Source of the DNA: a virus | Virus record (IMG/VR): IMGVR_UViG_3300010430_000252 | Coordinates: 1-36,269 of that record | DNA length: 36,269 nt | Direction: 5' to 3' (one strand) | Part shown: positions 1 through 36,269 of the stretch, in pieces | How the letters are laid out: each line of letters opens with the position of its first letter | Position numbering within the stretch: position 1 is the first letter of the stretch | The notes under the pieces: model-generated | Database searches by the model: none | Told to the model about the DNA's origin: nothing | Seen by the model: the letters and a program-made list of their open reading frames with translations, nothing else | Translations under genes and position numbers: made by a program

Positions 1-2
1 CA

Positions 3-116
3 GCAATTAATTTTCGGTCGGAAGTGGTTTTGATCGTCACCGAAAGAGGCGCAGTTTTTGAACTGCACGTCGGCGTCGATCCGGCCACCGACCGCATCCA
101 GATCAACCGTAGATAA
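3..116 (+). CDS. 3' end of an unrecognised gene (partial at window edge)
   Basis: An open frame enters from the left edge and ends at a TAA at 114-116. The 37 visible residues read as a beta-rich tail (for example VVLIVTERGAVFELHVGVD) and finish INRR. It lies 18 bp upstream of the next rightward gene and in the same direction, so it is probably the preceding member of the same early operon. The start and most of the protein are outside the window, so no function can be assigned. Support is the open frame, sensible composition and gene packing only. Confidence 0.5.
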   Translation, partial: AINFRSEVVLIVTERGAVFELHVGVDPATDRIQINRR

Positions 117-134
117 CCGAGCGGAACCGGGCAG

Positions 135-332
135 ATGAGCAAACGAATTATCGACGGCTGGTATCTGGGCAAAAGCGGACCGAAGAAGTACCTCTGCGTC
201 AACGGCGGCGTGTTTGATTGGACGGACAATCTCGACGCGGCTCTGTATCTCGCCCGCCGTAAAGACGCTGAGGCGCTGGCCGAAATCATAGACGACGCCT
301 GGACCGTTAAGTCCCGGCCGATTTTTCAATAG
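135..332 (+). CDS. hypothetical protein, 65 aa
   Basis: Small soluble protein starting at ATG 135. A weak purine-rich stretch (GAGCGGAACC) precedes the start. The sequence has an aromatic/glycine beta-like first half (GWYLGK, KYLCVNGGVFDWTDN). A helical second half follows with AALYLARRKDAEALAEII. There are no membrane segments or signal peptide. I do not recognise the family. It is followed 26 bp later by the next gene in the same direction, in a run of small genes that looks like an early region. Confidence 0.6.
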   Translation: MSKRIIDGWYLGKSGPKKYLCVNGGVFDWTDNLDAALYLARRKDAEALAEIIDDAWTVKSRPIFQ

Positions 333-358
333 CGAGGAAGAAACGGAGGGATTTTGAA

Positions 359-619
359 ATGCAGATCGAACCGCTACCGAACCCGGTGAACAACGATACC
401 GTTAAAGAGATGATGACGCATCTCGACAGGAAGATTGAAAGGGCTTTTACGCTCCCGCCTAGCGCCCCAGTGCATGATCGGGAATGGCTGGCGCGTCGGC
501 AGCAGCAGATGATTGAAGCCACACGCCCGATCCGTGAAATGCAGAAATACCTCTACGAAAACTTTGTCGCGCCGGTCGCCTTCAAAGTGACCAAGTGGCC
601 CGACCTTAACGACGACTGA
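359..619 (+). CDS. hypothetical protein, 86 aa
   Basis: Starts at ATG 359 after the Shine-Dalgarno-like ACGGAGGG at 343-350, and ends TGA 617-619. The protein is charged and mostly helical. Its middle (DREWLARRQQQMIEATRPIREMQKYLYENF) looks like one long amphipathic helix, and its tail is acidic (DLNDD). No known motif is visible. A longer-looking frame on the opposite strand over the same bases lacks a ribosome site and is a shadow. The stop sits in a 14-base sequence (613-626) repeated at the stop of the 770-1054 gene. Confidence 0.6.
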   Translation: MQIEPLPNPVNNDTVKEMMTHLDRKIERAFTLPPSAPVHDREWLARRQQQMIEATRPIREMQKYLYENFVAPVAFKVTKWPDLNDD

Positions 620-626
620 CGAGCGA
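613..626 (+). repeat. 14-bp direct repeat at gene ends (copy 2 at 1048-1061)
   Basis: CGACTGACGAGCGA occurs at 613-626 and again at 1048-1061. Both copies contain the stop codon (TGA) of the upstream gene plus the first intergenic bases. Looser versions (GAGCGGA, AGCGAGGAAG, AGCGAGCAT) sit in other spacers of this rightward operon. The sharing suggests that the small genes arose by duplication or shuffling of gene-plus-spacer units. Confidence 0.6.
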
Positions 627-630
627 CTTA

Positions 631-724
631 TGGGACAGGTGACACGGTGTAAATCAGCAGGCCGTAGCACGGCGGAAACGCCGGAGCGTTATGCGGGGTT
701 CTTTGCTGGCCCCGCCCTGTCCCA
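631..724 (+). ncRNA. candidate structured RNA with tRNA-like closing stem and ACCA end
   Basis: The 150-bp spacer between two rightward genes contains a perfect 9-bp inverted repeat, TGGGACAGG (631-639) with CCTGTCCCA (716-724). Inside it are a 5-bp hairpin with a GAAA tetraloop (670-683) and a 6-bp GCGGGG/CCCCGC hairpin (693-715) whose 3' arm abuts the closing helix. Counting the 3' strand as CTGTCCC, the next bases are ACCA, like a tRNA acceptor end. I cannot form a canonical D-arm, anticodon arm or seven-base T-loop, so it is not an ordinary tRNA. A 34-codon open frame (630-734) also covers it but has a poor start. Some such pairings arise by chance. Confidence 0.35.
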
Positions 725-769
725 CCAGATTTAGAAACAAGCCTCAACGGGCGGAAGGAGAAAGACGAC

Positions 770-1054
770 ATGGAACGACTAGAACCTGTACCCGGCCTTG
801 GTGAGTTTCCGCGCCGCCGGTCTGATATCCCCGCGCAGGATCAAGGCGCGTTCGGAAAATACAAAGTGCTCCGGACTGACGGCAAAGATCGGGCGGGCGA
901 GAAACACGACGGATGCCGGTATTTTGTGCTGGACCTGAACCACGACAAGTTTTCGGCTCCAGCGTTGGCGGCTTACGCCGATGCGTGCGATGCCGAATAT
1001 CCGAAACTTGCCCGTGATCTTCGTTTGATGGTTGCGGACATGAGCGCCGACTGA
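770..1054 (+). CDS. hypothetical protein, 94 aa
   Basis: Starts at ATG 770 after a clear GGAAGGAGAAAG ribosome site (about 754-765). The N-terminal third is proline/arginine-rich and probably flexible. The rest is well ordered: KYKVLRTDGKD, then the distinctive CRYFVLDLNHDKFSAPALAA, then a helical YPKLARDLRLMVADM. It feels like a conserved small phage protein with an alpha/beta fold, but I cannot name the family. Opposite-strand frames over this region lack ribosome sites and are shadows. Confidence 0.7.
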   Translation: MERLEPVPGLGEFPRRRSDIPAQDQGAFGKYKVLRTDGKDRAGEKHDGCRYFVLDLNHDKFSAPALAAYADACDAEYPKLARDLRLMVADMSAD

Positions 1055-1071
1055 CGAGCGAGGTACGGGCA

Positions 1072-1227
1072 ATGGATGACAACGAATATTACGGGCCGTG
1101 CCTCTGTGATGACGAGGACGACGACTTCGACGAGGACGGCTCCGAATGCGGTCAATTGCCGGACGGCACCTGCATGATGGCCGGAACCGAATACTGCGAT
1201 TTTGAATGTCCCTATCGGGACGCCTGA
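1072..1227 (+). CDS. small acidic cysteine-rich protein, 51 aa
   Basis: ATG 1072 to TGA 1225-1227. It fills the gap between two rightward genes exactly and follows GAGCGAGGTACGGGCA. The protein is strikingly acidic in the first half (DDEDDDFDEDGSE). It has six cysteines arranged CLC, C, C, C and C towards the end (GPCLCDD, SECGQ, GTCMM, EYCDFEC). The spacing suggests a metal-binding or disulfide-rich mini-protein. An acidic, DNA-mimic-like composition is also compatible with an inhibitor of a host DNA-binding enzyme, but that is a guess. It is real by packing and composition. Confidence 0.6.
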   Translation: MDDNEYYGPCLCDDEDDDFDEDGSECGQLPDGTCMMAGTEYCDFECPYRDA

Positions 1228-1248
1228 GAAACGAGCGGAGACTGAGAC

Positions 1249-1530
1249 ATGAAAAAATTTACGGTTGAAGTCGTGCAGACCGTCGAAATTCAGATAGACG
1301 AAACGAAACTGGATGAGAAATTCATGCAAGAGTTTCGGGACAGTTTCTATCAATTCGACACCATCGAAGATCACGCCGAGCATCTTGGCCAACTCGCGTG
1401 CCGTGGGCTTATCAACACATATTCCGACTTCATCGAAGGCTACGGCCCGCCCGCAGACATGAAAATCAAAATTGGTGATCCGTTCGACAACGATATTGAA
1501 ACAGAGATCGTAGAGACGGCGGACGTATAG
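1249..1530 (+). CDS. hypothetical protein, 93 aa
   Basis: Starts ATG 1249 after GAGCGGAGACTGAGAC and ends TAG 1528-1530. The N-terminus is a beta strand with alternating residues (MKKFTVEVVQTVEIQIDETK). An acidic helical region follows (FRDSFYQFDTIEDHAEHLGQLACRGL), then a GYGP turn. It is acidic overall and has no membrane segment. I have no family assignment. The AGGAGG of the next gene overlaps its stop codon, so the two are translationally linked. Confidence 0.65.
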   Translation: MKKFTVEVVQTVEIQIDETKLDEKFMQEFRDSFYQFDTIEDHAEHLGQLACRGLINTYSDFIEGYGPPADMKIKIGDPFDNDIETEIVETADV

Positions 1531-1542
1531 GAGGGCTGATTG

Positions 1543-2109
1543 ATGGCAACGAACTTGGAAAAATTTAAGGCGGCAGAGCGGCGGATTGACGACGCAGCCC
1601 GCGCCTACGTCTTGCTCAAGTATGGCAGCGTACCGGAAACGCTTTGGCGAGTTGGCGGTGCTGGCCTCGAATTTGCACCAGAGGAGTGGAAGACCGCCGA
1701 TGTTAGTCTGGTGCGGCCACCCGGCATGTGGTTCCAGAAGCGCCCTTCGCGCGAGCAGGTAGCGAAGATGGAAGCGTTCGCGGAACAGCCTCTCGACCCG
1801 ACTGACATCTGCATTCACGTCCAGCAAGAAAATGGGCGCAAATCAACCGGCGTGCGTCTCAACGACCTGTCCGAAGAAAAAACCTGGTCCATTTGCAAGG
1901 ATACTATCGAAGCCAGAGCCGCCCACCTTCGCGAGATATACATCCCCAAAGAAGGCCAGTTCAAATGTCGCTACTGCGGCAAGGCCACCGACAATGATCA
2001 GAAGGTTGTCGGCACCATAATCGCGCGGCAGTACCCGAACATGCGGGCAAAGTTCGATTACTGCTCAAGCCAGTGCAATTCATACGATCAGATGGCCCAC
2101 GAGGGCTAA
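1543..2109 (+). CDS. zinc-ribbon-ended hypothetical protein, 188 aa
   Basis: An in-frame TTG at 1540 extends the frame, but ATG 1543 has the AGGAGG (1529-1534) at the better distance, so 1543 is chosen. The N-terminal two-thirds is a mixed helical/strand domain (NLEKFKAAERRIDDAARAYV, EEWKTADVSLVRPPGMWF). The last 50 residues carry a four-cysteine cluster, FKCRYCGKA then FDYCSSQCNSY, typical of a treble-clef or zinc-ribbon fold. A nucleic-acid-binding role is plausible from the zinc ribbon but not shown. It is the largest gene of the rightward cluster. Confidence 0.7.
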   Translation: MATNLEKFKAAERRIDDAARAYVLLKYGSVPETLWRVGGAGLEFAPEEWKTADVSLVRPPGMWFQKRPSREQVAKMEAFAEQPLDPTDICIHVQQENGRKSTGVRLNDLSEEKTWSICKDTIEARAAHLREIYIPKEGQFKCRYCGKATDNDQKVVGTIIARQYPNMRAKFDYCSSQCNSYDQMAHEG

Positions 2110-2185
2110 CCGATAGCGAGCATTAAGCGGTCACGTCGTCGCACCGCGTTCTAAGCCGACGACACATTCAATGGAGATAGAACCC

Positions 2186-2329
2186 ATGAGTAAAGACGTT
2201 GAAAGATTGATTGAGAAGGCCAGCGAGGAAAAAGACCCGTTACATGCAATGCAGTTTGCACAGGCGGCGCTCAACGCAGCGAACGCCGAGCGTGTGATGG
2301 TCGACACCAAGCAGGCCGACAAGAAGTAG
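2186..2329 (+). CDS. small helical protein, 47 aa
   Basis: ATG 2186 follows AATGGAGATAGAACCC, with GGAG 11 bp ahead, and the frame ends TAG 2327-2329. The protein is almost wholly helical and amphipathic: SKDVERLIEKASEEKDP, then AMQFAQAALNAANAERVMV, ending in a lysine-rich tail. This resembles the helix-hairpin 'ERLI..A.....ALQYSQAALNAANA' small proteins often seen in phages, function unknown. A strong hairpin begins six bases after its stop. Opposite-strand frames here are shadows. Confidence 0.65.
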   Translation: MSKDVERLIEKASEEKDPLHAMQFAQAALNAANAERVMVDTKQADKK

Positions 2330-2334
2330 CAACA

Positions 2335-2362
2335 CGCGGGCGGTGGTTCGCTGCCGCCCGCG
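2335..2362 (+). terminator. strong intergenic hairpin without U-tract
   Basis: CGCGGGCGG (2335-2343) and CCGCCCGCG (2354-2362) form a perfect 9-bp GC stem with a 10-base loop, six bases after the stop of the 47-aa gene. No T-run follows on either strand, so it does not look like a standard intrinsic terminator. It may protect an upstream 3' end, act as an RNase processing site, or pause transcription. It is listed as terminator-like only. Confidence 0.4.
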
Positions 2363-2385
2363 AATGAGCCTTTGGAGGGCATGAA

Positions 2386-2613
2386 ATGAAGATGAAACCT
2401 TTTCCAAGCGAGTGGCCGAAGTCTGCGCGGCGTGCGTTCTTGTTGACGCTGCCGATAAGCTGGCCGATCTGGTTCATGTGCATGATCGTGGCCAGTGCTA
2501 TCTTCATCGTCTTGGCGATCTTGAATCACATAGTGCTGAGCTTTGCCGCTTGGGCAGTATTTATTTGGCGCGGAACATACCCAAATTGGAAACCCGATCC
2601 GTGGGTCGATTGA
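2386..2613 (+). CDS. small membrane protein, 75 aa
   Basis: ATG 2386 lies seven bases after GGAGGG (2374-2379). The first 18 residues are polar and basic (KMKPFPSEWPKSARR). One long or two short hydrophobic segments follow: FLLTLPISWPIWFMCMIV and SAIFIVLAILNHIVLSFAAW. The tail is soluble and tryptophan-rich (WRGTYPNWKPDPWVD). It is an inner-membrane protein of unknown role. Small early phage membrane proteins often act in superinfection exclusion or host takeover, but nothing here shows that. The overlapping +1 frame and antisense frames are shadows. Confidence 0.7.
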   Translation: MKMKPFPSEWPKSARRAFLLTLPISWPIWFMCMIVASAIFIVLAILNHIVLSFAAWAVFIWRGTYPNWKPDPWVD

Positions 2614-2651
2614 GGAGCGCCACGCGGACACAGTAGAGAAGGAGTAGAGGT

Positions 2652-2834
2652 ATGGCAGGCAAAGTTGTGAGAGTCGGATGGATGGATGTTGAAGGCTTCG
2701 ACGAAGAGCAATTCGCGGCTATCGTGGTTTTTGACGAACCGCCCGACATGTCATGCTCTGTTGTTTGGAATGCGGTTCCGGTTGAGATTATCGAGGTCGC
2801 ACGCCTAACCCCCACCAGTAAAGGAGATGGATGA
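2652..2834 (+). CDS. hypothetical protein, 60 aa
   Basis: ATG 2652 follows the purine-rich AGAGAAGGAGTAGAGGT. It is a small acidic, probably beta-rich protein: KVVRVGWMDVEGFDEEQFAA then IVVFDEPP and VPVEIIEVARL. Its last codons contain AAGGAG, the ribosome site of the next gene. Its TGA (2832-2834) overlaps the next start, so the two are coupled. Family not recognised. Confidence 0.6.
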   Translation: MAGKVVRVGWMDVEGFDEEQFAAIVVFDEPPDMSCSVVWNAVPVEIIEVARLTPTSKGDG

Positions 2835-3076
2835 TGGCCGATGGGAAAAAGCTATTGGACCGAATCCCCGCAGAAATAGAAGATGCCGATGCCGCCAGAG
2901 AAGCAACGCGCGGCAAGCCCGCAATCGACAGGTTGGTTGAAGCGGCGTTGCGTTCAATAAGGGCAAACAGCCTTGACGTGGTGGGAAAAGATGGGCGGCA
3001 ACGGGTATCAATATCAAAGCTTTCCGCAGAGCATGATATGATTCGCGCGCTGCGCGATCTTGGGAAGATGAATTAA
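2834..3076 (+). CDS. hypothetical protein, 80 aa
   Basis: Two consecutive ATGs (2831 and 2834) are possible. AAGGAG at 2821-2826 is seven bases from 2834 and only four from 2831, so 2834 is preferred. The overlap with the upstream stop is TGATG. The protein is helical and basic-acidic mixed (ADAAREATRGKPAIDRLVEA). It ends with HDMIRALRDLGKMN, resembling a short DNA-binding or adaptor helix bundle. No known motif. Confidence 0.6.
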   Translation: MADGKKLLDRIPAEIEDADAAREATRGKPAIDRLVEAALRSIRANSLDVVGKDGRQRVSISKLSAEHDMIRALRDLGKMN

Positions 3077-3080
3077 CCCC

Positions 3081-3094
3081 CTAACGTAGAGGAG
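3081..3094 (+). repeat. 14-bp repeated ribosome-site spacer (copy 2 at 3239-3252)
   Basis: CTAACGTAGAGGAG precedes the genes at 3099 and 3261, and in both copies supplies the Shine-Dalgarno sequence. A related spacer (AGAAGGAGTAGAGG) precedes 2652. The repeat is evidence for duplication of a translation-initiation cassette in this operon. Confidence 0.6.
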
Positions 3095-3098
3095 AAGG

Positions 3099-3242
3099 AT
3101 GATGCACGATTACGGTTCGATGGGCTGCGATGAATGTGGCGGGTCTGGCCCTGTCAAGGGGTGGGATGCTGTGAAGTTATTGACATTTTACTGCGCTATC
3201 TTGGTTTTGTTTTTCGGCGGACTTTGGGCGATAACGCACTAA
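3099..3242 (+). CDS. small single-pass membrane protein, 47 aa
   Basis: ATG ATG at 3099/3102 follows GAGGAGAAGG; either could be used. The N-terminal half carries a CDECGGSG motif (CxxC-GxG, like a single DnaJ-type or zinc-knuckle half site). A lysine/tryptophan linker follows, then one hydrophobic segment, LLTFYCAILVLFFGGLWAI, at the C-terminus. Topology is probably N-in with a tail anchor. The 47 codons fit exactly between two repeated spacers. Function unknown. Confidence 0.6.
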   Translation: MMHDYGSMGCDECGGSGPVKGWDAVKLLTFYCAILVLFFGGLWAITH

Positions 3243-3260
3243 CGTAGAGGAGTAGAGAAG

Positions 3261-3494
3261 ATGCTAACCCCGGATGGCTACACCGAAATGACGAACTTCT
3301 TTGTCAACGACCTCTACGAAATCGAGAGGCTGGAAGCGTTTGCGAACGCAGTGATTGTGCAGATGATCCCGGTAGAAATTGACGAGGAAACAGGTGAACA
3401 AAAATACATGCGCGTTGTCAGTATCATGCTACGCGATCCAGATATGGAAAGCGTCCTCAAAAAAGAAGCTCGAAAAATACTAGTTGAAACCTAA
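3261..3494 (+). CDS. hypothetical protein, 77 aa; last gene of the rightward arm
   Basis: ATG 3261 follows GAGGAGTAGAGAAG. The protein has a helical start (TEMTNFFVNDLYEIERLEAFANAVI). A strand region with an acidic turn follows (VEIDEETGEQKYMRVVSIML), then a lysine-rich tail. Its stop (TAA 3492-3494) overlaps the stop of the leftward gene 3491-3706 by four bases, so the two arms converge here with no spacer. Product not recognised. Confidence 0.65.
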   Translation: MLTPDGYTEMTNFFVNDLYEIERLEAFANAVIVQMIPVEIDEETGEQKYMRVVSIMLRDPDMESVLKKEARKILVET

Positions 3495-3706
3495 TCCACC
3501 ATATCCCGTATAAGTGCGGCCTTGGCTATGTCAAGTGTTGCGATAGTTTCAAGGACGTTGGCAGACGATCCAGCAAGGTACATATCGCCGTTTTCCTGCC
3601 AGCCGACGACGACAACCGATTCGAAATCAGATTCCTGTGCAGACTTCAGAACCTTCTCAGGGTCTATGTCGAGGCGTGTTTCGCCGGGAAACTCGATGAC
3701 GCTCAT
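3491..3706 (-). CDS. conserved-looking small phage protein, 71 aa; end of late operon
   Basis: Starts ATG 3706, overlapping the holin stop as ATGA. The sequence opens MSVIEFPGETRLDIDPEKVL. An SDFESVVVVGWQENGDMYLA strand pair follows, then a C-terminal helix (VLETIATLDIAKAALIRDMV). This arrangement is familiar from small proteins of alphaproteobacterial phages (an SVIEFPG opening and an ESVVVVGW core), function unknown. It is the last leftward gene. No terminator hairpin with a T-run is visible at the convergence. Confidence 0.7.
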   Translation of the reverse strand: MSVIEFPGETRLDIDPEKVLKSAQESDFESVVVVGWQENGDMYLAGSSANVLETIATLDIAKAALIRDMVD

Positions 3707-4173
3707 CCGATGCGCCCCGATGGCGTGTTGTCGCTGCCGAACTTGGCCATTGCAGCCTTCACCACGTCCCCCATATGCGGAGCGGCAAAATAGAACGCTA
3801 ATATCAGCATAACCGCGCCGATCATGTCATTTGCCGATTCCTTGGCGATAATACCGACCTGCGTCAACTCTGCGGCTTTCTCCGTCCAGAATACGGCCAC
3901 CATTTGCATTAAAGCTGACAGGGCATACATACCAAGCCATACCCCGGTTATGGACAGAGCTATGAGACGGCGGGCGAGGTTTTGCCCCTGTGTCGAAGCC
4001 ATCCACGCCACGACCATTTTCCGGGCCTCTGAGCGGTCAGCGGCAGCATCCCCGGCCTTTTCCTCATCGGTGTAGACAAGGGCATCCAGACCGCTGGAAA
4101 CGCCGTCTACGATAGACGCAAGAGCTTTGTCTGTTCCGAACAACTTTCCGAAGAAAGAACCAATGCCGCCCAT
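3703..4173 (-). CDS. holin (three-helix / GTA-holin-like), 156 aa
   Basis: The frame could extend upstream to 4245, but the start is placed at ATG 4173. That codon follows the M15 peptidase stop (4175-4177) by one base and gives a sensible N-terminus (MGGIGSFFGKLFGT). The amphipathic N-terminal part and charged EEKAGDAAADRSEARK region are followed by hydrophobic segments, LIALSITGVWLGMYALSALM and MIGAVMLILAFYFAAP, and a short polar tail. Length and layout match the 3TM holin family of alphaproteobacterial phages and gene transfer agents. Together with the adjacent endolysin it forms the lysis cassette. The start has no good ribosome site, so translation is probably coupled. Confidence 0.75.
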   Translation of the reverse strand: MGGIGSFFGKLFGTDKALASIVDGVSSGLDALVYTDEEKAGDAAADRSEARKMVVAWMASTQGQNLARRLIALSITGVWLGMYALSALMQMVAVFWTEKAAELTQVGIIAKESANDMIGAVMLILAFYFAAPHMGDVVKAAMAKFGSDNTPSGRIG

Positions 4174-4174
4174 A

Positions 4175-4552
4175 TCAATATGTCCAATCTGCCGGACGTG
4201 TCGCCGCATCGTGGCCAACGTCCAGATGTGTAAATGTTTTGCCATGACCTATGCCGAGGAATCCAAGCGCGTAGGCATGCCGCTTTAGCTCGTATTTGCT
4301 CGATGCGTCAGGGGTGGATATATCAGCGGCCCGCCCTTGCCCGTGTGCGCCCGGTGTGGGCTTGTTCCGCTCCTCGGGGTGGTCAGGACACCTAAACCCG
4401 CTTGTGACCGTCATGGGCTTGCCGTAGGCCGCTCTGAGGGCGTCTAGCGCCATGACAAGGCCGGGGGTCACATCCGCACGGCCACAGCGGGTTGGGCATT
4501 TACATTCAAACTCTTTTTCAGTAAAATAGCGCACTTTTGACCAGTCAACCAT
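4175..4552 (-). CDS. endolysin, peptidase M15-type D-Ala-D-Ala endopeptidase, 125 aa
   Basis: Cell-wall hydrolase of the M15 (VanY/M15_3-like) family that would cut peptidoglycan cross-links at lysis. Visible are an N-terminal F-x-CKCP..CG element (residues 16-23), SGFRCP (51-56) and zinc ligands H70 and D77 in GAHGQGRAADIS. The third ligand is H109 in THLDVG. Start is ATG 4552 with GGAG eight bases upstream, just 13 bp from the divergent HNH gene start. A diverged copy of its first 14 codons lies beyond that HNH gene (5076-5117), indicating that the locus was rearranged. No signal peptide, so export needs the adjacent holin. Confidence 0.85.
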   Translation of the reverse strand: MVDWSKVRYFTEKEFECKCPTRCGRADVTPGLVMALDALRAAYGKPMTVTSGFRCPDHPEERNKPTPGAHGQGRAADISTPDASSKYELKRHAYALGFLGIGHGKTFTHLDVGHDAATRPADWTY

Positions 4553-4565
4553 AGGAGGCTCCAGA
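4553..4565. promoter_or_regulatory. near-palindromic Shine-Dalgarno shared by two divergent genes
   Basis: Only 13 bp separate the ATG of the leftward endolysin (4552) from the ATG of the rightward HNH gene (4566). The stretch AGGAGGCTCCAGA gives AGGAGG to the rightward gene and, read on the other strand, GGAGCCTCC to the leftward gene. No promoter can fit between them, so each transcript must start inside or beyond the other gene. Confidence 0.7.
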
Positions 4566-5075
4566 ATGAAGAAAAAGAGACGAAAAAGCGCCAGCATGAT
4601 ACGACTTTGCCGATCGTGTGGCGAGCCGTTTCACACATATATTTCTCAAAACAAAAAATATTGTTCGCGAACTTGCTCTAGCGTGGGCAGACGAAAGAAG
4701 CAGCGTAGGTGCGAGCAGTGCGGGGAAATGTTTACGCCTTGTCGGGCTGACATCCCCGGTCGGTTTTGCTCTAAGAAATGTCGGGGTGTTTCTGATCGCA
4801 AGCCTCGGCTGATACGTGGTGCGAAGCGGAACTATTACGCGGTTTTTGCGCCCGATAACCCAATGGCCACCAAGCAGGGATATGTTATGGAGCACAGAAT
4901 CGTTATGTCCGAACATATTGGCCGACCACTGCGGCGCGGTGAAATAGTTCACCACAAAGACGGCAATGGTTTTAACAACAACATAGAAAATCTTGAGCTT
5001 CTCAACGATTCTGACCACAAGCGCTACCATGCCAACATTGCGCCGAGAAACGCGCTTGGGCGGATGACAAAGTAA
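4566..5075 (+). CDS. free-standing HNH homing endonuclease, 169 aa
   Basis: Two zinc-ribbon-like repeats come first: C15/C18 with C33/C37, then C49/C52 with C68/C72. An HNH (HNH_3-type) nuclease core follows with EHR (109-111), VHHKDGN (128-134), NNIENLELL (138-146) and H151/H156. Such enzymes nick or cut unoccupied sites and spread their own gene. It is the only rightward gene within the leftward block. It interrupts the lysis region and is flanked by two versions of the endolysin 5' end, the signature of a mobile intruder. Start ATG 4566 has AGGAGG eight bases upstream. Opposite-strand frames over it are shadows. Confidence 0.9.
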   Translation: MKKKRRKSASMIRLCRSCGEPFHTYISQNKKYCSRTCSSVGRRKKQRRCEQCGEMFTPCRADIPGRFCSKKCRGVSDRKPRLIRGAKRNYYAVFAPDNPMATKQGYVMEHRIVMSEHIGRPLRRGEIVHHKDGNGFNNNIENLELLNDSDHKRYHANIAPRNALGRMTK

Positions 5076-5117
5076 TTCTTCCTCATGGAACCATTTCACC
5101 TTCGACCAATCAACCAT
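5076..5117 (-). pseudogene. vestigial 5' end of an older endolysin gene, cut off by the HNH gene
   Basis: On the minus strand, ATG 5117 begins MVDWSKVKWFHEEE, 14 codons ending at 5076. The intact endolysin starts MVDWSKVRYFTEKE; 10 of 14 residues agree but many codons differ. Similarity ends exactly where the HNH stop codon (5073-5075) begins, after which the frame runs into nonsense. The vestigial start overlaps the stop of the upstream gene, the normal coupled junction in this genome. This was therefore probably the native endolysin start, before the HNH gene plus a foreign endolysin replaced the rest. Confidence 0.7.
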
Positions 5118-5373
5118 CGTTCATCTCACTTCCGAGCGCGATATAGCCCACGCCGTCAACATAGTCATCGTCGTTCTTTTGACCATAGCACGTTCGGCTT
5201 ATCTTCAATAGTGCCATCATCATCGTCACGTCCTTTGCCGATAGCGTGCAGCCTGTATAGGCAGACCAGAGCGCCGCTATTCGCTCAAAGGATTGCTTCG
5301 GATCGCCGTGGCTTGCGCGCCGGTCCCCGTTAATCAATGTTTCAGCGGTGGCGAGTACGGTGGATGCTTTCAT
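5110..5373 (-). CDS. DUF6378-like phage protein, 87 aa
   Basis: Starts ATG 5373 in an ATGA overlap with the metallophosphoesterase stop. Distinct residues are ETLINGDRRASHGDPKQSFERIAALWSAY (split: ETLINGDRRASHGD, then SFERIAALWSAY). A helical core follows (DVTMMMALLKISR), then a conserved-looking ending DDYVDGVGYIALGSEM. This is the pattern of small phage proteins annotated as DUF6378, with NGDR..HGD..... and D.D.Y.D..GY. Those are thought to be related to MazG-like or nucleotide-handling helical folds, though function is unproven. Its stop lies inside the vestigial endolysin start. Confidence 0.75.
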   Translation of the reverse strand: MKASTVLATAETLINGDRRASHGDPKQSFERIAALWSAYTGCTLSAKDVTMMMALLKISRTCYGQKNDDDYVDGVGYIALGSEMNDG

Positions 5374-6557
5374 GCGGATAAACCTCTCAGCATTTCAATT
5401 GAACAGATAGACCGCGCCACCTCCCCATATTCTTTATGGTGTGCGATTAGTTTCATATTCCGCCCCGTCAGATAGCCGCCCGCGTTGTGCCATGCGTCAT
5501 TTGGCGCGAGGGTTGAAAACTGCTCCACGGTGCAGCCGTTGAACATTTCAAGCGTGTCATGGTGATGGTGGCCGCGATAGAAATAACGGAACTTTGTCCG
5601 GCCCCATGCTTCCGGCATTTCCGTTGCCATGATGCCCGGTAAGTCGCGGTCCTTTGTGCGATCGCCGTGCGTTGTGCCGATCAAACATTTGCCGTGTTCA
5701 ACGTAATGCCGTGGCGTCGGTTCATCCCGAACGATAACGCGGGGTTCGCGCTCGTAGATGTTCGACAGCATCACAGACAGGGCCATTGCAAGCACCCCGT
5801 CATGGTTGCCGACAACGTTGATAATCTCGACAACCTCATGGCGGTCCAGTGCGGATTCAATCGCTTGGCGGATTGCCGACACACCAACCTGGATCATCTT
5901 CGGAAGGCGCGTGTCCACGTCCAGAACGTTACCGCTCTGACTTGTCATGTTCTTTAAATTGTCAACGTGGAAAAAGTCGCCAAGGTTGATAATCACGCAT
6001 TTCTTCGACGCCGGGGATTGCGAAACCAGATAATCAACAGCCGCGCATAAATCCCGCTTGGCAATGTCTAGATCGAAGTCCTCTCCTGTTTCGTCTGCCC
6101 ATGAATACATGCCGAAATGCGGATCCCCCATAGGGATAACCGAAAGCAAATCCTCATTGGTGTCCGGTGTTTTCTTGCGGGGCTTTATCGTCGGCAGGTC
6201 TGCGGCCATCGCCTCGACGGCCTCCTGCATGGCCTGTGTTTGCGCCTCACGGTCCCTGTCCGTCTTAACCCACTGCGCCTTCATTTCGCCGTCAGGCCCG
6301 TACAGCGTGGATGTTCCTTTGAGTGAGAATCCGGGCGGTGCTTCGTGCGTCATGTCGTGATCTGGCGAATACCCATGCCTAGCTGCTGCCGTAAGTATTG
6401 CATGCTTGGCCCGCTGTATCGCCGACGGTGAAAAGTCCGTGTTCTTTGCCGCATGAACCTTGCCGCCATACCGACAATAGGCGACATATTTTGCCCACTG
6501 CTCCGGGGAATTGGCATATTGTTCAAGGTTCGTGTCTAGCGCGTAAGCCATGCCCAT
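5370..6557 (-). CDS. metallophosphoesterase (calcineurin-like, SbcD/Mre11-type core), 395 aa
   Basis: The C-terminal two-thirds has all metal-binding motifs of the family: D145-x-H147 (MGDPHFG), GD at 193-194 (NLGDFFH), GNHD at 250-253, H298 (GTTHGD) and a GHHHH cluster at 329-333. The enzyme would be a metal-dependent phosphodiesterase or nuclease. The first 130 residues look like a helical N-terminal module (LEQYANSPEQWAKYVAYCRY, SPSAIQRAKHAIL), possibly DNA-binding. Start ATG 6557 or ATG 6551, both without a strong ribosome site. It is unusual to see it in the lysis end of a late operon rather than with replication genes. Confidence 0.85.
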   Translation of the reverse strand: MGMAYALDTNLEQYANSPEQWAKYVAYCRYGGKVHAAKNTDFSPSAIQRAKHAILTAAARHGYSPDHDMTHEAPPGFSLKGTSTLYGPDGEMKAQWVKTDRDREAQTQAMQEAVEAMAADLPTIKPRKKTPDTNEDLLSVIPMGDPHFGMYSWADETGEDFDLDIAKRDLCAAVDYLVSQSPASKKCVIINLGDFFHVDNLKNMTSQSGNVLDVDTRLPKMIQVGVSAIRQAIESALDRHEVVEIINVVGNHDGVLAMALSVMLSNIYEREPRVIVRDEPTPRHYVEHGKCLIGTTHGDRTKDRDLPGIMATEMPEAWGRTKFRYFYRGHHHHDTLEMFNGCTVEQFSTLAPNDAWHNAGGYLTGRNMKLIAHHKEYGEVARSICSIEMLRGLSA

Positions 6558-6578
6558 AAGCGGTGGCCCTGTCCAGTT

Positions 6579-7010
6579 TCAACGATAGTGACACTGCGAA
6601 ATAAGTAACTCGGTAAAGGCGTCTATCCCCATGACCTCGGATGTATCTTTGTGGCCGCGAGATTTGAGAAATGCCCGCTGCGTGGTGTACGCCTGCCCCT
6701 CACGTTCGCCCACACAGTCAGAACGCCGCTCCCCGTTGATGTTTTGCAAGTGATGCACAAACTCATGCAGCAAAACAGAAAGGTCGTATTCCTTCGTCGG
6801 GTCAAGGTTCTTGTTGACCGTAATTGTCTGCGTGTCGTTGTTGTAAAGCGCGACGGTGTTGAGGCACCCGCCGTCAGGGCAGAACTCGCGATTGATTTCC
6901 TCGGATGATTTGAGAACGACCTTTGGCATGAATGGCTCGGGCCGATTAATTGCCGTCAGCATCGCAGACGCGAACATCGCCCCGACAAAGAACAGGGCAA
7001 TGTCCTTCAC
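6579..7010 (-). CDS. membrane-anchored HExxH metalloprotease-like protein (DUF6647-like), 143 aa
   Basis: Starts with GTG 7010, which overlaps the stop of a 22-codon leader gene as GTGA. The N-terminus is a signal anchor (IALFFVGAMFASAMLTAI, residues 3-20). The periplasmic part has two cysteines (FCPDGGCL, 43-49) that could form a disulfide. It has a zincin signature HEFVHH at 82-87 with downstream E/R-rich helices. A metal-dependent peptidase acting in the periplasm, perhaps in lysis or superinfection control, is an inference from anchor plus HExxH. C-terminal CHYR adds another Cys-His pair. Confidence 0.75.
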   Translation of the reverse strand: MKDIALFFVGAMFASAMLTAINRPEPFMPKVVLKSSEEINREFCPDGGCLNTVALYNNDTQTITVNKNLDPTKEYDLSVLLHEFVHHLQNINGERRSDCVGEREGQAYTTQRAFLKSRGHKDTSEVMGIDAFTELLISQCHYR

Positions 7011-7075
7011 GATTCACGGCCCCATGGGATGTATGGCTTGCCCCGCAGTATGGAATCGAAAACGAAAATCAGCAT
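7007..7075 (-). CDS. 22-aa leader peptide coupled to the HExxH gene
   Basis: ATG 7075 follows a perfect AGGAG (minus strand, six bases upstream). The frame ends TGA 7009-7007, overlapping the GTG start of the next gene as GTGA. The peptide begins MLIFVFDSILRGKPYIPWG. Given the good ribosome site and the poor one at the GTG, it probably serves to load ribosomes onto the protease gene; whether the peptide itself acts is unknown. Confidence 0.5.
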   Translation of the reverse strand: MLIFVFDSILRGKPYIPWGRES

Positions 7076-7084
7076 GATTAACTC

Positions 7085-7402
7085 CTATCCGTAAAAAAAA
7101 TTATACAAGGACAATACCCCCGCGCCGGTTCCGCCGCCGAGTAGCCCGATGAACGCGAGCACCCCCATACCCTGATGCTTCATTTTCTTTACGTCTTCTG
7201 TGACAGGCCTAATCTCTTCGGTAACCGTTTTCTTTAAAGCCGCATGATCAGCCGCAAGCATCTCAACGGCCCCCGTGAGCTTGGTTATCTTCTCGTCAAT
7301 GGCGTCCAGTTTCTTGAACGACGCATCGTGCTGGCGGCGGTTCTCTTTGACCTCCGCCCGAAGCGTTCCGATGATTTCAGAAAGTTGGTCTAGTTCCGCC
7401 AT
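7085..7402 (-). CDS. coiled-coil protein with C-terminal membrane anchor, 105 aa
   Basis: ATG 7402. Residues 1-75 are a long heptad-like coiled coil (LSEIIGTLRAEVKENRRQHD, KKLDAIDEKITKLTGAVEML). One hydrophobic glycine-rich segment follows (GVLAFIGLLGGGTGAGVLSLY), then the end FFYG. The layout matches DUF1515-like and 'haemolysin XhlA-like' small membrane proteins often located in lysis modules. Possibly a holin/antiholin accessory. The stop is followed by the AGGAG of the leader gene. Confidence 0.7.
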   Translation of the reverse strand: MAELDQLSEIIGTLRAEVKENRRQHDASFKKLDAIDEKITKLTGAVEMLAADHAALKKTVTEEIRPVTEDVKKMKHQGMGVLAFIGLLGGGTGAGVLSLYNFFYG

Positions 7403-7405
7403 AAT

Positions 7406-7582
7406 CTAGATAGCCTCGTTAAACAGTTGTGCCGAAGTGACCACTCGGACCCAACGAGCGATTCCAAATATGCGACGTCCTGACTTGTCGCCTCGCGAAC
7501 GGGCGCCACAAAAAACCCCGGCAACCGGACAAGCGTTCTGACTGAATGCCTTTGGAATCGCATATGCCGAAAGTGATACCAT
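7406..7582 (-). CDS. small gene of uncertain frame, 58 aa (alternative 7390-7563)
   Basis: ATG 7582 directly follows the TAA of the upstream gene (7585-7583) and has GGTGGTGGGG as ribosome site. The frame ends TAG at 7406, four bases before the next start. The product (MVSLSAYAIPKAFSQNACPV and onward) is basic. A second minus-strand frame, ATG 7563 to TAG 7390, gives a 57-aa peptide with a more natural mix of residues (FFVAPVREATSQDVAYLESL) and more G/C at third codon positions, but no ribosome site. I cannot decide which is used; one is likely. Confidence 0.4.
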   Translation of the reverse strand: MVSLSAYAIPKAFSQNACPVAGVFCGARSRGDKSGRRIFGIARWVRVVTSAQLFNEAI

Positions 7583-7984
7583 TTATTCCCCACCACCACG
7601 CTTGTTGGAAATATCCCCATCGTTGCGGTAAAGTTCGTCCTTATCGAGTCCAGTTTCGTAACCCGGCAAAGGAGGGGCTTTCCACTTGATGTATAAAAGC
7701 CATCCGATGCAGACCGCGCCGACAAAAACGATTGCTCCGCCGTGCGCGTAGTCGATGAACGGATCGGCAATAACCAGGCCCACCAGATAAATAACAAGAA
7801 CAGCCATAGCTGCCTTGTCCAGAGGATGACGGTGGAAGGCAAACGAAAGCCCCGCGAGAACGCCAATAATCTCTTGTATGCGGTTAAGCGTGGCCCATTG
7901 CATTTCTGATATGTCAATGGGGACCGCCCCGTATCCGATCAGATACAGAAAATAAACGCCAACAAGGGTAACTGGTCGAATCAC
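7583..7984 (-). CDS. multi-pass membrane protein, 133 aa
   Basis: Start GTG 7984 overlaps the upstream stop as GTGA. Three to four hydrophobic segments are visible: TLVGVYFLYLIGYGAV, IIGVLAGLSFAF, AAMAVLVIYLVGLVIA and GAIVFVGAVCIGWLLYI. A charged C-terminal tail follows (KDELYRNDGDISNKRGGGE). It could be a second holin or a lysis-inhibition partner, given its position in the lysis end of the operon. The family is not recognised. The frame 7390-7917 overlapping it is a shadow. Confidence 0.7.
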   Translation of the reverse strand: MIRPVTLVGVYFLYLIGYGAVPIDISEMQWATLNRIQEIIGVLAGLSFAFHRHPLDKAAMAVLVIYLVGLVIADPFIDYAHGGAIVFVGAVCIGWLLYIKWKAPPLPGYETGLDKDELYRNDGDISNKRGGGE

Positions 7985-8085
7985 CCGCCACCCTTACGGG
8001 CCTTGTTTCGCGCCGGAAGCCCTGCTGTTTGATTGGGGTTCGGCTTCGGCTTGCTTGTCGGGTGTACCTTGTTCGTCTTTGCCAT
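7981..8085 (-). CDS. 34-aa basic peptide
   Basis: ATG 8085 has a strong AGGAG (minus strand CAAAGGAGAAGTGAC just upstream). The frame ends TGA overlapping the next GTG start. The product is lysine/proline-rich (MAKTNKVHPTSKPKPNPNQ) with a basic tail ending RKGGG. Such short K/P-rich peptides are common beside phage membrane genes. It is accepted for its ribosome site and exact coupling. Confidence 0.55.
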   Translation of the reverse strand: MAKTNKVHPTSKPKPNPNQTAGLPARNKARKGGG

Positions 8086-8118
8086 GTCACTTCTCCTTTG
8101 CTGGTAAATCTTAGCACA

Positions 8119-8973
8119 TTATGACGGCCAATCGCCATTGTCATCGCCATCCGTATGTGAGGCCACTGCTGCCGCTGTAGAAAGCGCATCAACGGCATTC
8201 TTGTACGCCCGCGCCTGTTCATACATATTATTGTGCCATTGGCTTAACTCGTCTGCCATGGCCTCGAAGTCGCCGAAGTTCAAAGCTATGAGGCTGTTAT
8301 CCACACCGATAGCCGTAACGACAACCGTCGCAGTTCCCCCGGATGTGTATGAACCGAACCCGGACATATCCACGGCATTCCCAATGCGGTCGATCAATGT
8401 GAAATTGTTTCCGGACTTGTTGGCCGAGAAATAGACATTGCCGTTTAGCTCAGTTGTACCGCCGACGCTTGCAAACTGGACTTCATTCCCGTCTTCCGGC
8501 GCGCCCCCCGTGATCGTAACTGTCCCCGTCGATGTGTTTATACCCGATATATTCTTGACGGCAGCCCCGCCCCTACGGCTGGTTCGGTCGCGCTTTGCAA
8601 CAATAGCCCCCATCGTCGTCAGGCGACCGTCGTATGTGTTCCCGTTGATCGTCTTGCCCGTCACAAGAAGGGCGTCCCGCTTTGCGTCAATGGCGGCTTT
8701 GCGTATCGACTTACAGTTGGATGTGGATTTATACGCATACGTGCCCGTTACGTCGTCTGCGTCCGGCGTTACGGAATCCCCCACCTGAACGCCAGTTGTG
8801 ACGCCGCGATATGCCGCTGGAACCGACCCCGAATACACGACAGGAAGCCAGCCGAGCGGCTTTAGTTCCACATCACTTAGGAGATTAAGCCCGGAAACGT
8901 TCTGCCAAACCTTCGGCAGTGGACCCGCCGCAACGTCAATCGTGTTTGCTGTATGGTGTATGTAGTCAGACAT
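8119..8973 (-). CDS. structural/tail-associated protein with FCCH-like domain, 284 aa
   Basis: ATG 8973 with AGGAGG upstream. Residues about 95-135 resemble a DUF4376-type helix-strand unit (KAAIDAKRDALLVTGKTING). Residues about 160-215 (VQFASVGGTTELNGNVYF, NNFTLIDRIGNAVDMSGFG, TATVVV) look like the phage 'E1 FCCH-like' beta domain found in virion and fibre-associated proteins. The last 60 residues are helical. It follows two fibre-type genes in the same direction and is probably a virion decoration or fibre-associated protein, not an enzyme. Confidence 0.6.
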   Translation of the reverse strand: MSDYIHHTANTIDVAAGPLPKVWQNVSGLNLLSDVELKPLGWLPVVYSGSVPAAYRGVTTGVQVGDSVTPDADDVTGTYAYKSTSNCKSIRKAAIDAKRDALLVTGKTINGNTYDGRLTTMGAIVAKRDRTSRRGGAAVKNISGINTSTGTVTITGGAPEDGNEVQFASVGGTTELNGNVYFSANKSGNNFTLIDRIGNAVDMSGFGSYTSGGTATVVVTAIGVDNSLIALNFGDFEAMADELSQWHNNMYEQARAYKNAVDALSTAAAVASHTDGDDNGDWPS

Positions 8974-8981
8974 GATTCCTC

Positions 8982-9659
8982 CTATGCCGCATCAAAACAA
9001 CAAACACAGATGCCGTCGTCAGCGCCGCTGTCCGCGCTTGCCGTTGCCGTGTACGTAACGCCCGACCCACCAGATGCCGAAAGCTCGGATGCACCGGAGT
9101 GGGTATAATTGCCCTCAATCGTCCCATCGTAGTTTTCGGCAATACCGCCGCCAGACCAAGTGAAAGTAGCAGCGGAATTTCCGGTTGCCATCGCCAACAC
9201 AACGCCCCCCGCCGTAACATCGATGGTTGCTGTGTACGGGCTGGTGTCGCTTCCAACCGTAGCATCCGTAACAGAAACGCTGCCAACGCTGGTCAACCGC
9301 CACCAACCAATGCCGCAGTGGTCCTTGGTCCCGGAATGCGTCACAACAATATCGCCGCTCGTCCCGGTCGGAACTGACGCAGACCAGATTTCAATGACGA
9401 GGCCCCCCGACGTAGGAGAACCGCCGACGCGCCGCGTGGCTGAAACACCTCCGATGGTCACGCTTGAAATTGTTGCGTTTGAGGTTACGCCCGAACTTGA
9501 AATTGCGACAGCGATAACGCGGGATGCAGAAGCATCCCCGAACGTTTTGCTGGAGAATGTATGAGATGCCGCGTTCGTGCCGTCTACAGCACTGCCAAGA
9601 AACGTGACGCTCGTCGCCTCGGCGTTTGCCGCCGCCATCCTCATTCTGGTTGCCAACAT
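8982..9659 (-). CDS. beta-rich virion/fibre-associated protein, 225 aa
   Basis: ATG 9659 overlaps the fibre gene stop as TAATG. The protein is rich in Ser/Thr/Gly/Ala, with alternating strands (ATISSVTIGGVSATRRV, GDIVVTHSGTKDHCGIGWW, TATIDVTAGGVVLAMATG). That is typical of immunoglobulin-like or jelly-roll phage surface proteins. Four cysteines occur only at the end and in DHCGIG. Its position immediately after the tail fibre suggests a distal fibre or host-recognition component. There is no enzymatic motif. Confidence 0.6.
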   Translation of the reverse strand: MLATRMRMAAANAEATSVTFLGSAVDGTNAASHTFSSKTFGDASASRVIAVAISSSGVTSNATISSVTIGGVSATRRVGGSPTSGGLVIEIWSASVPTGTSGDIVVTHSGTKDHCGIGWWRLTSVGSVSVTDATVGSDTSPYTATIDVTAGGVVLAMATGNSAATFTWSGGGIAENYDGTIEGNYTHSGASELSASGGSGVTYTATASADSGADDGICVCCFDAA

Positions 9660-10678
9660 TACTGCATATCCAGTCCAGCAGGGAAGCCGTACCAGGTTGT
9701 CCCGCCGTCAATCGTCGTAAATGTGAGAATATCAACGCCCGCTGCCGTGAGGCTGGGAGCCGTGCCACCCGCCCAATCGACGGACGCAGGCCAGTTGACC
9801 GTTTGCGACCCGCCATTCGTAAGGAATAGCGTGAAACTCCCCGCTGTGCCGGACGCGGGGGGATTGGAGAATGTGAAGGTCGTGGTCGAAGTATCGACAG
9901 TCCCGCTAACAACATTGCCGGATTCAAGGTCAATGTCCTGTGTGCCGCCGCCTATCGAACCAATAGCGTTGACCGTCTCGCCGTAGTCCTGAATTTTTGG
10001 GCGGGAAAGAATGTTATCTGCAAAACTCTGCGTTCCCGCGTATGTCATGGCGGGAACGGCGGTTGTCGCTTCCACAGCCATTGTTCCAAGGCCAAGCGTT
10101 GTCCGTGCCGCCGATGCTGTTGTGTCGTCGATCAGGGTCGCACCAAAGGCGGAAAGCGAAATGTACGTGTCTGTATTTGGCGTAAAGTTCTCAAGCGCGT
10201 CTGCTGCTGCGTTCCACCCGAGGACTTTGTTCGCGGATGGGTCTGGAACCGTCAATTCCGAAAACGCGGACGTTTCTTGAAGCTTTAACGACCTGCCAAG
10301 CTCCTCATCCTTCTGCTGAATCTGCCGGACAACCTTATCGATTTGCGTCTCAACCGAAGTCGATGGGAATTCTCCGCCCGGAGGTAGGTCCGTGTCCTGC
10401 GTGTCCGAAATATTCGACTTGATGATCAGTTTTTCGCCGGACGCGGGCGTGTAATCGGTTGGGGATGTTTCAACAGTAACCGTCCCCGTCGCGCCTTCGC
10501 TGCCGCCGCCGGATACTGTGTATTGCGTCCCGCGCGTCCACGGGGTTTCCGCGCCATTCGCATCGCGCAGAATGACACGAAGGTCGTCAGCGTCCCAGAA
10601 TACAAACGTCACGGGGAACGAAGTCGTGGCCCCGTTGCCGTCATATGAAAGCCTGTTTGTGGTCGATGTAAGAGTCAT
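9659..10678 (-). CDS. tail fibre protein (T7 gp17-type N-terminus), 339 aa
   Basis: ATG 10678 with AAGGAT upstream, the Shine-Dalgarno lying in the last codons of the previous gene. The N-terminal ~125 residues match the phage fibre attachment domain: NRLSYDGNGATTSFPVTFVF, GTQYTVSGG, LPPGGEFPSTSVETQIDKVV and RQIQQKDEELGRSLKL. A 'FSELTVPDPSANKVLGWNAA' repeat-like linker follows, then a beta-rich tip (TFTFSNPPASGTAGSFTLFL). It would bind the tail and contact the host surface. At 339 aa it is shorter than T7 gp17 (about 550), and the next two genes may complete the receptor-binding apparatus. Confidence 0.8.
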   Translation of the reverse strand: MTLTSTTNRLSYDGNGATTSFPVTFVFWDADDLRVILRDANGAETPWTRGTQYTVSGGGSEGATGTVTVETSPTDYTPASGEKLIIKSNISDTQDTDLPPGGEFPSTSVETQIDKVVRQIQQKDEELGRSLKLQETSAFSELTVPDPSANKVLGWNAAADALENFTPNTDTYISLSAFGATLIDDTTASAARTTLGLGTMAVEATTAVPAMTYAGTQSFADNILSRPKIQDYGETVNAIGSIGGGTQDIDLESGNVVSGTVDTSTTTFTFSNPPASGTAGSFTLFLTNGGSQTVNWPASVDWAGGTAPSLTAAGVDILTFTTIDGGTTWYGFPAGLDMQ

Positions 10679-10683
10679 GACGG

Positions 10684-10914
10684 CTAAATCCTTCTGTCGA
10701 TATCAATGCAAAGCGCAGCCCATGCCCGCCACGGCAATGCGATTATATCCCAATATGTTATGGCTGCGAAGCCCGATGCGAGAACAAAAGCCAGCGCAAA
10801 TCCGGGGCCATAATTTCCGGCAATGGCGGTCATGATCACCATCCACACCCATACCCCTCCGCAGACGATAGCCAGCGCGCCAACCATGAATATCAAGGAT
10901 GGTATTTTTTTCAT
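10684..10914 (-). CDS. small membrane protein, 76 aa
   Basis: The frame reaches GTG 10926, but ATG 10914 forms an ATGA overlap with the stop of the large internal virion gene and is preferred (MKKIPSLIFMVGALAIVCGG). Two or three hydrophobic segments span most of the length (IFMVGALAIVCGGVWVW, YGPGFALAFVLASGFAAI). Small membrane proteins between the internal-virion and fibre genes are frequent in T7-like phages. Role unknown. Confidence 0.65.
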   Translation of the reverse strand: MKKIPSLIFMVGALAIVCGGVWVWMVIMTAIAGNYGPGFALAFVLASGFAAITYWDIIALPWRAWAALCIDIDRRI

Positions 10915-13900
10915 TGCACTGACCACTTTTGCTGCGCATCAAGCTTGCGCCGAATGTCAATGTTGATTTCCGGGAACTCCCTTACCAATTGATTTTTCGC
11001 CGCGCTTCTGTACTCGGCCACGACTGAACGGATGAAGTCCATCTTTCCGCCGTCTGGGCCATCAGCACGCAAATTATAGACAGCCGAAAACGGGCTCTTT
11101 CCGGTAACGATATCGTTGAGTGCGTCCTTTGCTCCCTTGTTTCCATATTTCGGGAGCTTCAATTCATTCCCGGCAAGCTCAACTAGCCTGCTATATGCCC
11201 CCTCGAATTGATCCAGGTTCACAACAGCGCCGCTAAAGCTCGTGCGTCTCGGCATGTTCGACGGGCCATTTCCTAACCGCAACAATTCGGTATCAATTGG
11301 CTCCGGGTTTTCCTGTCTGCTGTATATCGGGGAAAGCGCGTCAAACGCCACGCCAAGCCCGGACTTGTATTCAAGCGGTCGGCCCCAAATATCCCGGCGT
11401 AACGGTAAATCTTCGGAAAGTCCGGGCGTCCTGTTCATGATCGACTGCCACAACGTCCGGGTTTCACGCATGTAAAGATCATCCTGTCTCCGAACCTCGG
11501 CAACAGCCGTCGGCATGAACGAACCGACGACGCCCTGCGCCCAATATTCCGAATTTCTAACGGGATCGGAAAGCGCCTCGATGAAGTCGCTGAACCCGGT
11601 CAAATACGTCTTATCCATCATGTTCGCGCCGACGGCGGCAATCGTTGCAATCACTGCCCGTTCTATATCCTCTTGGGCGCGCTCATCGTTGGCGTCGTTA
11701 TTGGCGATGATATCGACCATATCCGCAGATATGCCGACAAGCGTTCCAATCGGGTCAAACCTGTTATAGGCAAACCACCTATCCCCAACTTTCACACTGT
11801 ATGGCTGCCGCCCCATTCTGCGTTCTGCCGCCCGGACACGGGGATCAGTCGGCCCCTTCCCCGTGATTTGCCCATTCAAGGCAAGGTCTGCAGAAACAGC
11901 GAGAATAGAAGACCCAAGCGCCATTCTTGCCAGCGCCATATCACGGCGCGCACCGCCTGCTGAAATATCCGCCCGCACCTGAGACATCAGAGGGGCAATC
12001 GGCGTGCGTTCAAACGTAAACTTCATGATGTTACCGACCGTGCGGACAAACGGCGCTGTCAGCGGGCCAAGCACCGGGACCGCGTCCCGATATTTCATGA
12101 TGGTCTGGGAAATCTTCCCCGCCGGATTATTGAACGTCTGATAGATCGCCGCATCCATGGCGGACAGCCTGATATTCTCCGGCGGGTTCTCAATAAGCTC
12201 CGCAATGCGGGCCTTGTATTCGGATTCCGGAACCTTACCAGCCGAAACCTCGGAACGCGCCTGGCGCATGGACTGAGCGTAGACCTCCATGCGATAGCCA
12301 ATTGTCTTGAATAGCTCATCTTCCGCGCCTAGCGCCCTTCCGGGAAGCTGCGTCACGACATTCAGTGCATCCAAGGCCCTTCCCAACCCGGTATCACTGG
12401 ACACATTCCAGACTTCTGACGCCAAAGCCCCCTGTCTCGGCTGGTCGATCTTTTGAGCACCGAATTGACTTTGACCTGTTTTAATACTCTTCCAGACCGT
12501 TCCGAGCCTTTCGGCATTTGAGGACAGGCGCAACGCATCCTTCACACCCTGAACAGCGCCAAACCACTGCGCAGCGGATTCTCCCATTTGCACAGCAGCG
12601 TCATCGCCCATCAGGTTTGCGAGTCGTGCGGCGGTTCCTCGTTCGGCCATGGTCAAGCCAATAACAGCCGTATTGGATATCATGTTAACCATGTGCGTTT
12701 TCGGCCCGGACAGAAGGCCGTTTATCCATGCCTGAACAACGGCATCATAAGTCCGCGCCGTGGCGCTGCGCCTTGCAACCTCGTTCATCTTGTCGAATTC
12801 ACCCGCCTCGCCCAGAACGGCAATCCGGCGCGCAAGCTCCTTATGAACATTTGGATCGTCTGCGTTTCTGGTTAGAATTTCCTGCACGGCCCGCGCTCGT
12901 TCTACGCCGCTTCCAGCGGGAATACTCCACGATTGCAGCGCTCGCGCCGTTTCTGTTCGGGCGGCTATAACCTCTTTCTGAATAGCGTCTTGAACCGCCA
13001 CCATTTTTCTGAAAGCAAACAGGTTCGCATCCCCGGGGTTAGCCGCCGCCTGCTTTGCTGCCTGTGTCAAGGCTTCGGTCGATGAAGTCCAAAGCTGCCT
13101 TAAAGCAAGGCTTTCTTCTGCGTTCAAGGGCTGCCCAGCCCGGCGGGAAAGAAGCACGTCCCACGCATCTATTTCCGCCGCCGCTTCCGCCGTTTCGACG
13201 TTTGTTCTAACGCCGCGCCTGGAAATATCTATGCCCTGCTTATTCATGTCCGCGACAGCCTGCATTGCAGACTTGATATCTTCCGGCGCATCTATCCGCG
13301 CCCAGTTGATAAACACGCCCCCTTCACCTTCTAGGCGCGCAGGATCAACGGCAAGGTCATCACCCTCTTTTAGTTTGCCAGTTGTCGTCGGCCTGCGAAG
13401 AATAAATTCTTTGCTATCGGGCTCGCCAATGGAAAGAAAATCGCGGTCGGTCAACTCCCCGAATTGCAAGCGTTGTTGCGCAACGATGCTTTCTGTTTCT
13501 GCCTTTCTAACCCCGCGCAAGCCACGAAGCGAAACAAGGAAGCCTTCGGTAAATGCACCTAGTCCAGCGCCTTCAAGAGCATTCTTGATCCGGCCTTCGA
13601 CTTCTGTATCGTCGGGATCTGCAGCAAGGTACTCCGTAACAGGGTTTTGCAGAGCCGGAACATCCTGAATAATGTTTGAAAGTCGTTGTTCCGAAGGATT
13701 AAAGACCGTGAAATCAGCGGCCATACCGCGCCCAACAGCTTCCACCGCACGGCCCGGAACCGTCGCAGGAGCGGCGACACCAAGACCGCGAAGCATTTTC
13801 CCCGCGCCCCAGAATCCGGTAATGAATTGGGCGATAGACCTTACCGCACGACCCGTTGTTGATTTCGCTTCCGAAATGTCCGGCAGAATGCTTCTGATTA

Positions 13901-14618
13901 ATTCCGTTGGATTGATGTTGACACTTTCCGTGTCCTCGACGCCGGGGATATCAACGCTAAATCGCAAATCAGCGACGTTCTCGTTTAACCAATCGGCCAG
14001 GTCGTCAATAGCCCTTGTGGTTTCCTGGACCGCATCCGAAGCTCCGCCGACAACCTGACGTGGCGTTTCTATAACCCCCAAGCCAACATCGGCAGCGGTT
14101 TCGGATACCGTTTCAACTGCGGTTTCCATGCCCGTTCGCGGACGAATAAGCTCTTGCCCGATGGTGTTCGCGTCTTCTCTGGTATCGCCAGCACCTTGCA
14201 AGACACCATTCACCCACACGCCAAACCCACCCTCACGAAGTGGGCGAACTTCGACAACGCCGCGCATTTCTTCTTCTTGTTTTTCCGTCGCGTCTTTCTT
14301 TTCTGACCCTGATTGGCGAGACCTGACACGATCCATCATGTCCTCAAGGTCACGGCCACCGGATAGGCGCTCGCGATGTTCAATGAAATCGACGCTTCTA
14401 TCCCCCGTTACATCAGGCGCTGCCGTATTGTCTTGCGGTGGCATCAATTCATCACCAACGCTGGTATTAGGTTCGGGACGATCAATGACTTCAGTAGGCT
14501 CATCGGAGGGAATGGCGGCTCCCGTCCCGTCCAACTCAGGTTCCAACACTGGCGCTTGCGGTAAGGCGTCCTTTTGTTGCCCTGGCAATGTCAGTGTATC
14601 TGTCATGACTTCAGCCAT
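10911..14618 (-). CDS. large internal virion / DNA-ejection protein (gp16 position), 1235 aa
   Basis: Longest gene in the window. A TTG at 14621 is in frame but ATG 14618, overlapping the upstream stop as TGATG, is chosen. Residues 1-130 are acidic, proline-rich and disordered. The middle is a long helical region (VAVQDAIQKEVIAARTETAR). The C-terminal half contains GRALGAEDELFKTIGYRMEV and FAYNRFDPIGTLVGISADMV, stretches seen in large phage ejection or polyvalent proteins (LPD38-like). Length and order after the gp14- and gp15-like genes fit T7 gp16 (1318 aa), part of the ejectosome that crosses the envelope. No lysozyme-type transglycosylase motif was recognised. Product name rests mostly on synteny. 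Confidence 0.75.
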   Translation of the reverse strand: MAEVMTDTLTLPGQQKDALPQAPVLEPELDGTGAAIPSDEPTEVIDRPEPNTSVGDELMPPQDNTAAPDVTGDRSVDFIEHRERLSGGRDLEDMMDRVRSRQSGSEKKDATEKQEEEMRGVVEVRPLREGGFGVWVNGVLQGAGDTREDANTIGQELIRPRTGMETAVETVSETAADVGLGVIETPRQVVGGASDAVQETTRAIDDLADWLNENVADLRFSVDIPGVEDTESVNINPTELIRSILPDISEAKSTTGRAVRSIAQFITGFWGAGKMLRGLGVAAPATVPGRAVEAVGRGMAADFTVFNPSEQRLSNIIQDVPALQNPVTEYLAADPDDTEVEGRIKNALEGAGLGAFTEGFLVSLRGLRGVRKAETESIVAQQRLQFGELTDRDFLSIGEPDSKEFILRRPTTTGKLKEGDDLAVDPARLEGEGGVFINWARIDAPEDIKSAMQAVADMNKQGIDISRRGVRTNVETAEAAAEIDAWDVLLSRRAGQPLNAEESLALRQLWTSSTEALTQAAKQAAANPGDANLFAFRKMVAVQDAIQKEVIAARTETARALQSWSIPAGSGVERARAVQEILTRNADDPNVHKELARRIAVLGEAGEFDKMNEVARRSATARTYDAVVQAWINGLLSGPKTHMVNMISNTAVIGLTMAERGTAARLANLMGDDAAVQMGESAAQWFGAVQGVKDALRLSSNAERLGTVWKSIKTGQSQFGAQKIDQPRQGALASEVWNVSSDTGLGRALDALNVVTQLPGRALGAEDELFKTIGYRMEVYAQSMRQARSEVSAGKVPESEYKARIAELIENPPENIRLSAMDAAIYQTFNNPAGKISQTIMKYRDAVPVLGPLTAPFVRTVGNIMKFTFERTPIAPLMSQVRADISAGGARRDMALARMALGSSILAVSADLALNGQITGKGPTDPRVRAAERRMGRQPYSVKVGDRWFAYNRFDPIGTLVGISADMVDIIANNDANDERAQEDIERAVIATIAAVGANMMDKTYLTGFSDFIEALSDPVRNSEYWAQGVVGSFMPTAVAEVRRQDDLYMRETRTLWQSIMNRTPGLSEDLPLRRDIWGRPLEYKSGLGVAFDALSPIYSRQENPEPIDTELLRLGNGPSNMPRRTSFSGAVVNLDQFEGAYSRLVELAGNELKLPKYGNKGAKDALNDIVTGKSPFSAVYNLRADGPDGGKMDFIRSVVAEYRSAAKNQLVREFPEINIDIRRKLDAQQKWSVQ

Positions 14619-16189
14619 CAATTCGAACCCTCTTCAAGAAAATCTCGCCACTTCCGAATAACAGCAGCGCGCCGCCGTGCCGTGTCTGCATCAATGCGTC
14701 CAGCAGAAAGATCGCGAACGATTTTTTCCTCTGTTTCATCAAGTTTTGGTTGCTTGGCCAGTCTATCACCTTCCATCCAGTTCGGGAACGGAAGCGACAA
14801 GGTTGTACCGGGAACAAGTCGATACGATGACGCCAATTCCCTCGCGTAACCCATTGCCTGATCAACGGTTGCCTGCGGCTTTTCGTCAAAGAATGTCATC
14901 AGGTCAGCTTCGGCATTCGCATAGGCCGCAGACGCATCCGGGTTGTCATTAAGCTCGCTTGGGCGCAAGGCTTTGGATAGATACGATGAAGCCCTCTGGA
15001 ACGGTGTTTTTGCCCCGCCCCTTTGTGCAAGTGAATCATTACGACTAAGAATTGTGTTCATCGTCGGCCTTGAAAGATTTCCGTCAGCAAACTGTTCAAT
15101 TGCTACACGCTCAATATCTTCCCCCGCAGCCATTCTCCGATAAATGTCTGCGATAACAACGTTGTTATCGTCTCCGTCTTCTTTTGCCGCCGCTTTCATC
15201 AGTGTTTTGAAGTCAGAAAGGTCAAGAACCTCCTGCCTTTTCATCACCCAATCCGTCGTAAGCTCGCCCGATACGGAAAGGGAAATTCCCTGCTTGGTTA
15301 ACGCATCAGATTGTTTCTTTGCTGCCTCCTTGGCCTGCCTCTCGGCCTTCTCAGCTAAATCGGCACGCCTCTTGTCGGCGGACTGTTCCGCGTTAGCAAC
15401 CTGCCTCAATAACGCGTCTCTTGTTTTGCCCCCAATGGATTCTTCAAGGTCTGGATCTTCCAGTATCCTAACTGCGCCACGGAAATCTTCCGATTTGATT
15501 TTTCCTTGAACAGCCGATTCCACAACGGAAACCCTTGCCGTGACCTTTGCATCCCGTTTCTGATCTGCGGTCATCGACGGGGACAAGTCGGCAATCGCGT
15601 CATCAGCTTGCGCAATGATATCCTGGTAGCTATCCGGGTATTGTTCGGCTTGAACGGACAGACTGTTTAATCCGGCTTGTAACGCATCCTGTGCCTTGCG
15701 TTGGCTTTCCTGAATACTCAATCGTCCCGCACTGTCGCGAATGGCGTTCGACTGTGCATCCAGTGTCAGGCCAAGTCTTGTTTTAGCCGTTTCGGAAACG
15801 TCTTCCGGCACGCCGCCGAGAATGGATGTTTTCCGCTCCTGCGCGAATTTCTCCATATCATCCATAAAGCCGGGACGTGCAGGGTCATCATCCAACTGCC
15901 GACGCTGGAATTCCTCCATAACCTCGCGGTCATACTTCAACTTGGCTTGCGTCGTTTCGGCGAAGTCACGCTCCGCTTGCTGCTTTTCCTCGGCACGGCG
16001 AATTGAGTCCGCGAAGTCCCTTAAACCCTCGGCAGCAATGCTTAAATCCATCCCCCCGAACGCACCGGACGGCACGGCAACGCCGGGGTCAGATGCAACC
16101 TGTACCTGCGGCACATCCTGGACACCGGGAAGCCTTCCGCGCCTGCGGCCACTTCCTGTAACCGGCGAACGTGTTGGAAGCGTCACCAT
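14618..16189 (-). CDS. internal virion protein (gp15 position), 523 aa
   Basis: ATG 16189 preceded by AGGATTAGGCA. Mostly charged alpha-helix with coiled-coil stretches (LRDFADSIRRAEEKQQAERD, RDALLRQVANAEQSADKRRA, LAEKAERQAKEAAKKQSDAL). The N-terminus is basic and proline-rich and probably flexible. The C-terminus (GDRLAKQPKLDETEEKIVRD) is helical. Lying between the gp14- and gp16-like genes, it is the candidate for the middle ejectosome component. It is shorter than T7 gp15 (747 aa). Its TGA overlaps the next start, implying coupled, stoichiometric synthesis. Confidence 0.7.
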   Translation of the reverse strand: MVTLPTRSPVTGSGRRRGRLPGVQDVPQVQVASDPGVAVPSGAFGGMDLSIAAEGLRDFADSIRRAEEKQQAERDFAETTQAKLKYDREVMEEFQRRQLDDDPARPGFMDDMEKFAQERKTSILGGVPEDVSETAKTRLGLTLDAQSNAIRDSAGRLSIQESQRKAQDALQAGLNSLSVQAEQYPDSYQDIIAQADDAIADLSPSMTADQKRDAKVTARVSVVESAVQGKIKSEDFRGAVRILEDPDLEESIGGKTRDALLRQVANAEQSADKRRADLAEKAERQAKEAAKKQSDALTKQGISLSVSGELTTDWVMKRQEVLDLSDFKTLMKAAAKEDGDDNNVVIADIYRRMAAGEDIERVAIEQFADGNLSRPTMNTILSRNDSLAQRGGAKTPFQRASSYLSKALRPSELNDNPDASAAYANAEADLMTFFDEKPQATVDQAMGYARELASSYRLVPGTTLSLPFPNWMEGDRLAKQPKLDETEEKIVRDLSAGRIDADTARRRAAVIRKWRDFLEEGSN

Positions 16190-16202
16190 TGCCTAATCCT
16201 CA

Positions 16203-16697
16203 TCATTTCTTGTATATCTCACCGGCACCGCTCAAAAGAGACGCCCCGGCTTTGAAAAAACCTTGCCTGGATGCATTCTTACCAGACATGCGTTGAAGCT
16301 GTGCAGACTGTTCCAGTCGTGTCGCGTTGACATCACCCTGGTTTCGGATGCGCAGCGCGTTCAATTCGATCTCACCCGCGAAGTCCTCGGTCGAAAGCAA
16401 TGGCGACCCGGTAGAGAAATCAACCCCGGATGCCCCACCCATTGCCCTACGCGCGGCCATGAGGCGGCTTTGCTGGCGGCGGAAGTCTTCCTCTCGCGCT
16501 GCGGCTTCCTGTCTCTCACGGGCCGCCTGCTGCTGCTGGACGGCAGCCTGAAAGTTGGCTTGATTCTTTGCCGCTTGACCCTGGGAAATCGCTCCAATCG
16601 CACTAATCCCGGCGGCGGCGGCTGATAATGCCGTCCCTGCGGATATACCCCCTGCCGCTGCGGAAGCCCCCACCGTACTTGTAAGAACAAGACCCAT
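16203..16697 (-). CDS. internal virion protein (T7 gp14-like), 164 aa
   Basis: ATG 16697 overlaps the upstream stop as TGATG. The first 40 residues are an Ala/Gly hydrophobic segment (GASAAAGGISAGTALSAAAA, GISAIGAISQGQAAK). A long Gln/Ala/Arg helix follows (FQAAVQQQQAARERQEAA), then a conserved-looking tail SGVDFSTGSPLLSTEDFAG. This hydrophobic-then-coiled-coil design is characteristic of gp14-type virion core proteins, which insert in the outer membrane during DNA ejection. The C-terminus is basic (GEIYKK). Confidence 0.8.
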   Translation of the reverse strand: MGLVLTSTVGASAAAGGISAGTALSAAAAGISAIGAISQGQAAKNQANFQAAVQQQQAARERQEAAAREEDFRRQQSRLMAARRAMGGASGVDFSTGSPLLSTEDFAGEIELNALRIRNQGDVNATRLEQSAQLQRMSGKNASRQGFFKAGASLLSGAGEIYKK

Positions 16698-17140
16698 CAG
16701 AACACCCCCATGTAAGATGATTCAACCGGACGGAGGCCCATCCGTTCATAAACTTGACAGACCTTTTTCGGACTTGTCATCAGCGCCTTGAATGTCACAA
16801 TCCGGTCTCCAGCCCGCGCCTTGACTTCCCGAAGCAACCGCAATGCCGTGGTTTTTGGCGCACTGCGTGATGTCCAAAAAAATATTTCATCACCGGCTTC
16901 AATATTCGGGTTCCATAGGTGCGGGCCGTACATCATCCCCAGTCCCCCGACCACAGACCCCTCATGCTCAGCCACGATGACCTCGATCCCCGGAAATGAC
17001 ATTACCCGTGCAATCGCTTCAATTAGCTTCTCGTCCGTCTCAGGCAAGAACTCCGTGTATTCCATGCGCGAAAAGAAGTCCTTGGCCCCATCGACAATGG
17101 CCAGCGCGTCCTTTTCCATATCTGCGGTTCTAATAATCAT
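16697..17140 (-). CDS. GNAT-fold protein at the T7 gp13 position, 147 aa
   Basis: The frame extends to 17236, but ATG 17140 forms ATGA with the upstream stop and starts MIIRTADMEKDALAIVDGA, the usual first strand of a GNAT domain. Later elements are IEVIVAEHEGSVVGGLGMMY (strands 2-4), then a C-terminal half with VCQVYERMGLRPVESSYMGV. The acetyl-CoA loop (Q/RxxGxG/A) is not obvious. T7 gp13 (internal virion protein A, about 138 aa) belongs to the acetyltransferase-like clan and sits exactly between gp12 and gp14. A virion assembly role is therefore more likely than an enzymatic one. Confidence 0.75.
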   Translation of the reverse strand: MIIRTADMEKDALAIVDGAKDFFSRMEYTEFLPETDEKLIEAIARVMSFPGIEVIVAEHEGSVVGGLGMMYGPHLWNPNIEAGDEIFFWTSRSAPKTTALRLLREVKARAGDRIVTFKALMTSPKKVCQVYERMGLRPVESSYMGVF

Positions 17141-20082
17141 TTCAGCGGGTTCATGTTTACTTCTGGGGCAATGGCAAGAAGCGTAAACGGTGACGGGGAG
17201 TCGCTCTTTACAACAATCCGGGAATCCGTTGTCCACTTGCCATCAAACGAATAATGGCGTTCCCCGGTAAACAGCGGGACAGCGGTATCCATCGCATCAG
17301 ACACGTTGCGGAAGTCTCTTGTTTGCAGGTTGTCCTCGCTCGGGCCGTAACTGACGGAATGACAATCGAGGAATACGAACGTCGCGCCATAAGTCCGCTT
17401 GGTCCTGCCAACTGCCGTCCCGGCAGGGTTTCCGCCCTCAAATTTGAGGCTCTTGAGGTTATGCGAGTACCCAAGGCCCGCCTGCGCAACCGAGGCGGCG
17501 TTATCCAGCGTAATTCCGCCACTTGAAACGGTTTCATCCGGCCTTACAGCGCCATCGGCCCAGACCTTCAACGTCTCGCCCTCAAGGTGGTCATATCCCG
17601 TCAGGGCCGTTGCGGCGGTGCTGTCATACGTGATCAGGCTATCAACGTAATAGGCGTCCGCAGGATCGTCTTCGCCCTCGAAGTCACGCTCGAAAACCTC
17701 GATATATCTTTTTGTAGCGCCGTTGATGGTGCGCTTGACGATCACCCAGACCTCGTCCCGGTCTTCGCTGGACTGTGTTTGCCCAGACCCGTCCGCACCC
17801 GGAATGACCGTAACCGATTCCACTTTTGCAATGGCCGGGATAAATCCCTGGTCAAGTACGGGATTGGTCGTGTAAACGGTCGTGATCTTCGCCCGGATGT
17901 AGTATAGCCCGCGCCCCGCGTTTAGCTGGCGCGACTTCCAGTCAGTCGGTTCGGTGAATGTGAGCGAAAGGTTATCTGCCGCCGCCGTGGTAAAGCCCGC
18001 CGTTCCATCCGTGACACCCGTCAACGCGGCCCACGCCGAACCGTCCCAATATTCCCAAGTCACGGCCCCGCCGACACCTGCTGTTCCATTGGCATAATCG
18101 AAAATAACCTTTGTGAACTTCTCGGTGTGTCCAATCGCGACATAATCCCCTGTTGCTTCGGTTCCGGGGAACACTGTCCAATCCGCATTCGATGTGCTGT
18201 TGGCGTCCGTTGTCTCGTCTACGAATGTCCCGGCGCTATCGTCGGCTTGCCAGACCTGCGTAATCGTTCCGTATGTCGATCCGCCGAGAATATGCCGCCC
18301 CCATCCCACCACATCTTCATCCCGGCGATATGTCATGGACAGCAATTGCCCATCCGCACGAACCGCCCAGAGAAGCGAATCAGGCTCCTCGGCGAAGTCC
18401 ATTTCCGTAATGCCCCCCGCCGTAATGTGCTGGGCAAGCCGCGTCATGTCCGGGGCCTTGAATCCGTCGTCTTCAAACGAGAATGCAAACTCACGAAGTT
18501 TCCGGCCCGCGCGCTGAACGAACAATACAACGTTGCCCACCCTGACGGGCTGGACCTGCGCTGAGCCGTGCGTTGTCTGACGCCTAACAGTTATATCCGA
18601 AGGCGTGAGAACGGACCCCGTGGATGACGGCACCCATTCCCCGCCCATCGTGCCTATGACCAGCGTATCCTTGCCTGCACTCATCCATCGGATTGCGTTT
18701 ACGTTGTCCGAGGAAATCGTGTAATCCAGGCTGTCGTCGTCTTCGACCGTCGCATCCCATACGCCGGAGGAATTCGCACTATCCGGCGACATGGCTTCAA
18801 AATCAGCCGTGTTCGACGCCCAGAATGTCTGGGGCTGGTCTGTGGTTGCAGCGGAATAAAGCCTTTGTTCGTAGAATGTGCCGGTCTGCGGATATCCGGT
18901 TGTCCCTGACCACGAACCTAACCGCCAGCGGGTGTCTGCTGAATTTTGCCCAAAGGCCCTTTTTATATCCACAACGGCAACGGTCGTGGACGTGATACTG
19001 ACAATCACCCCCCAGCCCCAATCAACGCCGGATGCAGGGTTATCGATCCTGATCAACCGCCCAATATCCGTGGACTGGAACCCGGCCCCGTCATTTACGC
19101 CCACTATTGAGGATGCAGTGACGTTGACGCCAAGCCCCGTGGTTGCTGCCGGAGTCATGGTCGTTGACGTATCGTTCATGGGAAGCCAAGGGCCGTCTTG
19201 CCACGGCACTTCAACAAGGCTCCACGTCGTATGCCCGAACCTTTGAAGCTTGTACGTAGGATAGCTGCCATGGAATAAATACAGGACATCCGCCGATTGC
19301 GGGCCGCTGACTTGAAACAAGTCCGCCTCTGCATAAGGCGTATCGATTTCTACGCCCGCATTGTCTACAAGCGAGACATCATCGATCTGCACGTCCTTGT
19401 TGGCATTTGACCCTTTATTGCGGAACTGGATATAAAACGGGCTTGTCGTTGGCGTAAACGCAACACAATGATACCCGACCTCTTTTTCGACGGCTGCGAG
19501 GGTTTGCGCCCCGCTTGCCGCCGTTCCTACCTGAAATTCTATCTTATCACCCGGTGCACCGATGACCCGGAACTTCAAAACGTGTTCGGTCCCCGTGGCA
19601 GTGGTCGTAATATCCTGTTCCGCCCAGCCGATATCGTCGGCAGCCGTCCCGTTGGTTTCAAGCGTCAGTCTGCCGTTCGTGGAATCATGGGAAATCGTGT
19701 TGCCGGTGCCGCCCGTAGACCTATCATCCCATCCCGTAATGTTCGACGCAAACGTGCCATTCGTTACCGCCGCATCCGTGTTGGCAACCGTGATCTGGCC
19801 TTGGTGGCGATAAAACCGCATAACCCCAGCGCCCAATTCAAGGCAATACGCCTGAATTGTAGAAAACTGAAACCGCATTAACCGGCCTACAACAGTCGAA
19901 GATTTAAGCTCAGCAATGTACCGCGTTCCCGGCCTGCGCCTTGCGCCGCCCTCCGAAAGCGGAATGAAGTTTTCAAGCTTTTCCAGACCAGCAGGATATT
20001 TGACGAAATCCGTGCGCGCGGCCAGTCTCGGAGACAGTTCCCCGGCGTTAAAGCTTGGCGTGAAAAAATGTACGCGGGGCAT
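17137..20082 (-). CDS. tail tubular protein B / nozzle-like (gp12 position), 981 aa
   Basis: ATG 20082 overlaps the upstream stop as TAATG. The N-terminus MPRVHFFTPSFNAGELSPRL, with AARTDFVKYPAGLEKLENFI and GGARRRPGTRYIAE, is the hallmark of a large family of podophage tail proteins related to the T7 gp12 nozzle. The remainder is beta-rich with inserted carbohydrate-binding-like modules, for example residues about 110-245 (NITGWDDRSTGGTGNTIS through NKDVQIDDVSLVDN). That explains a length above gp12 (794 aa). The protein would close the tail tip and may contact the host surface through the inserted domain. Confidence 0.85.
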   Translation of the reverse strand: MPRVHFFTPSFNAGELSPRLAARTDFVKYPAGLEKLENFIPLSEGGARRRPGTRYIAELKSSTVVGRLMRFQFSTIQAYCLELGAGVMRFYRHQGQITVANTDAAVTNGTFASNITGWDDRSTGGTGNTISHDSTNGRLTLETNGTAADDIGWAEQDITTTATGTEHVLKFRVIGAPGDKIEFQVGTAASGAQTLAAVEKEVGYHCVAFTPTTSPFYIQFRNKGSNANKDVQIDDVSLVDNAGVEIDTPYAEADLFQVSGPQSADVLYLFHGSYPTYKLQRFGHTTWSLVEVPWQDGPWLPMNDTSTTMTPAATTGLGVNVTASSIVGVNDGAGFQSTDIGRLIRIDNPASGVDWGWGVIVSITSTTVAVVDIKRAFGQNSADTRWRLGSWSGTTGYPQTGTFYEQRLYSAATTDQPQTFWASNTADFEAMSPDSANSSGVWDATVEDDDSLDYTISSDNVNAIRWMSAGKDTLVIGTMGGEWVPSSTGSVLTPSDITVRRQTTHGSAQVQPVRVGNVVLFVQRAGRKLREFAFSFEDDGFKAPDMTRLAQHITAGGITEMDFAEEPDSLLWAVRADGQLLSMTYRRDEDVVGWGRHILGGSTYGTITQVWQADDSAGTFVDETTDANSTSNADWTVFPGTEATGDYVAIGHTEKFTKVIFDYANGTAGVGGAVTWEYWDGSAWAALTGVTDGTAGFTTAAADNLSLTFTEPTDWKSRQLNAGRGLYYIRAKITTVYTTNPVLDQGFIPAIAKVESVTVIPGADGSGQTQSSEDRDEVWVIVKRTINGATKRYIEVFERDFEGEDDPADAYYVDSLITYDSTAATALTGYDHLEGETLKVWADGAVRPDETVSSGGITLDNAASVAQAGLGYSHNLKSLKFEGGNPAGTAVGRTKRTYGATFVFLDCHSVSYGPSEDNLQTRDFRNVSDAMDTAVPLFTGERHYSFDGKWTTDSRIVVKSDSPSPFTLLAIAPEVNMNPLK

Positions 20083-20687
20083 TAGTCAGGCCACCTCTGC
20101 AAACCATGCCTCGACGACGCCCACGATCCGCGCGGACGCTGACGCGGGAACGACCCCATGCCGTCAGCAGAACGAGCTTGTGCCATGAGCCTATCGGCTT
20201 TCCTGGCAAGCTGGTCTTGGAGCGTATTCGATGACGTGAGATCGACCGCCATTTCACTGGCAAGGGTGTATGCCAGCAAGCGCCGGAAGTCCGCCGTCAT
20301 AATATTTGGATCAGTCTCACGCGCGATATAGGTTAGCCACACGTTTTCAACATCTGTTTCAATAACCCGCTGCCCGCCGACCTGAATCATGCGATAAAGA
20401 AACGTCCCAGTCCCGGCGTCGTTGTCGTGAACGGCTACAGTCCTCAGCCAGTCCGAAGGCAATGAGAAGGCGTTGTCGAACTCATACGCTGGTGCCGTTG
20501 AAGATTCGGCAAGTGCCACTTTCTTCGTGGCAAAATTCCAGTTGTGCGCCCGCAGCAAAGCATCGCGCAAATCCGAATACAGATCATTAACCGCGTTCGC
20601 CTCGTTCGTGCCTTGCGTGAAAGACGTGATCGTATCTGCCCCGAGGTATCGGAGCGCGGCGTTTGCAATGTCTGTTTCGCTAGGCAT
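20082..20687 (-). CDS. tail tubular protein A / adaptor (gp11-like), 201 aa
   Basis: ATG 20687 with TAGGAGCATGAACC upstream. Motifs typical of the gp11 family are MPSETDIANAALRYLGADTI, AVNDLYSDLRDALLRAHNWN, FATKKVALA, FSLPSDWLRTV and the C-terminal LLAYTLASEMAVDL helix. The protein forms the ring joining portal to nozzle. The Arg/Pro/Trp-rich tail (FPRQRPRGSWASSRHGL) is likely flexible. Its last base is shared with the start of the nozzle gene. Confidence 0.9.
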   Translation of the reverse strand: MPSETDIANAALRYLGADTITSFTQGTNEANAVNDLYSDLRDALLRAHNWNFATKKVALAESSTAPAYEFDNAFSLPSDWLRTVAVHDNDAGTGTFLYRMIQVGGQRVIETDVENVWLTYIARETDPNIMTADFRRLLAYTLASEMAVDLTSSNTLQDQLARKADRLMAQARSADGMGSFPRQRPRGSWASSRHGLQRWPD

Positions 20688-20698
20688 GGTTCATGCTC

Positions 20699-21244
20699 CT
20701 AGAAGGCGTAGCGCCCGATTTCGATTTCTTTTGCACACTTTTTCGCGACGTAATCGGCAAGTTCCGGCGTGTACCAGTCCCGGTAATGCGGATGGTCTTT
20801 GCCGCTGATCGAAACGGCGGCATTCGGCACGAAGTCTTCAAACTTCCTGATTTCATCAACGATCACTTCGCCGCCTTCGGAAAGCCAGTCGATGCAGGTG
20901 GTGTCACGGGCTTTAATCCATTCTTCAAAGTCCATGTTGGCCCGGTTCATCGGCCCGTTTCCGCTGCCGCCGGGAAGCGCCTCTTTAACCCTGTTCGGGC
21001 CGACTGAAAGATTCGCGTTATACATGGAAACAAGCCATTCCCACGGATTGCGGATAAACCCGAACGTGTGGTATTCATCCCACTTTTCACCCCATGCACG
21101 ACGCATCTCGACGGCAGAATCATGCTGCCCGCCCAACCTGAGAAGATGTCCGCTGCACACGTTGTCCAGGTAATGACAAAACGTACTTGATGCTGTGCGC
21201 GGCACCCTCACATAGATGAATTTGAACGTGTCAGAGCCGTACAT
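20699..21244 (-). CDS. sulfotransferase family 2-like protein, 181 aa
   Basis: The frame extends upstream but ATG 21244 overlaps the previous stop as TAATG and starts MYGSDTFKFIYVRVPRTASS. Residues 13-21 (RVPRTASST) form the 5'-phosphosulfate loop and 62-75 (GFIRNPWEWLVSMY), with R65 and S73, the 3'-phosphate-binding element of PAPS-dependent sulfotransferases. A conserved-type KFEDF occurs near residue 140. Predicted reaction is transfer of sulfate from PAPS to a hydroxyl or amine, here probably a glycan or protein of virion or host. It is embedded between capsid and tail genes with two Rossmann-type neighbours. Confidence 0.8.
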   Translation of the reverse strand: MYGSDTFKFIYVRVPRTASSTFCHYLDNVCSGHLLRLGGQHDSAVEMRRAWGEKWDEYHTFGFIRNPWEWLVSMYNANLSVGPNRVKEALPGGSGNGPMNRANMDFEEWIKARDTTCIDWLSEGGEVIVDEIRKFEDFVPNAAVSISGKDHPHYRDWYTPELADYVAKKCAKEIEIGRYAF

Positions 21245-21744
21245 TATGCAGCCCCCCGAAACGGATATGCTGGAATGTCCGTCAACAGCGGACACCCTTC
21301 CGGGACAACCAACTCCACCCCTCTTTCCTCTGCCAATCGCATGAAATGCTTTACCCCGTATCTCTCAAGCCAGTATTCGCTTTCGTAGTCCATTTCGACG
21401 CCCCACAGCCCGAGAACATCGACATTTTCAAGAAGCGCGTCTGCCATCATCCATGCGACGGAATTAGTCAAAAACTCAGTCCCGAACGCGGCCTCTATTC
21501 GATCCGCCTGAATCAACGTGCCAACGTCCGGGAAAAGAGAGTAAACATGCACGGCATTTAGGAACTCCATATAACGCGGCTTGTCTGAAAACGTGTCTGC
21601 CGAATGAACCTCGTAGAACCTGTCGCACCTTTCGATCAGGTCGCATGTTCGCCACCCCGTTGCCCATACTTCCCACCGAGGGCTATGGAACGGCGCATCA
21701 ACCCCCGATGGACCGGACGCCACAATGGCAACCCGGCGCGTCAT
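21244..21744 (-). CDS. Rossmann-type protein, paralogue of 22216-22974, 166 aa
   Basis: ATG 21744. N-terminal VAIVASGPSG (residues 5-14) is a glycine/serine nucleotide-loop after the first strand. EVWATGWR, DRFYEVHS, YMEFLNAVHVYS, SVAWMMADALL, VDVLGLWGVEMDYESEYWLE and ELVVPEGCPLL follow in the order seen in its longer paralogue. The layout recalls DUF115/MptE-like and sialyltransferase-like Rossmann proteins that handle nucleotides or nucleotide sugars. It starts immediately before the sulfotransferase (TAATG) and is therefore co-translated with it. Substrate unknown. Confidence 0.65.
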   Translation of the reverse strand: MTRRVAIVASGPSGVDAPFHSPRWEVWATGWRTCDLIERCDRFYEVHSADTFSDKPRYMEFLNAVHVYSLFPDVGTLIQADRIEAAFGTEFLTNSVAWMMADALLENVDVLGLWGVEMDYESEYWLERYGVKHFMRLAEERGVELVVPEGCPLLTDIPAYPFRGAA

Positions 21745-22202
21745 TAAGCGGCCTTGGAAACGAACGCTTCGGCAGCTTCCTTGCCGCCGTCATCTTTTGC
21801 AAAGGACGCGAGAACATCGTCACCCTTCACAACGTCGAATGCCTTCTTGCCGGGGTTCCACTTAACCGCCGCGACTTCATCCTTTGCTGGGGTTTTGGCT
21901 TCCCACCAGTCGCCGATCTGCGCCCAGCGCCGCGCCTTGACGGCCTTGGTCATTGTCGATGCCGGACCCGTGTCAACCGTTTCAATGGATTCCATGCTGG
22001 CAGTTACGATGAACTCGGCATGCGACAGCAATTCCTGACGGTCGTGCGAAACGAACAGGATGCGGAACGATGTTCCAACATCCCATCCCTGCACTTGGAG
22101 AATCTTCGGGATTTCGACATCCAGGTCCACAGCCTCGCGCGGTTCGCGAATAAAGACCTTCGGGTAATCCGGGGTAACGACGATTTCAGGTTTGACGATC
22201 AT
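21744..22202 (-). CDS. hypothetical protein in the capsid-tail cassette, 152 aa
   Basis: ATG 22202 follows GAGAAAGGACGTAAA. It opens with strands (MIVKPEIVVTPDYPKVFIRE). Its middle includes SFRILFVSHDRQELLSHAEF and VTASMESIETVD. The C-terminal 60 residues hold ARRWAQIGDWWEAKTP and a lysine-rich segment (WNPGKKAFDVVKGDD). It lies between two paralogous Rossmann genes. No known motif; possibly a virion or assembly protein, possibly a partner of its neighbours. The complementary-strand frame over it is a shadow. Confidence 0.6.
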   Translation of the reverse strand: MIVKPEIVVTPDYPKVFIREPREAVDLDVEIPKILQVQGWDVGTSFRILFVSHDRQELLSHAEFIVTASMESIETVDTGPASTMTKAVKARRWAQIGDWWEAKTPAKDEVAAVKWNPGKKAFDVVKGDDVLASFAKDDGGKEAAEAFVSKAA

Positions 22203-22215
22203 TTTACGTCCTTTC

Positions 22216-22974
22216 TCATGTTAACGTTTCAAGCCAGTCAAGAACTTCCAGCGCCCCCATCCGCTTGGCATAGTCTTCGCGCAGCGTCGGGATTTGCGAC
22301 TGGAGAGAATGAATAATGTCTTGTGTCTTTTTCTGTTCCGCCAGATGTTCGGCTTTTTGCGCGTTGATCTTGAAGCGGAAATCCGTCATGTGTGGGTATG
22401 GAGATTGCTCATAGCAAAGGTCGCTTTCGGGCGGCAAAACGATATTGATGCCCTTCGCTTCCAGTAGCTTTTTGAAATGGAAAAACCCCTTCTTCTGTGA
22501 ACGGCGTTCTTCGTTCGATCCGAAGTCGCAGCCCCAGAAGCCGACTTCCGTGATATGGTCAAACTCCCCGTCATAGCTTGCATGAATCCATGCCATCATC
22601 GTGGCAATAGTGCTATCGAGGAAAAAAGCACCGCCATTACCGTCCCCGTAATCCTTGACGACGCGGTCCCACGGGAAAGCAACTGCGGATTTAATCCGGG
22701 GATCAAGAGGCGGCTGCATGTAGATCGGGCGGTCCTCGACTCCCATCAGGAAATCGAGGTAGCCCGGCGTTTCTTTGTTGAAGGCAGGGTCGAATTCCCG
22801 AACAAGATGGAATTCAAACCAGCGATGCCAAACGCGACGTTCTGTTTCGTCAACGGCCTCATTCTGTGGACCCATCAACCAAACTTCTGTTTGTTCGTCG
22901 CCGATAGGGGCGAGATGACGTGAAGACGGCGAGGTGCCGACAATGGCTATTTTGTCCATCTTCACGTCACTCAT
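22216..22974 (-). CDS. Rossmann-type protein with C-terminal coiled coil, 252 aa
   Basis: ATG 22974 (ATG 22959 also possible). KIAIVGTSPSSRHLAP (residues 8-23) parallels the VAIVASGPSG loop of 21244-21744. The two proteins also share EVW...G, W.FE.H, YLDFL, STIATMMAWI, ITEVGFWGCDFGSNEE and INIVLPPESDLCYE in the same order. A coiled coil occupies the last 60 residues (QKAEHLAEQKKTQDIIHSLQ). The fold suggests nucleotide or nucleotide-sugar binding (DUF115/MptE-like); no activity can be assigned. It is the first gene of the modification-like cassette downstream of the capsid genes. Confidence 0.65.
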   Translation of the reverse strand: MSDVKMDKIAIVGTSPSSRHLAPIGDEQTEVWLMGPQNEAVDETERRVWHRWFEFHLVREFDPAFNKETPGYLDFLMGVEDRPIYMQPPLDPRIKSAVAFPWDRVVKDYGDGNGGAFFLDSTIATMMAWIHASYDGEFDHITEVGFWGCDFGSNEERRSQKKGFFHFKKLLEAKGINIVLPPESDLCYEQSPYPHMTDFRFKINAQKAEHLAEQKKTQDIIHSLQSQIPTLREDYAKRMGALEVLDWLETLT

Positions 22975-22995
22975 TGCTGCTCTGCCCTTTCAGCC

Positions 22996-23571
22996 TTACG
23001 ACAGCGCGTAAGCCGCTGCCGTGTTAGTCGTGGACGAAGTTGCGTGGATTGACCCAACAATCAGGTATTGGGTCGTTGACGCGGCGAGCAAGTCCACACC
23101 GGAGCCAATGGCCCCGAGCGTGAGCGTGGTCGCCCCGGTCGATCCGAACATCAAGCTGCCCGTGGTGCCGATAGCATTGGCAGCCACGCCGGTATTGATG
23201 CACCGCAGGAAGTCGCCTTTCGTCGGGCTGGACGAGGCAACATACGTCCCCGCCGTGGTCCCAGCCAGAAGGTTCGCACCCACTTTCATAACGCTCGCGG
23301 TCGTCGCCGTGTGAAGGGCGCGGGCGTTAAGGTCGCGGGTCGTGACGGACCCGGACGATACGGAAACAACTTCCAGCGTGGTAACGCCGTCTGTGCCTTT
23401 GACCGTAATCAGGTCATCAGCAACAAACCGCTGGCTGTCGTCCGTGTTGTTGAAATATCCCGCAGTATTGACGGTTGCCAACGAATCGGAGTTGGCGTCA
23501 GCATCGTAATAGAAATGCTTCTTGTCGTTACCGTGAGACAGAAGAACGAGGTCTTGAAAATCAAAAGCCAT
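22996..23571 (-). CDS. capsid-associated (decoration/head) protein, 191 aa
   Basis: ATG 23571 after AGGAGGGCTGAAAA. Beta-rich and Ser/Thr/Ala/Gly-rich (ITVKGTDGVTTLEVVSVSSG, GTTGSLMFGSTGATTLTLGA, TQYLIVGSIHATSSTTNTAA), with an N-terminus FQDLVLLSHGNDKKHFYYDA. Its place directly after the major capsid gene and its composition fit a head decoration or minor head protein. The name rests on position and composition, not on a recognised motif. Confidence 0.65.
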   Translation of the reverse strand: MAFDFQDLVLLSHGNDKKHFYYDADANSDSLATVNTAGYFNNTDDSQRFVADDLITVKGTDGVTTLEVVSVSSGSVTTRDLNARALHTATTASVMKVGANLLAGTTAGTYVASSSPTKGDFLRCINTGVAANAIGTTGSLMFGSTGATTLTLGAIGSGVDLLAASTTQYLIVGSIHATSSTTNTAAAYALS

Positions 23572-23584
23572 TTTTCAGCCCTCC

Positions 23585-24478
23585 TTATGTCGTCGGGATG
23601 GCGGCGGTGTCGTCGAGGTTGCCTTCGATGACGCCCGTGTCATCGATCAAGCAAGCCTGACCGCTCATCATGTTGTTGACGAAGTGTGCAGCGCGATCAC
23701 CGTGCCAGGTGATATCCGCCGACACCGGTGCGCGACCGGCAACGTTTCCGGCAGATGCCGCAACCGCATACCCGATGGCCGATTTGTGCCAGATGAAGCA
23801 CTTGGCAGTGGAAGTACCTGCACCCGGCAAGCCGGTCTGCATTTTCCACTTGATGCCCATCCAGTCTTTCCAACGGCCCGGCATGGAAACAGGACCGGAG
23901 CGGAACGACTGACCGTCAGCGCCGACATAATCGGCGTTCTGGAACTGATCCAGAAGCATCAGTTGCGACCAGTAACGCGCGGTCACGGCGCAATAAACTT
24001 CGCCGTCGTTCGGCACGTCGTTGGCCCATGCCGCTTCGGCAAACTCAAGCGCCGTTGCGAGAATGTTGGCCTTGGTCGTCACCGTGAGCGTCACCGTGGT
24101 CTGGGTCGTGGTGTCGAGAACCGTGGTAATCTGGTCATCCACCTTGCGGCCCAGCGCCATTGCGCCGCCGTTGGCGATCACATCGCGTTCGTTGATGTTG
24201 ATCTTGGCTTCGTCCAGCTTATCCACCCAGTCACCGGCGTAGAAGTCGGCAAGGGTGCATTGCGGGGCGGTGTGGGTTTGGTTCATCGGCGTGATGGTGC
24301 CGTGACGCGCTTTGGTCGTCGCGGTGCCGGTGCCGACTTTCTGGAATACCGCCGTGGAACCGACGACATCCGTTTTCATTCGCACGGCGTCTTTAAGCTG
24401 CGACCCCTTGCGCTGGAACACTTCATGCACTTTCGCTTCAAACGAAGTGATGAAGGCAGTATCGATTGATGTGGACAT
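23585..24478 (-). CDS. major capsid protein, 297 aa
   Basis: ATG 24478 with GGAGG eight bases upstream. Sequence elements typical of the podophage capsid family (HK97 fold) are FEAKVHEVFQRKGSQLKDAV, the early strand PQCTLADFYAGDWVDKLDE, the helix LATALEFAEAAWANDVPNDG and RYWSQLMLLDQFQNADYVG. It ends with MMSGQACLIDDTGVIEGNLD. Length suits a capsid subunit without a scaffold fusion; the scaffold gene is the next one upstream. The gene has its own promoter and a structured leader, as expected for the most abundant virion protein. Confidence 0.85.
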   Translation of the reverse strand: MSTSIDTAFITSFEAKVHEVFQRKGSQLKDAVRMKTDVVGSTAVFQKVGTGTATTKARHGTITPMNQTHTAPQCTLADFYAGDWVDKLDEAKININERDVIANGGAMALGRKVDDQITTVLDTTTQTTVTLTVTTKANILATALEFAEAAWANDVPNDGEVYCAVTARYWSQLMLLDQFQNADYVGADGQSFRSGPVSMPGRWKDWMGIKWKMQTGLPGAGTSTAKCFIWHKSAIGYAVAASAGNVAGRAPVSADITWHGDRAAHFVNNMMSGQACLIDDTGVIEGNLDDTAAIPTT

Positions 24479-24521
24479 AATCTGTCCTCCATAAAAAAGT
24501 GGGAGTTACAGACACATCCTT

Positions 24522-24641
24522 GGGGAGCCGCTATTGTGAAGGGGTAGACGGGGAGCCGTCATAAACGGGGCCGTCGCAGTCCTCGAAGCGGGGCTTCGGC
24601 TGTGCAACTTGACGCTCGGCGGGGCCAATAGCGGGGAGCCG
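24522..24641 (-). promoter_or_regulatory. structured 5' leader of the capsid mRNA
   Basis: Read leftward, a perfect 9-bp inverted repeat (plus-strand CCGCTATTG at 24528-24536 and CAATAGCGG at 24626-24634) encloses about 90 bases. Inside are hairpins GACGG/CCGTC (24547-24560) and CGAAGC-GGG-GCTTCG (24584-24598). The nonamer GGGGAGCCG occurs three times (24522-24530, 24550-24558, 24633-24641), two copies forming part of the closing helix ends. The fold lies between the predicted promoter and the capsid start, so it would be in the capsid mRNA leader. Possible roles: stabiliser against 5' decay, protein-binding or translational control site. Confidence 0.5.
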
Positions 24642-24696
24642 CCTAAAATCGCCTAACAAATAACCTTTGGCATGTCACCATGCCTAATATTTATGC

Positions 24697-24725
24697 AGTA
24701 TGCCCGAATTTGAATTTGGGTGCAA
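24697..24725 (-). promoter_or_regulatory. sigma70-type promoter for the capsid gene
   Basis: On the minus strand TTGCAC (24725-24720), a 17-base spacer and CATACT (24702-24697) match four of six bases at both -35 and -10 boxes, in an AT-rich stretch. It lies directly downstream of the terminator at 24751-24784 and about 220 bases before the capsid start, giving a long leader. The placement explains how capsid is expressed above the scaffold. There is no phage-type single-subunit polymerase consensus that I can recognise repeated here. Confidence 0.5.
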
Positions 24726-24750
24726 CACTGAAAATGCACTTTTATTCATC

Positions 24751-24784
24751 AAAAAGGGACCGCCCGGTTAAGGACAGTCCCCTT
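24751..24784 (-). terminator. intrinsic terminator after the scaffold gene
   Basis: Leftward RNA forms AAGGGGAC (24784-24777) paired with GTCCCTTT, including one G-U pair. An interior loop with a possible extra TCC/GGG pairing follows, and then TTTTT (24755-24751). It lies 341 bases after the scaffold stop and just before the capsid promoter. Likely partial, insulating capsid expression from the terminase-portal-scaffold transcript. Confidence 0.65.
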
Positions 24785-25124
24785 GTGCAGATGATCGACC
24801 CGTGTGGTGTGTGCTAAGGCGCTAGCGTCTCAGCCGCCATCGGCGCACGGGACGGGGTTATGATTATTGAGAACGCGCTACGTTTTCTCACCCTACCCCC
24901 GAGGGGATTTGAATTGCGCGGGCCGGGCGTTACTCCGGCTACCGTGGCCGATTCGGCGCGCTGCCAGATGTTAAGCGGGGGACCAATCCCGCACACCCTT
25001 TCAGGTGCTCTATGACAGAGACATCCGGAAAACCGGACACCCTCGCGTGCCTTCAACTTCGACACTTCCGCGCAAACTGTGAATCTCACCCAGAAAATAC
25101 ATCAACCGCACCCCGGAATCAAGC
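24785..25124. other. non-coding gap downstream of the scaffold gene
   Basis: About 340 bases without a credible gene. A minus-strand frame at 24814-25089 has no ribosome site and odd composition. Contents: the tRNA-like element, and a small perfect hairpin TCCGG-AAAA-CCGGA near 25024-25037 with no T-run. Otherwise nothing I can interpret. Confidence 0.5.
24893..24981 (-). ncRNA. degenerate tRNA-like element
   Basis: Leftward sequence looks like an eroded tRNA. CCCCCG (24980-24975) pairs with CGGGGG (24901-24896) as an acceptor-like stem. A D-arm-like TCTGGCAGCGCG follows, then an anticodon-like stem GCCGA/ACGGT around T-CGG, a long GCCGG/CCGGC variable-type arm, and a TTCAAATC T-loop-like string. 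However, the D-stem and T-stem do not pair, base 37 is C, and no CCA is encoded. A functional tRNA is unlikely; a decayed tRNA or a structured RNA in the scaffold-capsid gap are both possible. Confidence 0.25.
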
Positions 25125-26144
25125 CTACACAGACCGCCCAGCAGCACCGACCACCGGCTGGTTGCCGGAAATCTTCGCCAGCAACGCCTGTTCTTTCTGA
25201 TACAGGGCATTGGCCTTTCTGTTGTCGCCTTCGCTGCGGGCCTTCGCGATCTGTTCGCGGACTTCGGATACCTGGTTTTCCAGGCCTTCGCGGGCAGATT
25301 CATCGATCCCGCCGCCAAGAGTTCCCTCGCCCATTTCCCGCCCGATCTCGGCAAAGACCTTGGCCAGCGGCGCGTGATCCAGAAGGAATCGACCATCCTT
25401 ACCCTGAATGCCCTTGAGGTCTTCCATGTCCACGCCCACGCGCCCGGCGATATCAACCAGCGCACGATTGGCGAATTTCATGTTCACGTCCGCATCACCG
25501 CCCCATTCTGCTTTGAGGTCAGCCATTTGCTTGTCTGCGAATTCCTTGTCGGCCTTTGCTTCGGCTTCCATGAATGCCTGTTGATCTGCGTTGACCATTT
25601 CAGACAGTTTCATGGCGACATCGGCAGAAACGCCTAGCTCATGGAATCGCCCGGCCCACGCTTCGCGCGATGCCTTAACATCGTCGGTCATCATTTCTTC
25701 GGGTATTTCCGGGAACTTGTAGCCTTCCGGGGATTCGGGGACGCCCAGCGCCTTGCGATAGGCTGCAACGTCTTCTTCGCTTGCATCCTTGCCGGGCGGG
25801 ACAATGGCCTTGGACAGTTTGCCCCGAAGTTCGGAGATGCGCTTGAACGCAGAATTGATATCCGTGGTTCGTTCGGCTTCTTTCAAGGCGTCGGGATCAG
25901 TGACGAGCGACCGCCAGTCCGTTGCGCCCTTATTCTCAGTCGATTCGACCTGTGTTTCTTCGGCTGCATCGGCCTGTTGCTCTCCGCCGTCCTGTTGCTG
26001 GTCAGCGCCAGGGGCTTCTTCGGCTTGTTCCTCTCCACCTTCTTCGGAGACTTCTGCACCAACGGCCCGCAACTCGTTCGGATGCGCGTTCCAGTATTCA
26101 ATCCATGCCGGATCGTAATCGTTAGCCGGTTTCGTAATGGTCAT
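25125..26144 (-). CDS. scaffolding / capsid assembly protein, 339 aa
   Basis: ATG 26144 overlaps the upstream stop as ATGA. Residues 15-75 are extremely acidic and Gln-rich (EEGGEEQAEEAPGADQQQDG). A PPGKDASEEDVAAYRKALGV PESPEGYKF-type segment (residues about 110-135), common to many phage scaffolds, follows. Long helices come next (MNADQQAF-like, KEFADKQMADLKAEWGGDAD), then a C-terminal coiled coil (REGLENQVSEVREQIAKARS) and a basic tail. It would template the procapsid and leave before packaging. Position just upstream of the capsid gene matches T7 gp9. Confidence 0.85.
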   Translation of the reverse strand: MTITKPANDYDPAWIEYWNAHPNELRAVGAEVSEEGGEEQAEEAPGADQQQDGGEQQADAAEETQVESTENKGATDWRSLVTDPDALKEAERTTDINSAFKRISELRGKLSKAIVPPGKDASEEDVAAYRKALGVPESPEGYKFPEIPEEMMTDDVKASREAWAGRFHELGVSADVAMKLSEMVNADQQAFMEAEAKADKEFADKQMADLKAEWGGDADVNMKFANRALVDIAGRVGVDMEDLKGIQGKDGRFLLDHAPLAKVFAEIGREMGEGTLGGGIDESAREGLENQVSEVREQIAKARSEGDNRKANALYQKEQALLAKISGNQPVVGAAGRSV

Positions 26145-26467
26145 TTCTGCCTCTTTCTGTTTGCAGTCGTCGGTTGTTCAATGGGCGGCTCGTGTTGTAG
26201 GACGCCCAACAGTTTAATGCCTATGTTTCGCTCACCTTCTGCAACGTGCGTGCGGTAGGGGTCGATGTTAGGGCCGGGGGGGACGGAAGTTTTCACCATG
26301 TGACACCACGCCAGAAGCTCGTACAATACCCGCCTGCCCGGCTCGGAACCGAACACTTGGCGAAAATCGCGGTAGCGATCCATTCGCGTATATGTCGCGC
26401 CGCCATGCAGCGGCATGTTGATGAGCGTGTCGAATATCGCCCGCGTGTCTTCCGCTTCGTCAGTCAA
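26141..26467 (-). CDS. Bbp19-like phage protein, 108 aa
   Basis: Starts with TTG 26467, which overlaps the upstream stop as TTGA; no ATG is available near. The core YRDFRQVFGSEPGRRVLYEL with LAWCHMVKTSV and HVAEGERNIGIKLLGVLQ is the pattern of Bbp19-family proteins, which sit between portal and scaffold in many podophages. Function unknown; a virion or assembly factor is likely from position. The tail is basic (ANRKRQK). Confidence 0.7.
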   Translation of the reverse strand: MTDEAEDTRAIFDTLINMPLHGGATYTRMDRYRDFRQVFGSEPGRRVLYELLAWCHMVKTSVPPGPNIDPYRTHVAEGERNIGIKLLGVLQHEPPIEQPTTANRKRQK

Positions 26468-26745
26468 GCTGCGTTCACCTTAATCCGGGGCTTTTCGCCT
26501 GCCGCGCCGGAGATGTTGTATTTCTCATCAATAATGGCGCGCAGTTCAAGCGCGCCTTCCATGCCGATAGCGGTGGCAAAGCGGTCATAGTCTACAACAA
26601 GCTCACCGCTGCTTTTCTCGCGTACACCGAAGTTGGCCTTGAAGTCCTTGATACGCTCAATTGCCGCGCCAGTGGCTTCCTTGTACGTGGCAAGCTTGGC
26701 TTCCGCACTTTGAGCGCGGTCGATCCAGATAGAGTCGTCAGACAT
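26464..26745 (-). CDS. hypothetical protein, 93 aa
   Basis: ATG 26745 after CGAAAGGATAACCA. N-terminal coiled-coil helix (IDRAQSAEAKLATYKEATGA, AIERIKDFKANFGV), then a mixed part with VVDYDRFATAIGMEGALELR and a lysine-containing end. Typical of small structural-operon proteins near the portal. The stop overlaps the TTG of the next gene. Not recognised. Confidence 0.65.
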   Translation of the reverse strand: MSDDSIWIDRAQSAEAKLATYKEATGAAIERIKDFKANFGVREKSSGELVVDYDRFATAIGMEGALELRAIIDEKYNISGAAGEKPRIKVNAA

Positions 26746-26746
26746 T

Positions 26747-26766
26747 GGTTATCCTTTCGAGTTATG
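26747..26766 (-). repeat. 20-bp direct repeat covering stop and ribosome site (copy 2 at 27096-27115)
   Basis: Plus-strand GGTTATCCTTTCGAGTTATG is identical at 26747-26766 and 27096-27115. On the coding strand both copies contain an upstream stop or near-stop, CTCGAAAGGA (ribosome site) and the bases just before the next ATG. Identical spacers around the 110-aa gene suggest it is a module inserted or duplicated with its initiation region, and offer a target for recombination that would delete that gene. Confidence 0.75.
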
Positions 26767-27094
26767 ACCGATCCACTTTTGCCAGTTTCCGCATGTCCTC
26801 AAGATGGTAGCGGACGGCGGTGAATTCGTTCGTGTGGTCTTTGAAGTCCTTTGGGCGAAAACCCGCTTCCCATGCGGCATCAAGCATAGCTTGCAGAAAA
26901 GAGCCATCGTCATACAGCGGCTTTGGCGAATCGCCAAGAGTAACATCAGTCCCATGCCGCCCGAGTTTCGTCAGCGTGTAATCAACAATAGCCGCTCGCG
27001 ATCCGTCAGGTTCCTCTTTGATAATGAACAATTCATGCGCTGCCCCCATTGGATTCCAACGCGTGTGAACGTGCCACCCCTTCCTTACGATCAT
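26762..27094 (-). CDS. hypothetical protein, 110 aa
   Basis: ATG 27094 after CGAAAGGATAACCG. N-terminal beta-rich part (MIVRKGWHVHTRWNPMGAAH, ELFIIKEEPDGSRAAIVDYT). Residues 65-110 contain SFLQAMLDAAWEAGFRPKDF followed by a helix with HLEDMRKLAKVD. The AMLDAAWEAGFRP motif is common in small phage and bacterial proteins of unknown role. It is bracketed by the 20-bp repeats. Confidence 0.65.
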   Translation of the reverse strand: MIVRKGWHVHTRWNPMGAAHELFIIKEEPDGSRAAIVDYTLTKLGRHGTDVTLGDSPKPLYDDGSFLQAMLDAAWEAGFRPKDFKDHTNEFTAVRYHLEDMRKLAKVDRS

Positions 27095-27110
27095 CGGTTA
27101 TCCTTTCGAG

Positions 27111-27260
27111 TTATGCTGTCCCGCACGGGATGCCGGCGTTCTCGTCGTAGGTGATTTCTTTTCTCGCCTTCCGCGCCCGACGCTGCGCCATCTTCGCATG
27201 ATGCAGCGCCAAACGGCCTTGTATGCCGGATGACATGCGGGACCAGAGCATATTGAACAT
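27111..27260 (-). CDS. small basic protein, 49 aa
   Basis: ATG 27260 overlaps the portal stop as TGATG; the frame ends TAA inside the 20-bp repeat. The product is arginine/lysine-rich (RLALHHAKMAQRRARKARKE) with a short acidic end (ITYDENAGIPCG). Basic micro-proteins immediately after the portal gene occur in related phages; it may bind DNA or the portal. Accepted on coupling and coding-like composition. Confidence 0.55.
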   Translation of the reverse strand: MFNMLWSRMSSGIQGRLALHHAKMAQRRARKARKEITYDENAGIPCGTA

Positions 27261-28918
27261 CACGCCGCCTCCGTAATTCCAGCGGACTTCGCCGCGTCTG
27301 CCCCCGTCTTAGCCATGTTAACCATTTGCTCCTGCGCCGCCGCCTGTCGTGCGGCTTCCTCTGCTTTGTCCCGTTGCTGACGAATGGCCTGCACGGTTTC
27401 TTCGTCGTTGGCCAGTTCGTGCGGAATCTTGGCGTATTCCTGCGTCAGTTCGGAATACTTATCGAAGTTCACGCGGTCCAGAATATCAGGGCGTCCCGTG
27501 GCCGTGGCAATCTCGATATGCTCGCGCACCCACATTTGAGCCGCTGCGGCCTCGATCTGCTGGCGTACACGCTTGACCGGCGAATCGTATTCAAACCGGA
27601 TGTTCCTGCCTTGTAGAACCTCGGGGATGGGCGGAAGCGCATTGGCGCGAAGCAGGATGTTAAATGAACGCTCAACCGTGGGCGCAACGTAATCCGATTC
27701 CAGGCGCCCAAATACCGGGCCAATCTCACGGATGAATTCTTCTTTCCGCTGAATAACCTCGGTCGCAGTCATCTGCGGGCCGTTCGTGGGAAGATTCAGG
27801 ACGTTGCGGAAAAACGCCGCCCATACCTGTTCGCGAACGTCCATCTGCATTTCACGGGTAAGCGGCATGGAACCGCCCGTCTGTAGCGGGAATACAGGAT
27901 TGCCCCCGACTTGTGCCGCCGTCTCTACGTCATACGCGGACATGCCACCGGGGAACGTGTTGGCCTCATTGAAAAACCCATCATTCGGATACAACAACGG
28001 CGGATCGGCTGCACGTTGACCGGCGACAAGCATGGTTTCGCCCATCGCCTGGAGGGTGTTGGAATCCGGCAACGCGATCATGCCCGGTGAACGGCCCCAA
28101 TCCTCACCGGACGACGTATCCCAACGCGGCACAACAAACGGGAACTCATGGAACCCACCTTCGGAAACCCGCTGCCGATCGTCGAACTCAACCCATGTAT
28201 GCGTATAGGGCAGATTCTTGGCCAACATCGCATCAACGCGACCGCCGGGGCGGCGCATCACGACATGCAGAAACTTAACCTTTTCCTGCATGTTCTGGCC
28301 GTTCTGGATTTTCTGACGCAGCGTATCGCTGATATTCTTCCACTCGCCCGCCGTGATCTTGTCGGCCACCTGTTGAACGGTGAACCGCTTCATCCGCATG
28401 ATGCCAAGCGGTTCGCCCTCCTCGCCCCATATGACTACGGCGTCTTTCAGGTGCAGGGATTGGTATAGAAGATTGTTTCTGCTGGCCGGTTCCCCAATAA
28501 ACATAACCCCAGAGCCGAACACGGAAAGGTCCGACGATATCTCACCCCGCGATTGACGGAACCGCGCACGAGGATTTTCCATCGATTCGTGCAATTCTTC
28601 ATTCGCCTGATCAAGCCACTCCTTGACCTCATCCATATTCTCAAGCTCGTCATCTTCCGGCTTGATGGTGTGGGTGGTCTGACCGTCCGGCCACAGGAAC
28701 CCGTCGATTGCATTCGATAGCCCCCGCGCTGCCTGAATAGGCGTGCCGTCGAAGTTGTCCTCCATCCGGCGGTCGCCTTCGGTCGTCTGGGTAACGAACC
28801 CCTGACGGCGCGGCAACGTCACCCGCGCAAGGTCATCCCAATGGGAATCCCATATGCGCCGGTCGGAGAGTGCGCTCTCGTATTGCTGGATGAATTTGTC
28901 GGCTACGGTATCAGCCAT
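27260..28918 (-). CDS. portal / head-tail connector protein (T7 gp8-like), 552 aa
   Basis: ATG 28918 directly follows the TAA of the upstream gene. Matches the head-tail connector family: DRRIWDSHWDDLARVTLPRR, SNAIDGFLWP, ISSDLSVFGSGVMFIGEP and FVVPRWDTSSGEDWGRSPGM. NTLQAMGETMLVAGQRAADP and FFRNVLNLPTNGPQMTATEV complete the pattern. Length is close to T7 gp8 (536 aa). The C-terminus is a long helix rich in Glu/Ala/Gln (barrel-like). It forms the dodecameric DNA channel to which terminase docks. Confidence 0.95.
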   Translation of the reverse strand: MADTVADKFIQQYESALSDRRIWDSHWDDLARVTLPRRQGFVTQTTEGDRRMEDNFDGTPIQAARGLSNAIDGFLWPDGQTTHTIKPEDDELENMDEVKEWLDQANEELHESMENPRARFRQSRGEISSDLSVFGSGVMFIGEPASRNNLLYQSLHLKDAVVIWGEEGEPLGIMRMKRFTVQQVADKITAGEWKNISDTLRQKIQNGQNMQEKVKFLHVVMRRPGGRVDAMLAKNLPYTHTWVEFDDRQRVSEGGFHEFPFVVPRWDTSSGEDWGRSPGMIALPDSNTLQAMGETMLVAGQRAADPPLLYPNDGFFNEANTFPGGMSAYDVETAAQVGGNPVFPLQTGGSMPLTREMQMDVREQVWAAFFRNVLNLPTNGPQMTATEVIQRKEEFIREIGPVFGRLESDYVAPTVERSFNILLRANALPPIPEVLQGRNIRFEYDSPVKRVRQQIEAAAAQMWVREHIEIATATGRPDILDRVNFDKYSELTQEYAKIPHELANDEETVQAIRQQRDKAEEAARQAAAQEQMVNMAKTGADAAKSAGITEAA

Positions 28919-29155
28919 TTACTGTCCAAGGAGTTGAGCCGCTCGCGGGCGTTCGACTTGCGGCCCGCCAGCCGTGCCAAGGTTATCCTCGACGCCCTGA
29001 CCGCCAGTGATGACGCTAGCCTTGCGCCCCTTGCGCTTCAATTCAGCTTGGCGCTGTGCTTCCTTTGCCTCGGCAATGGCCGGGTCTTCGCGAGTCGGGG
29101 GAGGGGGGGGCGGCGGCGGCACGCTTGGCCCGGATGAAAAGCCTGGAAAAATCAT
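28919..29155 (-). CDS. poly-proline small protein, 78 aa
   Basis: ATG 29155 overlaps the upstream stop as ATGA. The protein has eight consecutive prolines near residue 13 (VPPPPPPPPTRED) followed by a charged helix (AIAEAKEAQRQAELKRKGRK) and ASVITGGQGVEDN. Small proteins with poly-Pro then 'KRKGRKASxxTGGxG' are found beside portals of many podophages, role unknown. The proline codons create a run of eight Gs (29103-29110 on the plus strand), a possible frameshift or sequencing-error site. Confidence 0.75.
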   Translation of the reverse strand: MIFPGFSSGPSVPPPPPPPPTREDPAIAEAKEAQRQAELKRKGRKASVITGGQGVEDNLGTAGGPQVERPRAAQLLGQ

Positions 29156-29520
29156 TGCTTATGTCTCCGTGTCAGATAACGGTAAAGCTGCCACGGCGTC
29201 ACCGCCCAGCATCTAAGCGATAATACATGTTTTACCAACCCGACGCAATTTCTATGTGCAAACGGCAAAAGTGATGATTTATTGTGCAACACCGAGTCGA
29301 TCTCGATGACCGTTAACCCGTGATTTCGGTAGTGCTGGGCAAGGTCAAACCCGTCCAGCCGCGTAAGGTACTTGATTTCCGGCTTGCCGTCTCGCGGATC
29401 GAACAGGAGCCAGTTACCATCGTTCTCGACAACGCAATAAACGTGGTGAAATCCGTCCTTGAGAAACCGGGAAAGCGGGTGTTCGGAATTCCCGGTAAAG
29501 ACGACGATAGCGCGGGTCAT
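29152..29520 (-). CDS. permuted papain-fold (NlpC/P60/YiiX-like) candidate, 122 aa
   Basis: The frame runs to 29580, but ATG 29520 overlaps the upstream stop as ATGA and starts MTRAIVVFTGNSEHPLSRFL. A candidate histidine occurs first (GFHHVYCVVENDGNWLLFD, residues about 23-41). A candidate cysteine occurs late (HRNCVGLVKHVL, about residues 89-100), then WQLYRYLTRR. His-before-Cys with the strand/helix layout suits a circularly permuted NlpC/P60-type hydrolase, often peptidoglycan- or lipid-active. Related proteins sit between terminase and portal in several podophages. Active-site assignment is inference. Confidence 0.55.
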   Translation of the reverse strand: MTRAIVVFTGNSEHPLSRFLKDGFHHVYCVVENDGNWLLFDPRDGKPEIKYLTRLDGFDLAQHYRNHGLTVIEIDSVLHNKSSLLPFAHRNCVGLVKHVLSLRCWAVTPWQLYRYLTRRHKQ

Positions 29521-29636
29521 TGAAAAACACCGCCCAACACCGGCACCAAAACCCCCAATATCAGTTTCCCTAAAAACCAATAAAGGCTAAGCCCGATCAA
29601 TCCAAGCATGACCGAGATAATGGCGGCTTGGATCAT
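29517..29636 (-). CDS. small single-pass membrane protein, 39 aa (55 aa if TTG 29684)
   Basis: ATG 29636 to TGA 29517, overlapping the next ATG as ATGA. The product is nearly all hydrophobic (AAIISVMLGLIGLSLYWFLG, then LILGVLVPVLGGVFQ). An in-frame TTG at 29684 overlaps the upstream stop as TTGA and follows GACGGGGGC. It would add 16 residues including a basic CCGR segment, which gives a better N-in anchor. Either start is possible. A lysis- or entry-related role cannot be shown. Confidence 0.55.
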   Translation of the reverse strand: MIQAAIISVMLGLIGLSLYWFLGKLILGVLVPVLGGVFQ

Positions 29637-29680
29637 TATGCGCCCGCAGCAGCGCCCAAGATATCGCTCTATCGTTCCCG

Positions 29681-30139
29681 TCAATGTAGATAGCCCCCGT
29701 CCACAGCCCTGCGAACAGCGTCATATGCCGCGTCCGGGCCGACTTCCTCGATAATGGCGTCACATTCCTTGTCAGTGATCAGCCCCGGAGACTGCCGCCG
29801 CACGATAACCCGAAGGCGCTCAAGGTCTTTCTTCTCCAAGTCCCCAAGAAAGCTGTTCATCTTCAACTCGGGCGCTTTGCCCACAACATCGGCCTCGCCA
29901 ACCAGCATACGCACCGCCAGCCCTTGAACGTGGTCAGGCACTTCCGGCACGCCGTCTTCGTGTGGATATTTGTAGCTGAATTTAACCGGCCCGGCGATAA
30001 CCCCGGAATCCCTGCACAGGTCGGCAATGGCCTGTTCTACATCGGCTTTGTATTGCGACACCATTTCGTCAGTCTCGCAGCCGTCCAGCCATATTGCGGA
30101 GTGTACCGTTTCGCCTATTTGGACTTTCTGGTCGGTCAT
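29681..30139 (-). CDS. hypothetical protein, 152 aa
   Basis: ATG 30139 overlaps the upstream stop as ATGA. Opens MTDQKVQIGETVHSAIWLDG. SQYKADVEQAIADLCRDSGV and KFSYKYPHEDGVPEVPDHVQ follow. The end is helical (KKDLERLRVIVRRQSPGLIT, AAYDAVRRAVDGGYLH). No catalytic motif recognised. Position between terminase and portal suggests a packaging or accessory role only by context. Confidence 0.65.
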   Translation of the reverse strand: MTDQKVQIGETVHSAIWLDGCETDEMVSQYKADVEQAIADLCRDSGVIAGPVKFSYKYPHEDGVPEVPDHVQGLAVRMLVGEADVVGKAPELKMNSFLGDLEKKDLERLRVIVRRQSPGLITDKECDAIIEEVGPDAAYDAVRRAVDGGYLH

Positions 30140-30300
30140 ATATTCGCGCCACGCCGCCTAGCCCGGTGCTTTGGCAGCCAACCAAGGAAAAAGTCCGCAA
30201 GCTCTACCTTGCTTTTGTGGCGCGGCCCACCATCCGGGGCCACCGCCAGCGCACCAGCAAGAAAAAATTCAGCGACAAACCACCTAATGTTGACCATCAT
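30136..30300 (-). CDS. small basic protein, 54 aa
   Basis: ATG 30300 (or 30297) overlaps the upstream stop as ATGA, with the Shine-Dalgarno GGAGAG contributed by the last codons of the previous gene. The first half is hydrophobic (VNIRWFVAEFFLAGALAVAP), possibly a signal or anchor. The rest is basic (GGPRHKSKVELADFFLGWLP, then KHRARRRGANI). Its TGA overlaps the next ATG. Coupled at both ends, hence likely real; function unknown. Confidence 0.55.
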   Translation of the reverse strand: MMVNIRWFVAEFFLAGALAVAPDGGPRHKSKVELADFFLGWLPKHRARRRGANI

Positions 30301-30515
30301 TCTCTCCACCTATCACGCAACAAGTTAATTTCATCACATAAGCGTTCAATAACGACACGCCACAGCCCGGAGCGTCCCGACAAACTGCCTTCATGGTCAA
30401 ATTTTGCCCTGCAATAAGCCACAATATCCCCGCCGTAGACATCATTAACTTTCGCATCCATACGGCTTTCGATCTCCCGATAGTGGGGCGCATTCGGACC
30501 AGACTTAAAGGACAT
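30297..30515 (-). CDS. hypothetical protein, 72 aa
   Basis: A GTG at 30530 extends the frame, but ATG 30515 lies eight bases from GGAGAG and is preferred (MSFKSGPNAPHYREIESRMD). Helical, charged protein with VNDVYGGDIVAYCRAKFDHE and an end LLRDRWRE. The final codons TGG AGA GAA TGA carry the ribosome site and overlapping start of the next gene. The ending RWRE matches that of the upstream gene. Unrecognised. Confidence 0.6.
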   Translation of the reverse strand: MSFKSGPNAPHYREIESRMDAKVNDVYGGDIVAYCRAKFDHEGSLSGRSGLWRVVIERLCDEINLLRDRWRE

Positions 30516-30517
30516 GC

Positions 30518-30769
30518 CTATTCTCTCCACCTGTGAGGATTGTAGCCGTTGTTCTGCACCCTCGGCATTTGTTCGGATTGTCTGCGAACGCTCAGCGGAT
30601 CAATGGCAAGCGACTGGCCCGCCTTGCGCTCGGCAACATACGCCGTAAGCGTCTCCGTCGTCCACCCGTTGCGCTTCTCGTCCTCGGACGGCTCCACGGT
30701 CGGCTGATCGGATAGCGCGGCCCCATAAGCGTTCTCTGCTTCCTGTGCGAGTTTGTCGAAGAATCTCAC
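30518..30769 (-). CDS. hypothetical protein with terminase-like C-terminal tail, 83 aa
   Basis: Start GTG 30769 overlaps the terminase stop as GTGA, with GGAGG encoded by the terminase tail five bases upstream; a TTG at 30781 is less suitable. First half helical (RFFDKLAQEAENAYGAALSD), then acidic and SEDEKRNGWTTETLTAYVAE. The last residues NNGYNPHRWRE copy the large terminase ending NRGYNPHNWRGR. Function unknown; the shared tail suggests partial duplication from the terminase end. Confidence 0.6.
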   Translation of the reverse strand: MRFFDKLAQEAENAYGAALSDQPTVEPSEDEKRNGWTTETLTAYVAERKAGQSLAIDPLSVRRQSEQMPRVQNNGYNPHRWRE

Positions 30770-32313
30770 CGGCCCCTCCAATTATGCGGATTATAGCCCC
30801 TGTTGGCTGCCGTGGGCAACTTCTTACCCTGCCTGTGATCCGGTCGCATTGTGTTGATCATTCGACCGAAAAGACTAAGCACGTCAACCTGGTCATCATG
30901 CCGCCCGCTTGGAAACGATAATAATTCAGACACCAAATCATTGCGCCACGGCGCATCTTTAGGGAAATACACCTTCCCCTGCCCCATGCGGCCACGGATC
31001 GACCCCGCGCGCTGCACCTTGTCCCCTACCGTCGGCAGCCTTTCCCTGACGGTGTAAACTTTCAATTCCTTTGCCCGCTTATCGATGAACGGGCCTAGCG
31101 TTTTTTCGATCTGCGCCTTGTCTTCTGCCCACCTTACGCAATTCCATGTCTTGGCCATATCTGCCCACGCATCAACGGCAACCGACGAATCCACCTGATT
31201 ACGCCACCAGTCAAGGACAAAAAGATTTTCATCAGGATCAATCCCGGCAACCCCGTGAACAGTATAATCGCCCCCGCCTGGCGTGACTGCGTAATCGCTT
31301 GCCCCGTAAAATCGCAAGGTATCGAGGTTTGGCGGCGTGTCATACCACCTAAACATATCATTCGTGAACAACACCCCTTCCTCTGGGGCGGGGCGCTGCT
31401 GGTACAATGCGGACCAGTTCCGGGCATCTTGCGTCTGCTTTTCCTGTTCCCAATGTTCGACCGGAAACCACTCCGTCCAAAGCCATTCACCGGGCTTTCT
31501 CCCTAGCGGATCGTCTTGGCGTTCGGCCTGTGCCGGGATGTTGAGCACATACCAGTTTTCACCATCCTGCGCCCGAACCCAGCCCGACGCGCCGTCGTAA
31601 TCTTCCGGCAATATCTGCCCCGACAAGTCCAATTCGTGCCAGCGAGTCTGGATAATAACCAGAAACCCGCTCGGCTTTAGTCGCGTGCGGATCGATGATT
31701 TGTATTCATCCCAAACCTTCGCCCGGATTAGCTCGCTATCGGCGTCCTCTCTGCCCTTTACGGGATCGTCAATGATAACCCCATCCGCCCGGTTCCCGGT
31801 TATGCCAGACAATATCCCCGCCGACATATACGTTGACCCGTTCCTTAACGCCCAATCGTCCGTTGCAGCGTTGTCCCCCACCAGCCCGGTATCCATGATC
31901 TTTTCATACTCAGGACTTCGCACAACCTGGCGGCAGCGGCGACCGAAACGCTTGGCAAGGTCAGACCCATAAGAAACCGCGATTAGGTTCTTATTCGGGT
32001 TTCTGCCCAGATACCATGTCGGGAATACAATGCTTGCGAACGTGCTTTTTGCAGATCCCGGCGGCATGAATATCATTAACCGCTTTATCTTCCCCGATTC
32101 CACGTCCGTCAGAGCGTGGTTAATCAGGTCATGGTGCGCAGCCGGAGTTATCCGGTCCCCGTAAAACTGTTCGCATTCAGGGTTATCATTAAGCGGAACG
32201 CCCGGCACATCGATCGCGCGGCAATAGTGGTCAAGGCTATTGCGTGACTTGATATGCTCGCGGCGCTCCAGTAGGGCAAGGCGCTCGCGCTTTTCAGCCG
32301 CCGTCAGACCCAC
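30766..32313 (-). CDS. terminase large subunit, 515 aa
   Basis: DNA-packaging motor ATPase and nuclease. Walker A MPPGSAKST (83-91), Walker B VIIDD (179-183), coupling motif QTRWHELD (222-229). The RNase H-like nuclease domain starts near ASDYAV in the second half and includes HDDQVDVLS close to the end. Start is GTG 32313, overlapping the small terminase by 20 bases, with GAAGG just upstream. There is no nearer ATG compatible with the domain. Length is normal for the family. The C-terminal codons NWRGR also spell the ribosome site of the next gene. Confidence 0.95.
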   Translation of the reverse strand: MGLTAAEKRERLALLERREHIKSRNSLDHYCRAIDVPGVPLNDNPECEQFYGDRITPAAHHDLINHALTDVESGKIKRLMIFMPPGSAKSTFASIVFPTWYLGRNPNKNLIAVSYGSDLAKRFGRRCRQVVRSPEYEKIMDTGLVGDNAATDDWALRNGSTYMSAGILSGITGNRADGVIIDDPVKGREDADSELIRAKVWDEYKSSIRTRLKPSGFLVIIQTRWHELDLSGQILPEDYDGASGWVRAQDGENWYVLNIPAQAERQDDPLGRKPGEWLWTEWFPVEHWEQEKQTQDARNWSALYQQRPAPEEGVLFTNDMFRWYDTPPNLDTLRFYGASDYAVTPGGGDYTVHGVAGIDPDENLFVLDWWRNQVDSSVAVDAWADMAKTWNCVRWAEDKAQIEKTLGPFIDKRAKELKVYTVRERLPTVGDKVQRAGSIRGRMGQGKVYFPKDAPWRNDLVSELLSFPSGRHDDQVDVLSLFGRMINTMRPDHRQGKKLPTAANRGYNPHNWRGR

Positions 32314-32701
32314 GGGCCTTCGCCTCCAATTCGACTAATCGGCGTTCTACCTCATCATCCGACATGCCGCGCGTCTCTATCGGCCCGCCATCCTTGCCGG
32401 TCAATTCTTCAACCTTGGTTTCCTTCCAGCCCATACGGGTTTTAGACCACCAAATCGCTGCCGTCGTGTCGCCGTTGATAGCCTTGTTGTAAAGCGTCCC
32501 GCCAATCTTGGCGTTTGCCTTGACCGCTGCCGTGTCTAGTTCCCTGCGGAAGTGTTTACGCAACGTCTTGTCGTCGATGCCGTCACGGATAACGAGGCAG
32601 ATACTCTCCTGCGGAATACCGACCGCGCTCATTTGCTCGACCAGTTTGCGCTCGTCGTCAGTGGGCTTGAAAGAAGGCTTTGTGACTTTTTTAGGCGGCA
32701 T
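32294..32701 (-). CDS. terminase small subunit, 135 aa
   Basis: The frame opens further upstream, but ATG 32701, inside the last codons of the methyltransferase, gives the expected MPPKKVTKPSFKPTDDERKL start. A helix-turn-helix-like DNA-binding region follows (VEQMSAVGIPQESICLVIRD, DDKTLRKHFRRELDTAAVKA). A second helical part comes next (GGTLYNKAINGDTTAAIWW SKTRMGWK) and then an acidic tail for contacts with the large subunit. It recognises the phage DNA for packaging. The adjacent large-subunit gene makes the assignment firm. Confidence 0.85.
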   Translation of the reverse strand: MPPKKVTKPSFKPTDDERKLVEQMSAVGIPQESICLVIRDGIDDKTLRKHFRRELDTAAVKANAKIGGTLYNKAINGDTTAAIWWSKTRMGWKETKVEELTGKDGGPIETRGMSDDEVERRLVELEAKARGSDGG

Positions 32702-33932
32702 CTCTTTTGTTAGTGGGGAAAATCTCTCCACTACCCTCTAAAACTGCTTGATTTCCGGTGAAGTTTTGCCAGCGTTTAACTGCTACATCGACGTAAGCGG
32801 GCGACAGTTCGATGGCATAAATGCAGCGCCCCGTCATTTCCCCGGCGATGATTGTCGTGCCACTCCCTGAGAATGGTTCATAAACCGCTTGGCCGGGGCT
32901 TGAGTTGTTCTCGATTGGTCGCTTCATGCATTCAACGGGCTTTTGCGTGCTGTGACCTGTCTCAGATTTAATGGGCTTATCAATCTGCCAAAGTGTTGTC
33001 TGCTTTCTATCACCGCAATAGTGACCTGTTTTGTTTTTCTTTACCGCATACCAGCAAGGCTCGTGTTGATAGTGATAATCCCCACGGCTGATAGCAAATT
33101 GCTGCTTGGCCCATATAATCTGCGAACGTATTTTAAATTCACAAACCTCTAGGCTATCCACAACGGTCTTGGCATGCTGACCAGCATGCCAAACATACGC
33201 AACATCGCCGGGGAATAAAGCCCAAGCCTCAGACCAATCGGCGCGGCTATCGTTCTCAACCTTACCTATGGCGCTCGCGCCATAGGGCTTGCCATTGGCT
33301 CTGTCTGCCTCATTCCGCCAATTCGCGTCATACTCCACACCATAAGGCGGGTCCGTGACCATTAGGTGCGGCGAAACCCCACTTAATAGCTTCTCAACAG
33401 CGTCTGCATCCGTACTATCCCCGCACATCAGCCGATGCTTGCCGAGTATCCAAACGTCACCGAGTTTCGTTACCGGATCGTCTGGCACGTCAGGCACTTC
33501 GTCTGGATCGGTCAGCCCTTCGGTCTTTTCAACGAATATGTTGGCTAACTCGTCATCGCTGAAACCAATCAACGAAAGGTCAAAGCCTTCCTCTTGCAGC
33601 CCGACCATTTCAAGCGCGAGCAGATCCATATCCCATCCGGCGTTTAATGCCAGTTTGTTGTCCGCGATAATGTATGCCTTGCGCTGTGTGGGCGTCAGGT
33701 GCGCGAGTTCGATTGTCGGGACTTCGGATAGCCCTAACTTCCTTGCTGCTAACACGCGGCCATGACCGGCGATTATACCGCCTTCCTCGTCCACTAGGAC
33801 AGGGTTGTTAAAGCCAAACTCTTTGATGCTCGCCGCAATCTGCGCCACCTGCTCATCGCTATGCGTTCTGGAATTTGACGCATACGGGATGAGCTTTTCG
33901 ATTAGTGTGTTTTTGATTGCAAGGTTAGGCAT
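32691..33932 (-). CDS. DNA (adenine/cytosine-N4) methyltransferase with ParB-like N-terminal domain, 413 aa
   Basis: Residues 1-130 are a ParB/Srx-type domain (IPYASNSRTHSDEQVAQIAA, GGIIAGHGRVLAARKLGL at 51-68). The rest is a class beta amino-methyltransferase: catalytic DPPYG (194-198) precedes the AdoMet motif EPFSGSGTT (352-360), with HSTQKPVE before it. It would methylate an exocyclic amino group in a short DNA motif, protecting phage DNA or altering host regulation. The ParB-MTase fusion is common in phages. ATG 33932 overlaps the GcrA-like stop by eight bases. No restriction endonuclease gene adjoins. Confidence 0.9.
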   Translation of the reverse strand: MPNLAIKNTLIEKLIPYASNSRTHSDEQVAQIAASIKEFGFNNPVLVDEEGGIIAGHGRVLAARKLGLSEVPTIELAHLTPTQRKAYIIADNKLALNAGWDMDLLALEMVGLQEEGFDLSLIGFSDDELANIFVEKTEGLTDPDEVPDVPDDPVTKLGDVWILGKHRLMCGDSTDADAVEKLLSGVSPHLMVTDPPYGVEYDANWRNEADRANGKPYGASAIGKVENDSRADWSEAWALFPGDVAYVWHAGQHAKTVVDSLEVCEFKIRSQIIWAKQQFAISRGDYHYQHEPCWYAVKKNKTGHYCGDRKQTTLWQIDKPIKSETGHSTQKPVECMKRPIENNSSPGQAVYEPFSGSGTTIIAGEMTGRCIYAIELSPAYVDVAVKRWQNFTGNQAVLEGSGEIFPTNKRDAA

Positions 33933-34260
33933 TCACTTTTGCCCTTTCTGGCGGTGTGCGATACGCGATCTTGTGGTGCTTCTGGCAGTACGATGAACCA
34001 TTGGTGCGTGGCTTCCCGCAGAAGCGATGTTCTTTCGGTCCCGCGCTGTCCGGCGTGATTGGGAAGTGGCACGCCTTTGCCGGCGTGTCTGCCAGTGTGT
34101 ACCCGATAAGCTTGGGCGTGTTCAATCTACGGGCGCGGCCTATGACGGCGTTTTTGGTAACACCGATTATCCTGGCTATGTCTTTGTATAGCATGCCGGA
34201 GGCGCGGTGTTGTGCGAGAGCCGCGTCCATGTCGTCGGTCCATGTGCTTGTGAATTTCAT
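33925..34260 (-). CDS. GcrA-family transcriptional cofactor, 111 aa
   Basis: ATG 34260 overlaps the previous stop as ATGA and follows AAAGGAAG. The N-terminal helix-turn-helix (TSTWTDDMDAALAQHRASGM, KDIARIIGVTKNAVIGRARR, residues 4-45) matches the GcrA DNA-binding signature 'NAVIGK..RL'. The C-terminus has the family's C64..P, FCG (C81), and YCQKHHKIAY (C92, H95), a probable metal site. Cellular GcrA (about 170 aa) binds sigma70 and reads methylated GANTC promoters; this version is shorter, with a reduced linker. It directly precedes the methyltransferase gene, so the pair may act on transcription together. Confidence 0.85.
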   Translation of the reverse strand: MKFTSTWTDDMDAALAQHRASGMLYKDIARIIGVTKNAVIGRARRLNTPKLIGYTLADTPAKACHFPITPDSAGPKEHRFCGKPRTNGSSYCQKHHKIAYRTPPERAKVNA

Positions 34261-34496
34261 GCCACTTCCTTTCGCCATGCTGCATCGATCAGCGCCCCGG
34301 CGCGTGCCAGCGTCATCTTGTCACAGGTGATAGCATCGACAACCGCGCGGCCTTTTTCAATATACGGTATTTTCTCATGGTCTGGTAGTGCATTGAATGG
34401 GCATGGTCGCTTGCGTCCACATGGTTGAAATTGCGGACAAGACGGGTTGTCGTGATCGTATATGGCTTTGGCTATGATGGTTGTGATGTCAGTCAT
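34257..34496 (-). CDS. hypothetical cysteine-containing protein, 79 aa
   Basis: The frame extends upstream to 34658, but that part is a shadow of the gene 34489-34665. ATG 34496 begins MTDITTIIAKAIYDHDNPSC. Cysteines cluster at PSCPQFQPCGRKRPCPFNAL, a possible metal-binding C-x6-C-x5-C. The second half is helical, ending AGALIDAAWRKEVA, similar to the DAAWEA tails in other genes here. Its last codons supply AAAGGAAG to the GcrA start. Confidence 0.65.
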   Translation of the reverse strand: MTDITTIIAKAIYDHDNPSCPQFQPCGRKRPCPFNALPDHEKIPYIEKGRAVVDAITCDKMTLARAGALIDAAWRKEVA

Positions 34497-34665
34497 GGGC
34501 TTCAACTCGCTTTTGCAGTTCGTAAACAACTGCTGACATCTTATCCGGTATGCCATTGCCGCCCCTAACCTGAATCCCCGTTGGAATATGTGTTGCGATA
34601 AATTGCCCCACAAATGATCCCGCACGATACGATGACAATCGAACATCCCTAATATCAAACCTCAT
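34489..34665 (-). CDS. hypothetical protein, 58 aa
   Basis: ATG 34665 overlaps the upstream stop as TGATG and the frame ends TGA 34491-34489, eight bases inside the next gene. Reads MRFDIRDVRLSSYRAGSFVG, then QFIATHIPTGIQVRGGNGI and a helix MSAVVYELQKRVEAHD. The string THIPTGIQV superficially resembles the release-factor string THLPTGIVV, but the GGQ motif is absent, so this is probably coincidence. Double coupling and good composition make it a real gene. Confidence 0.65.
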   Translation of the reverse strand: MRFDIRDVRLSSYRAGSFVGQFIATHIPTGIQVRGGNGIPDKMSAVVYELQKRVEAHD

Positions 34666-35012
34666 CACGTCTTTGTCTCCAATGCGTCCATGTCGATATG
34701 ATAGCCGATCCCCCGGTCTGTGGCAATTATCCGGCTCAATGTCGGGTGCCTGTGCCGGATGCCGTGAATTTGGACGCCAACGTGACGCTTTGCGTCAAGC
34801 GGCCCCCCATTCGGATCGTCCCACCAAACCCGGTCAATGATGGTGCCTATCTCAACAGTGCGCCCGTTGCCTTCCAGTATGGCCTTGAACACAACGGCCT
34901 GTTGTTTGGTAACGCGGATTCGTTCCCCGTCGATGTAAATATGCGCGGCGTCAACGGATACCCGTTTGTCAGGCCCAGCATATCCGCATTTAGGGCAGCA
35001 TATGGCGGTCAT
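34665..35012 (-). CDS. winged-helix DNA-binding protein with CxxC N-terminus, 115 aa
   Basis: ATG 35012 overlaps the upstream stop as ATGA. Residues 4-10 CCPKCGY could be half a zinc ribbon. Residues about 20-105 fit an OmpR/PhoB-type C-terminal effector domain without a receiver: HIYIDGERIRVTKQQAVVFK, AILEGNGRTVEIGTIIDRVW, KRHVGVQIHGIRHRHP (recognition helix region) and RIIATDRGIGYHID (wing). It may regulate phage or host promoters. Lying three genes before GcrA-like, it strengthens the view of this arm as regulatory. Confidence 0.75.
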   Translation of the reverse strand: MTAICCPKCGYAGPDKRVSVDAAHIYIDGERIRVTKQQAVVFKAILEGNGRTVEIGTIIDRVWWDDPNGGPLDAKRHVGVQIHGIRHRHPTLSRIIATDRGIGYHIDMDALETKT

Positions 35013-35359
35013 TTCGTTTCCTTTGTGCGTCGGGTGGCGATGGCGATAGCTTTGCGGTAGTCCTCCGATACGGCGTTTGCCGCTGCACCGGGTATTGCCC
35101 AAAGCTTCCAAAGCATCATTGCCAAGTCAGCCAGCATGTCGGCTTCGGTGTTGGCTTGTGCCTTTGCAGCCTCTTGGCGCTGACACTCGCGCGTCATGGA
35201 CTGCTGAAGGCGAGCCTCTGCGGCCTTCTCACGCTCTAGCTCCTGGATACGGTCGCATAATTTCTTGGCATATTCGTATGAAACGCACGCAGCATCGCCA
35301 GACCATCCGTCGCTGGCCTCGGTATCCAGATGCCTCACCAGGTCGTCGCTGTCAGTCAT
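35009..35359 (-). CDS. hypothetical coiled-coil protein, 116 aa
   Basis: ATG 35359 after CGAAAGGACAAACCCC; a TTG upstream is rejected. N-terminal MTDSDDLVRHLDTEASDGW with CVSYEYAKKLCDRIQEL, then a long coiled coil (EREKAAEARLQQSMTRECQR). It ends in a helix containing MMLWKLWAIPGAAANAV and a basic tail. The MTDSDDLVR opening recurs inside the next upstream gene (MDSDDPVRN). Unknown function. Confidence 0.6.
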   Translation of the reverse strand: MTDSDDLVRHLDTEASDGWSGDAACVSYEYAKKLCDRIQELEREKAAEARLQQSMTRECQRQEAAKAQANTEADMLADLAMMLWKLWAIPGAAANAVSEDYRKAIAIATRRTKETK

Positions 35360-35413
35360 GGGGTTTGTCCTTTCGGCAGCATTCAATAATTTTGTCAGCG
35401 TGTTCAAAGAACA

Positions 35414-35878
35414 TCACCCTTCCTCCTCTTCTGCTGCGGTGAGCATGGCACGGTAATCTTCGATAAAAGCAGCGTATGTGTCATAACCCATAGCCATCCA
35501 CATCCCTGGCGTCGGCTCCCTCGGTAAGCGGACGTGGGTTTCGGGATTATAGGATGGACGCTTAGAGTTGGCCTCAACTTGCGATTTATAGCCTATACAC
35601 CGCTCCCACAGCGCCTTGTTCTCGGCTGAGAGGGTTTCGAGGAGGTCGGCTGCCTCTTCTTGGATCATAAATTGCAAATAGCGCGGTTCATTTTTACGGT
35701 TACGTTGAGCATCTTTCCGCAACCGATCAGCAACTTTCAGCACCATCTCCTCTGTGGGCCTCAACAAGTCATCCACCTGTGCCTCTGCGTCGAGGGCGGA
35801 TAGGGCGAGGTTGCGTACTGGGTCGTCAGAATCCATTAACGGGTCATTTGACGGGCTGGCGTCCTGTTTATGTGACAT
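35414..35878 (-). CDS. hypothetical protein, 154 aa
   Basis: ATG 35878 after AAAAGGAACAGAACG, overlapping the upstream gene by 11 bases. Opens MSHKQDASPSNDPLMDSDDP. Charged helices follow (PTEEMVLKVADRLRKDAQRN, IQEEAADLLETLSAENKALW). The C-terminal third is PGMWMAMGYDTYAAFIEDYR. An 'EAADLLE.L..E...L' element is common in small phage proteins of early/accessory regions. Not assigned. Confidence 0.65.
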   Translation of the reverse strand: MSHKQDASPSNDPLMDSDDPVRNLALSALDAEAQVDDLLRPTEEMVLKVADRLRKDAQRNRKNEPRYLQFMIQEEAADLLETLSAENKALWERCIGYKSQVEANSKRPSYNPETHVRLPREPTPGMWMAMGYDTYAAFIEDYRAMLTAAEEEEG

Positions 35879-36182
35879 CGTTCTGTTCCTTTTCCCATGC
35901 TTCTGTCATGGCGGTGTCGGCGGGCTTCATCTTCATCCGAATTATTTCCCTCCGATTGTCTGCCATTCCAACATAAATCGGCGCTTCCCATGCGGCATCA
36001 AGCATCCCCTCCGTCGCCTCTCGCGGCCTTACGATGTAGCCAGAGGATTCAAGGGCGGTGAGGGCGGCAATTGCCATCTGCGTTAACTCTGGCCTAATGG
36101 CAGCAGCATAACCCGCCGATAATTCTTGTTGCTCGGCAATCGCCCGCGCCATCACCTCTATGATCTGATCCCGGGGGGTCAT
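35868..36182 (-). CDS. hypothetical protein, 104 aa
   Basis: ATG 36182 overlaps the upstream stop as ATGA. Contains RDQIIEVMARAIAEQQELSA (helix), TQMAIAALTALESSGYIVRP, and REATEGMLDAAWEAPIY. This is a recurrent architecture of small phage proteins of unknown function ('A.A...L...GY.IV.R..TE.ML.AA'). The tail is charged (MTEAWEKEQNDVT). Accessory gene of the regulatory arm. Confidence 0.65.
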   Translation of the reverse strand: MTPRDQIIEVMARAIAEQQELSAGYAAAIRPELTQMAIAALTALESSGYIVRPREATEGMLDAAWEAPIYVGMADNRREIIRMKMKPADTAMTEAWEKEQNDVT

Positions 36183-36269
36183 TGGGGCGGCTCCGGTAAG
36201 GGCATCCAGTGGGTCGGCGTGTGATCGACTACAAAATGGTCTTCGTCCGCGCTTCCATAATGGAATCTA
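36179..36269 (-). CDS. C-terminal fragment of a DUF551-type protein (partial)
   Basis: An open minus-strand frame enters from the right edge and ends TGA 36181-36179, overlapping the next ATG as ATGA. The visible residues end DHTPTHWMPLPEPPQ. The THWMPLPEPP ending is the well-known C-terminal signature of DUF551 proteins, frequent in phage early/accessory regions. Start lies outside the window. Confidence 0.65.
   Translation of the reverse strand, partial: RFHYGSADEDHFVVDHTPTHWMPLPEPPQ

Follow-up and report, generated by a model that had tools for sequence, protein, structure and literature searches.

An HNH endonuclease gene within the 5' end of a phage endolysin gene, with a leftover gene head and a probable donor head on either side

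The stretch of DNA analysed here, referred to as the window, is a 36,269-base IMG/VR virus record (a metagenomic contig). In an operon on the minus strand of the window, an HNH endonuclease gene is placed within the 5' end of an M15 endolysin gene. The complete endolysin gene (4552-4175, minus strand) comes after the HNH gene and a vestigial endolysin head in the operon direction. The features of the locus are as follows.

5110-5373, minus strand: DUF6378 gene, the upstream partner, whose stop codon overlaps the vestige start by 8 nt (Pfam DUF6378, E 1.4e-29)
5067-5117, minus strand: vestigial endolysin head, with 14 clear codons and DNA similarity as far as codon 17
4566-5075, plus strand: HNH endonuclease gene of 169 aa, antisense to the operon (Pfam HNH_3 and PHROG HNH families)
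4553-4565, no strand: spacer of 13 nt, palindromic GGAGGCTCC as read from the sequence
4499-4527, plus strand: promoter-like TTTACA-17-TAAAAT (10/12 matches), within the replacement head and facing the HNH gene
4472-4552, minus strand: replacement head, codons 1 to about 26 of the complete endolysin, with 65% identity to the HNH-free relative L004 and a 6-nt indel
4175-4471, minus strand: body of the complete M15 endolysin, with 88% DNA identity to L004

The two endolysin starts of the original prediction are both in the sequence, the vestige as MVDWSKVKWFHEEE (5117-5076, minus strand) and the intact start as MVDWSKVRYFTEKE (4552-4511, minus strand). The vestige also keeps the coupled overlap with the upstream gene that had been claimed for it, 8 nt (ATGGTTGA) shared with the end of the DUF6378 gene.

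The HNH protein belongs to the HNH_3 family (PF13392), with 38 bits against a curated cut-off of 24.8 over residues 110-153. Its HNH motif is intact and, as read from the sequence, it has two zinc-ribbon-like CxxC pairs; the gene is on the plus strand, opposite to its neighbours. The complete endolysin contains the M15 domain (Peptidase_M15_3, E 1.1e-12, residues 9-111) and matches PHROG 894, endolysin, with an E value of 1.6e-26. It is an M15 peptidase of a phage endolysin family, and its role in lysis is predicted. The palindromic spacer is a possible ribosome-binding site common to the HNH gene on one strand and the endolysin gene on the other. Four promoter-like sites for the HNH gene were found in the region, compared to 1.1 expected by chance.

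When the intact endolysin was searched against its own contig in a tblastn-type search, the best place was the gene itself and the second best was 5117-5028 on the same strand (E 1.6e-5). A local alignment of the vestige with the intact head has 15 of 28 positions identical, and a translated comparison of the left and right HNH flanks scored 75, the maximum in 30 shuffles being 56. The similarity had been described as ending exactly at the HNH stop codon, but it extends three codons into the 3' end of the HNH gene. Over codons 14-17, GAATTACTTTGT in the window and GAATTTATCTGT in L004 agree in nine of 12 bases, and with endolysin-like DNA reaching codon 17, the HNH stop codon and the last two HNH codons appear to be built from antisense endolysin DNA. 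Weak matches past codon 18 are probably due to chance, because the DNA there encodes an RN..GR tail that is common to the Vibrio HNH protein discussed below. An exact 29-base vestige pattern had no match in viral contigs, and a tblastn search of phages with the 41-residue vestige frame produced chance matches only. Read on through the antisense of the HNH gene, the vestige frame has no stop for 190 codons (4545-5117, minus strand), and its TGA overlaps the intact ATG just as the DUF6378 stop overlaps the vestige start. The openness of this frame was dropped as evidence, since its chance is about 0.07 given the codon usage.

As the original prediction had anticipated, there are HNH-free relatives with an endolysin that starts at the position of the vestige. 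Two separate IMG/VR records, L004 and L005, which are apparently the same phage across this stretch, have a DUF6378 gene (79% amino acid identity) followed directly by a full endolysin gene (86-88%) without an HNH gene, and this endolysin begins where the vestige does and has the same 8-nt overlap. The HNH gene is thus present in the window and absent from the same site in L004/L005 and in the Vibrio relatives L053-L055, which is the presence/absence pattern expected of free-standing homing endonuclease genes.

The intact endolysin gene of the window is a mosaic. In codon-aligned DNA, it is 65% identical to L004 in codon columns 1-27 and 88% identical thereafter, with the best breakpoint at ungapped nucleotide 78 (2dLL 20.4). 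A generally variable head fails to explain this mosaic, because L004 and L024, both of which are HNH-free, show no such contrast (68% in the head and 61% in the body). The vestige and the new head are about equally distant from L004, and so the window sequence alone does not tell which of the two is foreign. The word foreign is used for the new head on the basis of linkage and the head/body contrast rather than of a tree, and 14-26 head codons are too few for separate head trees.

A second case has a clearer pattern. Among 50,697 phage records, Vibrio phage 1.030.O, a named marine phage that has its own host strain, gave the best tblastn match to the window HNH. Over their length, the two HNH proteins share 42% identity, and the 1.030.O gene is directly upstream of an M15 peptidase gene and overlaps it. 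Just ahead of the HNH gene is a short frame, MNTAHFQEKEFT*, and the complete gene starts MEGISTAHFKPEEFMCKCGCG, with its start codon within the last conserved HNH codons. HNH-free Vibrio relatives have MNTAHFKEKEF or a similar start at the native place. Compared to four of these (1.086.O, 1.174.O, 1.124.O and PS15B), the 1.030.O stump is identical in 28-30 of 33 nt, while the head of the complete gene is only 53-62% identical and its body 87-95%. The best breakpoint between head and body is at nucleotide 45 in all four comparisons (2dLL 19.4-32.5), and the closest head to the new one is that of H188. A native relic that resembles the relatives, together with a diverged working end, is clear in 1.030.O; in the window, compared with a single close relative type, the two heads do not separate in this way. 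The stumps of the two phages end within about two aligned codons of one another. A promoter-like site for the HNH gene lies right at the stump end in 1.030.O, where two were found and 3.4 expected; the sites pointing at the HNH gene in both phages are only suggestive.

It had been proposed that the HNH gene arrived together with a foreign endolysin. The comparisons support a foreign head but not a whole foreign endolysin, since the body is close to that of HNH-free relatives in both phages. In each of them, it is just the first 15-26 codons or so that stand apart, so the piece that moved with the HNH gene would be the head and not the whole lysis gene.

These patterns fit homing with one-sided co-conversion, and we think it likely, from the sequence comparisons, that a homing HNH gene invaded the 5' end of the M15 endolysin, that the donor head was co-converted and that the recipient head was left as a stump. 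The nuclease would cut or nick the recipient endolysin near codons 12-17 (both the activity and the site are deduced), and repair would copy the HNH gene plus the adjoining donor head. The left-hand junction would form at or near the break, and the right-hand junction by homologous recombination within the endolysin body near a C-x-C/C-G motif. The head of the recipient would stay behind on the upstream gene, and the donor head joined to the recipient body would make a complete chimeric endolysin, with transfer presumably from donor to recipient. The head/body breakpoints in both phages, as judged by sequence comparison, are consistent with flank co-conversion. Compared to most HNH-free relatives, the complete endolysin genes of the two phages carry codon indels close to C-x-C/C-G, and these may give protection. 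The altered sequence of the new head, with a codon indel at the presumed target, may likewise make it resistant to the nuclease. Relative to the endolysin, the HNH gene runs in the same direction in 1.030.O but in the opposite direction in the window; therefore, either one homing mechanism must allow both orientations or the two insertions arose differently.

A local duplication would also account for two heads flanking the HNH gene within a single genome. In this explanation, the HNH insertion produced a second endolysin head, after which the two copies diverged, with nothing to keep the vestige from decaying; fast divergence would be expected of a released stump. However, the part of 1.030.O that matches the HNH-free relatives is the stump (as noted above), and the working copy has the divergent head, separated from the body by a sharp breakpoint. 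In the window, too, it is the head of the working copy that stands out from its body. We consider a local duplication unlikely.

Another explanation is ordinary phage mosaicism, with a recombination hot spot at endolysin heads and an HNH gene that landed at a junction without causing the exchange. The genes around the window locus are indeed mosaic relative to L004. In addition, the endolysins of two Vibrio phages that have no HNH gene, H188 (L057 1495-1836) and PS15B-5 (L058 1458-1799), are 73% identical in their heads and 97% in their bodies. This contrast reflects either a head exchange or a lost HNH gene, and it indicates that heads can be exchanged without an HNH gene being present now. 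However, mosaicism leaves the second head unexplained, and it does not account for both stumps ending at the same place in the gene.

The specificity of the arrangement also argues against mosaicism. We scanned 103 M15 loci for a repeat of the head no more than 1.3 kb upstream; several of these loci come from the same record and overlap. The window ranked first by a wide margin, with a score of 71 against a shuffle maximum of 35-37. Phage 1.030.O ranked second with 37 against 32, a score that is modest alone, and so the argument for this phage depends on how well its DNA matches that of its relatives. The other loci were at or near the shuffle maximum. Clear head duplications among the 103 loci are thus found only at the two with an HNH gene, and these two are also the only ones with an HNH of this type; a profile scan of 80 further M15 contigs found none with this HNH. 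Tandem starts in HNH-free relatives, which had been named in advance as telling against the original prediction, were seen at none of the HNH-free M15 loci in the scan. Taken together, we regard HNH-independent mosaicism as quite improbable. One other locus in the scan, that of phage CBW1004C-Prop1 (L046 818-1881), has a GIY-YIG gene shortly ahead of an M15 peptidase gene. It was considered as a further case and set aside, because no head duplication stood out there.

A group I intron, with the vestige and the body as exons and the HNH gene plus the second head spliced out, is very improbable. Related HNH genes are annotated or arranged as intron-borne, for example, in the dUTPase intron of Carjivirus communis and the split lysin of Javan616. 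However, the Rfam search found no intron at the locus (weak evidence, because the same search also missed the Carjivirus communis and Javan616 loci), and the insert has only 13 nt (window) or about 58 nt (1.030.O) outside of HNH and endolysin coding sequence, so that neither the search nor the non-coding length points to a ribozyme core around the nuclease gene. Furthermore, the window HNH gene is antisense, and the complete gene needs no splicing. An assembly chimera of two phage genomes would be conceivable for an IMG/VR contig from a metagenome, but it is scarcely credible given the same anatomy in 1.030.O, a phage with its own host strain.

Related HNH genes also occur at the start of another type of gene. 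Staphylococcus phages IME-SA4 and PG-2021_4 and Streptococcus phages Javan74 and IPP24, all of which are Firmicutes phages, encode HNH proteins that are 35-44% identical to that of the window, located at the head of a YopX-family gene (L074 1426-2104, L069, L160 and L161). In IME-SA4, the leader and first codons ahead of the HNH gene match HNH-free YopX genes in 21-22 of 30 bases, the YopX gene resumes right behind the HNH gene, and the HNH stop codon is within YopX DNA. The HNH gene follows codon 4 in the clearest case, and by their sequences all appear to be simple insertions close to codon 4; the four may represent one lineage. As apparent simple insertions, perhaps of a single lineage, they support the targeting of gene heads and do not count as extra beheadings. 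A comparison of the flanks around other HNH relatives revealed nothing convincing beyond the window. In Javan616 (L071 976-3361), the annotation splits the lysin into two pieces, and a related HNH gene lies between them; the arrangement is intron-like, and there was no Rfam intron match.

Selfish nucleases that enter essential genes must avoid killing their host, and the usual answer is splicing. A more speculative extension of the homing explanation, which we put forward tentatively, is that the HNH gene moves together with the replacement head as a single mobile cassette. Its nuclease would target a conserved stretch at the start of an essential gene and bring along a nuclease-resistant substitute for the head that it destroys, so that the phage would survive without an intron or intein and then depend on the cassette.

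The nearest likeness known to us is with the mORF gene hybrids of fungal mitochondria. PMC3630166, citing Paquin et al. 1994, describes them in atp6 of Allomyces macrogynus and in atp6, atp9, cox2 and nad3 of Glomus sp. In these hybrids, a core gene has been broken by a mobile endonuclease gene and made whole by a diverged foreign version of the lost end, and the native end persists as a relic close to the sequence of relatives (PMC3630166). The hybrids described there have the C-terminal end replaced and involve LAGLIDADG or GIY-YIG elements in mitochondria, whereas here the 5' end of phage lysis genes is replaced and the nuclease is of the HNH_3 type. With the N-terminal end replaced, the phage loci are a mirrored likeness of the mORF hybrids and not members of that class.

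Among phages, free-standing HNH nuclease genes within genes include T4 mobA with the gene 60 bypass segment and mobE in nrdA of Aeh1, and a nearby 50-nt insert in T4 is proposed to protect against the nuclease (PMC2988022, PMC5009743). The split T4 and Aeh1 genes function as two polypeptides, whereas here the gene is whole again by means of a substitute head. In a further known homing case, donor flank is carried with the nuclease gene, as here, but in the endolysins the co-carried stretch would replace an amputated coding head and leave a stump. Homing endonuclease genes of phages are known to gather near or within essential and core genes, and HNH-3 genes are found inside interrupted genes (PMC10448857). 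The cases considered from that paper involve splicing or neighbouring placement, unlike the duplicated and replaced gene head described here. We found no phage case of a replaced gene head in the open-access literature, a search that mostly leaves out subscription journals.

If the homing explanation is true, phages would have another route by which a nuclease can enter an essential gene, namely by bringing a spare, altered gene end, and it would explain how homing drives mosaicism at the edges of lysis genes. Because 1.030.O is a named phage with HNH-free relatives, the Vibrio case is directly testable.

Elsewhere in the window, a single protein encoded at 32691-33932 on the minus strand has family matches to ParB-like nucleases as well as to DNA methyltransferases.

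Follow-up and report, generated by a model that had tools for sequence, protein, structure and literature searches.

The DNA stretch analyzed here (the window, which at its full length is a virus record of 36,269 bases) raises the question of why a podophage should keep a sulfotransferase gene and two Rossmann-type genes between its head and tail genes. The late genes of the window lie on the minus strand in the order portal, scaffold, MCP (major capsid protein), cassette region and TTPA. The first-pass annotation had placed a modification cassette between head and tail genes; its open reading frames and motifs were borne out at their positions, and profile searches identify MCP and TTPA as the flanking genes. 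From MCP to TTPA, the genes are u191, R1, U152, R2 and ST:

23585 to 24478, minus strand: MCP, the upstream border of the cargo interval (PF19821, E 3.4e-57; phrog_3437, E 2.6e-54).
22996 to 23571, minus strand: u191, a predicted capsid decoration protein with a spike-like domain and the candidate acceptor (AlphaFold, structure matches).
22216 to 22974, minus strand: R1, 252 aa, a predicted glycosyltransferase of GT42/MptE-like fold (AlphaFold, Foldseek, VIA-align).
21744 to 22202, minus strand: U152, a conserved gene, probably structural (homologues between cargo and TTPA in many relatives).
21244 to 21744, minus strand: R2, 166 aa, a Rossmann paralogue of the sialyltransferase-like family (27% identity to R1).
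20699 to 21244, minus strand: ST, 181 aa, a predicted PAPS-dependent sulfotransferase (PF03567, phrog_3347, motifs).
20082 to 20687, minus strand: TTPA-like (tail tubular protein A), the downstream border of the interval (phrog_394 tail protein, E 4.4e-50).

The TAATG overlaps at the U152/R2 and R2/ST junctions, together with the short R1/U152 and ST/TTPA gaps, fit with one operon. The start of ST is likely the ATG at 21244, which overlaps the R2 stop as TAATG, rather than the GTG at 21295. U152 matched no Pfam or PHROG family; its homologues sit between cargo and TTPA in many relatives, usually immediately before the tail tubular gene, and it is probably a structural gene and not cargo. Both U152 and the decoration/spike gene u191, which belongs with the cassette, had been skipped in the first-pass annotation, and the two Rossmann genes, which it described as neighbouring the sulfotransferase gene and which are indeed paralogous, are separated by U152.

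The identification of ST as a sulfotransferase was upheld by profile. ST matches Pfam Sulfotransfer_2 (PF03567) with an E-value of 5.9e-6 and 27 bits, above the curated cutoff of 22 bits, as well as phrog_3347, 'Galactose-3-O-sulfotransferase' (E 2.7e-4), and is predicted from its sequence to depend on PAPS. The protein contains VRVPRTASST and FIRNPWEWLVSMY, which we take to be the 5'-phosphosulfate and 3'-phosphate binding motifs, with Arg in place of the usual Lys. An ORF in the MCP-TTPA interval of locus L082, which has this ST-like sulfotransferase without R, shares 30% identity with ST, and R cassettes with sulfotransferases of other Pfam families are found in the near-identical L083 and L084 and, by clustering, in L088. 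A single-protein sequence search of viral contigs returned no ST relatives, tblastn of ST and WbuX against 50,697 phage records gave no match, and a PDB sequence search with R, ST or u191 gave no relevant match.

For R1 and R2, the shared ordered motifs that had been reported reflect a paralogy beyond chance (27% identity over 187 columns, E 9e-15), and R2 is 54% identical to the second R gene of L015. Five R1 residues (P23, W32, H56, G148 and E156) are invariant across 26 homologues; R2 H47 and E123 correspond to the invariant H56 and E156. No Pfam or PHROG family describes R, with 0 useful matches among 14 homologues: none of these 14 R proteins matched the Pfam CST-I profile at E 1 or better, none matched PF01973 (MptE-like/DUF115), and no GT profile matches R. 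A single-protein search of viral contigs found no R relatives, and the phage collection yielded one weak match to R1, a Microcystis phage gene beside terminase. A search of 289 genomes sampled from the class gave no match to R, with the fragment from the genome of L101 itself as a working positive.

The R1 AlphaFold model, built from a 13-sequence alignment (pLDDT 83.6, pTM 0.70), comprises a Rossmann domain (residues 1-190) and a long C-terminal helix (196-251). Structure prediction and fold search had been suggested for the Rossmann proteins with sialyltransferases and MptE in mind, and among solved structures it is these that the R1 model resembles most. In a Foldseek search against the PDB, the first 11 rows are all GT42-type sialyltransferases (best E 6.2e-4), while VIA-align gave Z-scores of 9.2 for CstII (rmsd 3.6, 159 residues aligned), 9.0 for a Pasteurella sialyltransferase, 8.8 for CstI, 8.3 for MptE, 8.0 for thiamin pyrophosphokinase and about 6 for mammalian sialyltransferases. 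The modelled fold of R1 is sialyltransferase/MptE-like, and the fold alone leaves the function undecided. A cargo protein of another locus (L051:9301-10341) is itself MptE-like, just under the cutoff.

The u191 model, built from 22 sequences (pLDDT 81.1, pTM 0.55), has two domains. The N-domain (1-81) matches, over residues 2-81, the 89-residue icosahedral capsid chain of LME-1 (9eg4_H; Z 12.7, rmsd 2.0, 79 residues, 24% identity), and the C-domain (84-178) is a spike-like beta domain that matches, over residues 83-178, tailspike 24qj (Z 11.7, rmsd 1.8), with further matches to the Pa223 capsid spike (Z 8.3), CBA120 TSP4 and T4 gp9/gp10. On these models, u191 is predicted to be a capsid decoration protein carrying an outer spike-like domain. 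In most relatives lacking R (R-), u191 has about 97-110 aa, namely the first domain alone, as compared to 184-219 aa in relatives with R (R+). Ser and Thr make up 29.6% of the spike half, 21.0% of the first half of u191 and 16.5% of MCP.

The cassette was then surveyed in other podophages, as had also been suggested, and the MCP-TTPA interval of relatives was found to hold sugar-nucleotide pathways. Of 360 MCP relatives in viral contigs, the best 80 were taken as the sample, with ORFs called greedily on the capsid-gene strand only, such that some are spurious or mis-started. The interval exceeds 1.5 kb in 14 of the 38 MCP-selected loci with TTPA on the contig; 16 others extend at least 4 kb past MCP without TTPA, and 26 are uninformative. 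We quote this subset since the table of all loci (22 of 46 long) includes R-selected loci. Other intervals above 1.5 kb, counted over 97 sequences that include R-selected loci, the window and one phage record, were seen in 0 of 75 cases for portal-scaffold, 1 of 89 for scaffold-MCP and 0 of 42 for TTPA-TTPB. In HTVC010P and Hodr, which are relatives in culture, MCP and TTPA are separated by only one or two small genes, or by about 0.75 kb at most. Among 80 more distant loci from bacterial genomes, the MCP-TTPA interval is long in 7 of 74, rarer than in viral contigs, and the hotspot contrast is weaker, with scaffold-MCP above 1.5 kb in 5 of 19 and TTPA-TTPB in 4 of 67; only one of the seven long intervals holds clear sugar cargo (L109), with a possible single gene, by reading, in L098. 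The bacterial-genome MCP relatives are mostly alphaproteobacterial; those with the highest identity, two at 80-85%, come from MAG contigs assigned to other phyla and are likely misbinned.

What the interval carries was determined by Pfam for 140 randomly drawn interval ORFs (counts per family, top 25 of 59 families listed) and for 140 control ORFs from the flanks (25 of 26 families listed). The interval ORFs include DegT aminotransferase (11), B12-binding (10), radical SAM (9), transketolase pyrimidine domain (9), E1 dehydrogenase (5), glycosyltransferase (5), nucleotide-sugar dehydratase/epimerase (4), GNAT (4), GHMP kinase (3), NeuB (2) and cytidylyltransferase (2). Except for GNAT (4), these families are missing from the controls among the families listed, where terminase and phage families are present. 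Sugar-nucleotide-type enzymes dominate the interval cargo and are nearly lacking in the controls. Modification of DNA bases by the cassette was set aside, since the listed Pfam families contain no partner that would modify bases.

Two types of cassette can be distinguished. R-type cassettes contain PseB-like dehydratase, DegT aminotransferase, WbuX, HisF2/WbuZ, cytidylyltransferase, GNAT, methyltransferase and NeuB genes, with NeuB-type synthase and CMP-sugar synthetase genes in the R+ relatives L036, L066 and L074. By NCBIfam, WbuX lies above its cutoff and most other matches fall under equivalog cutoffs, leaving the exact sugar unnamed. Of the informative MCP-selected loci, 4 of the 7 with R and 0 of the 47 without it contain nonulosonic-type genes (clusters C12-C14; p 1.1e-4), while on supported pairs of the MCP tree this link by itself is not significant (median p 0.25). 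As no second recognised glycosyltransferase is found among the typed clusters of the R-plus-NeuB cassettes L036 and L066, R is the candidate transferase there. The second type combines protein C0 with B12-radical SAM and thiamine-diphosphate enzymes; R is found in 0 of the 12 informative loci with its radical SAM gene, which matched phage records only in Streptomyces phage SF3. C0, the Rossmann family of these R-free cassettes, was considered as a relative of R and rejected (hhalign probability 5.8).

The presence of R co-varies with the spike-like domain. Applied to loci that continue for 2 kb or more past MCP, the spike-domain profile matches 17 of the 19 that are R+ and 0 of the 119 that are R-. 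This count includes training rows, since 14 of the 17 proteins used to build the profile come from R+ loci. When read by frame, L074 becomes the eighteenth spike-bearing R+ locus (18 of 19), leaving L071 as the exception with R and without spike; the spike loci L014, L035 and L068 end too early after MCP to be scored. L016, L025 and L073, which are R- but have a long u191, are not matched by the profile; by reading, their second domain is another one. R changes 10 times on an MCP tree of 90 rows, with supported branches forcing at least 8 of these changes. Among 8 independent pairs, spike and R differ in concert in 7 and in opposition in 0 (p 0.0156), with the spike label hand-coded from the profile search and frame reading. 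L184, which was retrieved by the spike alone, contains R, WbuX, HisF-like and PseB-like genes. L194, retrieved by u191 alone, has two R-profile matches; its spike region is below the profile threshold (E 1e-3), yet aligns to the window u191 over residues 1-181.

Gene content, fold similarity, the hotspot and the co-variation are direct observations, and the sugar pathways in the interval of relatives and the R-spike co-variation strongly support the reading of the region as a modification cassette. We consider it reasonably probable that R1, R2 and ST serve to glycosylate capsid spikes in the cytoplasm and then to sulfate them, within the late operon; the enzymatic activity, the sugar donor, the acceptor and the order of steps we infer. 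On this reading, the podophage lineage of the window would maintain an exchangeable glycan cassette between capsid and tail, of which R1-R2-ST is one version. As soluble glycosyltransferases with a sialyltransferase-like fold, the R proteins would most likely move an acidic CMP-activated sugar, nonulosonic acid or Kdo, onto the spike domain of u191, in the cytoplasm and before or during capsid maturation, and ST would then sulfate the glycan or the protein using host PAPS. Relatives would supply their own sugar pathway. The MCP-TTPA interval of the window contains no NeuB-type synthase, CMP-sugar synthetase or any recognised sugar-donor pathway, and a host CMP-sugar is therefore assumed, such that the window phage would draw on host CMP-Kdo or CMP-nonulosonic acid. 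Several observations count against this reading, besides the missing donor pathway and the R-nonulosonic link that is not significant by itself on the tree. R has no sequence match to GT42 or MptE profiles, and its fold also fits nucleotide pyrophosphokinases (Z 8.0). The spike and R genes adjoin and may travel together without acting on each other, L071 has R without a spike, and L082 has a sulfotransferase without R. Phages that lack the spike can carry a cassette of the other type, which means that the spike cannot be the acceptor in every case.

The first-pass annotation had named virion and host-surface glycans alike as possible targets. That the cassette instead remodels the glycans of the host surface, for superinfection exclusion or receptor masking, with its late-operon position being incidental, is a reading that we regard as unlikely. 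Phage genes altering host nonulosonic acids have been published (PMC12053666, PMC6586298, in the parts available to us), and bacteria build surface glycans with the same sugar enzymes. The genes are, however, located inside the head-tail operon and co-vary with a domain of a capsid protein. In addition, among the 227 ORFs of 110 aa or longer in the interval, none contains more than one hydrophobic segment, that is, none is a multi-spanning membrane protein, and no flippase, polymerase or ligase was seen. It is on operon position, spike co-variation and the lack of multi-spanning membrane ORFs that we favour the virion as the target.

It is less probable still that R is not a glycosyltransferase at all but a nucleotide-binding enzyme like MptE or thiamin pyrophosphokinase, or a non-catalytic partner of the spike. 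The Z-scores of MptE (8.3) and thiamin pyrophosphokinase (8.0) are within about 1 of that of CstII, and R lacks a match to any GT profile; yet GT42 comes first in Foldseek by a clear margin, H56 and E156 are invariant in 26 of 26 homologues, and R lies beside a CMP-sugar pathway without another recognised transferase. That the interval merely tolerates insertions, with its genes being morons unrelated to the virion and the spike linkage being due to hitchhiking, would accommodate the varied cargo, the joint exchange of neighbouring genes and the several genome loci with longer intervals of unrelated or unassigned ORFs, but is very improbable given that carbohydrate-type enzymes dominate the cargo, as opposed to nearly none in matched controls, and that independent R-spike pairings recur.

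Returning to the glycosylation of capsid spikes, a bolder and more tentative generalization is possible, namely that the interval corresponds in phages to the O-antigen locus of bacteria. As a recombining serotype locus, it would dress the capsid spikes of each podophage in a sugar coat of its own, R would be a new family of CMP-sugar protein glycosyltransferases, and the coat of the window phage would be sulfated. If true, environmental podophages swap whole glycan pathways to vary the capsid surface, as bacteria vary their O-antigens, which would explain sulfotransferase and nonulosonic-acid genes in phage genomes and would provide a new protein glycosyltransferase family with a named candidate acceptor one gene away.

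Several known systems resemble parts of this cassette. GT42 sialyltransferases are soluble CMP-sugar enzymes, and CstI and CstII of Campylobacter jejuni and the Pasteurella multocida enzyme (9c08) share their fold with R1 residues 3-189 (Z 8.8-9.2). R, however, is only 11-17% identical to them, lacks a profile match and is encoded in a phage late operon. The MptE-like/DUF115 family (PF01973) is likewise similar in fold to R1 (Z 8.3), although R itself has no PF01973 match. PseB-, NeuB-, cytidylyltransferase-, GNAT-, WbuX- and WbuZ-like genes found beside R in relatives correspond to pseudaminic/legionaminic-type pathways with WbuX and WbuZ/HisF2 acetamidino genes; in the relatives, however, they are phage-encoded between capsid and tail, and they are missing from the interval of the window. 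In a search of one open library, under the terms used, neither a capsid-tail glycan hotspot nor sulfation of phage virions was found to have been reported. OM43 marine phages encode a sulfotransferase, the phage function of which its authors call unclear; in the accessible portion of that report, it belongs to PF13469, unlike the PF03567 protein of the window, and no glycan cassette is mentioned (PMC10580990). pseI is listed among marine phage auxiliary genes in the available part of another report (PMC6359870). As far as the portion at hand describes, mycobacteriophages Che8 and Rita (with Maravista proposed) use phage-encoded glycosyltransferases to place covalent glycans on their major capsid proteins; these are other phages, and that portion mentions no sulfotransferase or acidic-sugar pathway (PMC11256854). 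Phage virion glycosylation and phage sulfotransferases are thus already known.

A second type of cassette, containing a B12-binding radical SAM enzyme, is found in the same interval between the major capsid protein (MCP) and tail tubular protein A as R, the family of the window's paralogous Rossmann proteins of predicted sialyltransferase-like fold. It was observed in these loci of relatives:

L004, L007, L011, L017, L020, L027, L028, L038, L039, L041, L042: radical SAM cassette, downstream of MCP

The majority of these loci also carry a DegT aminotransferase, halves of a thiamine-diphosphate enzyme, or both, and some have a GHMP kinase that resembles D-glycero-D-manno-heptose 7-phosphate kinase. 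The cassette probably encodes a sugar pathway. Among the loci examined, R and the radical SAM cassette were never found together. The radical SAM ORF of another relative (L021:7407-9659) is enlarged, with 750 aa vs ~477 in relatives, and the extra sequence, near CLSGDTPV, reads by eye like an intein or similar insert. The capsid-tail interval of a phage lacking R also holds a GT29 sialyltransferase-like ORF (L070:10074-10763; PF00777 above cutoff).

Two other genes of the window should be mentioned:

16697-17236: GNAT-type acetyltransferase (phrog_1249), immediately following the nozzle gene
32691-33932: N6/N4 DNA methylase with a fused ParB-like domain (the latter scoring just below cutoff), close to the terminase genes

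GNAT genes were found as well among the relatives' control ORFs, taken from the flanks of the interval. Two MCPs with 80-85% identity to that of the window (L098, L099) lie on contigs binned as Dependentiae and Nitrosospira, which are probably phage contigs placed in the wrong bin.

In Microcystis phage Mvi-Yong1342-1, an R homologue (L001:5908-6711), annotated, probably wrongly, as 'type 11 methyltransferase', adjoins the terminase, and the R family is therefore not restricted to the capsid-tail interval.
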